Shown here: piece by piece, positions 1 to 41,846 of the stretch | Position numbering within the stretch: position 1 is the first letter of the stretch | How the letters are laid out: the number at the start of each line of letters is the position of its first letter | Origin: Deltaproteobacteria bacterium GWC2_65_14 | Lineage (GTDB): Bacteria > Desulfobacterota > Deferrimicrobia > Deferrimicrobiales > Deferrimicrobiaceae | Direction of reading: 5' to 3' | DNA length: 41,846 bases | NCBI GenBank assembly: GCA_001797615.1 | Contig: MGPV01000062.1 | Span: 1 to 41,846, forward strand | Notes under the pieces: model-generated | Seen by the model: only the letters and a program-made list of their open reading frames with translations | Database searches by the model: none | Told to the model about the DNA's origin: nothing | Made by a program: the position numbers and the translations under genes

Positions 1-158
1 AAGGGGGGCTTCGCTTCGCCCGCCCTCCGCCCCCGGCTCATTCTTTTTATCTCCGCTCATCCCCCCTCCTTCGGCTGGCAAGGGGGGCTTCGCTTCGCCC
101 GCCCTCCGCCCCCGGCTCATTCTTTTTATCTCCGCTCATCCCCCCTCCTTCGGCTGGC
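1..158. repeat. Two exact 79-bp tandem repeat units
   Basis: Units 1-79 and 80-158 are identical, each starting AAGGGGGGCTTCGCTTCGCC and ending TCCTTCGGCTGGC. No gene is visible in them. A diverged copy lies in reverse orientation at 19953-20075, and the same GC-rich core recurs at 25132-25201, so this belongs to a dispersed intergenic family. An exact duplication at the very edge of the window could also be a contig-end artefact. Confidence 0.9.
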
Positions 159-213
159 TCCGCAGTGTTGTGCCCCGTCCCGAGTGCGCCTGCAACTGCT
201 TCACGCGCCGGCC

Positions 214-240
214 GGGGACCCCCCGCGAGCTAGGGTCCCC
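214..240. other. 8-bp inverted repeat upstream of a sigma-54 promoter
   Basis: GGGGACCC at 214-221 and GGGTCCCC at 233-240 are perfect complements around an 11-nt loop, 26 bp before the -24 element at 266. It could be a terminator stem for a gene outside the window (no T-run follows) or a binding site. Apart from this and the tandem repeats I see nothing else in 1-265. Confidence 0.5.
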
Positions 241-265
241 TGTTGCCGGCGGGGTCCGCCGATCG

Positions 266-281
266 TGGCACGGGCGTTGCT
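266..281 (+). promoter_or_regulatory. Sigma-54 (-24/-12) promoter
   Basis: The string TGGCACGGGCGTTGCT matches the RpoN consensus TGGCAC-N5-TTGCW throughout. GG (267-268) and GC (279-280) are 12 bp apart, the exact spacing required. Transcription would start near 292, leaving a leader of about 27 nt with an AAGGAGG ribosome site (305-311) before the ATG at 319. The activator is not in the window. Confidence 0.75.
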
Positions 282-318
282 CCTTGCGGGGGAAATACTC
301 CAACAAGGAGGTCGGGCC

Positions 319-669
319 ATGCGGGTGCATTACGTTCTGAATCACGGTGGTACGCCGGAATCCAAGCTCGCCGACGTCGAATTCCACTTCGAGGAGGGTC
401 TGCTGTCCGGACTGAAGCTGGTAGGATGTTCGGTCTGGCGCTCCCGGAAGGGGGAGGAGCCGTCGGTCCTGGTCCCGTCCCGGTCGTACGCCACCGCGGG
501 GGGGATCCGGTATTACGATCTGATCCGGCCCTCGGAGGAGGGGAGCGGTCCGAACGATCCGGGGGGAAAGCTCGCCATCCGGAACCTGAAGCAGTATCTC
601 CGGGAGGAATACCGAAAGATCGCCGAACTTCCGGAAGAGCAGGCAAGAGGGAGCAGAAGAACAGGGTAG
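319..669 (+). CDS. Small SpoVG-like conserved protein (uncertain family)
   Basis: This encodes 116 residues. The ATG at 319 is preferred over upstream in-frame starts because AAGGAGG ends 7 nt before it. The middle of the protein has a hydrophobic beta pattern (LADVEFHFEEGLLSGLKLVG), a PSRSYA motif, a YYDLIRP motif and a C-terminal helix with EEYRKI. That order (strand pair, PSR, D-hP, C-terminal helix with EEY) recalls SpoVG, a small nucleic-acid-binding protein of spore formers and many other bacteria, but identity is low and the match is by eye only. There is no signal peptide or membrane segment, so it is probably cytosolic. It follows a near-perfect sigma-54 promoter, so expression is probably controlled by an enhancer-binding protein. 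The gene is monocistronic: the next gene is on the opposite strand. The coding call is good; the function is unknown. Confidence 0.75.
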   Translation: MRVHYVLNHGGTPESKLADVEFHFEEGLLSGLKLVGCSVWRSRKGEEPSVLVPSRSYATAGGIRYYDLIRPSEEGSGPNDPGGKLAIRNLKQYLREEYRKIAELPEEQARGSRRTG

Positions 670-778
670 CCCGGTTCGCGGGTTTTCGGGGAGCAGGCGG
701 CGCGGAGGCGGTTCCAGGGCGGAAGAAACTCCCGCACACCACGGTCCGCCTCCGGTCCTTGCCCCGCCCCCGGCGGAA

Positions 779-976
779 TCAGGCGAACCTTGCCCTCGGT
801 TGTTCCACCGCGATCTGGAGCGCTTCCTGCGGGCCGGCCGCAAACATCCTTCTTGCCAGGCGCAGCAGGCCGATCAGGTTGTTGCCCCGCTCCTTGCCCC
901 GGCGCTCCACCACCCAACCGATGGGGACTTTCGTCTTCTTGACGTAATCCACCCGGTACACAGTGACGTTTCCCAC
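779..976 (-). CDS. Small conserved basic protein, function unknown
   Basis: This encodes 65 residues from a GTG at 976 with a weak CGGAG upstream. The N-terminal pattern VYRVDYVKKTKVPIGWVVER is followed by RRGKERGNNLIGLLRLARRMFA and an acidic, Ala-rich tail. I recall similar short open frames (VTVYKVDYV-KKTKVP type) in deltaproteobacterial genomes, but no function is attached to them. The protein is basic, cytosolic and has no cysteines or membrane segment. It converges on the SpoVG-like gene with about 110 bp between them, in which I see nothing. Start-site uncertainty: the valine encoded by GTG at residue 6 could also initiate. Confidence 0.65.
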   Translation of the reverse strand: MGNVTVYRVDYVKKTKVPIGWVVERRGKERGNNLIGLLRLARRMFAAGPQEALQIAVEQPRARFA

Positions 977-1050
977 GGGACGCTCCGTTGCCGCCGTACT
1001 GTATCTACTATCCTGCAGGAAATTCCCGATCGATGCAAGCGATAAAACAG

Positions 1051-1079
1051 GTGAAAAAGCCCGGGTTTCGCCATAGAAT
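1051..1079 (+). promoter_or_regulatory. Candidate sigma-70 promoter for the cytochrome-nfo operon
   Basis: GTGAAA (1051-1056) and TAGAAT (1074-1079) are separated by 17 bp and match the -35 and -10 consensus at 4/6 and 5/6 positions. The start would be near 1086, giving a leader of about 30 nt with AAGGAG at 1104-1109 before the ATG at 1116. Confidence 0.45.
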
Positions 1080-1115
1080 CATTCACTGCGCCGCACATCT
1101 TCGAAGGAGCAACCG

Positions 1116-1352
1116 ATGAAATACAGGGACCTCCATTTCCTCCTGATGGTGATGGTGGTCGTCGGGTTCCTGGTCGTCCTTTCCCTGACGGGGCGCCAGC
1201 GGTACCTGACCCAGACGCCGCCGCACCTCCAGGCCGCCTCCGACGAGGCATGCTTTGCCTGCCACGACGACGGGAAGGAGTTCCCGATGACGAAGGATCA
1301 CCCTCTCCGGAAGAAGAACTGCCGCCAGTGCCACCGTCTCAAGGCAAACTGA
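1116..1352 (+). CDS. Small membrane-anchored di-haem c-type cytochrome
   Basis: This encodes 78 residues from an ATG preceded by AAGGAG. Residues 7-25 form one hydrophobic segment that would act as an uncleaved N-terminal anchor, putting the rest in the periplasm. Two canonical haem-attachment motifs follow: C46-F-A-C49-H50 and C69-R-Q-C72-H73. Between them is HPLRKKN, and His62 could supply an axial ligand. This is one of the smallest architectures able to carry two haems, and would serve as an electron shuttle at the outer face of the inner membrane. The gene ends 8 nt before the GTG of endonuclease IV, so the two are probably co-transcribed. The haem sites are read directly; the partner enzyme is unknown. 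Confidence 0.85.
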   Translation: MKYRDLHFLLMVMVVVGFLVVLSLTGRQRYLTQTPPHLQAASDEACFACHDDGKEFPMTKDHPLRKKNCRQCHRLKAN

Positions 1353-1360
1353 AAAAAGAG

Positions 1361-2248
1361 GTGTCCCGCTCCGGCCTTCCTCCGCTGGGCGCTCACGTCT
1401 CGGTGGCCGGGGGGCTTTCCGGCGCGCCGGAACGGGGGGTCCGGATCGGGGCGGAGGTGATCCAGATCTTCTCGAAGCCGGGAACTCGCTGGATGGGGAA
1501 AGCGCTCGAGGAGGACGAGGCGGAGAATTTCCGGCGGGAATGCGCCCGAACGGGCGTCCGCAGCGAAGCCATCCATTGCGCCTACCTGATCAACCTCGGG
1601 TCCGCGAAGGAGTCGGTCCGGACCCGGTCGCTGTATGCCCTCGAGGACGAGGCCTCCCGGGCCGCCATGCTGGGCGTCCCCCATCTCGTCATGCATCCCG
1701 GATCCTGCGGCGAGGACCCCGAGGAAACGGGGATCGCCCGGATCGCGGGCGCCCTCCGGGAGTTCGGCAGGCTCCCATCGGGGGTGACGCTGCTGCTGGA
1801 GAACACGGCCGGCCAGGGGAACTCGATCGGGCGCTCCATGGAGCAGATCCGCAGGCTGATCGACGCGGCGGGGGCCCCGGGGGACGTGGCCGTCTGCCTG
1901 GACAGCGCGCACCTGTTCCAGGCGGGGTATGATATCACCGTGGACCGTGGGTGGGAGGGGCTCCTGGAGGAGCTTGCCCTGCAAGGGATTCTTCCGATCG
2001 TACGGATGTGGCACCTCAACGATTCGAAGACCCCCCTCGGGAGCCGGGTGGACCGCCACCAGCACATCGGAAAAGGGGAGATCGGGCTCCCGGCGTTTCG
2101 CAGGATCATGGCCCACCCGGTGTTCCGGGAGCTGCCGATGATCCTGGAAACGCCCAAGGACGGGGAGGACGAGTTCGAGATGGACATCCGGAATCTCGAG
2201 GCTCTCCGGAAGGCGTTCCGGGGAAAGGAAGGGAAAGGGAAGAGATGA
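1361..2248 (+). CDS. nfo: Endonuclease IV (AP endonuclease)
   Basis: This encodes 295 residues. Endonuclease IV cleaves DNA 5' to abasic sites and removes 3' blocking groups during base-excision repair, using three zinc ions in a TIM barrel. Family signatures are visible in order: GAHVSVAGGL near the N-terminus (His12 is a ligand candidate), HPGS, LLLENTAGQG, CLDSAHLFQAGYDI, WHLNDSK, RVDRHQHIGKGEIG and the terminal ILETPKD. The length fits the family (about 280-295). The open frame extends upstream, but an earlier start would overlap the cytochrome gene. The GTG at 1361 sits just after its stop codon and gives the expected N-terminus. Its stop codon overlaps the ATG of the next gene, so translation is probably coupled. 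Confidence 0.93.
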   Translation: MSRSGLPPLGAHVSVAGGLSGAPERGVRIGAEVIQIFSKPGTRWMGKALEEDEAENFRRECARTGVRSEAIHCAYLINLGSAKESVRTRSLYALEDEASRAAMLGVPHLVMHPGSCGEDPEETGIARIAGALREFGRLPSGVTLLLENTAGQGNSIGRSMEQIRRLIDAAGAPGDVAVCLDSAHLFQAGYDITVDRGWEGLLEELALQGILPIVRMWHLNDSKTPLGSRVDRHQHIGKGEIGLPAFRRIMAHPVFRELPMILETPKDGEDEFEMDIRNLEALRKAFRGKEGKGKR

Positions 2249-2838
2249 TGGAGTTCGAGTCGATCATGGATCTGGCCAAGCACCACAAGCAGGTGTTCGG
2301 CCGGATCGTCAAGTGCGAGATGTACAAGCTGGAGGAGGGGAAGATCCTGGCCCTCACGAGGATGCACGACGACTACCACGACATGAACCTCGCGGTCCTG
2401 CTGGACGACGCCTACCGGATCGAGAAGATCGCCGGGAAGATGGACCGGATCCCCTATCCCTGCTGCGAAAAGAGGCCGCTGGAGCTGCTTTCCTCCCTCG
2501 CCGGGATCGGCGTTCTGGAACGGGGAGGGCTGAAGAAGGTCAAGGAGCGGATCCCCCGGAACATGGGGTGCACCCATGTCTACGAGATGATCGAGTCCAC
2601 CTTCCGCGCGATCTTCGTCGGTTCCTACAGCATCGTCGGCCGGAAGTGGGAGGGGGTCCTCGATCTCGACCTCGAGGAGAACCGGCAGCTCGGGCTTCGT
2701 TCCCCGATCCTCGCGGACACCTGCCACGCCTTCAACCGGGAGTCGGCCGACGGGGAGGTGCTGCAGCGGGCCCTCCGGAAGGTCGGGGAGGCCGAGCGGA
2801 AGATGGAGGCGATCGAGGCGCTCAAGGGCGGAAAATAG
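2245..2838 (+). CDS. DUF2889 family protein
   Basis: This encodes 197 residues, starting at ATG 2245 inside the nfo stop region (ATGATG overlap). The pattern TRMHDDYHDMNLAVLLDD, then a Pro-Cys-Cys segment, a Leu-rich stretch with GIGVLERGG, and GCTHVYEMIESTF matches my memory of DUF2889. The conserved His/Asp and the CTH motif suggest a metal or cofactor site, but the biochemistry is not established. It is soluble, with no signal peptide. Translational coupling to nfo and the close aminopeptidase gene downstream (19 nt) indicate one operon but do not show a shared pathway. Confidence 0.75.
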   Translation: MMEFESIMDLAKHHKQVFGRIVKCEMYKLEEGKILALTRMHDDYHDMNLAVLLDDAYRIEKIAGKMDRIPYPCCEKRPLELLSSLAGIGVLERGGLKKVKERIPRNMGCTHVYEMIESTFRAIFVGSYSIVGRKWEGVLDLDLEENRQLGLRSPILADTCHAFNRESADGEVLQRALRKVGEAERKMEAIEALKGGK

Positions 2839-2857
2839 ACGATCGGACGGGAGAACG

Positions 2858-3979
2858 ATGGACACCGGGAAACAGGTCGCCCGCCTCGCGCGGATCCTCG
2901 TCAGGCACTCGGTGAAGGCGAAACGGGGGGAGATCGTCCGGATCTCCTGCGGCGATCCCGCCCGCCCGCTCGCCCTGGCCGTGTACCGGGAGGTGCTCCG
3001 CGCGGGAGCACACCCGCTCCTTTCGGCCGGGTTCGAGGAGGCCCAGCGGATCTTCTTCGAGGAGGCCTCTGCCGCCCAGGTCGCCCACCTTCCGCCGACC
3101 AGGGTCTACGAGGCGAAGCGGATCGACGCCGACATCGTCATCCTCGCGCCGGGGAACACCCGCCACCTGAGCCACATCCCCCCGAGGAAGATGGCCGAGC
3201 GGAGAAAGGCGCTCAAGCCGGTCTCCGAAATCCTTCTCCGGCGGGTCCGCTGGGTGGTGACGAATTTCCCCACCGAGGCGCTCGCCCAGGAGACCGACCG
3301 GTCGCTGCCGGAATACGAGAAGCTCTACTACCGGGCCGTGGACCAGGACTGGGCGGCGATGGCGAGGATGTTCCGGAGGGCGAAGAGGATTTTGGAAAAG
3401 GGCGAACGGGTCCGGATCACGGGAAGGGAAACCGACCTCTCCTTCTCGATCCGGGGGCGCAAGGCGATCCCCTGCGCGGGGGAGTTCAATATGCCGGACG
3501 GGGAGATCTTCACCGGCCCCGTGGAGAGCTCCGCGGAGGGGAGGATCTTCTTCGAGTTCCCCTCGATCGTCGGGGGGCGCGAGGTGTCGGGGATCCGTCT
3601 GGCCTTCCGGAAGGGGAAGGTGGTCGAGGCCGCCGCGGAGAAGAACCAGTCCTACCTGCGGGAGATGCTGGCCGCCGACCCGGGCGCCTGCCGCCTGGGG
3701 GAGTTCGGGATCGGGGCGAACGCGGGGGTGACCGAGTTCACGCGCGACATCCTGCTCGACGAGAAGATGGGGGGTACGATCCACCTCGCGGTGGGGAGGT
3801 CCTACCCCGAGTCGGGGGGGAAAAACGTCTCCGCCGTCCACTGGGACATGATCAAGGACCTGCGGAAGGACGGGGAGCTCTACCTGGACGGAAGGCCGGT
3901 CCTGCGGACCGGGAAACTGTTCGGACAGGTGCCGCGGGGGATGCGGCGGCCGCCGGGGGTCAGTAGTCGGACAGGGTGA
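2858..3979 (+). CDS. M29-family metallo-aminopeptidase
   Basis: This encodes 373 residues. It resembles thermophilic aminopeptidases of peptidase family M29 (AmpS / aminopeptidase T type), cytosolic two-metal exopeptidases that release N-terminal residues from peptides. Motifs seen are GEFNMPDGEIFTGPVE in the middle, supplying a metal-binding Glu, and near the C-terminus the block AVGRSYPESGG followed by SAVHWDMIKDLR, which carries the His/Asp ligands. Length fits the family (about 370-410). It is the last gene of the nfo operon, 19 nt after the DUF2889 gene. The final 20 bp overlap the 3' end of the convergent protease gene, and the last dozen residues (MRRPPGVSSRTG) look like an extension past the conserved fold. 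Confidence 0.85.
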   Translation: MDTGKQVARLARILVRHSVKAKRGEIVRISCGDPARPLALAVYREVLRAGAHPLLSAGFEEAQRIFFEEASAAQVAHLPPTRVYEAKRIDADIVILAPGNTRHLSHIPPRKMAERRKALKPVSEILLRRVRWVVTNFPTEALAQETDRSLPEYEKLYYRAVDQDWAAMARMFRRAKRILEKGERVRITGRETDLSFSIRGRKAIPCAGEFNMPDGEIFTGPVESSAEGRIFFEFPSIVGGREVSGIRLAFRKGKVVEAAAEKNQSYLREMLAADPGACRLGEFGIGANAGVTEFTRDILLDEKMGGTIHLAVGRSYPESGGKNVSAVHWDMIKDLRKDGELYLDGRPVLRTGKLFGQVPRGMRRPPGVSSRTG

Positions 3980-4838
3980 ACGGGATGTCGTTGTCCAGCA
4001 GGAAGCCGATCAGCAGTTCGGGGTGGATTCCCACCCCGACGCTGAAGTAGGCAGGTTCCTCCCGGCGTTCCTTTCCGGGACCGTCCTCGGTCGCCGGCCC
4101 CAGCGGGTACATGTCGGTCCGGCTCTGGACCCCCCAGAGGGAGCTCTTCACGTCGAAAATCGGACCGCCGCTCTGCCCCAGGATCCCCGGGGAGGAGGTC
4201 TCGAGGAACTTGATCTCGTACTTCCCGTCCCGGGATCTTCCGGCCCGCAGGTCCCTCGTATAGATCCCCTCCACGGGGAACCGGGTCGGATGCGCCGTTC
4301 CCGGCGAGAACTCGAACGACTGGGTCGACTCGTTGAAGGTCGCCTCGATCCGGGAAAAGGGGTAGCCGAGTTTGCACAGGCTCGTCCCGATGTCCAGCCG
4401 GGAGGGGTCCTTGATGACGGGGTAGACGGCCTGCTCCGGGGGCTCGAACGGCTCGAGCCTCCCGAGGACCAGGTCTCCGTCGGGGAGGAACTTGGGATCC
4501 TTCAACAGGACCCCTTCCTTCCCCCACCAGTAGGAGATGTGGGTGATCCACCCGGGGTCGGTGGAAAGCCGTCCGATCCGGTCGTGCTTTTCCTCGTAGT
4601 TCAGCGAGAGGTCATCCCGGATCTCCCGGACCTGCCGGTCGTAGTCGGCGATCTTCGCGACATGCTCCTGGTACAGGAAATAGGAGTTCCACAGGTGGGC
4701 CGCGGTGACGATCCATCCCTCCGGGTTCAGGATCACGAAGGCCCCGCAGGTACACCGCACCCTCTTGTCGAAAAACCTCCGGCGGATGATCACCGGACGG
4801 GTGTAGCGGCTGGCCCGCCTGCAGGCACTCGCGAACAT
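3960..4838 (-). CDS. Trypsin-like serine protease, apparently non-secreted
   Basis: This encodes 292 residues. The S1 (chymotrypsin/DegP-like) catalytic triad is recognisable: GWIVTAAHLW with the catalytic His near residue 48, DGDLVLGRLE with the probable Asp near 121, and SSPGILGQSGGPIFD containing the nucleophile in a GQSGGP motif. A CTCGAFV strand precedes the His motif. No PDZ domain follows. The first residues (MFASACRRASRYTRP) are short and basic with no convincing signal peptide, unusual for this fold, so the protein may be cytoplasmic or the true start may differ. An insertion with YYW-rich and charged segments separates His and Asp. The gene converges on the M29 peptidase with a 20-bp tail overlap, which may couple the two levels by antisense pairing. 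Confidence 0.82.
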   Translation of the reverse strand: MFASACRRASRYTRPVIIRRRFFDKRVRCTCGAFVILNPEGWIVTAAHLWNSYFLYQEHVAKIADYDRQVREIRDDLSLNYEEKHDRIGRLSTDPGWITHISYWWGKEGVLLKDPKFLPDGDLVLGRLEPFEPPEQAVYPVIKDPSRLDIGTSLCKLGYPFSRIEATFNESTQSFEFSPGTAHPTRFPVEGIYTRDLRAGRSRDGKYEIKFLETSSPGILGQSGGPIFDVKSSLWGVQSRTDMYPLGPATEDGPGKERREEPAYFSVGVGIHPELLIGFLLDNDIPFTLSDY

Positions 4839-5172
4839 GGACAGTGCCTCCGCCGCCGGCGCCTCCCGGAGACAACCGGGACGCCCGGCCCTGTCGAGGG
4901 AAACCGACTCCTCTCCCGCCCCGCGCGGGAGAACCTGCTTTCGCTATCGGCTGGTGAACTGCCAGGAAAAACCGTTGACGGGATCCGTGCCTTTGCCCCC
5001 ATTGTACCGGGAATGGAAAGGGCTCCACAACCGGTTTTTTCCCGGGGAACAGGGGTGGTCCCCCGCGTGCGGAAGCCGTATACTGTGACGCGGATCCGGC
5101 CCGGCTCCGGGAGCGCGGGTTTCCCGAATGGGGTCCGGGTACCTTGTTTCATGGAACCGGAAAGGAGAGGCG
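4839..5172. promoter_or_regulatory. Divergent promoter region, protease / FKBP isomerase
   Basis: This 334-bp gap holds no convincing gene. For the minus strand, TACAAT (5006 to 5001) lies 18 bp from TTGTGG (5030 to 5025), giving a leader of about 155 nt for the protease. That leader contains a perfect 8-bp hairpin, TCTCCCGC / GCGGGAGA (4912-4919 and 4925-4932). For the plus strand, TATACT at 5079-5084 is a good -10 hexamer without a clear -35, about 90 bp before the isomerase start. Confidence 0.4.
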
Positions 5173-5874
5173 ATGAACCTTCGGTGGATGGCAGCGTTGG
5201 CCGCGCTCCTGCTGGCCGCAACCGCGGGCGCGGAGGGGACTCCGCAGGGGAAGGAACTCCAGGAGAAGAAGGAGCGGGTGAGCTACAGCATCGGGATGGA
5301 TATCGGAAGGAACCTGAAGCAGCAGCCGTTCGAGGTGGATCCGGATCTGCTCGCGCAGGGGGTGCGGGATGCCTTCGCCGGGGGGAAGACCCTCCTCACG
5401 CCGGAGGAGGCCCGGCAGACGCTTGCGGATCTCCAGAAGGAGCTGATGGAGAAGCAGCAGGAGCAGGTCCGGCGGATCATGGAGAAGAACAGGAAGGAAG
5501 GGGAGGAGTTCCTCGCCGCGAACAAGAAGAAGAAGGGGGTGGTCACGCTTCCCAGCGGTCTGCAGTACAAGGTGCTGAAGGCGGGAAGCGGGAGCAGCCC
5601 GAAGCTGACCGACACGGTGGAGACGAACTACCGCGGGACCCTGATCGACGGGACCGAGTTCGACAGCTCCTACCAGCGGGGGGAGACGGCCACCTTCCCG
5701 GTGAGCGGCATCATCGAGGGGTGGAAGGAGGCGCTCCAGAAGATGAAGGTCGGCGACAAGTGGCAGCTCTTCGTCCCCGCGGAGCTCGCCTACGGGGAAC
5801 GGGGAGCGGGACGGGAGATCGGCCCGAACCAGGCCCTGATCTTCGAGATCGAGCTGCTCGGAATCAAAAAGTAG
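5173..5874 (+). CDS. FKBP-type peptidyl-prolyl isomerase, exported (FkpA/Mip-like)
   Basis: This encodes 233 residues from ATG 5173, with AAAGGAGAGG just upstream. Residues 1-20 form a signal peptide ending around TAGAEG. Residues about 25-120 are a helical, Lys/Gln/Glu-rich dimerisation domain (YSIGMDIGRNLKQQ, then EKQQEQVRRIMEK). The FKBP catalytic domain fills the C-terminal half, from GLQYKVLKAGSG through VETNYRGTLIDGTEFDSS, GIIEGWKEALQKMKVGDKW and LAYGERGAG to LIFEIELLGIKK. These are the conserved drug- and proline-binding blocks of the family. The layout is that of FkpA / Mip: a periplasmic or outer-membrane-associated foldase. No lipobox Cys is present. The gene is monocistronic. Confidence 0.93.
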   Translation: MNLRWMAALAALLLAATAGAEGTPQGKELQEKKERVSYSIGMDIGRNLKQQPFEVDPDLLAQGVRDAFAGGKTLLTPEEARQTLADLQKELMEKQQEQVRRIMEKNRKEGEEFLAANKKKKGVVTLPSGLQYKVLKAGSGSSPKLTDTVETNYRGTLIDGTEFDSSYQRGETATFPVSGIIEGWKEALQKMKVGDKWQLFVPAELAYGERGAGREIGPNQALIFEIELLGIKK

Positions 5875-6149
5875 GGCGCCCGGCGGAGCCCCTTCCTGAT
5901 CCTGCACCCTTTTCCTTGCGTTCCGCATCCAACGGTGATAGGGTAAGGTATTTTATGGGAATACTTTTGGAATTCCCCACGGAACGATCCTTCCGCGAAC
6001 GCGATTCGGATGCCTCCGGGGCAAACGGCCGCGCCTCCCATTCGGCGTAGGGGTTGACACGAAGTGAACCGGCGCGGGTGTGCCCCGCGCCAGGCGGCGC
6101 CAGGGAACCGGACTGCGCGCCGGGAAAAACAGATCAAGGAGAACATCGA

Positions 6150-7427
6150 ATGACGTTTGAACAGCTAGGGCTCGCGCCGGAACTGCTCCAGGCGGTGCGG
6201 ACCCAGAACTACGAAACGCCCACCCCGATTCAGGTAAAGGCGATCCCCCTCGTGCTGGAAGGAAAGGATCTGCTGGGGTGCGCGCAGACCGGCACGGGAA
6301 AAACGGCCGCCTTCGCGCTCCCGATCCTGCAGCGGCTCAACGGAGCGTCCCCCCGAGGGGGGGAACCGCGCGGGAACAAGGGGCGGGCCGGCAGGCCGAT
6401 CCGGGCCCTCGTGCTCGAACCGGCCCGCGAACTGGCGCTGCAGGTGGCGGAAAGCTTCGGAGACTACGGGTCCCGCACCGGTCTCCGCACGACGGTGATT
6501 TACGGGGGGAAGAAGCAGGGACCGCAGGCCGACGCGTTGCGTCGCGGGGTGGACATCCTCGTGGCGACGCCGGGCCGCCTGCTCGACCTGCACTCCCAGG
6601 GCCTGCTTCGGCTGGACACGGTGGAGATCTTCGTGCTGGACGAAGCCGACCGGATGCTCGACATGGGGTTCATCCAGGACATCCGCCGGATTGCCGCCCT
6701 GCTTCCCGGGAAGCGGCAGACCCTCTTCTTCTCCGCGACGATGCCGGAAGACATCCGGCGCCTGGCCTCCACGATCCTGCGAAACCCGATCCGCGTCGAG
6801 GCGGAGCCTCCCTCCTCCGCGGCGGACGGGGTGGAGCATCGGGTCTACCATGTGGACCGGAACAACAAGCCGGCGCTTCTCCTGCACATCCTCTCCGATC
6901 CTTCGGTCCGCAGCGCATTGGTGTTCACCCGTACCCGGCGAGGGGCCGACCGGGTGGCCCGGAACCTGGTCCGGGGGCGCATCCACGCGGAGGCGATCCA
7001 TGGGGACCGGTCCCAGGCGGCGCGGGAGAACGCCCTCGAGGAGTTCAAGCGGGGAAAAACGCGGGTCCTCGTGGCGACCGACGTCGCCGCGCGAGGGATC
7101 GACATCGCGGAACTGTCCCACGTGCTGATCTACGACATTCCGGAAGACCCCGGCTCCTACATCCACCGCATCGGCCGGACGGGGCGCGCCGGCGCGACGG
7201 GGATCGCGATCTCCCTCTGCGACATCCCGGAACGCCAACTGCTTTCCGCCATCGAGAAGCTGATCCGCCGCCACCTCGATGTCGTGGAGGACCATCCCTT
7301 CCCGTCGGCCCTCCGCCCGGGGCTGCCGACCCGGATCGGGCCTCCCAGAACGGCGGGGCCCCGGCCCTACATGATCAGCGTGGACAAGCTCTTCGACCGG
7401 GAAGCGGAACAGCGCACCGCCGTGTAG
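6150..7427 (+). CDS. DEAD-box ATP-dependent RNA helicase (RhlE/DeaD type)
   Basis: This encodes 425 residues from ATG 6150, with AAGGAG at 6137-6142. The helicase motifs appear in the usual order: Q-motif NYETPTPIQ, Walker A AQTGTGKT (residues 44-51), PARELALQ (Pro-Ala instead of the usual Pro-Thr), GGKKQGPQ, TPGRLLDL, DEAD (164-167), SAT, ARGIDI and HRIGRTGRAG. It unwinds short RNA duplexes, in ribosome assembly or mRNA turnover. After the core only a short tail ends in YMISVDKLFDREAE, so there is no basic RNA-binding extension. RhlE is the closest by layout. The 275-bp region upstream has a lone TTGACA (6054-6059) without a paired -10. The stop lies 6 bp from the convergent gene's stop. Confidence 0.93.
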   Translation: MTFEQLGLAPELLQAVRTQNYETPTPIQVKAIPLVLEGKDLLGCAQTGTGKTAAFALPILQRLNGASPRGGEPRGNKGRAGRPIRALVLEPARELALQVAESFGDYGSRTGLRTTVIYGGKKQGPQADALRRGVDILVATPGRLLDLHSQGLLRLDTVEIFVLDEADRMLDMGFIQDIRRIAALLPGKRQTLFFSATMPEDIRRLASTILRNPIRVEAEPPSSAADGVEHRVYHVDRNNKPALLLHILSDPSVRSALVFTRTRRGADRVARNLVRGRIHAEAIHGDRSQAARENALEEFKRGKTRVLVATDVAARGIDIAELSHVLIYDIPEDPGSYIHRIGRTGRAGATGIAISLCDIPERQLLSAIEKLIRRHLDVVEDHPFPSALRPGLPTRIGPPRTAGPRPYMISVDKLFDREAEQRTAV

Positions 7428-7433
7428 CATTGT

Positions 7434-8051
7434 CTACTTCCGGAAACGCTTTACCGCGGACAGGAAGGCCTGCTCCTCGAACCGGCATCCTTCGGCCCTC
7501 GCGATCCTGAGCATCTGGGCGTCGGTGAGCCCGAGGTTCATGAAATGGGGGGCCTTCACCCGGACCCAGGCCGACGGCGTCACGTCCGCCTTCCGGTAGA
7601 TCCGCAGCTGGAGCATCGCCCCCTCGCGGGAAGCCTCCCACAGCCTCTCGAGGAACGCCCCGTTCGGGGATTTCTTCCCGCCCCTTGTTTTCCAGAGAAA
7701 CCGGTCCAGCGTCTCCTGGACCCATTTTTCCCCCCAGAAGATCATGTCGATGCCGGGGAAGGGGCGAAGCAGCCGGTCCTCCTTCCGCTGGAGGCGCACG
7801 GACAGTCGGGCCCGGGTGATGTCGTCCAGTCCGGAGGCCAGGAGCAGGTCCGGCGTCAGCGGGATCGGATTGAAGGTGGAGTGGAAGCGGACCAGTGCCA
7901 GGAACGCCTCCTCGTCTCCCTGCTTCGCCCGGGCGGTCAACCGGTCCGGGCGAAATCCGGCGTCCTGCCGCCCGCCTCCTCCGGAGTTCCTTGCCCCCGT
8001 CCCGCCGGAGGGGCGGGACTTTCCGGCCTTGCTCCTCCTGGATCGCTCCAT
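7434..8051 (-). CDS. Unrecognised basic protein
   Basis: This encodes 205 residues from ATG 8051, with GGGGAGG a few bases upstream. The first 40 residues are low complexity, rich in Ser, Gly, Arg and Lys. The rest looks folded: a helix with AKQGDEEAFLALVRFHS, a segment DDITRARLSVRLQRKEDRLLRPFPGIDMIFWGE, and a Trp/Phe-rich C-terminal part ending LSAVKRFRK. I do not recognise the family. It has no signal peptide, no cysteine cluster and no nucleotide-binding loop. The frame stays open far upstream, but that is antisense to the M16 peptidase gene and is not coding. It converges on the DEAD-box gene. RNA binding is conceivable from its charge but unsupported. Confidence 0.6.
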   Translation of the reverse strand: MERSRRSKAGKSRPSGGTGARNSGGGGRQDAGFRPDRLTARAKQGDEEAFLALVRFHSTFNPIPLTPDLLLASGLDDITRARLSVRLQRKEDRLLRPFPGIDMIFWGEKWVQETLDRFLWKTRGGKKSPNGAFLERLWEASREGAMLQLRIYRKADVTPSAWVRVKAPHFMNLGLTDAQMLRIARAEGCRFEEQAFLSAVKRFRK

Positions 8052-8145
8052 CCGGGCCTCCCCGGTTCCTGGAAGGGAACCTTCCCCGACAGGATATTCG
8101 GAAATCCGCCCCCCGGCAACCGGCGATCGCAGTGCCTCCGTGGGA

Positions 8146-8151
8146 TATAAT
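8146..8151 (+). promoter_or_regulatory. Consensus -10 hexamer upstream of the M16 peptidase
   Basis: TATAAT at 8146-8151 is a perfect -10 box; no good -35 is visible at 17 bp. Transcription would begin near 8158, almost on an in-frame GTG at 8160, so an alternative leaderless start is possible. The GTG at 8229 with a ribosome site is preferred. Confidence 0.45.
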
Positions 8152-8228
8152 GACCCTTCGTGCCGGGAGGAAACGATTCCCTGGCGGCGGTCATCCGGAT
8201 GGGGAAACGGCCCGGGAGGGGACGATCG

Positions 8229-10916
8229 GTGAAAATCCGCCCGAAAAACATGGTGTGCAAGGTCCTGCTCGGCGCGGCCGTCTTCGGGGCCCTGTGGCTC
8301 GGAACGCCCGCGTCCGTGGGGGCCCGGGAAAAAACGGACGGGGAGGAATCGAAGGTGATCGAAAAATTTCGGCTGCGGAACGGCCTGACGGTCGTGGTCC
8401 GGGAACACCATTCCTCTCCCGTCGTGGCGGTGCAGGCCTGGGTCAAGGCGGGCAGCACGACCGAGCCGGCCTCCCGCGCCGGGATGTCCCACATCCTCGA
8501 GCATATGGCGTTCAAGGGGACCAAGCGCCGGGGACCGGGGGAGATCGCCCGCGAAGTCGAAGGGCTGGGGGGGGAGATCAACGCCTACACCAGCTTCGAC
8601 CACACGGTCTACCACATCACGATTTCCGGCAGGTACCTGGAAAACGCCATGGACATCCTGGCCGACACCCTCGGGAACTCGGTCTTCGACGCGGAGGAAT
8701 TGGCGCGGGAGAAGGAGGTGGTCCTCGAGGAACTCCGGATGAACGAGGACAACCCCGGCCGGGTGAACTCGAAGGCCCTCTTCCGGGAGGCCTTCCAGGT
8801 CCATCCGTACGGCCGGCCGGTGATCGGGTACGCGGACACCATCCGGAAGGCGACCCGGAAGGATCTCGTCTCCTACTTCACCCGGTATTATTATCCCGGA
8901 AACATGGTGCTGGTGATCACCGGCGACGTCGACCCCGTGAAGGCGCGCCCGATGATCGAGAGGACCTTCGGCTCCCTGAAGGGGCATGCCGCTCCCCCGG
9001 AGAAGCGTCCGGCCGAACCGCCCCAGAAGGGGATCCGGGTGAAGATCCAGGAGCGGGAGGCGAAACGGGTCTACATCGACCTGGGGTTCCACGGCCCCTC
9101 GATGCGGAGCCGGGAGGTGTTCGCCTGGGACCTTCTCTCCACCATCCTGGGTGGAGGACAGACCTCCCGCCTCTACCGGGAGGTGAAGGACAATCGGGGG
9201 CTGGTCGATTCCATCAGCGCCTACTCGTACACCCCCCGGGACCCCGGGATCCTCCTGGTCGGGGCGACCGGGTCCGCCGACAAGGCCCGCGAGGCGCTTC
9301 GGGAGGCTTTGCGCCAGATCTTCCGGATGGCCGCGGAGCCGCCCGAGGGGGAGGAGCTGGCCCGCGCCAAGACGGGGGCGGAAAGCGACTTCCTCTACTC
9401 GCTCGAGTCCCAGGCGTCGCTCGCGCGTCATGTCGGGTTCTTCGAGACGACCCTGGGGGACGGGGGGTTCGAGAGGAAGTATCTCGAGGGGATCCGGTCG
9501 GTTTCGGCCGCCGACATCCGGTCGGCCGCCCGCAGGCACCTCAAGCCTGGGAACCTGTCCGTTTCCCTGGTGGTGCCTCGCGGGGATGGATCGATCCTCT
9601 CCGAGTCCGAGGTAAAGGCACTGGCGGAGGAGGCCTACCGGGAAGCGATGCGGGAGACGCCGAAGGCCGGTCGCGCCCGCAACGGAACGGTCGCGCGGGA
9701 AGTCCTGGAGAACGGGATCCGGGTGGTGGTCCGGGAGGACCGGTCGGTCCCGGTGGTGGCCGTGGAGGCCGGGTTTCTGGCGGGGCTGCGCGCGGAGCCG
9801 GCCGACAAGGGGGGGCTTTCCGCGATCACCGCGGAGATGCTGACGAAAGGGACACGGGAGCGAAGCGCCAAGGAGATCTCCGAGGCGGTGGAGAACATCG
9901 CCGCCGACCTCTTGGGATTTTCGGGGAGGAACTCGTTCGGCCTGCGGGGGAAGTTCCTGCGGAAGGACCTGGAACAGGGGTTCCGCCTCTTCACCGAGTC
10001 GCTGCGCTGGCCGATCTTCCCGGCGGAGGAGCTGGAGAAGAAACGGACCGAGGTGCTCGGGAGGCTCTCGCTCCTGAAGGACGACATGACCCAGTCGGTC
10101 TTCCTGCTCTTTCTCTCCAGGCACTACGGAGAGCACCCGTACGCGCGGAACCCGCTCGGGACGGAAGAGTCGGTCCGGGCGATCTCGCGGGAGGATGTCG
10201 CGGCCTTCTACGGACGTATCTCGGACCCGCGGAACCTGGTGATCGCCGTCTCCGGGGATATCGGGACGGAGGAGGCCCTTTCGATCGTCCGGAAGGCCTT
10301 CGGCGACCTCCCCCGGAAGGAAGGGTTCGTCCCGATCGGACCGATGCCGGTTCCGGAGGCGAGGGAGATCCTGCGCGCCGAGGAGCGGCGCGAGAAGGAG
10401 CAGGCCCACTTCGTGATCGGGTACACCGGGGCGCGCTTCACCGACCCCGACCGGCATGCCCTGGACCTGCTCGGCGCTGCGCTCGCCGGTCAGGGGGGAA
10501 GGCTCTTCACCAATCTCCGGGACAGGAAGTCGCTGGCCTACTCCGTGACCTCCTTCTCCTCGGAGCAGATCGATCCCGGGTTCTTCGCCTTCTACATGGG
10601 CACCAGCGCCGACAAACTGGAAGGGGCCATCCGGGACACGCTGAAGGAGATCGAGGAGGTGGAGAAACACGGGGTCACCCCGGAGGAGTTCGAGCGGGCG
10701 AAGCGGTGGACGATCGGCCGCTACGAGATCGGGCTCCAGAGCAACCTCTCCTATGCGGACAAGATGATGTACTATGAGCTCTACGGCGTCGGGTACGAGG
10801 AAACGTTCCGGATCCCGGAGAAGATCGAAGCGGTGACGCTCGAGGAGGTCAACCGGGCGGCCCGGAAGGTGCTGGGAACCGGGCGCTATACCATCGCCAT
10901 CCTTCGCGGAAAATGA
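8229..10916 (+). CDS. Exported M16 family zinc peptidase, two-domain
   Basis: This encodes 895 residues from GTG 8229, which has GGGAGGGG 8 nt upstream and gives a normal signal peptide (residues 1-29, MKIRPKN then a hydrophobic stretch). Two tandem M16 units follow. The first carries the inverted zinc site H88-x-x-E91-H92 in HILEHMAFKGT and the usual downstream NPGRVN / HPYGRPVIG region. The second unit (from about residue 490) has ITAEMLTKGT where HxxEH should be, so it is catalytically inactive. This active-plus-inactive pairing is normal for the family, where the halves form a clamshell that degrades peptides. Location should be periplasmic. It is alone in its transcript; the pump operon downstream has its own promoter. 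Confidence 0.92.
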   Translation: MKIRPKNMVCKVLLGAAVFGALWLGTPASVGAREKTDGEESKVIEKFRLRNGLTVVVREHHSSPVVAVQAWVKAGSTTEPASRAGMSHILEHMAFKGTKRRGPGEIAREVEGLGGEINAYTSFDHTVYHITISGRYLENAMDILADTLGNSVFDAEELAREKEVVLEELRMNEDNPGRVNSKALFREAFQVHPYGRPVIGYADTIRKATRKDLVSYFTRYYYPGNMVLVITGDVDPVKARPMIERTFGSLKGHAAPPEKRPAEPPQKGIRVKIQEREAKRVYIDLGFHGPSMRSREVFAWDLLSTILGGGQTSRLYREVKDNRGLVDSISAYSYTPRDPGILLVGATGSADKAREALREALRQIFRMAAEPPEGEELARAKTGAESDFLYSLESQASLARHVGFFETTLGDGGFERKYLEGIRSVSAADIRSAARRHLKPGNLSVSLVVPRGDGSILSESEVKALAEEAYREAMRETPKAGRARNGTVAREVLENGIRVVVREDRSVPVVAVEAGFLAGLRAEPADKGGLSAITAEMLTKGTRERSAKEISEAVENIAADLLGFSGRNSFGLRGKFLRKDLEQGFRLFTESLRWPIFPAEELEKKRTEVLGRLSLLKDDMTQSVFLLFLSRHYGEHPYARNPLGTEESVRAISREDVAAFYGRISDPRNLVIAVSGDIGTEEALSIVRKAFGDLPRKEGFVPIGPMPVPEAREILRAEERREKEQAHFVIGYTGARFTDPDRHALDLLGAALAGQGGRLFTNLRDRKSLAYSVTSFSSEQIDPGFFAFYMGTSADKLEGAIRDTLKEIEEVEKHGVTPEEFERAKRWTIGRYEIGLQSNLSYADKMMYYELYGVGYEETFRIPEKIEAVTLEEVNRAARKVLGTGRYTIAILRGK

Positions 10917-10941
10917 CCGGGAAACCGCCGCACCATCTGCC

Positions 10942-10990
10942 GCAACACAGGTTGCACGTCTGTCTCTCTTGCAGGGTAACGTTTTGTTGC
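10942..10990 (+). promoter_or_regulatory. Two tandem dyads, probable enhancer-binding-protein sites
   Basis: GCAAC-ACAG-GTTGC (10942-10955) is a perfect dyad, and GTAAC-GTTTT-GTTGC (10976-10990) is a close second version whose centre lies about 34 bp further on. They fall roughly 130 and 160 bp before the predicted start of the sigma-54 promoter at 11085, the usual position and arrangement for an NtrC-type activator. The function is inferred from position and symmetry. Confidence 0.5.
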
Positions 10991-11084
10991 GATGGGGCGA
11001 TGCCTCGGGTCGAGACCGGAACGATGAAACCTGTATTTTGCTGTACATAAGGCTATTTTTTCGATAGTTCGTTCGTTCGGAATA

Positions 11085-11099
11085 TGGCATCTTCCTTGC
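11085..11099 (+). promoter_or_regulatory. Sigma-54 (-24/-12) promoter of the efflux operon
   Basis: TGGCAT-CTTCC-TTGC has GG (11086-11087) and GC (11098-11099) exactly 12 bp apart and differs from the RpoN consensus only at the sixth base of the -24 element. The start would be near 11111, 57 nt before the ATG of the TolC-like gene. The tandem dyads upstream support activator-dependent control. Confidence 0.7.
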
Positions 11100-11167
11100 C
11101 TTACCGATCAGGGTGATTCCGCCGGCGTTGCATCAGAACGGTCGCCGGCGGGGGAAGGGAGGTCTCG

Positions 11168-12580
11168 ATGGCCGTTCCCGAACGTTTCGTCCGCCGCATG
11201 GTCCACGCAACGGTCCTGGTCACGGCGCTGCTCGCATCGGGCGGGATGTTCCGCGCCGCGGCCGCCGGAGAAGGGGTCGATTTTCCGGCCGCGATGGAAA
11301 AGGCTCTTCGAAGCAACGCAACCCTCGCGGCGGCGGGTTTCGAGACCGATGCCGCGCGGGAGGACGCCAGGGCTGCGCGCGGGCTCTACCTTCCCCGGCT
11401 GTCCTTCGAGGAGAAGTTCGTCCGCACGAACCTGCCCGCCGAAGCGTTCGCGCTGAAGCTGAACGAAGAGAGACTGCTCGCCTCCGATTTCGCCGACGTC
11501 CGCAACTTCAACGAAGCCCCCCCGATCCACGATTTCATCGCCACCTTCACGCTGGAGCAGCCGGTCTTCGCGCCGAAGGCATGGTTTGGGCTGGGAATGG
11601 CCGCCCGCGAGGCTCATGCGAAGGGACTCGACTTCTCCCGCAGAAGGGAAGAGGTGGTCTACCAGCTGCTCTTCGCCTACCTCGATCTGCTGACCGCGAA
11701 GGAGTACCGGAAGGTGGCGGAGCAGGGGCTCTCCGACGCCCGGGAGCACCACCGGCTCGCGGAGGTGTTGGAGAGGAACGGGATGGGGCTTTTCTCCGAC
11801 CTGCTCCGGGCGAAGGTCTTTCTGGCCACCGCGGAGGCGGAGAAGGTGACGGCGGAAAACCGGGTCCTGCTCGCGATGACGGCACTCGGGCTGGCGATCG
11901 GCGAGAGGCGGGGAGCGCGGGTGGATGCGGTCGGGCCGGTCCCGGAGCTTCCGGAGCGAGGGTCGCTCGAGGGGAGGATCTCCGCCCTCCCTTCGCTTCG
12001 GTCCGACCTGCGGGCCTTTTCGCTTCGGGTCGAGAATGCGAAGGAGCAGGTGGCCTTCGAGCGGTCGGGCTACCTCCCGGCGGTGGGGGTCACGGGCGTC
12101 TACCAGATCGACGGGCAGGACGGGCCGTTCTCGCCGGACAACCGGAGCTGGAAGGTCGGGGTGGGGCTTTCCTGGAACCTGTTCGACGGGTTCCAAAGGG
12201 AGGCCGCGGTCGCGAAGTCGGTCGCCGAACGAGCGGGGGCGCAGGAAGTTTTCCGGGGTGCCTCCGACCGGGCCGCATTCGAGGTGACGCAGGCCTGGCT
12301 GGCGGTGGAGGAGGCGGAACGCCGCCTCGCGATCGCCCGGGCCGCGGCGGAAGCGGCGGAAGAGGGGGCGCGGCTGGTCAAGGCGAGGTACGAGAACCAG
12401 CTGGCCCGGATGATCGACCTGCTCGATGCGCAGACCGCCCTGAACGGCTCCCGGGCCGACGGGATCCGGGCCGCAAACGACCTGCAGCAGTCCCGGGGGC
12501 GGCTCGAGGCCGCCTCCGGGACCCTGCTGTCCTGGGCGCTGTCCGTCTCCCGGGAGAACGATGGAAAGGGGAACCCGTGA
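11168..12580 (+). CDS. TolC-family outer-membrane efflux protein
   Basis: This encodes 470 residues. An N-terminal signal peptide (to about residue 33, ending AAAAGEG) is followed by the repeated long-helix and strand pattern of outer-membrane efflux proteins: FPAAMEKALRSNATLAAAGFETDAAREDARAARGLYLPRL-type helices, PVFAPKAW, then the second half with AVGVTGVYQ, SWNLFDGFQREAAVAKS and ARYENQLARMIDLLDAQTALN. It forms the trimeric channel that spans the outer membrane and periplasm. It is the first gene of a three-gene efflux operon, and its stop overlaps the GTG of the adaptor by 4 bp. Expression is predicted to depend on sigma-54. Confidence 0.92.
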   Translation: MAVPERFVRRMVHATVLVTALLASGGMFRAAAAGEGVDFPAAMEKALRSNATLAAAGFETDAAREDARAARGLYLPRLSFEEKFVRTNLPAEAFALKLNEERLLASDFADVRNFNEAPPIHDFIATFTLEQPVFAPKAWFGLGMAAREAHAKGLDFSRRREEVVYQLLFAYLDLLTAKEYRKVAEQGLSDAREHHRLAEVLERNGMGLFSDLLRAKVFLATAEAEKVTAENRVLLAMTALGLAIGERRGARVDAVGPVPELPERGSLEGRISALPSLRSDLRAFSLRVENAKEQVAFERSGYLPAVGVTGVYQIDGQDGPFSPDNRSWKVGVGLSWNLFDGFQREAAVAKSVAERAGAQEVFRGASDRAAFEVTQAWLAVEEAERRLAIARAAAEAAEEGARLVKARYENQLARMIDLLDAQTALNGSRADGIRAANDLQQSRGRLEAASGTLLSWALSVSRENDGKGNP

Positions 12581-13791
12581 GGAACACCGGATCGGTCCGT
12601 ACCGACGGTACCCGGAAGAAGATCGCGGCCACGGCCGCCCGGGGGGCCGGGAGCCTGCTCATGGCCCTGCTCCTGGCCCTGCCGGCCGGGTGCGGCGAAC
12701 AAAAGAAACACGCCGCCGCTGAGCGTCCCCGGGTCTCCGGGGTGGAGGTCGTCCGCACCGACTCCTCCCCGCGGGAGAGAACGGCCGAGGTGACGGGGAC
12801 GGTCCGTGCCGAGAACATCGCCGTCGTCGCCGCCCAGACGATGGGGCGGATCACCTCGATCCCGGTCGCCGAAGGGAGCCGGGTGGAGCAGGGGGCGCTT
12901 CTGGCGACGATCGACGACGCCGCGGTCCGGGCGCAGCTCGCCGCCGCGGAAGGGGCGGTGGCGGAGGCGGAGGCGGGCCGGGAGGAGGCCGAGCGGGCGA
13001 TCGCGCAGGCGGAGGCGGGGAAAACGCTCGCGGTGAGGACCTACGAGCGGTTCCGGAAGCTCCACGAGGAGAAGATCGTCACCACGCAGGAGTTCGACGA
13101 GGTCCATGCGAAGAGGACGATGGCGGAAATGGACCACGAGCGGGCGCTGGACCGGCGCGCGCAGGCCTCGGCCCGGCTTGACCAGGCGAAGGCGCAGGCC
13201 GACGTCGCCCGGGCGATGCTCTCCTACACGAGGATCACCGCTCCCTTCGCCGGTGTGGTGACGGAGAAGAACGCGGACCCGGGGTCGATGGCCTCCCCGG
13301 GGATGTCGATCCTGGTCCTGGAGGACACGCGGCGGTACCGGATGGAGGCCTCCGTCCCGGAGAGCTACCTCGGCCTGCTCCGGGTCGGATCCCGCGTGAC
13401 GGTCGTCCTGGACACCCGCCCGGGGAGGGAGGTTCCCGGATCGGTCTCGGAGGCGGTGCCGCTGGTGGATCCGAAGAGCCGGACCTTCACCGTCAAGGTG
13501 GACCTCTCCGGGAAGACCGCGCTGCGCACCGGGATGTCCGGGCGGGTCCGCTTCGTGACGGGGAAGGAGAGCGTGGTGGCCGTCCCGCGCGCCGCGATCA
13601 TGCGGGCCGGGGGGGGTGACGGGATCTTCGAGATCGGCGAGGACAACGTGGCGAGGCTGGTGATGGTGAAGACGGGAGAGGCATACGGCGACCGGGTGGA
13701 GATCCTCTCCGGGATCGACCCGGGAACCCGGGTGGCGGTCTCCCCTCCGGAAGCGCTGGTGGACGGCGCCCTCGTGGAGGTTCGCCGGTGA
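12577..13791 (+). CDS. RND efflux periplasmic adaptor lipoprotein (HlyD/AcrA family)
   Basis: This encodes 404 residues from GTG 12577, overlapping the TolC-like stop by 4 bp. A lipobox LPAGC places the modified cysteine at residue 39 after a hydrophobic stretch, so the mature protein is anchored in a membrane. The biotinyl-lipoyl half-motif [20 protein letters not shown] is followed by an Ala/Glu-rich helical hairpin ([20 protein letters not shown] and onwards), the second lipoyl half ([20 protein letters not shown]), a beta-barrel domain and a membrane-proximal domain ending EVRR. It links the inner-membrane pump to the outer-membrane channel encoded on either side. The substrate cannot be read from the adaptor. 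Confidence 0.92.
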
Positions 13792-16700
13792 GCCCTGCCG
13801 GACGGGGAATCGCCGGGCGGATCGCGGCCGCCTTCATCGGGTCCCGGCTGACCCCCCTGATCGTCATCGCCTCGGTGCTTCTGGGCCTGGGGGCGGTGCT
13901 CCTCCTCCCGCGGGAGGAGGAGCCGCAGATCGTCGTCCCGATGATCGACGTGTTCGTGCAGATGCCCGGCGCCTCGGCGAAGGAGGTGGAGGAGCGGGTC
14001 ACCCGGCCGATGGAAAAGCTGCTCTGGGAGATCCCGGGGGTCGAGTACATCTATTCCACCTCCTCGCCCGGGATGTCGATGGCGGTCGTGCGGTTCCAGG
14101 TGGGGGAGGACGAGGAAAAGAGCATCGTCCGCCTGAACCAGAAGATGTTCGCCAACTTCGACCTGATCCCCCCCGGGGCGAGCACCCCCCTGGTCAAGCC
14201 CCGCTCCATCGACGACGTCCCCATCCTGGCGCTGACGCTCTCCAGCGACCGGTACGACCCTTTCGCGCTGCGGCGGATCGCGTTGCTGCTGCACGACCAG
14301 ATCAAGACGGTTCCCGACGTCTCCGAGGTCCGGATTCTCGGCGGCCTGCGCCGCCAGCTGCGGGTGGAGCTGGACCCGGCGCGGATGGCGGCCCGGGGGG
14401 TCGCGCCCGCCGCCCTTCTCCCCTTGCTCTCCCAGGCGAACCGGCAGCTCCAGGCGGGGAGCTTCTCTTCCGGGAACCGGCAGTTCCTGGTGGAGACCGG
14501 CGGCTTCCTGCGGACCGCCGACGAGGTGGGGCGGGTGGTGCTGGGGGTGCACGGTGGGCGCCCCGTCTCTCTTCGGGACGTGGCCACGATCCTCGACGGC
14601 CCTCAGGAGCCGGCCGACTACGTTTTCTACGCGACGGGACCTTCTGCGCGCGAGAAATCGCCCGCTCCCCTCCCGGCGGTGACCCTCTCGATCGCCAAAC
14701 GGAAGGGGACCAACGCGATCCGGATCGCCGATGGTGTGCTCGGGAAGGTCGAGGCGATCCGCGGGAAGATGATCCCGGACGGGGTCCGGCTGACCGTTAC
14801 CCGGAACTACGGAGAGACGGCGGCCGAGAAATCGAACGAACTGCTCCTCCACATGCTGATCGCCATCGTCTCGGTGGCGGTCCTGATCGGGTTCACCCTG
14901 GGGTTCCGGGAATCGGGGATCGTGGCGATCGCGATCCCGGTGACGCTGGCACTCACTCTGGCGGTCTTCTACCTCACCGGGTACACGCTGAACCGGGTGA
15001 CCCTGTTCGCCCTGATCTTCTCCATCGGGATCCTGGTCGACGACGCGATCGTCGTGGTGGAGAACATCGTCCGCCACTACCGGCTTCCGGAAAACCGCGG
15101 CCGCTCCGTGGCCGAGATCGCGGTGGAGGCGGTGGACGAGGTGGGCAACCCGACGATCCTGGCCACCTTCGCGGTGATCGCCGCAATCCTCCCGATGGCC
15201 TTCGTCCGCGGTCTGATGGGGCCCTACATGCGGCCGATCCCGGTGGGGGCGACCGCGGCGATGCTGTTCTCCCTGCTGGTGGCCTTCATCGTGACCCCCT
15301 GGGCGAGCGTCCGCCTCCTCTCCCGCGAGGCGGAGGAGGCCCACGCCGGGGAGGGGTGGACCACGCGCCTCTACCGGAAGACGATGGACCGGCTGCTCCA
15401 CCGGCCGGCCTGGCGGTACGGCTTCCTGGCGATGGTCGCCGTGCTGCTGCTGGGATCGGTCTCCCTTGTCGCGGTGAAGTGGGTGAAGGTGAAGATGCTC
15501 CCCTTCGACAACAAGAGCGAGTTCCAGGTGGTGATCGACATGCCCGAGGGGACGCCGCTGGAGGAGACCGCCGCCGTCACCCGGGAGATCGGGGCGGTGC
15601 TGGCGAACGTCCAGGAGGTGGTGAACTACCAGATGTATGTCGGCACCGCCTCGCCCTACAACTTCAACGGGCTGGTGCGGCACTCCTTCCTGCGGCGTGC
15701 CCCGCACGAGGCCGACATCCAGGTGAACCTGGTGGGCAAGGGCGAGCGCGACGCCCAGAGCCACGACATCGCCAAGCGGGTCCGGCCCGCGATCCGGGAG
15801 GTGGCCGCCCGGCACGGCGCCCGGGTCAAGGTCGCCGAGGTTCCGCCCGGGCCGCCGGTCCTCCAGACGCTGGTGGCCGAGATCTACGGGCCCGACTACC
15901 GGCGGCAGATCGAGGTGGCGGGACAGGTGCGGGAGATCTTCGAGAAGACCGAGGGGGTCGTGGACGTGGACTGGTACGTGGAGGACGACCAGCCCCTGTA
16001 CCGCTTCGTCGTGGACCCGGTGAAGTCGGCGCAGAACGGGGTCTCCACGGAGCAGGTGGCGGCGACTCTCGCGATGGCGGTCGGGGGGACCGAGGCGGGG
16101 CTCCTCCACCAGCCCCGGGAAAAGGAGGATGTCCCGATCGTGCTGCGGCTGCCCCGGGCCGACCGGTCCCGGATCGAGTCGCTGCGGCAGGTCCGGGTCA
16201 TCGGGCGGCAGGGAAACCTGGTCCCGCTGGGCGAGCTGGTGCGGGTCGAGACGGAGACCGCCGAGAAGAGCATCTACCACAAGAACCTGATGCCGGTGGT
16301 CTACGTGACCGCCGACGTGGCGGGGGCGGTGGAGAGCCCGGTCTACGCGATCCTGCACATCAACCAGGCGCTCGACAACCTGGTGATGCCGGGAGGGTAC
16401 CGGATGGATCGCTACGTGGCGAGCCAGCCCGGGAGCGACCAGCGGATCTCGATGAAGTGGGACGGCGAGTGGCACATTACCTACGAGGTTTTCCGCGACC
16501 TGGGGCTGGCCTTCGCGGCGGTGCTCGTCCTGATCTACATCCTGGTGGTGGGCTGGTTCCAGTCCTTCAGGACTCCGATCACGATCATGGCGGCGATCCC
16601 CTTCTCCCTGGTGGGGATCCTGCCGGCCCACGCGCTGATGGGGGCCTTCTTCACCGCGACCTCCATGATCGGCTTCATCGCGGGCGCGGGGATCGTCGTG

Positions 16701-17006
16701 CGCAACTCGATCATCCTCGTGGACTTCATCGAGCTGCGGTTGACGCAGGGGATGCCGCTCGACCAGGCGGTGATCGACGCCGGCGCGGTCCGATTCCGCC
16801 CGATGATGCTCACGGCGGCGGCCGTGATCGTCGGCGCGTCGGTGATCCTCTTCGATCCGATCTTCCAGGGGCTGGCCATATCGCTCATGGCGGGGGAGGT
16901 GGCGTCGCTCTTTCTGTCGCGGATGACCGTGCCGGTCCTCTACTTCCTGAGCGGGCGCCGGATGCGCACGCACACGCCGCCCCCCGAAGAACCGGGACGT
17001 TCCTAA
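13788..17006 (+). CDS. RND (AcrB/MdtB-type) efflux pump permease
   Basis: This encodes 1072 residues from GTG 13788, again with a 4-bp overlap. The first membrane helix ([20 protein letters not shown]) is followed by a large periplasmic loop, a block of membrane helices, a second large loop, and the terminal helices. The proton-relay pair is present in [15 protein letters not shown], and the later helix has [18 protein letters not shown], where Arg stands in the RNS position; both are typical of the hydrophobe/amphiphile-type pumps. The CusA-type Met ladder is not obvious, so a metal substrate is not favoured. It completes a tripartite pump with the two preceding genes. A weakly related repeat lies just after the stop. 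Confidence 0.93.
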
Positions 17007-17020
17007 GAAGTCATCCCCCT

Positions 17021-17100
17021 GTAGCAGGGTCGCACGGTGCAGGCTCCGCCGCCTCCTCCTTCGCTGCTCACGCTGCTACGGAGGACAAGTCGGAGGGGGG
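17021..17100. repeat. Intergenic repeat fragment with inverted ends
   Basis: GTAGCAG at 17021 and CTGCTAC near 17072 are inverted, and between them is GGCTCCGCCGCCTC, identical to the left arm of the palindromic element at 25132. The copy is partial and sits between two convergent stop codons. Confidence 0.5.
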
Positions 17101-17715
17101 CTACTTCTTGGGGGGGATCTTCTTGAGATTCTCGAGCTGGGTAGTCGCGGTCCGGACAGACTTCACTGCCTCTTCATTGGAGGGATCGTAGGCGAGTATC
17201 TTCTGCCACCAGGAAATGGCGGATTCGAACCGGCCTTCCCGGTACTCCATGAGCCCCTTGTCCATCAGGGTTTTGGACAGCCGGTCGATGCTTCCCTGTA
17301 GGTCGGCCCGGGTGAAGGGGAGGACTTTTCCCTTGGCCGCCGGATGGGAGAGATAGGAAAGGGATGCGGACCAGGCCCTCCCCGCCTCCTCCGGTTTTCC
17401 CTGCTGCTCGGCTTCGTCTCCCTGTTTCTTGAGCCGCTCGAGAGCCCCCGCGAAGTTCTGTCCGACCCCGGGATGGCCCGGGACCTCCTTCCATGCCTCC
17501 GCAAAGAGATCGAGGGCACGACCCGGGCGGCCTTCCTCCAGGGCGGCCGCGCCGTTCGCATAGGCATTGTCCGCGATCGATCCGGCGGAGGGGGGTGGAG
17601 CGGTGGGAGCCGCCGCGGGGGGAGGGGCCTTCGGAGGAACAACCGCCTTCCGGGGGAGCAATCCGCATGCGGCGATCAGCAGCGCCAGGGCCAAAGGCGC
17701 CAACAGTTTTTTCAC
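17101..17715 (-). CDS. TPR-containing lipoprotein
   Basis: This encodes 204 residues from GTG 17715, which overlaps the stop of the HD-GYP gene (GTGA). An ATG at 17733 would add six residues. A short signal sequence ends at a lipobox (LLIAAC, Cys17). After a Pro/Ala-rich linker (residues about 25-45), two regions have tetratricopeptide spacing: NGAAALEEGRPGRALDLFAEAWKEVPGHPG, and DKGLMEYREGRFESAISWWQKILAYDPSNEEA near the C-terminus. These would form protein-binding helical hairpins at the periplasmic face of a membrane. Co-transcription with the HD-GYP receptor suggests a linked role, but no partner is identified. Confidence 0.85.
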   Translation of the reverse strand: MKKLLAPLALALLIAACGLLPRKAVVPPKAPPPAAAPTAPPPSAGSIADNAYANGAAALEEGRPGRALDLFAEAWKEVPGHPGVGQNFAGALERLKKQGDEAEQQGKPEEAGRAWSASLSYLSHPAAKGKVLPFTRADLQGSIDRLSKTLMDKGLMEYREGRFESAISWWQKILAYDPSNEEAVKSVRTATTQLENLKKIPPKK

Positions 17716-19112
17716 AGGCGGATCTGCCTCCATTCATGGTCTTCCTTCGGAGGATGCCTTGTCACCATCCGCACGAAGACGTCGGTCAAGTTCGGGGAAA
17801 ACTGGGTCCCCCGGAACAGGAGGATCTCCCCGACCGCCTCGTCCGCCGTCCGCGCCTTCCGGTACGGGCGGGAGGACGTCATCGCGTCGTAGGCGTCGGC
17901 GATCGCGATGACCTGCGCGTGGATGGGGATCTGCGAATCCCGGATCCCCTCCGGATATCCTTTTCCGTTATACCACTCGTGATGGTACCTCACCACCGGG
18001 ATGTAGCGGTGCAGGGAGGGAGCCACCTGGAGGATCTCCGCGCCGTCCTCGGGGTGCCTCCGCATCACGCCCATTTCGCGGGAGGAAAGCCTCTGCTCCT
18101 TGAGGAGGATCTCGTCAGGCGTCCGGATCTTCCCGACGTCGTGGAAGAGGCAGGCCTTTCCCAGGTGGGAGATTTCCTCCGGAGAGAACCCGAGACGTTT
18201 CCCGAGCCCGCAGGCGAGGTGGGAGACCCGCGTGGAGTGCCCCATCGTGTAGGGATCCCGGGCGTCGATGGAGGCCCCCAGCACATGGACCGTGGCGACA
18301 TAGGCCTCTTCCAGTTCCGTCGCGTACCGGCTCAGGCGGTCCTTCTGCCGGAGGATCGTCTCCGCCATCCGGTTGAAGTTCCGGGTCAGCTCCCCCAACT
18401 CGTCCTGGCCCCGCACCGGAATCGGGTGGAACTCCACGCCGCCGGCGAGTTCGTTGACCCCGAAGGAGAGTTTCTCCACGGGGGTGGTGATGAGGGAGGA
18501 GAGCAACAGGGTTCCGAACAGGGCGAGGATCAGGAAGACCAGCGCGGTGACGGCGACCGATTTCCGGATGTCCCGCTGCGCGGCGACCAGGCTCGCCTTG
18601 GAGATCGCCATCGACACGGTCCCAATGCGCTTTCCGGCGAAGAAGATGGGGGTGGTGAACTCGATCATGTCTCGCCCCCACCGGATGACGTCGTCGACCT
18701 GCGTTTCCAGCAGCGTTCCCATCCGTTGGACATGGAGGGGAGGAGAGAAGGGCTTTCCCCGCTCCACGATGATGTTGTGCGCCAGGATGGAGTCGGACAT
18801 GTCCCGGATAGCCACGTACTCGATGTCCTGCGCGCTGTTCTTGGTCTCCGCGGCCAGGCTGTCCATGGCGAGCCGGTCTCCCGAGAGGATCGAGTACCCG
18901 GCCGAGAGCGCGACGACCCGGGAGACGGACACCCCCCGCTGAAGCATGTCCGACCGGATCGTCTCCTCGGAGACCCGGGTCACCGCCCATGCCATGGCGA
19001 TGACGAGCAGGAAGGCGGCCGGCAGGAGAAACCCGACCAGCTTGAGCCGGATTCCTGCTTTCAGGCGACCCTGAGTTGCCGGGTCCCGGGATGGATCGGA
19101 CGATTTCATCAT
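17712..19112 (-). CDS. Membrane HD-GYP cyclic-di-GMP phosphodiesterase receptor
   Basis: This encodes 466 residues. The first membrane helix is at about residues 24-46 and the second at about 184-208; between them is a periplasmic sensor region of about 140 residues. A HAMP linker (TTPVEKLSFGVNELAGG, then ELGELTRNFNRMAETI) follows. The HD-GYP domain has HDVGK with His324-Asp325 and the HHEWYNGKGYPEG block with GYP at 385-387, so the metal site and signature loop are intact. Such proteins hydrolyse cyclic-di-GMP and lower its level in response to a signal. The double ATG at 19112 has no ribosome site, but a perfect TATAAT lies 9 bp upstream, suggesting a leaderless mRNA. The TPR lipoprotein gene overlaps its stop. 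Confidence 0.92.
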   Translation of the reverse strand: MMKSSDPSRDPATQGRLKAGIRLKLVGFLLPAAFLLVIAMAWAVTRVSEETIRSDMLQRGVSVSRVVALSAGYSILSGDRLAMDSLAAETKNSAQDIEYVAIRDMSDSILAHNIIVERGKPFSPPLHVQRMGTLLETQVDDVIRWGRDMIEFTTPIFFAGKRIGTVSMAISKASLVAAQRDIRKSVAVTALVFLILALFGTLLLSSLITTPVEKLSFGVNELAGGVEFHPIPVRGQDELGELTRNFNRMAETILRQKDRLSRYATELEEAYVATVHVLGASIDARDPYTMGHSTRVSHLACGLGKRLGFSPEEISHLGKACLFHDVGKIRTPDEILLKEQRLSSREMGVMRRHPEDGAEILQVAPSLHRYIPVVRYHHEWYNGKGYPEGIRDSQIPIHAQVIAIADAYDAMTSSRPYRKARTADEAVGEILLFRGTQFSPNLTDVFVRMVTRHPPKEDHEWRQIRL

Positions 19113-19121
19113 AAGTTGTTT

Positions 19122-19127
19122 ATTATA
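19122..19127 (-). promoter_or_regulatory. -10 box of the HD-GYP gene
   Basis: TATAAT reads on the minus strand from 19127 to 19122, with only nine bases before the first ATG at 19112. A start 6-8 bases after the hexamer would fall within three bases of the start codon. No good -35 is seen. Confidence 0.5.
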
Positions 19128-19362
19128 GTAGGTTTCGCCTGCCGCGGATACTGCAGTCTTTCGGTTTCCTCTCGTGGGAGGGGGGAAATCTCCAGCTAAA
19201 GGAATCTCTCGTTTCAAGCGATATGGCCTACATGGGCTCCCCGCGCGTCGGGGGTCCGGTCCGGAGCATGAATAGAGTTCCCCGAAGGTCGTCCAAGGGG
19301 GGCGGGCGGGAAACGATTGCAGGAGATTGCGGCAAGGCCGCGGAAAACCAGGGAGGAACGGG

Positions 19363-19869
19363 ATGAACGGGATACGGAAAGGAATGCATGCGGCGGTGGG
19401 TCTGTCGGTGCTGCTGACGGCGCTGTGTTGCGCGGCTCCGGCGGTCGCCGAGGTGAACGTGAACATCCGGATCGGGCTTCCGGCGGTGGTCGTCGCGGTG
19501 CCTCCCGAGATGATCGTGGTTCCGCACACCATGGTCTACTTCGCTCCCGACATCGAGGGCGACCTTCTCTTCCATGCGGGGTTCTGGTGGACCCCGAAGG
19601 AGGGGAGATGGTTCCGGGCGAAGGGATACAAGGGCCCGTGGGTGATCGTCGAGCAGCGGTATGTCCCGGTCGAGATCGTGCGGCTTCCCCGGGACTACCG
19701 GCGGGTGTATGTCTCCCACAAGAGGATCCCCTACGGGCAGCTGAAGAAGCACCGGGAGATGCGGGTGCTGGAGCGGCGGGAGCGCCGGGGCGAATGGAAG
19801 GAGTGGAAGGAGGAGAAGCGGGAGAGGAAGGAGGAGCGCCGGGAACGAGGAGGAAAGGGACGCAAATAG
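19363..19869 (+). CDS. Secreted protein of unknown function, basic C-terminus
   Basis: This encodes 168 residues from ATG 19363, with GGGAGG just upstream. A signal peptide covers residues 1-27 (cleavage near APAVAEV). The mature part begins with a beta-rich VNVNIRIGLPAVVVAVPPEMIVV, then HTMVYFAPDIEGDLLFHAGFWW, TPKEGRWFRAKGYKGPWV and a PRDYRRV motif. I recall similar short secreted proteins with this Tyr/Trp-rich pattern in Geobacter-like bacteria, without a known role. The last 45 residues are almost entirely Glu, Arg and Lys and should form a single charged helix. It is divergent from the HD-GYP gene with 250 bp between them. Export is well supported; the function is not known. Confidence 0.7.
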   Translation: MNGIRKGMHAAVGLSVLLTALCCAAPAVAEVNVNIRIGLPAVVVAVPPEMIVVPHTMVYFAPDIEGDLLFHAGFWWTPKEGRWFRAKGYKGPWVIVEQRYVPVEIVRLPRDYRRVYVSHKRIPYGQLKKHREMRVLERRERRGEWKEWKEEKRERKEERRERGGKGRK

Positions 19870-19952
19870 GGCGCCCCCCCACCGCATCGCTGCGGGTTCC
19901 CGGCCGGCGGGTGCTGCGGTCACAGGCGCTCTCGCGTCGGGGCGCAAACAGG

Positions 19953-20075
19953 AGCGGAGCCAGCCGAAGGACGGGGGGATGAGCGGAGATCAAAAGAATG
20001 AACCGGGGGCGAAGGGCGGGCGGAGTGAAGCCCCCCTCCGAGGCGGCGCAGCCGTCTCCGGGCGCCCTCGCGACG
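19953..20075 (-). repeat. Dispersed intergenic repeat, diverged copy
   Basis: Read on the minus strand this matches the 79-bp unit at 1-158, including the inner phrase CATTCTTTT-ATCTCCGCTCATCC with an extra base change. It is flanked by GGCTGCGCCGCCTCGGAG, nearly the left arm of the element at 25132. It lies between the convergent ends of the secreted-protein gene and hemW. The rest of 19870-20129 shows no gene. Confidence 0.75.
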
Positions 20076-20129
20076 CGGCGCAGCCCTCCACGGGACCCTG
20101 GCTCGAGCGCTCGGACGAGGTTTCCGGAC

Positions 20130-21284
20130 TCAGGCCAGCCGCGCGAAGACCTCGTTCGACACGAAGAAGAGGCGCTCCGGCAGGCGCAATCGATCCCCCT
20201 CCGATTCCAGCATCCCCGAGGCGACCAGCACTTCCACGGCGCCCCCCAGAGCCTCCGGCAGGGCGCCGAGTCTTTTTTCGATCTGCCGGATGTCGATCCC
20301 GTCCGCCATCCGGAGCCCGAAGATCAGCGATTCCTTCCAGGCGTCCTCGGGGGTGCAGGTGCCGGTTTCCGACCAGGCCGGGCGTCCTTCCCGGACGGGG
20401 GGCTCATACTCGGCCAGGGAAGACGGGTTCGCCGTCCGCAGGCCATACGGGGCCTCGTCCTGCGGAAAGAGCAGCCCGTGCGCGGAAGGACCGAACCCGA
20501 GATACCCGTCGCGGCGCCAGTACTTGAGATTGTGCCGGCATTCCTGCCCGGGAAGGGCGAAGTTCGAGATCTCGTACCGGGTGAGGCCCTCCGAGGAAAG
20601 GAGCGTCCCCGCCGCCTCGTAGAGTTCCGCCGCCTCGTCGTCGGAAGGCATCCGGAGCTCCCCTCTCCCGATCGCCGTGTGGATCGGCGTCCCCGGCTCG
20701 GGGGCGAGGGCGTAGGCGGAGACGTGGGAGGGTGAGAGCGTAATCGTCCGCTCCAGGTCCTCCCGCCAGGAGGCGGCCGTCTGGCCGGGGATCCCGAAGA
20801 TGAGGTCGATCCCGACCGCCGGAAAACCGGCGGAACGGGCGTTCCTAAATGTCCGGCGGACATCCTCCTCCCCGTGGATCCGCCCGAGCGTCCGGAGCGT
20901 GGCGGGGGCGAACGACTGGGCGCCGATGCTGATCCGATTGAACCCCCCCTCCCGCAGCGCCTTCAGGTCCCCCGAAAATACGCTGCCCGGGTTCGCTTCC
21001 GTCGTCACCTCCGCACCGGCCGCGATCGAAAAGCGCTCCCGCACGGCCGACAGGAGTCCGCACAGAACCTCCGGACCGAGCACCGTGGGGGTCCCGCCCC
21101 CGAAATAGACGGTGTCGGACACGGCGGCCGCCTCTTCGGGGAACCGCGCCAGGAGCAGATCCATCTCCCTCGCGAGAAGACCCGGGTATTCCCTCCGCCA
21201 CGGGGGGGAGGCCGGGACCGAGTAGAAGTCGCAGTAGGAGCATTTCCGCACGCAGAACGGGATGTGCACGTAGATTCCCCTCAT
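20130..21284 (-). CDS. hemW: HemW-type radical SAM protein (haem chaperone / coproporphyrinogen oxidase-like)
   Basis: This encodes 384 residues. The radical-SAM cluster motif CVRKCSYC (Cys11, 15, 18) lies in the family start MRGIYVHIPFC, which decides the ATG at 21284. Further family blocks are YFGGGTPT, TTEANPG, RISIGAQSF, GIDLIFGIPGQT, SAYAL, YEISNFA, HNLKYW and GFGPSAHG, then the C-terminal winged-helix region. The cluster lacks the extra cysteine of true HemN (CxxxCxxC only), consistent with HemW, which binds haem and delivers it to haem proteins. No ribosome site precedes the ATG, but GACAAT ends 6 bases before it, so the transcript may be leaderless. It is transcribed divergently from the fad operon. 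Confidence 0.9.
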   Translation of the reverse strand: MRGIYVHIPFCVRKCSYCDFYSVPASPPWRREYPGLLAREMDLLLARFPEEAAAVSDTVYFGGGTPTVLGPEVLCGLLSAVRERFSIAAGAEVTTEANPGSVFSGDLKALREGGFNRISIGAQSFAPATLRTLGRIHGEEDVRRTFRNARSAGFPAVGIDLIFGIPGQTAASWREDLERTITLSPSHVSAYALAPEPGTPIHTAIGRGELRMPSDDEAAELYEAAGTLLSSEGLTRYEISNFALPGQECRHNLKYWRRDGYLGFGPSAHGLLFPQDEAPYGLRTANPSSLAEYEPPVREGRPAWSETGTCTPEDAWKESLIFGLRMADGIDIRQIEKRLGALPEALGGAVEVLVASGMLESEGDRLRLPERLFFVSNEVFARLA

Positions 21285-21372
21285 CCATACATTGTCCACC
21301 AGAAGGGAACGGGCCTGCAAGGGAAGGAGCGGTCGGGGGGAAGGACCGGTCGGGTCCGGAGAGCCGCCCCCC

Positions 21373-21411
21373 TTGACACGCGGGGCGCCTTTGCGATATT
21401 CGTACTATACT
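21373..21411 (+). promoter_or_regulatory. Candidate promoter elements of the fad operon
   Basis: TTGACA at 21373-21378 is a perfect -35 box, and TATACT at 21406-21411 is a good -10 box, but they are 27 bp apart and cannot pair. With TTGACA the best -10 at 18 bp is TATTCG (21397-21402). The exact promoter is therefore unresolved; both options place the palindrome at 21409 over or just after the start. Confidence 0.4.
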
Positions 21412-21426
21412 GAATCGCTATTCAGT
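21409..21426. promoter_or_regulatory. Palindromic operator, probable fatty-acid (FadR/TetR-type) site
   Basis: ACTGAATCGCTATTCAGT is a perfect inverted repeat (7-bp arms, CGCT centre), 42 bp before the fadN start and touching the candidate -10. The TGAAT / ATTCA halves match the outer part of the Bacillus-type FadR box (TGAATGA half-sites), a TetR-family repressor released by acyl-CoA that controls fadN-fadA there. The arms here are shorter, so the actual regulator is inference. T6 follows, so a weak hairpin terminator is the alternative, but no plus-strand gene lies upstream. Confidence 0.5.
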
Positions 21427-21467
21427 TTTTTCGCTCCGACCGCATTTTCTTCCGGGAGGTGGGGGTC

Positions 21468-23876
21468 ATGGTCCTGAATATCCGTCGGGTTGCCGTGCTC
21501 GGAGCAGGCATCATGGGCTCGGGAATCGCCGCGCACTTCGCGAACGCCGGGATTCCCTGCCTGATGCTGGATATCGTTCCGCCGACCCTTTCCGACGAGG
21601 AGAGGAAGAAGGGGGTGACGGAAAAGGATCCCGCGTTCCGGAACCGGTTCGCCGCGGGGGGACTCGAGGGGATCCGGAAGAGCCGTCCCGCGCTCCTGTA
21701 TTCGCAGAAGGACATCCGGCTCGTCTCGATCGGGAACCTGGAGGACGACCTTCCCCGGGTGGCCGAGTGCGACTGGATCGTCGAGGCGGTCACGGAGAAC
21801 CTGAAGATCAAACGAGACCTGTACACGCGGCTCGAGGCGGTCCGGAAGCCCGGAACGATCGTGACCTCGAACACCTCCGGGATCGCCATTTCCCGGATGA
21901 CGCAGGGTCGCTCCGACGACTTCCGGCGGCACTTCCTGGTGACCCATTTCTTCAATCCGGTCCGGTACATGAAGCTGCTCGAAATCGTTCCCGGCGAGGA
22001 GACGGACCCGGAGATCCTGCAGGCCGTCGCGGAGTTCGGGGAGCGCAGGCTCGGGAAGGGGATCGTCCACGCGAAGGATACGCCGAACTTCATCGGGAAC
22101 CGGATCGGCATCTTCGGGCTGATGTACGCGATGCACGCGATGGTGGAGGACGGCCTGACCATCGAGGAGGTGGACCGGATCCTGGGGCCCGCGATGGGTC
22201 GCCCCAAGTCCGCCGCATTCGGCACGGGGGACCTGGTCGGGATCGACACGCTGCTCCATGTCGCCGACAACGTCCACCGGAATCTCCCGGACGACCCGCA
22301 GCGGGAGCGGTTTCTCCCTCCCCCCTTCGTGACCGAGATGGTGAAGAAGGGCTGGCTGGGACGGAAGGCGAAAAGCGGCTTCTTCAAGATGGAGGGGAAG
22401 GGGGAGACGAAAAAGAAGTTCGTCCTCGACTACAAGGCCCTCGACTACCGGCCGGCCGCGAAGATCTCCTTCCCGTCGCTCGACGCCGCCAAGGGGGAGG
22501 AGGAGGTCGGGCCGCGGATCCGGAAAGTGATCGACGGCGACGACAAGGCGGCCGCCTACGCCTGGAAGGTCCTCTCGGAGACCCTGCTCTACTCCGCGAG
22601 CCGGATTCCGGAGATTTCCGACGATGTGATGAACATCGACAACGCCATGAAATGGGGGTTCAACTGGACGCTGGGCCCCTTCGAGACCTGGGACGCGATC
22701 GGCGTTCCCGAGTCGGTGGCCCGGATGAAGCAGGAGGGGAAGAAAATTCCCGGAAACGTCGAGAAGATGCTGGCCGGGGGGAACCGCTCCTTCTACCGTC
22801 GCCGGAAGGGGGTCCTCGAGTTGTACGATTTCGCGAAGGGCGCCTACGTCCCGGCCCCGGTCTCGCCCGATCTCCTTTTCCTGCCGGCCCTCCGGGACCG
22901 GAACCGGGTGGTGAAACGGAACGCGGGGGCCACCCTCTACGACCTCGGCGAGGGAGTGCTCGGCCTGGAGTTCCACACGAAGATGAACGCGATCGACGGC
23001 GACATCGTGTCGATGATGAACGAGGGGGTGGCGCTCGCGGAGAAGGAGTTCGCCGGGATGGTGATCGCGAACCATGCCGAGAACTTCTGCGTCGGGGCGA
23101 ACCTGATGCTCGTCTTCCTCGAGGCGCAGAACAGGAATTTCGACAACATCGAGACGATGGTCCGGGAGTTCCAGAACGCCTGCATGCGGCTCCGGTACTC
23201 CGGGAAGCCGGTCGTGGCCGCCCCGGCGGGGATGACGCTGGGAGGAGGGTGCGAGATCTGCCTGGGGGCCGACCGGGTGCGCGCCGCCGCGGAAACCTAC
23301 ATCGGGCTCGTCGAGGTGGGGGTCGGGCTTCTCCCCGCCGGGGGGGGGACCAAGGAGATGGTGATCCGGCATCTCGAGGGGATTCCGGACGGCGTCGCCG
23401 CCGACCCCTTTCCCTTCCTGCGGAAAGCCTTCGAGACGGTCGGAATGGCCAAGGTGGCCACCTCCGCGAAGGAGGCGCGGGAGTTTGGATTCCTGCGCCC
23501 TGGGGACCGGATCACGCTACAGCGCGACTTCCTGATCCAGGAGGCGAAGAACATGGTGCTCGCCATGAACCGGGAGGGGTACGAGCAGCCCCGGCCGCGG
23601 ACCGACATCGCCCTTCCGGGGCGGGCCGAGTACGCGAATTTCGCTTACGGGCTCTACACGATGCGAGTGGCGGGGCATATCAGCGAGTACGACGAACGGA
23701 TCGGCCGGAAGATCGCCTTCGTGATGACGGGAGGGGACGTGCCCCGGGGGACGCGTCTCTCCGAGCAGGATCTGCTCGACCTGGAGCGGGAGGCCTTTCT
23801 CTCGCTCTGCGGAGAGGAAAAGACCCAGGCCCGCATCCAATATATGCTGATGAAGGGGAAGCCCCTCCGGAACTAG
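21468..23876 (+). CDS. fadN: 3-hydroxyacyl-CoA dehydrogenase / enoyl-CoA hydratase (FadN type)
   Basis: This encodes 802 residues from ATG 21468, with GGGAGG at 21454-21459 (a GTG at 21459 is less likely). The NAD-binding Rossmann motif [12 protein letters not shown] is near the N-terminus, followed by SNTSGIAIS and [19 protein letters not shown], the dehydrogenase signatures including the catalytic His. The C-terminal half has a crotonase fold ([27 protein letters not shown], then [13 protein letters not shown] and [12 protein letters not shown]). Dehydrogenase first and hydratase second is the FadN order, the reverse of E. coli FadB. The enzyme hydrates enoyl-CoA and oxidises 3-hydroxyacyl-CoA in beta-oxidation. 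The thiolase gene follows 47 bp later. Confidence 0.92.
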
Positions 23877-23923
23877 GAAGCGCCGGTCGAACGGAGGGGA
23901 GATTCCCTTCGAGGAGGAATCCG

Positions 23924-25102
23924 ATGGCGAAAGCGTACATTGTCTCCGCGGTCCGGACTGCCGTCGGCAGGGCGTACCGGGGGAGCCTGAAGGACACCCG
24001 TCCCGACGACCTGGGGACGATCGCTGTCCGCGCGGCGGTCGAGCGGGTCAAGAACCTCGATCCGGGGCAGGTGGACGACGTCATCCTCGGGTGCGCGATG
24101 CCCGAGGGGGAGCAGGGGATGAACGTCGCCCGGATCTGCGCGCTGAAGGCCGGATTTCCCGACTCGGTCCCGGCCCTGACCATCAACCGGTTCTGCTCCT
24201 CGGGCCTCCAGGCGATCGCGATGGCGGCCGAGCGGATCATGGCCGGATTCGCCGACATCATCGTGGCGGGGGGGACCGAGTCGATGACGATGGTCCCGAT
24301 GGGGGGGAACAAGCCCTCCCTGAATCCCGAGATCGTCGAGAATCGCCCCGAGGTATTCATGCCGATGGGGCTCACCGCCGAGCAGGTGGCCGTCAAGTAC
24401 CAGGTGACCCGGGAGGACCAGGACCTGTTCGCCTTCAACAGCCACATGAAGGCGCTGGCGGCGATCCGGGCGGGGAAGTTCCAGGAGGAGATCGTCCCGG
24501 TCCCCACGACCGTGTTTTCCGCGCGGGACGGCGAGAAGCCGGTCCCGAGGGAGATCGTCTTCCAGGTGGACGATGGGCCGCGGGCCGACACCACGATCGA
24601 GGCGCTTGCGAAGCTCAAGCCGGCCTTCGACCCGAAGGGGACCGTCACCGCCGGGAACTCCTCCCAGATGAGCGACGGGGCGGCCGCCGCGGTGGTCGTG
24701 TCGGAGAGGGCCCTGAAGCGGCTGGGGGTCGAACCGATGGCCCGCTTCCTCGGGTTCGCCGTGGCCGGGGTTCCCCCCGAGATCATGGGGATCGGTCCGG
24801 TCGAGGCGGTGCCGAAGCTGCTGAAGCGCCTGCGGATCAAGCTCTCGCGGATCGACCTGGTCGAGCTGAACGAGGCCTTCGCCGCGCAGTCCCTTCCGGT
24901 CATCCGGGAGCTGGGGCTGGATCCCGACCGGGTGAACGTGAACGGGGGGGCGATCGCCCTGGGGCACCCTCTGGGGTGCACCGGCGCGAAGCTCACCGCC
25001 ACCCTCCTGCATGAGATGAAGCGGCGCGACGCTGCGCTTGGGCTGGTCACGATGTGCATCGGCGGCGGGATGGGCGCCGCCGGCCTCTTCGGGCGGCCGT
25101 AG
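23924..25102 (+). CDS. fadA: Acetyl-CoA acyltransferase (3-ketoacyl-CoA thiolase)
   Basis: This encodes 392 residues from ATG 23924, with GAGGAGG ahead. The thiolase catalytic residues are intact: nucleophile Cys91 in [10 protein letters not shown], His348 in [12 protein letters not shown] and Cys378 in [10 protein letters not shown]. Other family blocks are [19 protein letters not shown] and ELNEAFAAQ. It cleaves 3-ketoacyl-CoA to acetyl-CoA and a shortened acyl-CoA, the last step of each beta-oxidation turn. It sits in the same transcript as the FadN-type gene, reproducing the fadN-fadA pair; the acyl-CoA dehydrogenase that normally completes the operon is not here. A palindromic repeat follows the stop. 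Confidence 0.93.
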
Positions 25103-25131
25103 CGTTTCCCTCTTCGGGGCGCGCTCGGATA

Positions 25132-25201
25132 GGCTCCGCCGCCTCGGAGGGGGGCTTCGCTTCGCCCGCCCGCGTCGCGCCCGCTCCGAGGATGCGGAGC
25201 C
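25132..25201. repeat. Palindromic intergenic element (long hairpin)
   Basis: GGCTCCGC-cg-CCTCGGAG (25132-25149) pairs with CTCCGAGG-at-GCGGAGCC (25184-25201): 16 of 18 positions complement around a 34-nt GC-rich loop, which carries the CTTCGCTTCGCCCGCC phrase of the repeat at 1-158. It lies 30 bp after the thiolase stop and may stabilise or terminate that transcript, although no T-run follows. Confidence 0.75.
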
Positions 25202-25367
25202 GTCTCCGGGTTCGCTCGTGTCGAGGCGCATCCGGACGCGGCTTCGCCGCCGGGGGGGCCGGACGGCGAAGCCTTGAGGCGAAGGGGAAGGAAGGAGATG
25301 GTTGCAGAAGGGAGAGGGGGACTCCCTCCTGCATACTGTATACACGATGATACGGCCCGCCCGGTTT

Positions 25368-25426
25368 CCTGTCAAGCAAAAGTTTGGATGGGAATATATT
25401 TTTTCGGGGACAAACCGGTTGACAGG
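25368..25426. promoter_or_regulatory. Inverted repeat CCTGTCAA / TTGACAGG including the metY -35 box
   Basis: CCTGTCAA (25368-25375) and TTGACAGG (25419-25426) are perfect 8-bp complements 43 bp apart. The right copy contains the -35 hexamer of the metY promoter, so a protein bridging or binding both halves could repress it. From 25202 to 25367 I see no gene. Confidence 0.4.
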
Positions 25427-25462
25427 TTTTTCGATAGACTATAATCTCCATAAGATCTATCG
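25419..25462 (+). promoter_or_regulatory. metY promoter with a dyad around the -10 box
   Basis: TTGACA (25419-25424) and TATAAT (25440-25445) are both perfect hexamers with a short 15-bp spacer. CGATAGA (25432-25438) and TCTATCG (25456-25462) form a 7-bp inverted repeat enclosing the -10 box and the start point near 25452, a classical repressor position. The regulator is not recognised. Confidence 0.6.
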
Positions 25463-25480
25463 TCATTTTTTTGGGGAAGA

Positions 25481-25518
25481 TCCGGAAATTACCGGTTGCA
25501 TGGGGGGACCTTTCCGGG
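25481..25518 (+). promoter_or_regulatory. Structured 5' leader of metY
   Basis: The predicted leader is about 110 nt. CCGGAAA (25482-25488) and TTTCCGG (25511-25517) form a perfect stem, and the loop carries ACCGGTTGCATGG. It does not fit SAM-I (no GGCAACC core) or the SAM-II pattern as I know them, so no riboswitch class is assigned. Confidence 0.35.
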
Positions 25519-25527
25519 GCAGGCTAA

Positions 25528-26859
<1,332 letters not shown>

Positions 26860-26880
26860 GCAGACACCAGAGACCAAGGT

Positions 26881-26909
26881 TTTCCCGGTCCCCGGTTTTC
26901 GGCTACAAT
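26881..26909 (+). promoter_or_regulatory. Candidate promoter for the DUF2892-DUF302 pair
   Basis: TACAAT (26904-26909) is a good -10 hexamer 17 bp from a weak TTTCCC (26881-26886). The start would be near 26916, with GGGAGG at 26941-26946 before the ATG at 26953. Confidence 0.4.
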
Positions 26910-26952
26910 GGATTTCCGGGTTCCCGCGGGAAACGCATGCGGGAGGTAATCG

Positions 26953-27144
26953 ATGAATGTGGAACGATGGATCCGGGTGATCGCGGGAACCTTCGTCCTG
27001 GCGAGCCTGCTCCTGGGGCTCTATGTGAGCCGGTACTGGTTTCTGTTCACCGCGTTCGTAGGGCTCAACCTGTTCCAGTCCGGGTGGACGAACTGGTGCC
27101 TCATGGAAACGATCCTGAAAAAAGTCGGGGTCCCGGAGCGATAG
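26953..27144 (+). CDS. DUF2892 inner-membrane protein
   Basis: This encodes 63 residues. It starts MNVERWIRVIAGTFVLASLLLGL and has a second hydrophobic stretch FLFTAFVGLNLFQSG, so two short membrane helices form a hairpin. The family pattern (N-E/R-xx-R-x-hAG near the start, then FxGxNLxQSxxTxxCLhEhhLKKxG at the end) is clear. The same module is fused to rhodanese domains in YgaP. It has a conserved cysteine in NWCLME. The DUF302 gene follows 15 bp downstream, with GAGGAGG in between, so they form one transcript. A link to sulfur or thiol chemistry is suggested only by other members of the family. Confidence 0.88.
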   Translation: MNVERWIRVIAGTFVLASLLLGLYVSRYWFLFTAFVGLNLFQSGWTNWCLMETILKKVGVPER

Positions 27145-27159
27145 AGGAGGAGGTGCCGC

Positions 27160-27543
27160 ATGTTCATGACCGTGCGCAGCCGCAAATCGATGGGGGATGT
27201 CCGCCAGCGGTTCGAGGAGGCGGCCGCCGAGCGGAAGTTCGGCGTGCAGGGGATCCATAACGTGAAGGCGACGCTGAACTCCAAGGGGCTCGCGTTCGAC
27301 CGCCGGCTCTACATCTACGAGGTGTGCAATCCCGACGCGGCGAAAAAGGTGCTGGACACCAACATCCGGATCTCCGCCGCCCTTCCCTGCCGGGTGTCGA
27401 TCTACGAGGAGGGGAGGGAGATCGTCCTGGAGACCCTCCGTCCCACGGTGCTCCTCAAGATGTTCCGCGAGCCTTCCCTCGATGTGATCGCGAAAGAGGT
27501 GGAGACGGTCATCGGGGAGATCATGAACGAGGCGGCGAAGTAG
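27160..27543 (+). CDS. DUF302 family protein
   Basis: This encodes 127 residues. DUF302 features are visible: an N-terminal VRSRKSMGDVRQRFEEAAAERKFGVQGIHNV, then YEVCNPDAAKKVLDTNIRISAALPCRVSIYEEGREIVLETLRPTVLLKMF, with the invariant-looking NP, LPC and SIYEE elements. The two cysteines (CNP and LPC) recur in this family and may bind a ligand or metal. The protein is soluble. It pairs with the DUF2892 membrane gene and ends in a strong terminator. The biochemical role is unknown. Confidence 0.88.
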   Translation: MFMTVRSRKSMGDVRQRFEEAAAERKFGVQGIHNVKATLNSKGLAFDRRLYIYEVCNPDAAKKVLDTNIRISAALPCRVSIYEEGREIVLETLRPTVLLKMFREPSLDVIAKEVETVIGEIMNEAAK

Positions 27544-27576
27544 CCGGTTCCTCGTCGCCGATCGGGTGGCATCGAG

Positions 27577-27610
27577 CGCCCCCGGGAGAGATCCCGGGGG
27601 CGTTGCTGTT
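27577..27610 (+). terminator. Rho-independent terminator after the DUF302 gene
   Basis: CGCCCCCGGGA (27577-27587) and TCCCGGGGGCG (27592-27602) form a perfect 11-bp stem around a GAGA loop, followed by TTGCTGTT. The T-tract is interrupted, but the stem is very stable. A TTGACG at 27609 begins a weak promoter candidate for the next gene. Confidence 0.75.
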
Positions 27611-27667
27611 GACGGTCGGACACGGAATGGCACACGATGGTACGAAGTTCCAGAGGGGAGATTTTCG

Positions 27668-28786
27668 ATGCCGTCATTGCTCGAACAGGCCACGGTCGGA
27701 AGGATCCCGGTGCGGAACCGGATCGTCCGCTCGGCCACATGGGAAGGGATGTGCGACGAGACCGGCGCTCCGACGGAGCGGCTGGTCTCCCTGTACGAAA
27801 CGCTCGCGGAGGGAGGGGTCGGCCTGATTCTCACCGGGTACGCCTTCGTCCTCCCCGAGGGGAAGCAGAACCCCGGAAAGATGGGGATGCACGACGACTC
27901 GCTCCTGCCGTCCCTGAAGGCGCTGACCGCCCGGGTGCACGCCAGGGGTGGAAGGATCGCCGCCCAGCTGGTTCACGCCGGCGGGCAGGCGTCCCGCCGC
28001 TGGTCCGGACATCCCCCGGTGGCTCCTTCCGCGGTGGCGCTTCCGCACTACCAGGAGGAGCCGCAGGCGCTGTCGAAGGAGGGGATCGCACGGGTCGTGA
28101 CGGGGTTCGCCCGCGCGGCGGCCCGCGCGAAGGAGGCGGGGTTCGACGGGGTCCAGCTCCACGGGGCCCACGGATATCTCGTCGGGCAGTTCCTGTCGCC
28201 GCTCACGAACCGGAGGGGGGACGAATACGGAGGAACGCTCGCGAACCGGACCCGGTTCGCCGTCGAGGTCACCCGGGACGTGAGGGAGGCAACCGGGAAA
28301 GAATACCCGGTCTGGATCAAGCAGAACGGCGACGACTTTCTCGACGGGGGGATCACCCTCCGGGAGGCGGTGGAGGCGGCGGGGATTCTCGCGGATGCGG
28401 GGATCGACGCGATCGAGGTGTCCGGCGGGACTCCCGGATCCGGGGAGAGATCGGCCGCGCGGACCCAAATCGATACCGTCGGAAAGGAGGCCTACCACCG
28501 GGAGTTTGCCCGCGCCATCCGGAAGCGGGCCGGGGTCCCGGTCGGGCTGGTGGGGGGCTTGCGCTCCCCGAAGCTTCTCGAGGAGATCCTCCGCTCCGGG
28601 GATGCCGACTTCCTCTCCATGTCGAGGCCGTTCATCCGGGAGCCGGGGCTCGTGGGCCGGTGGGGGTCCGGGGACACCGGCAGAGCGACCTGCATTTCCT
28701 GCAACGGCTGCTTCCTGCCCGGGTTGACGGAAGGAGGGATTTACTGCGTCGTGGAGAAAAAGGCCCGGGAGACGCCGCACGGGTGA
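27668..28786 (+). CDS. Old Yellow Enzyme-family NADH:flavin oxidoreductase
   Basis: This encodes 372 residues from ATG 27668, with AGAGGGGAGA ahead. The FMN-binding TIM barrel is complete: VRNRIVRSATWEGM at the start, AQLVHAGGQAS, the GVQLHGAHGYLVGQFLSPLTNRRGDEYGG signature, IKQNGDD, and SRPFIREPGLV near the end. These enzymes reduce activated C=C bonds with NAD(P)H. After the barrel comes a cysteine cluster, C342-x2-C345-x2-C348-x11-C360 (CISCNGC ... YC), close to the 4Fe-4S motif of 2,4-dienoyl-CoA reductases but with one residue fewer in the middle. The second half of FadH-type reductases (FAD/NAD domain) is missing, so this is a single-domain form. The physiological substrate is unknown. 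Confidence 0.88.
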   Translation: MPSLLEQATVGRIPVRNRIVRSATWEGMCDETGAPTERLVSLYETLAEGGVGLILTGYAFVLPEGKQNPGKMGMHDDSLLPSLKALTARVHARGGRIAAQLVHAGGQASRRWSGHPPVAPSAVALPHYQEEPQALSKEGIARVVTGFARAAARAKEAGFDGVQLHGAHGYLVGQFLSPLTNRRGDEYGGTLANRTRFAVEVTRDVREATGKEYPVWIKQNGDDFLDGGITLREAVEAAGILADAGIDAIEVSGGTPGSGERSAARTQIDTVGKEAYHREFARAIRKRAGVPVGLVGGLRSPKLLEEILRSGDADFLSMSRPFIREPGLVGRWGSGDTGRATCISCNGCFLPGLTEGGIYCVVEKKARETPHG

Positions 28787-28804
28787 TGCGGCGCGATGCA
28801 GGGG

Positions 28805-29365
28805 TCAGCGGAGGATGGTCAGGCCGGGCTTGATCAGCTCCATGAATTCCATCCGTGTCGACTGCCGGGTCCGGAAGACGCCGAGCATCGCGGAGGTCAC
28901 CGCCTTGGAGTTCTGCTTCTCCACCCCCCGCATCATCATGCAGAGGTGGAACGCCTCGACCACGACCGCCACGCCGTGAGGCTGGAGGGTGTCCATGATC
29001 GCCGTCGCGATCTCCTGGGTGAGCCGCTCCTGGAGCTGGAGGCGGCGGGAGTAGAGCTCGACCACCCGGGCGATCTTCGAGAGGCCGACGATCTTCTTCC
29101 TTGGAATGTAGGCCACGTGGCACTTCCCGAAGAAGGGGAGGAGATGGTGCTCGCAGAGCGAGAAGAGGTCGATGTCCTTGACGGTGACCATCTCGTCGTA
29201 CGTCTCGTCGAAGATGGCCCGCAGGAGGACCTCCCGCGGGTCCTGCCGGTAGCCCGAGGTAAGGAATTTCATCGCCTGCTCGAACCGCTCGGGGGTCCGG
29301 CGGAGCCCCTCCCGTTCGGGATCTTCCCCGATCTTTCCGAGAAGGTTCCGGATCAGATCCTGCAT
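28805..29365 (-). CDS. folE: GTP cyclohydrolase I
   Basis: This encodes 186 residues from ATG 29365 (an in-frame GTG at 29386 would add seven). It converts GTP to dihydroneopterin triphosphate, the first step of folate and pteridine synthesis. Signatures are GLRRTPERF, the zinc-site block [49 protein letters not shown], and the second zinc cysteine in [12 protein letters not shown]. Length fits the family. The start codon has no ribosome site. TATGAT (29380 to 29375) ends 9 bases upstream, implying a nearly leaderless transcript. It is divergent from the rubrerythrin-like gene with only 38 bp between start codons, so the promoters must overlap. Confidence 0.93.
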
Positions 29366-29374
29366 AATGGACGT

Positions 29375-29380
29375 ATCATA
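29375..29380 (-). promoter_or_regulatory. -10 box of folE
   Basis: Minus-strand TATGAT (29380 to 29375), 5/6 to consensus, stands 9 bases before the folE ATG, the same spacing as in front of the HD-GYP gene. Its -35 region would fall at or inside the start of the divergent gene at 29404. Confidence 0.4.
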
Positions 29381-29403
29381 TCGCACGAGGAGGGATCTCC
29401 GGA

Positions 29404-29937
29404 ATGAAAAAGGGTCGGGTGGGCGGTCCGTCCAGGGCCGTCGCGGAAGGGCTGAAGCAGGCGCTGCAGAACGAGGTGGACGGACGGGAGTTCTACCGGA
29501 TGGCGGCGAAAAGCGCCGGGACCGACGGGGTCCGCCAGATGTTCGAGTTCCTCAGGCAGGAGGAGGAGCGCCACTACGAGCTGATCCTCGAGCAGGCGGG
29601 GAGGATGGCCGAGGGGAAGTCTCCCCGGCTTGTCCGCCCCGCCGCAGGGAAGAAGGCGATCCGGAAATTCACCAGTCCCCTCTTCACCCCCGATTTCGTG
29701 GCGCGGGGGAAACGGGCCGAGGGAGAAGGGGCGGCGCTTTCCATCGGGATGACGCTGGAAAAGCGGTCGATCGCGCAGTTCGCCTCGCTGAGGAAGAAGG
29801 TGAAGGGGGATCCCGCGGCGGAGAAGCTCTTCGACGGGCTGATCGCCTGGGAGCGGGAGCATCTGGAGCTGCTGACGCGCCAGTTCGACCAGTTGCGGCA
29901 GATGTACTGGGAGGAGGCGCGGTTCTGGCCGTTCTGA
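29404..29937 (+). CDS. Rubrerythrin-like / ferritin-fold diiron protein
   Basis: This encodes 177 residues. A four-helix ferritin-like bundle carries four Glu-rich helices with diiron ligand spacing: [28 protein letters not shown] (ExxH), [13 protein letters not shown] and [12 protein letters not shown] (ExxH). There is no C-terminal rubredoxin cysteine knuckle, so it is a rubrerythrin-domain-only (erythrin-like) protein. The linker [16 protein letters not shown] separates the helix pairs. Such proteins reduce peroxide or store iron in microaerophiles and anaerobes. The N-terminal basic tail is variable. It is divergent from folE, and the ECF sigma gene begins 28 bp after its stop. Confidence 0.85.
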
Positions 29938-29965
29938 GGAGGGAGGCCCTGGCCCCGGCCGCCGG

Positions 29966-30541
29966 ATGAGGACGGACGAGGAGCTGATGGAGCTCTACCG
30001 GGAGGGGAGCCGGGACGCCTTCGAGGAGCTGTTCTCCCGGCATCACCGGAGGGTGATCCAGTTCTGCTACCGGATGACCGGGGACCGGGCGAGGGCGGAG
30101 GAGGCGGCCCAGGAGGTCTTTCTCCGGATCGCCCGCGCGGCCTTCACCTACCGGGCGACGGCGAAGTTCACGACCTGGATGTTCACGATCGCCCGCCGGA
30201 CGACGCTGAATTTTCTGCGGGACGAGAAGGAGACGGGGGAGAAGGTGCCGCTCCTGGACGGCCCGGGGGGGGAGGATACTCCCGGGTCGCTGCAGGTCGA
30301 GGGGCCAGCGGAGCTGGACCCGGAGCGGATGGCCTGGAGCGCGCAGCTCGGGGAAAAATTCATCGAGGCGCTCCAGAGGCTGCCGGAGACCTACCGGACC
30401 GCCTTTGTCCTCAACCGGGGGGACGGCCTGTCGTACGAGGAAGTGGCGACCGTTCTTGGGATTACGGTGCAGGCGGTGAAAAGCAGGATCTTCCGGGCCA
30501 AGGAGATGCTCCTGGGGGAGATTTCCGCGCTCCTTGGGTGA
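29966..30541 (+). CDS. ECF-family RNA polymerase sigma factor
   Basis: This encodes 191 residues. Region 2 is seen in DAFEELFSRHHRRVIQFCYRMTGDRARAEEAAQEVFLRIARAAFTYRATAKFTTWMFTIARRTTLNFLRDEKE (read in parts), and region 4 in LPETYRTAFVLNRGDGLSYEEVATVLGITVQAVKSRIFRAKEML, the DNA-recognition helix. Regions 1.1 and 3 are missing, which defines the extracytoplasmic-function group. A Pro/Gly-rich linker separates the two domains. The anti-sigma gene is immediately downstream, so activity is controlled by its release from that protein. No autoregulatory promoter could be assigned in the short gap upstream. Confidence 0.93.
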   Translation: MRTDEELMELYREGSRDAFEELFSRHHRRVIQFCYRMTGDRARAEEAAQEVFLRIARAAFTYRATAKFTTWMFTIARRTTLNFLRDEKETGEKVPLLDGPGGEDTPGSLQVEGPAELDPERMAWSAQLGEKFIEALQRLPETYRTAFVLNRGDGLSYEEVATVLGITVQAVKSRIFRAKEMLLGEISALLG

Positions 30542-30588
30542 AACGATCCGGAAAAAATCGGGTTTCACCGGGGGAGGGAGAAGATGCG

Positions 30589-31161
30589 ATGGATTGCGGG
30601 GATGCGAAGGAGCTCCTGAGCGCCTGCCTGGACGGGGAGGCCTCCGCCGGGGATTCCCGGCGGGTCGAGGAGCACCTTGCCGGATGCGCGGGGTGCAAGG
30701 CGGGCGAGCGCCGGATGCGGGCCCTCGACGTGGCGATCGCAAGGACCGGGACCGATGTCTCTCCCGATTTCCGGGAACGTCTCTTTTCCCGGATGGAAGC
30801 CGAGGAGCTCCTCCCGAAACGGCGGAGCCTGTTCGCCTTTTCCTTCCGGTGGGCCGCGCTTCCGCTGGCGGCCGCCGCGCTGGGGCTGTTTTTCCTGATG
30901 TCGCGGGAGGCGCCCCGGGGGCCTGCGGCCCCGGGCTCGGCCCCCCAGGTCGCGGTAATCCAGCCGGAATCGCCGGCCCGGGCAGCCCGGGAAACGCGGG
31001 CCCCGGAGGGAACCGCGGTCGCCGGACGGGAGGAACTGGCCGCGGAGGAGCGGGAGATCGTGGCATACCTCGAGATCCTCGAGGACCCCGCCTCCTTCGA
31101 GGAGCCCGGCGGGATCGACGAGATGGAGATGTTCCTCCCCGACGGGAAAAAGCAGGGGTGA
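30589..31161 (+). CDS. Membrane-bound zinc-finger anti-sigma factor
   Basis: This encodes 190 residues from ATG 30589, with GGGAGGGAG at 30572-30580; a GTG at 30538 overlapping the sigma gene is possible but has no such site. The N-terminal anti-sigma zinc motif is H29-x3-C33-x2-C36 with an upstream Cys3 or Cys13, the ZAS fold that masks ECF sigma factors. One membrane helix (about residues 84-103) separates it from a Pro/Ala/Glu-rich C-terminal half, placed in the periplasm, that ends in an acidic segment (ILEDPASFEEPGG). Control would pass a periplasmic signal to the sigma factor encoded upstream. The exact signal is unknown. Confidence 0.85.
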   Translation: MDCGDAKELLSACLDGEASAGDSRRVEEHLAGCAGCKAGERRMRALDVAIARTGTDVSPDFRERLFSRMEAEELLPKRRSLFAFSFRWAALPLAAAALGLFFLMSREAPRGPAAPGSAPQVAVIQPESPARAARETRAPEGTAVAGREELAAEEREIVAYLEILEDPASFEEPGGIDEMEMFLPDGKKQG

Positions 31162-31165
31162 GCGG

Positions 31166-31774
31166 ATGAGCCGTTCCCGCCTCCGATGGATCGTGCCGTT
31201 CCTGGCCGCGCTCCTGCTGCCGGCGGCGGCGGTCCCGGCCGCCGCGGATCCGGCCGGAACCGTGCGGGATCGTCCCGAGCGGTCCCGGCAGGGCGGGCTC
31301 CTCTACGCCCGGGCGGGCGAGATCACCCCGGAGAAGCTGGAGCGCTGGCGGTCGATGCCGCCGGAGGACCGGGAGAAGATCCGGGAGCGGTACCAGCGGT
31401 GGAAGCGCCTCCCCCCCGAGCGGAGGGAGCGGATCCTCGAGCGGCGCCGTCTCCTGCGGCAGCTCCCGGACCGGGAGCGCCGCTTCCTGCACGAGCGCAG
31501 GGAGATCTACCGGCAGGCCCGGCCGGAGGAGAAGCGGGTCATCGAGAGGTTCGTCCGGCGCTGGAAGGAGATGCCTCCCGCCAGGCGCCATCTGCTGCGC
31601 CGGAAGATCGCCGAACTGAGGGACCTCACCCCCTCCGAACGGGACGGGCGTCTGATGGACTGGCCGTTCTACGCGAGGCTGTCGCCCGGGGAGCGCAACG
31701 TCGTGAACCGGTTCCTCTATTCAGAGCCCCCCGCCGGCGTCCCCGGCGGGTCCCAGGAGGCCCCCCATGAATGA
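31166..31774 (+). CDS. DUF3106 periplasmic protein
   Basis: This encodes 202 residues. A signal peptide (residues 1-27, ending PAAAD) leads to a helical, highly basic region with the repeated pattern LxRWRxMPPEDREKIRERYQRWKRLPPERRERI, which is diagnostic of DUF3106 (several W-x(3)-PPExR units). The repeating proline breaks and Arg-rich helices recall the Spy/CpxP/ZraP stress chaperones by pattern only. It follows the anti-sigma gene by 4 bp and overlaps the tadA start by 8 bp, so it belongs to the sigma-factor operon and may be the periplasmic sensor of the system (inference from order). Confidence 0.8.
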   Translation: MSRSRLRWIVPFLAALLLPAAAVPAAADPAGTVRDRPERSRQGGLLYARAGEITPEKLERWRSMPPEDREKIRERYQRWKRLPPERRERILERRRLLRQLPDRERRFLHERREIYRQARPEEKRVIERFVRRWKEMPPARRHLLRRKIAELRDLTPSERDGRLMDWPFYARLSPGERNVVNRFLYSEPPAGVPGGSQEAPHE

Positions 31775-32219
31775 CCGGGAACGGTGGATGCGCGTGGCGC
31801 TGCTCGAGGCGGAGAAGGCGGCCGCGGCGGGGGAGGTTCCGGTGGGAGCCGTGGTGATCGGCCCCTCCGGCGAGATCCTCGCGAAGGACCACAACCGGAC
31901 GATTTCCGCCAACGACCCCACCGCCCACGCCGAGATCCTCGCCCTTCGGAAGGCGGGGAAGAAGATCGGGAACCATCGCCTGTCCGGCTGCCGGCTGGTG
32001 GTGACGCTCGAGCCCTGCCCGATGTGCGCGGGGGCGGCCGTCCACGCGAGGGTGAAGGAGATCCTCTTCGGCGCCGTGGACCCGAAGGCGGGGGCCGTCC
32101 TGACCCTGTTCCGGATCCCGACGGACGAGCGGCTGAACCATCGGGCCGTCGTGATCCCGGGCGTTCTCGCGAAGGAATGCGCGGCGCTTCTCACCGAGTT
32201 CTTCCGCTCCAGGAGATAG
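31767..32219 (+). CDS. tadA: tRNA-specific adenosine deaminase
   Basis: This encodes 150 residues. It deaminates A34 to inosine in tRNA-Arg(ACG), an essential step. The zinc deaminase motifs are intact: HAE (His54) in NDPTAHAEILAL and PCPMC (residues 83-87) in LEPCPMCAGAAVHARV, with the proton-shuttling Glu. The family N-terminus EAEKAAAAGEVPVGAVVI and GAVDPKAGAV follow the expected order. It is the final gene of the ECF operon and overlaps DUF3106; the pairing is probably positional only. Confidence 0.93.
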   Translation: MNDRERWMRVALLEAEKAAAAGEVPVGAVVIGPSGEILAKDHNRTISANDPTAHAEILALRKAGKKIGNHRLSGCRLVVTLEPCPMCAGAAVHARVKEILFGAVDPKAGAVLTLFRIPTDERLNHRAVVIPGVLAKECAALLTEFFRSRR

Positions 32220-32278
32220 CCGGAAGCGGCTTCGTTCGCTCCTTGCCGTTTTCTTCCCGAAGTTCGTCCCGTCCGTAG

Positions 32279-32312
32279 TACAATTTTCCCTTCGGCGAAC
32301 GTACCCGGAGGA
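32279..32312 (+). promoter_or_regulatory. -10 box and ribosome site for a CTG-initiated kinase gene
   Basis: TACAAT (32279-32284) could be a -10 box with its start near 32291. GGAGGA (32307-32312) then lies 7 nt before a CTG at 32320. No ATG, GTG or TTG is at the correct spacing; the first in-frame ATG is at 32503, after the predicted coiled coil. Confidence 0.5.
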
Positions 32313-32319
32313 AATTTCC

Positions 32320-33627
32320 CTGAATCGAACGACCCGAACGGGCAGAAAGGCGGAGCCGCCGGAAGATCTCCGGGCGGAACTGAAGGAGGCGCTCGCGAAG
32401 CTGGCGCGGGCGGAGGAGAGGGTCTCCCGGATAGCGCAGGAATTCCGCGAACAGGAGGAGTCCAACCGCATCCTCCTGGAGCAGCTGCACCAGGCGCAGA
32501 AGATGCAGGCGATCGGGACGCTCGCGGGGGGGATCGCCCACGACTTCAACAACACGCTCGGGGCGATCATCGGGTACACCTCGCTTTTGAAGAACATGAT
32601 GAAGGAGAACCATCCCTTCTACGGGCACGTGGCCACGATCGAGCGGTCCGCAGAACGGGCGGCCGACCTGACCCGCAAGCTGCTCGGGTTCGCGCGCGGC
32701 GGCAAGTACCGGGCCGAGCCGGTCTCCCTGAACGACGTGGTGACCCGGGTCCTCCCGATCATCCAGAGGACCTTCGACCGGGCGATCGTGATCGAGACCC
32801 GGCTCGCGGAGTCTCTCCCCACCACCGAGGGGGACTTGGGGCAGCTCGAGCACTCCCTGCTGAACCTGTGCCTGAACGCCCGCGACGCGATGCCCGAGGG
32901 GGGGAGCCTGGTCATCGAGACGGCCCCGGCGAGGATCGGGGAGGGGTTCGTGGCGCTCCACCCCTGGGCCAGAACGGGAGAGTTCGTCCGGCTCACCGTT
33001 TCGGACACGGGGGTCGGGATGACCCCCGAGACCCGGATGAGGCTGTTCGAGCCCTTCTTCACCACGAAGAAGCCGGGATCCGGCACCGGCGCCGGAATGG
33101 GGCTCGCGATGGTGTACGGTGCCGTGAAGAACCACGGGGGGTTTATCGAGGTGCACAGCGAGCCGGGGCGCGGGACGACCATGAACCTCTACCTGCCGGT
33201 CAGCTGGCGGATCCGGCAGGGGGATTCCCCCGCGCCGGAGAAGCCGGTCCGCGGGGTGAAGGAAACGGTCCTGGTGGTCGACGACGAGCCGGCGTTGCGG
33301 GATCTCGCCGAGGCGGTCCTTTTCTCCGCGGGGTACCGGGTGCTTGCGGCGCGGAACGGAGAAGAGGCCTGCGAGATCCTCCGCGACCTGGGGAAGAAGG
33401 TGGGGCTGGTCCTGCTCGACATCGAGATGCCGGGGATGGGGGGGAAGCAGGCGTTCCTGACGATGCGGGGAATGCGGCCGGGGCTCCCCGTCCTGGTCGC
33501 GACCGGCCACGGGATCGAGGGGGCCGCCTCCGAGATCCTCCAGATGGGGGGAAACGGGTTCCTCGGGAAGCCGTTCCGGGCGAAGGAGCTGCTGCAGGCG
33601 GTCCGCCGCGTGCTGGACTCAAAGTAG
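32320..33627 (+). CDS. Hybrid histidine kinase (kinase plus receiver), soluble
   Basis: This encodes 435 residues if translation begins at CTG 32320, or 374 from ATG 32503. Coding potential continues upstream of 32503, and the good ribosome site supports the CTG. Residues about 15-60 are a charged coiled coil (ELKEALAKLARAEERVSR and so on). The phospho-acceptor is His74 in GIAHDFNN, followed by the N box (LLNLCLNARDAMPEGG), DTGVGM, FTTK and GTGAGMGLAMVYG. A receiver domain follows with its phospho-Asp367 in LLDIEMPGM and Lys in GKPF. No membrane segment or sensor domain is present, so it must take input from another protein. It converges on cls with a 9-bp overlap. Confidence 0.85.
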   Translation: MNRTTRTGRKAEPPEDLRAELKEALAKLARAEERVSRIAQEFREQEESNRILLEQLHQAQKMQAIGTLAGGIAHDFNNTLGAIIGYTSLLKNMMKENHPFYGHVATIERSAERAADLTRKLLGFARGGKYRAEPVSLNDVVTRVLPIIQRTFDRAIVIETRLAESLPTTEGDLGQLEHSLLNLCLNARDAMPEGGSLVIETAPARIGEGFVALHPWARTGEFVRLTVSDTGVGMTPETRMRLFEPFFTTKKPGSGTGAGMGLAMVYGAVKNHGGFIEVHSEPGRGTTMNLYLPVSWRIRQGDSPAPEKPVRGVKETVLVVDDEPALRDLAEAVLFSAGYRVLAARNGEEACEILRDLGKKVGLVLLDIEMPGMGGKQAFLTMRGMRPGLPVLVATGHGIEGAASEILQMGGNGFLGKPFRAKELLQAVRRVLDSK

Positions 33628-35061
33628 CGGCGAGAAGATCCGGCAGCTGTCCTCCAGCAGGCGGATCGGGCGGCTTCTCCTGGCGAACCGGGCCGGATTG
33701 ATCCGCCTCGACTGCGCGAGATCCTGCTCGAACTGACCGGCCAGCGCCGCGACCTCCTCGCGGCCGTAGAGAAAAATCCCCAGCTCGAAGTTCAGGAAAA
33801 AACTCCGGATGTCCACGTTCGACGACCCCACCATGCCGACCGCGTCGTCGACGACCAGCACTTTCGCATGGAGGGTCGTCGGGGTGTAGAGGTAGATCTT
33901 CACGCCGGACCGCATCAGGTCGTCGTAATAGGACCTCCCGGCGAGCCAGACCATCTTCAGGTCGGACCGCTCCGGGACGATGAGCCGCACGTCTACCCCC
34001 CGCAGGGCCGCGTTTTCCAGGGAGGTCCCGATCGCGTCGTCCGGAACGAAGTAGGGGGTCTCCACCCAGATCCGCTCCCGCGCGGAGGCGAAGGCGGTGA
34101 ACAGCCCCTGGTAGATGGGGCGCAGGGTGCGGTCCGGTCCCGAGGCGACCACCTGCATCGGGGCCGACCGTCCGGCGTTTCCCGGGGTGGTGGGAAGGGA
34201 TGGGAAGAGGTGTCCCGCCGGTCCGGTCTCCTCCGTGGCGAAGGCCCAGTCGTCCAGGAAGAGGGCCTGCAGGTCCCGCACGGCGGCCCCCCGGATCATG
34301 ACCGCGCTGTCCCGCCACCGCTTCGGGTCGGGCCGGGGGCCCATGTACCGCTTCCCGATGTTCATCCCGCCGGCGAAGGCGCTCCTTCCGTCGACGATCA
34401 GCAGCTTCCGGTGGTTACGGAGGTGGGCGGACCATTTCCGGTGCAGCGGGAGGGCGGGGAGGAACTCCGCCACCTCCCCCCCGGCCTCCCGCAGCGGTCG
34501 GACGAGGCGCCGAAGGGCCCGCCAGGATCCCACGGCGTCGAGGAGAAGACGGACATGAACCCCTGCTCGCGCGCGGGCCGCGAGGGCGTGGAGGAACCGC
34601 TTTCCGATCGCGTCCACATCGAGGATGAAGAACTGCGCGTGAATATGGTCGCGCGCCTCCTCGATCTGCTCGAGGAGGGTTCTGTAGGCCTGTTCCCCGC
34701 CGGTGACGAAGACGACCCGGTTTCCGTCCACCGGCGGCGGCGCCCCCGTCGCGAGAAGGACCCGCCCGCAGGTCGTCGCGACTTGGCGGGGGAGGTTCTC
34801 CGGGCGGACACGATTTTCCACGGAGCTCTCCCCGGAGCCTACCGCGTCGATCTTTGCCCGGATATGTCTCCGGATCCGGCGCCCCCCGACCAGATAGTAG
34901 AGGGGAACCCCCACGACCGGGAGGAGCGCGATGGAAAGGACCCAGGCGACCGTCGCGGCGGGCTGACGCCGCTCCATGATGATCCGGGGGATCAGGAGGA
35001 AGGCGAAGAGGTACCCCAGGGACGAGAGGACGAGCGCGGCGATCCGCCAACCGTCGTACAT
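33619..35061 (-). CDS. cls: Cardiolipin synthase (two HKD motifs)
   Basis: This encodes 480 residues from ATG 35061, with GGAAGGGA a few bases upstream; a longer frame exists but adds only a basic segment. Two N-terminal membrane helices (WRIAALVLSSLGYLFAFLLI and VAWVLSIALLPVVGVPLYYLVGG) anchor it in the inner membrane. Two phospholipase-D motifs follow: His217 in HRKLLIVDGRSAFAGGMNIG and His398 in HAKVLVVDDAVGMVGSSNVD. It condenses two phosphatidylglycerols to cardiolipin. The layout and length match the ClsA type. It is transcribed toward the hybrid kinase, overlapping its end by 9 bp, and away from the tRNA-Ser promoter. Confidence 0.93.
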   Translation of the reverse strand: MYDGWRIAALVLSSLGYLFAFLLIPRIIMERRQPAATVAWVLSIALLPVVGVPLYYLVGGRRIRRHIRAKIDAVGSGESSVENRVRPENLPRQVATTCGRVLLATGAPPPVDGNRVVFVTGGEQAYRTLLEQIEEARDHIHAQFFILDVDAIGKRFLHALAARARAGVHVRLLLDAVGSWRALRRLVRPLREAGGEVAEFLPALPLHRKWSAHLRNHRKLLIVDGRSAFAGGMNIGKRYMGPRPDPKRWRDSAVMIRGAAVRDLQALFLDDWAFATEETGPAGHLFPSLPTTPGNAGRSAPMQVVASGPDRTLRPIYQGLFTAFASARERIWVETPYFVPDDAIGTSLENAALRGVDVRLIVPERSDLKMVWLAGRSYYDDLMRSGVKIYLYTPTTLHAKVLVVDDAVGMVGSSNVDIRSFFLNFELGIFLYGREEVAALAGQFEQDLAQSRRINPARFARRSRPIRLLEDSCRIFSPLL

Positions 35062-35179
35062 GGGTCCCTTCCGAAGAGGTGATCGGCGCCGGCGACGCCC
35101 ACCTTCCTCCAGGCTGTTGCGGCGGTGCGTCCCGCATGCGCCGGGCCCCGTCACGGGGAGGAATGGCCGGGGTTTCTTC

Positions 35180-35208
35180 TTCCTGCCCCGCGGGGTTTTC
35201 GTTATAAT
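35180..35208 (+). promoter_or_regulatory. Promoter of tRNA-Ser (and probably ffs-dnaX)
   Basis: TATAAT at 35203-35208 with TTCCTG at 35180-35185 and a 17-bp spacer. The start would be near 35215, about nine bases before the mature tRNA 5' end. Confidence 0.6.
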
Positions 35209-35223
35209 ACCTCCCTTACGCGC

Positions 35224-35316
35224 GGAGGGGTACCGAAGTGGCCGTAACGGGGTCGACTCGAAATCGACTTGGCGGTGCGAGCCGCCACGTGGGTTCGAAT
35301 CCCACCCCCTCCGCCA
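35224..35316 (+). tRNA. tRNA-Ser (anticodon CGA)
   Basis: The acceptor stem GGAGGGG / CCCCTCC (35224-35230 and 35306-35312) is followed by G73 and an encoded CCA. The anticodon arm is GTCGA-CTCGAAA-TCGAC with CGA at 35259-35261, which reads UCG. A long variable arm GGCGG-TGCGAG-CCGCC identifies a class II serine tRNA. The T loop GTTCGAATC is canonical. Confidence 0.95.
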
Positions 35317-35338
35317 GAAATGTACCGGTCCCCCTGTC

Positions 35339-35463
35339 GGGGGTGCGCCGGCAGCCAGGCCCTCCGCAACGGAAGGCGGCGAACCCCGTCAGGTCCGGAA
35401 GGAAGCAGCGGTAGCCGCAACACTCCGTGTGCCGGAGGCACCCCTGGCTGCCGGCCCACCCCC
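35339..35463 (+). ncRNA. ffs: Signal recognition particle RNA (4.5S type)
   Basis: The diagnostic Ffh-binding core GTCAGGTCCGGAAGGAAGCA (35388-35407) is present. Long pairing between GCCGGCAGCCAGG (35347-35359) and CCTGGCTGCCGGC (35443-35455), extended by GGGGGTG / CACCCCC, closes the hairpin, about 125 nt. It is the RNA part of the particle that targets membrane proteins. It begins 22 nt after the tRNA and ends 34 nt before dnaX. Confidence 0.93.
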
Positions 35464-35497
35464 GGGAGAGGCCCCGCGGGGGAGGAAACGAGCGGAC

Positions 35498-37252
35498 ATG
35501 GCATACCAGGCGCTCGCGAGGAAGTGGCGCCCGAAGAGCTTTCAGGAAGTCGTCGGGCAGGGGCATGTCACCCGCGCCCTGGCGAACGCCATTTCCCTCG
35601 ACCGGATCCACCACGCCTACCTGTTCACCGGCACCCGCGGGGTGGGGAAGACGACCTTCGCCAGGATCCTCGCCCGCGCCCTGAACTGCGAGAAGGGGCC
35701 TACGCCATCGCCCTGCCTCTCCTGCCCCTCCTGCATCGAGCTCCTCGCCGGCTCGGCGGTCGACGTGCAGGAGATCGACGGGGCCTCCCACACGGGGATC
35801 GACGACGTCCGCAGGCTCCGGGAAGGCGCGGCCTACGCGCCGGCGCGAATGCGGTACAAGATCTACATCATCGACGAAGTCCACATGCTTTCCAAAGCCG
35901 CCTTCAACGGGCTGCTCAAGCTCCTGGAGGAGCCGCCGCCCCACGTCGTCTTCGTCTTCGCCACCACCGAGCCCAACCGGATTCCCGAGACGATCCTGTC
36001 GCGGGTCCAGCGGTTCGACTTCCGGATGCTCTCCGAGGAGGAGATCTCCGAACGGCTCCGGGAGATGGCGGCCGCCGAAACGCTCGACTGCGAGGAAGAG
36101 GCGCTTCAACTGATGGCGCGGTACGCCTTCGGATCGATGCGGGACGGCCAGTCGATCCTCGAGCAGGCTGCGGTGCTGGGGGACGGAGCCGTCTCGGCAT
36201 CCCTCGTGGAGGAGATGCTCGGACTCGTCGGGCCCGAAGCGGCGATCGACCTCGCATCCGCAGTCGTCCGGGACGGCGCCGGGGAGGCGATCCGGAAATT
36301 CCGGGAGCTGTTCACCCGCGGCGCGGACCTGAAATTCCTCTTCCTGTCGCTGGTGGACATGCTCCGGGACGCCGCGGTCCTCTCCTTCACCGGGAAGGAG
36401 GAACTGCTCTATCGCCATTCCCCCTCGTCGCTGGCCCGAATGCGGGAGCTGGTCGCCCTTCGCTCCCGGGAGGAGTGGATGTTCCTGCTCGACATCGCCT
36501 TCCGGTCCGAGAAGGATGTGCTCGGGTCCGAATTCCCCCGCCTGGGGTTCGAGCTGCTGCTGCTGCGCCTGGTAAATGCCCCCGGGCTGCTGGCCGTGGA
36601 AGGGCTGGAAGGGGGGGAGGCGGCGGCCCCTTCCTCTCCGGAGGCCGCTCCCGCATCCCGTCCGGTGCTCCCTGCGCAGGCGGTAGGGGCGCGCCCGACC
36701 TTCGAGAAGCGGCCCGTGCGGCCGGATCCGTCCTCCGAAGCCCGAAGGGCGAAGGAGGACGCTCCCGGGCCGGGAGGGGACCTCTGGCAGGCGATCCGGA
36801 AGAACCTCGAGGCGAAGAAGAAGCCGCTCGTCGTCGCCCTGCTGAACCAGATGCAGGGGACGGTCGAAGGGGGGGATCTGGTGATCGCCTGCCCCCACCA
36901 GATGCAGCTCGACCGGCTCCGGGAGGAGGACAAGTGGGCGGTTCTTCTCCAGGCGGTGGAGGAGGAGGCGGGGAAAAAGCTCCCGATACGGCTGGTTGTT
37001 TCCGGGGAAAAAAAAAGCCCGGAAGCTGACCCGGTAGCGGAGGCGCCGCACCCGCAGAAAAAGGCCTTTTCGGACCCGATGCTGGCGGAGGTCCTCCGGG
37101 AGTTCGAGGGGGCGACGGTGCTCGAGGTCAGGGCGGCGCCCAAACGGCGGCCGCACCCCGCCGTCCGGGAGGAGGAGGAGCCGGAGCGGGAGGAGGAGCC
37201 GGAGCGGGAGGAGGAGCCGGCGGCGGAAGAGACGGAGGCGGAAGAGGAATGA
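35498..37252 (+). CDS. dnaX: DNA polymerase III subunits tau/gamma
   Basis: This encodes 584 residues from ATG 35498, with GGAGG upstream. It is the ATPase of the clamp loader and the scaffold of the replisome. Walker A GTRGVGKT (45-52), a zinc module Cys64-Cys73-Cys76-Cys79 (C-x8-C-x2-C-x2-C), the DEVHML Walker B and the SRVQRF sensor are all present, followed by domain III. The tau-specific tail starts with WQAIRKNLEAKKKPLV and ends in a Glu/Pro/Arg tract with about three EEEPER repeats. An A9 run at 37008-37016 inside a short inverted repeat could produce a truncated (gamma-like) form. It overlaps the ybaB start by 4 bp. Confidence 0.95.
   Translation: MAYQALARKWRPKSFQEVVGQGHVTRALANAISLDRIHHAYLFTGTRGVGKTTFARILARALNCEKGPTPSPCLSCPSCIELLAGSAVDVQEIDGASHTGIDDVRRLREGAAYAPARMRYKIYIIDEVHMLSKAAFNGLLKLLEEPPPHVVFVFATTEPNRIPETILSRVQRFDFRMLSEEEISERLREMAAAETLDCEEEALQLMARYAFGSMRDGQSILEQAAVLGDGAVSASLVEEMLGLVGPEAAIDLASAVVRDGAGEAIRKFRELFTRGADLKFLFLSLVDMLRDAAVLSFTGKEELLYRHSPSSLARMRELVALRSREEWMFLLDIAFRSEKDVLGSEFPRLGFELLLLRLVNAPGLLAVEGLEGGEAAAPSSPEAAPASRPVLPAQAVGARPTFEKRPVRPDPSSEARRAKEDAPGPGGDLWQAIRKNLEAKKKPLVVALLNQMQGTVEGGDLVIACPHQMQLDRLREEDKWAVLLQAVEEEAGKKLPIRLVVSGEKKSPEADPVAEAPHPQKKAFSDPMLAEVLREFEGATVLEVRAAPKRRPHPAVREEEEPEREEEPEREEEPAAEETEAEEE
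37000..37024 (+). promoter_or_regulatory. A9 slippage site inside a hairpin in dnaX
   Basis: Nine A residues (37008-37016) lie in the loop of a perfect 7-bp inverted repeat, TTCCGGG (37000-37006) / CCCGGAA (37018-37024). Adding one A, or a -1 ribosomal frameshift, gives a stop at 37027-37029 (510 residues); losing one A gives a stop at 37035-37037 (512 residues). Confidence 0.5.
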
Positions 37253-37560
37253 AGGGGATGGAGGAGATCCTCCGGCAGGCGCAGCAGGTGCAGGAACGGC
37301 TCGCGAAGCTCCAGGAGGAGCTGGCCGGAAGAACCGTCGAGGCCTCGGCGGGAGGCGGGATGGTGTCCGTGGTCGTGAACGGCCGGCAGGAGGTCGTGTC
37401 GGTGCGGATCGAGAAGGAGGTGGCCTCCCCGGAGGAGCTGGAGCTGCTCCAGGACCTGGTGCGCGGGGCGATGAACGAGGCGCTCTCCCGGTCGAAGCGG
37501 ATGGTCGCGGAGGAGATGTCGAAGATCACCGGCGGGATGAACCTGCCGGGGCTGTTCTGA
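37249..37560 (+). CDS. ybaB: YbaB/EbfC nucleoid-associated protein
   Basis: This encodes 103 residues, with the ATG overlapping the dnaX stop by 4 bp; a second in-frame ATG at 37258 is possible. The family pattern is clear: an N-terminal helix with EEILRQAQQVQERLAKLQEELA, the beta core VEASAGGGMVSVVVNGRQEVVSVRI, then EDLVRGAMNEALSRSK-type helices (here LLQDLVRGAMNEALSRSK). The protein forms a DNA-binding dimer. The dnaX-ybaB-recR order is a conserved bacterial cluster. Confidence 0.93.
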   Translation: MKGMEEILRQAQQVQERLAKLQEELAGRTVEASAGGGMVSVVVNGRQEVVSVRIEKEVASPEELELLQDLVRGAMNEALSRSKRMVAEEMSKITGGMNLPGLF

Positions 37561-37566
37561 CCCGCC

Positions 37567-38166
37567 ATGTCCTATCCCAAGCCGCTGCGCAGGCTGATCG
37601 CCCAGCTCACCCGGCTCCCAGGGATCGGGGAGAAGAGCGCGACCCGCATCGCCCTGCACATGCTCCGGATGCCCAAGGAGGCGGTCCGGGAGATGGGGGA
37701 GACTATTGCCGGGATCTCGGACGCTGTGCTACGATGCACCACGTGTCATAACATCGCGGACCAGGACCCCTGCGCGATCTGCTCCGACCCGGAGCGCCGC
37801 AAGGACGTCCTGTGCGTGGTCGAGAATCCCACGGGCCTGGTCCCGATCGAGAAGAGCGGGGAATACAGGGGCAGGTACCACGTCCTGGGGGGGGCCATTT
37901 CCCCGATCGACGGGGTGATGCCGGAGGATCTCCGGGTCCGGGAGCTTCTGGAGAGGATTTCCGCGGGGGGGATCGGGGAAGTCATCCTCGCCACGAACCT
38001 GACGGCGGAGGGGGAGGCGACCGCGTCCTACCTCGCCTCGGTCATCAAGCCGCGCAACGTTCGCGTTTCCCGCATTGCATACGGCATGCCCGTCGGGTCG
38101 GACCTCGAATATTCCGACGAGATCACCGTGGGCAGGGCGATCAAGGGGCGTAGGGACATGCTGTGA
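37567..38166 (+). CDS. recR: Recombination mediator RecR
   Basis: This encodes 199 residues. The helix-hairpin-helix RLPGIGEKSATRIALHMLRMP is followed by a zinc motif CTTCHNIADQDPCAIC and a Toprim domain (VCVVENPTGLVPIEKSG, then GRYHVLGGAISPIDGV and VILATNLTAEGEATASYLA). The Walker-like C-terminal element SRIAYGMPVGSDLEYSDE completes the family. It acts with RecO and RecF to load RecA at single-strand gaps. It starts 6 bp after ybaB and ends the cluster; the 131-bp gap that follows holds an unpaired TTGACC. Confidence 0.95.
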   Translation: MSYPKPLRRLIAQLTRLPGIGEKSATRIALHMLRMPKEAVREMGETIAGISDAVLRCTTCHNIADQDPCAICSDPERRKDVLCVVENPTGLVPIEKSGEYRGRYHVLGGAISPIDGVMPEDLRVRELLERISAGGIGEVILATNLTAEGEATASYLASVIKPRNVRVSRIAYGMPVGSDLEYSDEITVGRAIKGRRDML

Positions 38167-38297
38167 GACGTCCGGACCCCGTGCGTACGACTTGACCGGC
38201 ATCAAGGCGGTATGGTACGAACCCCGGTATTTTTCCCTGAAGGGTATTCATGCAGGGATTCTTTATTGGAAACCCCACGGGAGAGAGGTAGGAATCC

Positions 38298-39329
38298 ATG
38301 GCCAATGTGAAAACGGCGGTGAAGCTGCCGGTGAAGAACGCTCTCGGGTTCTTCGAGATCCGGATGGAGAGCATCGGCGGGCTGGGGGCGAACGTCGCGG
38401 GGAAGATTTTGACGGAAGCGGCCATCCTGGGGATGGGACTGAACGGCGCCGGATTCGCCTCCTACGGGTCGGAGAAGAAGGGGACGCCGGTCAAGGCGTT
38501 CATCCGCCTCTGCGAGGCGAACGACCAGGTCCGGGTGAACAGCCCGGTCGAGGAGCCGCACGTGCTGGCGATCTTCCACGAGGCGCTGGCCAAGTCGGTG
38601 CCGGTGACGTCGGGGGCGGTGCCTGGCAAGACCACCGTGATTCTGAACACCCGCAGGACCCCCTCCGAGGCGCGTGACTTCCTGAAGCTCGAGGGGGGCA
38701 AGGTGGGCGTGGTGGACGCGATGGAGATCGCCCTGGCCACCCAGTCCCGGGTGAACATGGTGATGATCGGGGCGGTCGCCCGGGCGAGCGGGTTCCTCGA
38801 CATGAAGGTCATCGAGGCGGCCGTCGTGGAGGCGTTCGGGAAGAAGTACGCCGCCCTGATGAAGGGAAACCTGGAGGCGCTGCGCCGCGGACACGACGAG
38901 GTCCGGTTCGAGGAGATCCCGGTGGACCGGAAGTACCCGGCCACCCCGTTCCGGCGGGAGGCGCCGAAGCTCGGGTACGCGAACGCCCCGATCGGCGGAG
39001 CGATCTACTCCGTGGGGAACATGCGCTTCAAGGACCTCTCCACCAGCCGCACGGGAATCATCCCGCTCTTCGTCGTGGACAAGTGCACCCGCTGCGGCGA
39101 GTGCGACCTCTCCTGCCCGGACTACTGCTTCGTCTGGGAGAAGGGCACCGATCCCAAGACCAAGAAGGAGGGGATGATGCTCCTGGGGATCGACTACCAG
39201 TACTGCAAGGGGTGCATGCGGTGCGTCGAGGTCTGCAAGTTCGGCGCCCTGGTGGCGGCCAAGGAGGCCGACCACGACGTGGAGAAGATCACCGTGCCGC
39301 TTCCGGGCATGGTGAAAGCGAAGACATAA
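38298..39329 (+). CDS. 2-oxoacid:ferredoxin oxidoreductase, fused gamma-delta subunit
   Basis: This encodes 343 residues. The N-terminal part (about 1-190) is a gamma-type domain (IRMESIGGLGANVAGKILTEAA, then GFASYGSEKKGTPVKAF). The C-terminal part is a two-cluster ferredoxin (delta): C-x2-C-x2-C-x3-C twice, in CTRCGECDLSCPDYC (from about residue 263) and CKGCMRCVEVCKFG (about 303). Together with the next gene it forms a thiamine-dependent enzyme that oxidatively decarboxylates a 2-oxoacid to acyl-CoA and reduces ferredoxin. Subunit fusion replaces four separate genes. The substrate (pyruvate, branched-chain or 2-oxoglutarate) cannot be decided from the gamma-delta part. It lies 23 bp before its partner. 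Confidence 0.9.
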   Translation: MANVKTAVKLPVKNALGFFEIRMESIGGLGANVAGKILTEAAILGMGLNGAGFASYGSEKKGTPVKAFIRLCEANDQVRVNSPVEEPHVLAIFHEALAKSVPVTSGAVPGKTTVILNTRRTPSEARDFLKLEGGKVGVVDAMEIALATQSRVNMVMIGAVARASGFLDMKVIEAAVVEAFGKKYAALMKGNLEALRRGHDEVRFEEIPVDRKYPATPFRREAPKLGYANAPIGGAIYSVGNMRFKDLSTSRTGIIPLFVVDKCTRCGECDLSCPDYCFVWEKGTDPKTKKEGMMLLGIDYQYCKGCMRCVEVCKFGALVAAKEADHDVEKITVPLPGMVKAKT

Positions 39330-39352
39330 CGGCGGGACAAGGGGAGAACACG

Positions 39353-41629
39353 ATGCCACAAGCGGTGAAGAAGGCGGCTGCGAGGCCGGTGCAGACCGTT
39401 GTCGTCCAGACCGGAAACGAGGTCGCGGCGACGGCGGCCAAGCATGTGAACTACCACATCATGGGGTACTACCCGATCACCCCCTCCACCGAGATCGCGG
39501 AGACGCTCGACGCGATGAAGGCGGAAGGGGAGCACTCCATCCGGATGATCCCGGGGGACGGCGAGCACGGGGCGGCGGGGATCTGCTTCGGCGCCACGAC
39601 CGCGGGGGGGCGGGTCTTCAACGCCACCTCGGCGAACGGGCTGTTGTTCGCCTTCGAGCAGCTCCCCGTCCAGTCCGGGACCCGCCTGCCGATGGTGTTC
39701 AACATCGTCACCCGCTCCGTGTCGGGGCCGCTCGACATCCGGGGCGACCACAGCGACATCATGCTGGTGTTGAACACCGGGTGGATCGTCCTGATGGCCT
39801 CGGAGGCCCAGGCGGTCTACGACATGAACATCATGGCCCCCCGGATCGGCGAGGAGATGTCGGTCCGGCTTCCGGTGATGGTGGCCTTCGACGGGTTCTT
39901 CACCTCCCACCAGAAGCGCCGGATCGAGGTCTTCGAGAGCCCGGAGGCGATCCTGGACTTTCTGGGCCCCTTTGTGCCCACCATCTCCTCGGTCGACCCG
40001 CGGAAGCCGGTCACCATCGGGCCGTACATGAACGACCCCGATCTCATCAACAACAAGAAGCAGCAGTCCGAGGCGATGATCCGGTCCCACAAGGTCATCA
40101 AGAAGATCTTCGCCGAGTATGCGGCCCTCTCCGGAAGGAAATACGGCATCCTCGACCTCTACCGGATGGCGGACGCCGAGGCGGCCCTGTTCCTCGTCAA
40201 CTCCGCGGCGGAGACCGCGAAGGAGGCGGTGGATGCGCTCCGGAAGCAGGGGAAGAAGGTCGGGCTGATCCGCCCGAACGTCATCCGTCCCTTCCCGGTC
40301 GAGGAGATCCGCGAGGCGCTCGCGAAGGTCAAGGGGCTCGTGGTGGCCGACCGGCAGGACAACTACGGCGCCTACGGCGGGGCGATGACGCTCGAGGTGA
40401 AGGCGGCCCTCCAGGGGGTGAAGGGGAACAGGACGCAGGTCGCCAGCCGGATCTACGGGGTCGGAGGGAAGGAGTTCTTCGTCGAGGATGCCGAGACGCT
40501 GCTCCTCGAGGCGCTCGAGATCGCCAAGACCGGCAAGGTGAAGGTCTCCTACGACTACCTGGGGGTCACCGCCGGGGAGAGCAAGTATGTGCCTCCGATG
40601 GCCTACGCCCCGGTCTCCGAAGCCGCGGTTTCCGGGTTCACCCGCGTGGAGACGGGCGAGGACGGCAAGATGAAACCCCGGGGGATCAACGTCCGGGCGC
40701 TGACCGGGAAGGAGAAGCGGATCGGCCCAGGGCACGGCGCCTGCCCCGGCTGCGGGATCTTCACGAACCTCGACACCTTCCTGAAGGGGATCGAGGGGCA
40801 TGTGACGGTCCTCTTCCACACCGGCTGCGGGATGGTGGTGACCACCGGCTACCCCTACACCGCCCACAAGATCACCTACGTCCACAACCTCTTCCAGAAC
40901 GGCGCGGCGACGATGTCCGGGATCACCGAGATGTTCGAGGAGCGTAAAAAGCGCGGCGAGATCCCGAAGGACGAGAAGATCACCTTCATCATGGTAACCG
41001 GCGACGGCGGCCACGACATCGGGATCGGGCCCTCGCTGGGGGCGGCGGCGCGGGGCAACCGGTTCATCCTGATCGAGTACGACAACCAGGGGTACCAGAA
41101 CACCGGCTCTCAACTCTCCTTCACCGTGCCGCTGGGGCACTCGACCTCCACGTCGCACTTCGGGCCGTTCCAGCACGGGAAGAGCACGCACCACAAGGAC
41201 ACGGCGCAGATCTTCAACGCCGCCCACATCCCCTACGTCTTCACGGCGTCGGAGAGCAACCCGAGGGACCTGATCCGGAAGGCGGTCAAGGCGCAGAAGT
41301 ATGCCGAGGAGGGGCTGGTGTTCGGCAAGCTCATCTCCTTCTGTCCGCTGGCATGGCGGTGCGAAGACCAGCTGGCCTGGCCGATCCTCCAGGCGTCGGT
41401 GGACTGCTGCTTCTTCCCGCTCTACGAGATCGAGCGGGGGATCACCACGATCAACTACGACCCGGAGGAGAAGGGGAAGAAGGTCCCGGTCGGCGAATGG
41501 CTCAAGACGATGGGGAAGACCAAGCACCTGCTCCGGACGGAGTGCAAGCCGGTGCTCGACTCCTTCCAGGCCGAGGTCGACCGGCGCTGGGTGCGCCTCA
41601 AGGAGATGCACAAGAACCCGCTGCTTTGA
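39353..41629 (+). CDS. 2-oxoacid:ferredoxin oxidoreductase, fused alpha-beta subunit
   Basis: This encodes 758 residues from ATG 39353, with GGGGAG ahead. The alpha domain starts with AATAAKHVNYHIMGYYPITPSTEIAE; the YPITPS motif contacts substrate and CoA. RSVSGPLDIRGDHSD and the transketolase-C-like VGLIRPNVIRPFPVEEI follow. The beta domain begins near residue 450. It has GHGACPGCGIF (Cys464, 467 region) for the 4Fe-4S cluster, a further Cys in HTGCGMVV, and the thiamine-pyrophosphate motif GDGGHDIGIG (from about residue 550) with YDNQGYQNTGSQ. The fused layout is less common than separate porA and porB genes. It ends in a strong terminator. Confidence 0.92.
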   Translation: MPQAVKKAAARPVQTVVVQTGNEVAATAAKHVNYHIMGYYPITPSTEIAETLDAMKAEGEHSIRMIPGDGEHGAAGICFGATTAGGRVFNATSANGLLFAFEQLPVQSGTRLPMVFNIVTRSVSGPLDIRGDHSDIMLVLNTGWIVLMASEAQAVYDMNIMAPRIGEEMSVRLPVMVAFDGFFTSHQKRRIEVFESPEAILDFLGPFVPTISSVDPRKPVTIGPYMNDPDLINNKKQQSEAMIRSHKVIKKIFAEYAALSGRKYGILDLYRMADAEAALFLVNSAAETAKEAVDALRKQGKKVGLIRPNVIRPFPVEEIREALAKVKGLVVADRQDNYGAYGGAMTLEVKAALQGVKGNRTQVASRIYGVGGKEFFVEDAETLLLEALEIAKTGKVKVSYDYLGVTAGESKYVPPMAYAPVSEAAVSGFTRVETGEDGKMKPRGINVRALTGKEKRIGPGHGACPGCGIFTNLDTFLKGIEGHVTVLFHTGCGMVVTTGYPYTAHKITYVHNLFQNGAATMSGITEMFEERKKRGEIPKDEKITFIMVTGDGGHDIGIGPSLGAAARGNRFILIEYDNQGYQNTGSQLSFTVPLGHSTSTSHFGPFQHGKSTHHKDTAQIFNAAHIPYVFTASESNPRDLIRKAVKAQKYAEEGLVFGKLISFCPLAWRCEDQLAWPILQASVDCCFFPLYEIERGITTINYDPEEKGKKVPVGEWLKTMGKTKHLLRTECKPVLDSFQAEVDRRWVRLKEMHKNPLL

Positions 41630-41692
41630 TTCCGGGCCGGGGGAGGGACAAGCGGCTTCCTTCCCCCCGCGGCAAGGCGGGGGCGCACGATG

Positions 41693-41729
41693 CGGGCCCG
41701 GGGGCGGATCCCCCCGGGCCCGGTTGTTT
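41693..41729 (+). terminator. Rho-independent terminator after the oxidoreductase operon
   Basis: CGGGCCCGGGGG (41693-41704) and CCCCCGGGCCCG (41711-41722) form a perfect 12-bp stem with a 6-nt loop, followed by GTTGTTT. Confidence 0.8.
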
Positions 41730-41846
41730 CCCGGGAGGAACCGGCGGCCGCGCGCAGAAGAAGGGGGGGGCGCCCTGGCGGGACGGCGCGGAGCCGGCAA
41801 GATCCCCGTCGAGGGGGCCCCCGTTGTGTTCTTTCCCTTGCCGGCG
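41730..41846. other. Window end, no feature seen
   Basis: GC-rich sequence with G- and C-runs. No open frame, RNA or convincing promoter is visible before the window stops. Confidence 0.5.

Follow-up and report, generated by a model that had tools for sequence, protein, structure and literature searches.

The RND efflux operon described here is very likely transcribed from a sigma-54 promoter whose likely activator in the family is a PAS-type enhancer-binding protein (EBP), and the gene for this activator seems to have been lost from the genome at hand. The operon lies in the window, that is, the whole 41,846-nt stretch analysed, corresponding to bases 1-41846 of contig C62 in a 2.26-Mb draft genome of 67 contigs. 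Of the named organisms in the genome collection, Deltaproteobacteria such as CSP1-8 come closest to it. Adjacent genes encode an outer membrane efflux protein, an adaptor and an RND permease, the arrangement of a tripartite RND efflux operon, and the same genome encodes one RpoN and 22 near-full-length EBP domains. An earlier note, made from the bare sequence, had read the region upstream as a sigma-54 promoter with upstream activator sites; this reading is strongly supported by conservation of the promoter and activator array across genera and by an excess of half-sites. The features of the operon and its upstream region are listed below.

10942-10955, plus strand: distal dyad GCAAC-N4-GTTGC (GCAACACAGGTTGC), putative activator half-sites with atypical spacing
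10976-10990, plus strand: promoter-proximal dyad GTAAC-N5-GTTGC (GTAACGTTTTGTTGC), putative activator half-sites, N5 spacing being enriched in relatives
11085-11099, plus strand: -24/-12 element (TGGCATCTTCCTTGC), predicted sigma-54 promoter, with 9 of 10 consensus bases and exact GG-N10-GC spacing
11168-12580, plus strand: tolC-like outer membrane efflux protein (OEP, PF02321), with 52-68% identical orthologues in 15 family genomes
12577-13791, plus strand: RND periplasmic adaptor (TIGR01730, HlyD_D23)
13788-17006, plus strand: RND permease (ACR_tran, PF00873), under the cut-off of every named pump model

The intergenic region comprises 251 bp, from the end of an M16 peptidase gene at 10916 to the start of the tolC-like gene at 11168. 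As the earlier note had claimed, a -24/-12 element with exact spacing (TGGCAT-N5-TTGC) is separated by 68 nt from the tolC ATG at 11168, and transcription is predicted to start near 11111. When the intergenic region was shuffled 20,000 times under a first-order Markov model, the -24/-12 pattern arose by chance in 0.085% of cases. Because TGGCAY-N5-TTGC occurs seven times genome-wide versus four times for a reversed control, the match alone is not proof of a promoter, and conservation is the stronger argument. Among the 16 family genomes with a tolC orthologue (15 others plus this one), 11 have the box where it is expected, in most cases as TGGCATCCTCCTTGCC; a second collection, in which several records come from the same organisms, was also examined for it. 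Within the box, positions 0-4 and 8-14 are identical in all nine aligned family genomes and the bases beyond vary, and a BLAST search of relatives with the intergenic DNA gave short matches only and no useful alignment. The box is retained in same-family relatives where most of the intergenic sequence is not. A close variant, TGGCACGCTTCTTGT, in which the last -12 base is T, accompanies five half-sites in G025, a genome of a sister family. Two family genomes (G007 and G021) have kept tolC and lack the sigma-54 box, the half-sites and also the EBP; in two others, G002 and G006, the EBP is encoded and half-sites lie close to tolC, but the place where the -24/-12 box is conserved shows no clear match. 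In the tolC leaders of the latter two (L040 and L042), GTTGC/GCAAC sequences stand near the start, as if the promoter had been lost and the operator kept.

The two related dyads of the earlier note are both present, with centres at about -163 and -128 relative to the expected start, in agreement with the 130-160 bp originally estimated. In shuffles of the 251-bp region one dyad arose in 0.06% and two in none of 20,000. Across the 2.26 Mb the dyad pattern occurs at three places, two of them here, 34 bp apart; the third, a perfect dyad at C8:8737, was rejected for lying inside a pilQ-like coding frame. In relatives the conserved operator proved to be a cluster of GTTGC half-sites with preferred N5 and N7 geometries rather than the dyads as such: N4 spacing recurs in only 2 of 21 related regions, and the N5 dyad at 10976 is the best fit to the conserved geometry. 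Eleven tolC upstream regions contain 30 half-sites versus 4.7 expected (maximum 13 in 2000 shuffles), ten ygaP regions contain 19 versus 2.6 expected, inverted GCAAC-N5-GTTGC pairs number eight versus 0.11 expected, and 12-bp direct repeats of the form GTTGC-N7-GTTGC nine versus 0.27, figures that, the related genomes not being independent, show enrichment rather than a clean probability. Paired half-sites recur across orthologues roughly 80-200 bp upstream, and the pump operon of this genome carries both the -24/-12 element and the GTTGC array. The distance from the proximal GTTGC to the -24 box is 99 bp here (G000) and 101-104 bp in G005, G009, G012 and G015; few or no exact GTTGC half-sites lie close to the tolC promoter in G004 and G020.

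These data bear on the idea that a sigma-70 repressor or some other regulator acts at the GTTGC sites and that the -24/-12 match is coincidental. Such a coincidence would fit the weak genome-wide over-representation of TGGCAY-N5-TTGC and the direct-repeat geometry of the array, which is atypical of Fis-type dimers. Against it, the 15-bp box is conserved across genera with constant spacing to the array, and box and array recur together at ygaP, which makes the idea highly improbable.

The earlier note had expected an NtrC-family activator encoded elsewhere in the genome. Relatives do provide a candidate, a PAS-EBP, and the assembly of this genome is without that gene. In G008, a 457-aa EBP with PAS, AAA+ and Fis-type HTH domains is encoded divergently to tolC, and the half-sites between the two genes overlap the EBP start codon. 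Apart from G008, 14 family genomes encode orthologues that are 69-75% identical, those of G006, G010 and G017 being partly truncated, and a 66% match over the AAA-HTH part was found in G024 of the sister family. The orthologues share an invariant pair of cysteines in the PAS domain and nearly the same DRTTLWRKMK helix. The PAS-AAA+-Fis EBP is the likely activator of the pump in the family. An EBP fragment at L071 (L017-like, 65% identical) was not taken as cognate, the tolC on the same contig having no sigma-54 site.

The operator over the EBP start codon is itself conserved. Leaving G008 aside, 12 orthologues have a complete start, and in all of them GTTGC falls at about codons 5-8 and has a GCRAC-like partner at N5 spacing. 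The Leu codon within this operator is always TTG, a codon accounting for 7.4% of Leu codons in these genes, and because this rare codon is always used, the DNA of the start region is itself probably under selection. A TATACT-like box just upstream of the EBP ATG is consistent with autoregulation of a sigma-70 promoter by the EBP. In the G008 locus (L154, 5973-6140), one operator array seemingly has two roles, as the upstream activator site of tolC and, for the divergent EBP gene, as the operator over the start codon.

A second predicted target is a YgaP-like gene adjoining the EBP gene. A second sigma-54 box, mostly TGGCAYCC..TATGC, lies between the EBP and ygaP genes in ten genomes and in G002; in G005 it precedes the next gene, which encodes an FmdB-like zinc-ribbon protein. 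GTTGC or GCAAC half-sites are found about 80-130 bp before the ygaP sigma-54 box in most genomes. In Geobacter-type genomes a ygaP-like gene lies just behind the same RND pump, and the region upstream of tolC there is AT-rich with TTGACA/TATATA-like sequences and no sigma-54 box. The best functional argument for one activator of pump and ygaP is that the two units adjoin elsewhere and are separate in the family, yet share one motif. The regulon looks small, comprising the pump, ygaP and probably the EBP itself, since pattern searches in 24 genomes returned hardly any promoters other than those of tolC and ygaP above the control rate. One match in G001, a single GTTGC before a sigma-54 site of a TlpA-like gene, was rejected as chance in view of the lack of a cluster. 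Three further observations were made alongside. The AT-rich sequence 5' of Geobacter-type tolC (L074-L097) is TATATATA-like and suggests a local repressor operator; an ArsR-like coding sequence precedes a tolC homologue from Nitrospirae (L078); and a second consensus -24/-12 site (TGGCACGGGCGTTGC) occupies positions 266-280 of the window, 38 nt before an ORF of 116 aa (319-669) with no Pfam or NCBIfam match, with GTTGC/GCAAC half-sites nearby at 192-276.

Promoter and EBP do not always occur together. G001, G010 and G011 possess the EBP and lack a tolC orthologue; the EBP could still serve ygaP in these genomes. Because the promoter occurs without a detectable EBP orthologue in this genome, in G023 (74% complete) and in G025, the pairing is not absolute, and as most of the genomes are draft assemblies, absence weighs less than presence. 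For the present genome, synteny points to the place from which the EBP is missing. The window is collinear from 8 to 35 kb with G009, G004 and G020, and in these three the EBP gene lies between the gene for a Cys/Met-metabolism PLP enzyme (window 25528-26859) and ygaP (26953), where the window has the following features.

26860-26952, no strand assigned: 93-bp gap at the syntenic place of the PAS-EBP gene, collinear on both sides with G009, G004 and G020
26953-27144, plus strand: YgaP-like transmembrane protein (PF11127), regulon partner in relatives, without a sigma-54 promoter here

Within the gap, neither an EBP remnant (by tblastn) nor a sigma-54 box nor a half-site was found. No orthologue of the PAS-EBP is encoded in the assembly; the best match, at 51%, covers the AAA and C-terminal part only. 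This genome thus seems to have lost the EBP gene and the ygaP sigma-54 promoter and to have kept the pump promoter. A TACAAT-like box is left before the ygaP-like gene after this seemingly clean loss.

Two alternatives turn on this absence. The first is that the sigma-54 promoter is real and has always been served here by a different one of the 22 EBPs, the PAS-EBP controlling only ygaP from a similar site. The intact promoter and half-sites in a genome without the PAS-EBP, and likewise in G025, agree with it. We nevertheless regard it as unlikely: PAS-EBP and tolC have one operator region in common in G008, the EBP gene, ygaP and tolC all carry the same unusual half-site, none of the 19 placeable EBPs of this genome falls into the orthologue clade (clade support 100/100), and the DRTTLWRKMK recognition helix is absent from those own-genome EBPs whose C-terminus was read. 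The 1.5-kb flanks of the own-genome EBP loci contain no GTTGC cluster. The second alternative, somewhat less unlikely than the first, is that the promoter is a relic, the activator having been lost recently and the pump being silent or read from upstream. The clean absence of both the EBP and the ygaP sigma-54 promoter, and the TACAAT-like box before ygaP, speak for it; against it, the -24/-12 box and both dyads are intact within an intergenic region otherwise not alignable to relatives by BLAST, which suggests continuing constraint or very recent loss.

The preferred reading, in which the PAS-EBP is the family activator of a sigma-54 pump promoter and was lost here, implies the following mechanism. 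Sigma-54 RNA polymerase would transcribe the tolC-adaptor-RND operon from the element at 11085-11099, and an EBP would have to bind the GTTGC array, whose dyads at 10942-10990 lie about 130-160 bp upstream, and make contact with the polymerase through looping. Within the family the PAS-AAA+-Fis protein with two invariant PAS cysteines would play this part; it would also activate the YgaP-like gene adjoining its own, and it probably represses or tunes itself through the GCRAC-N5-GTTGC operator over its start codon. In this genome, another of the 22 EBPs may drive the pump promoter, the switch may be recently orphaned, or the EBP gene may be present and unassembled, and replacement, recent loss and an unassembled copy fit the present data alike. 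A more extended history is possible, if tentative: an efflux operon, sigma-70-like in Geobacter-type orthologues, may have been converted, in a lineage of uncultivated deltaproteobacteria, to an EBP-driven sigma-54 regulon in which pump and ygaP were split under one activator controlling itself at its start codon, after which this genome lost the activator and rewired the pump promoter to another EBP.

Starting from a hunch about raw sequence, the analysis, which is comparative throughout, arrives at a defined and testable small regulon, with an activator family, a binding motif and two targets. It also describes an RND pump that switches between sigma-70-type and sigma-54-type control across related lineages, and a natural case in which a sigma-54 promoter and its enhancer seem to have outlasted the gene of their likely activator. 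Literature searches, with subscription papers mostly out of reach, returned no description of a pump/ygaP/PAS-EBP regulon, and neither such a motif nor such a pump appears in the main texts of surveys of sigma-54 and of response regulators in Desulfovibrio.

The NtrC-type site is GCACC-N5-GGTGC. It shares the 5-5-5 inverted geometry of GCAAC-N5-GTTGC and differs in its half-site, and the array described here also has 12-bp direct repeats.

An efflux cluster under sigma-54 control is already known from the EtpR regulon of Aromatoleum aromaticum EbN1, where the cluster is part of p-ethylphenol catabolism and the regulator is encoded between its two target clusters (PMC4630880); the system proposed here differs in having an EBP of the PAS type and ygaP as a partner, and its predicted targets include no catabolic genes. 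In Myxococcus xanthus, CorSR/CorR provides an example of metal-tolerance genes controlled by an EBP, with several putative sigma-54 promoters. CorR, however, is the response regulator of a two-component system, and a P-type ATPase is encoded in its curA operon (PMC3707914), whereas a PAS sensor and an RND pump are predicted here. Lastly, the YgaP-family gene of Escherichia coli (ygaVP) is controlled by YgaV, a member of the SqrR/BigR family that is sulfide-responsive and de-repressed by tributyltin (PMC9774250). Since YgaV responds to these compounds, reactive sulfur, redox or organometal stress is a reasonable guess, by analogy, for the signal of the EBP. YgaV itself is a repressor acting on a sigma-70 promoter (PMC9774250), a logic opposite to the sigma-54 activation proposed here.
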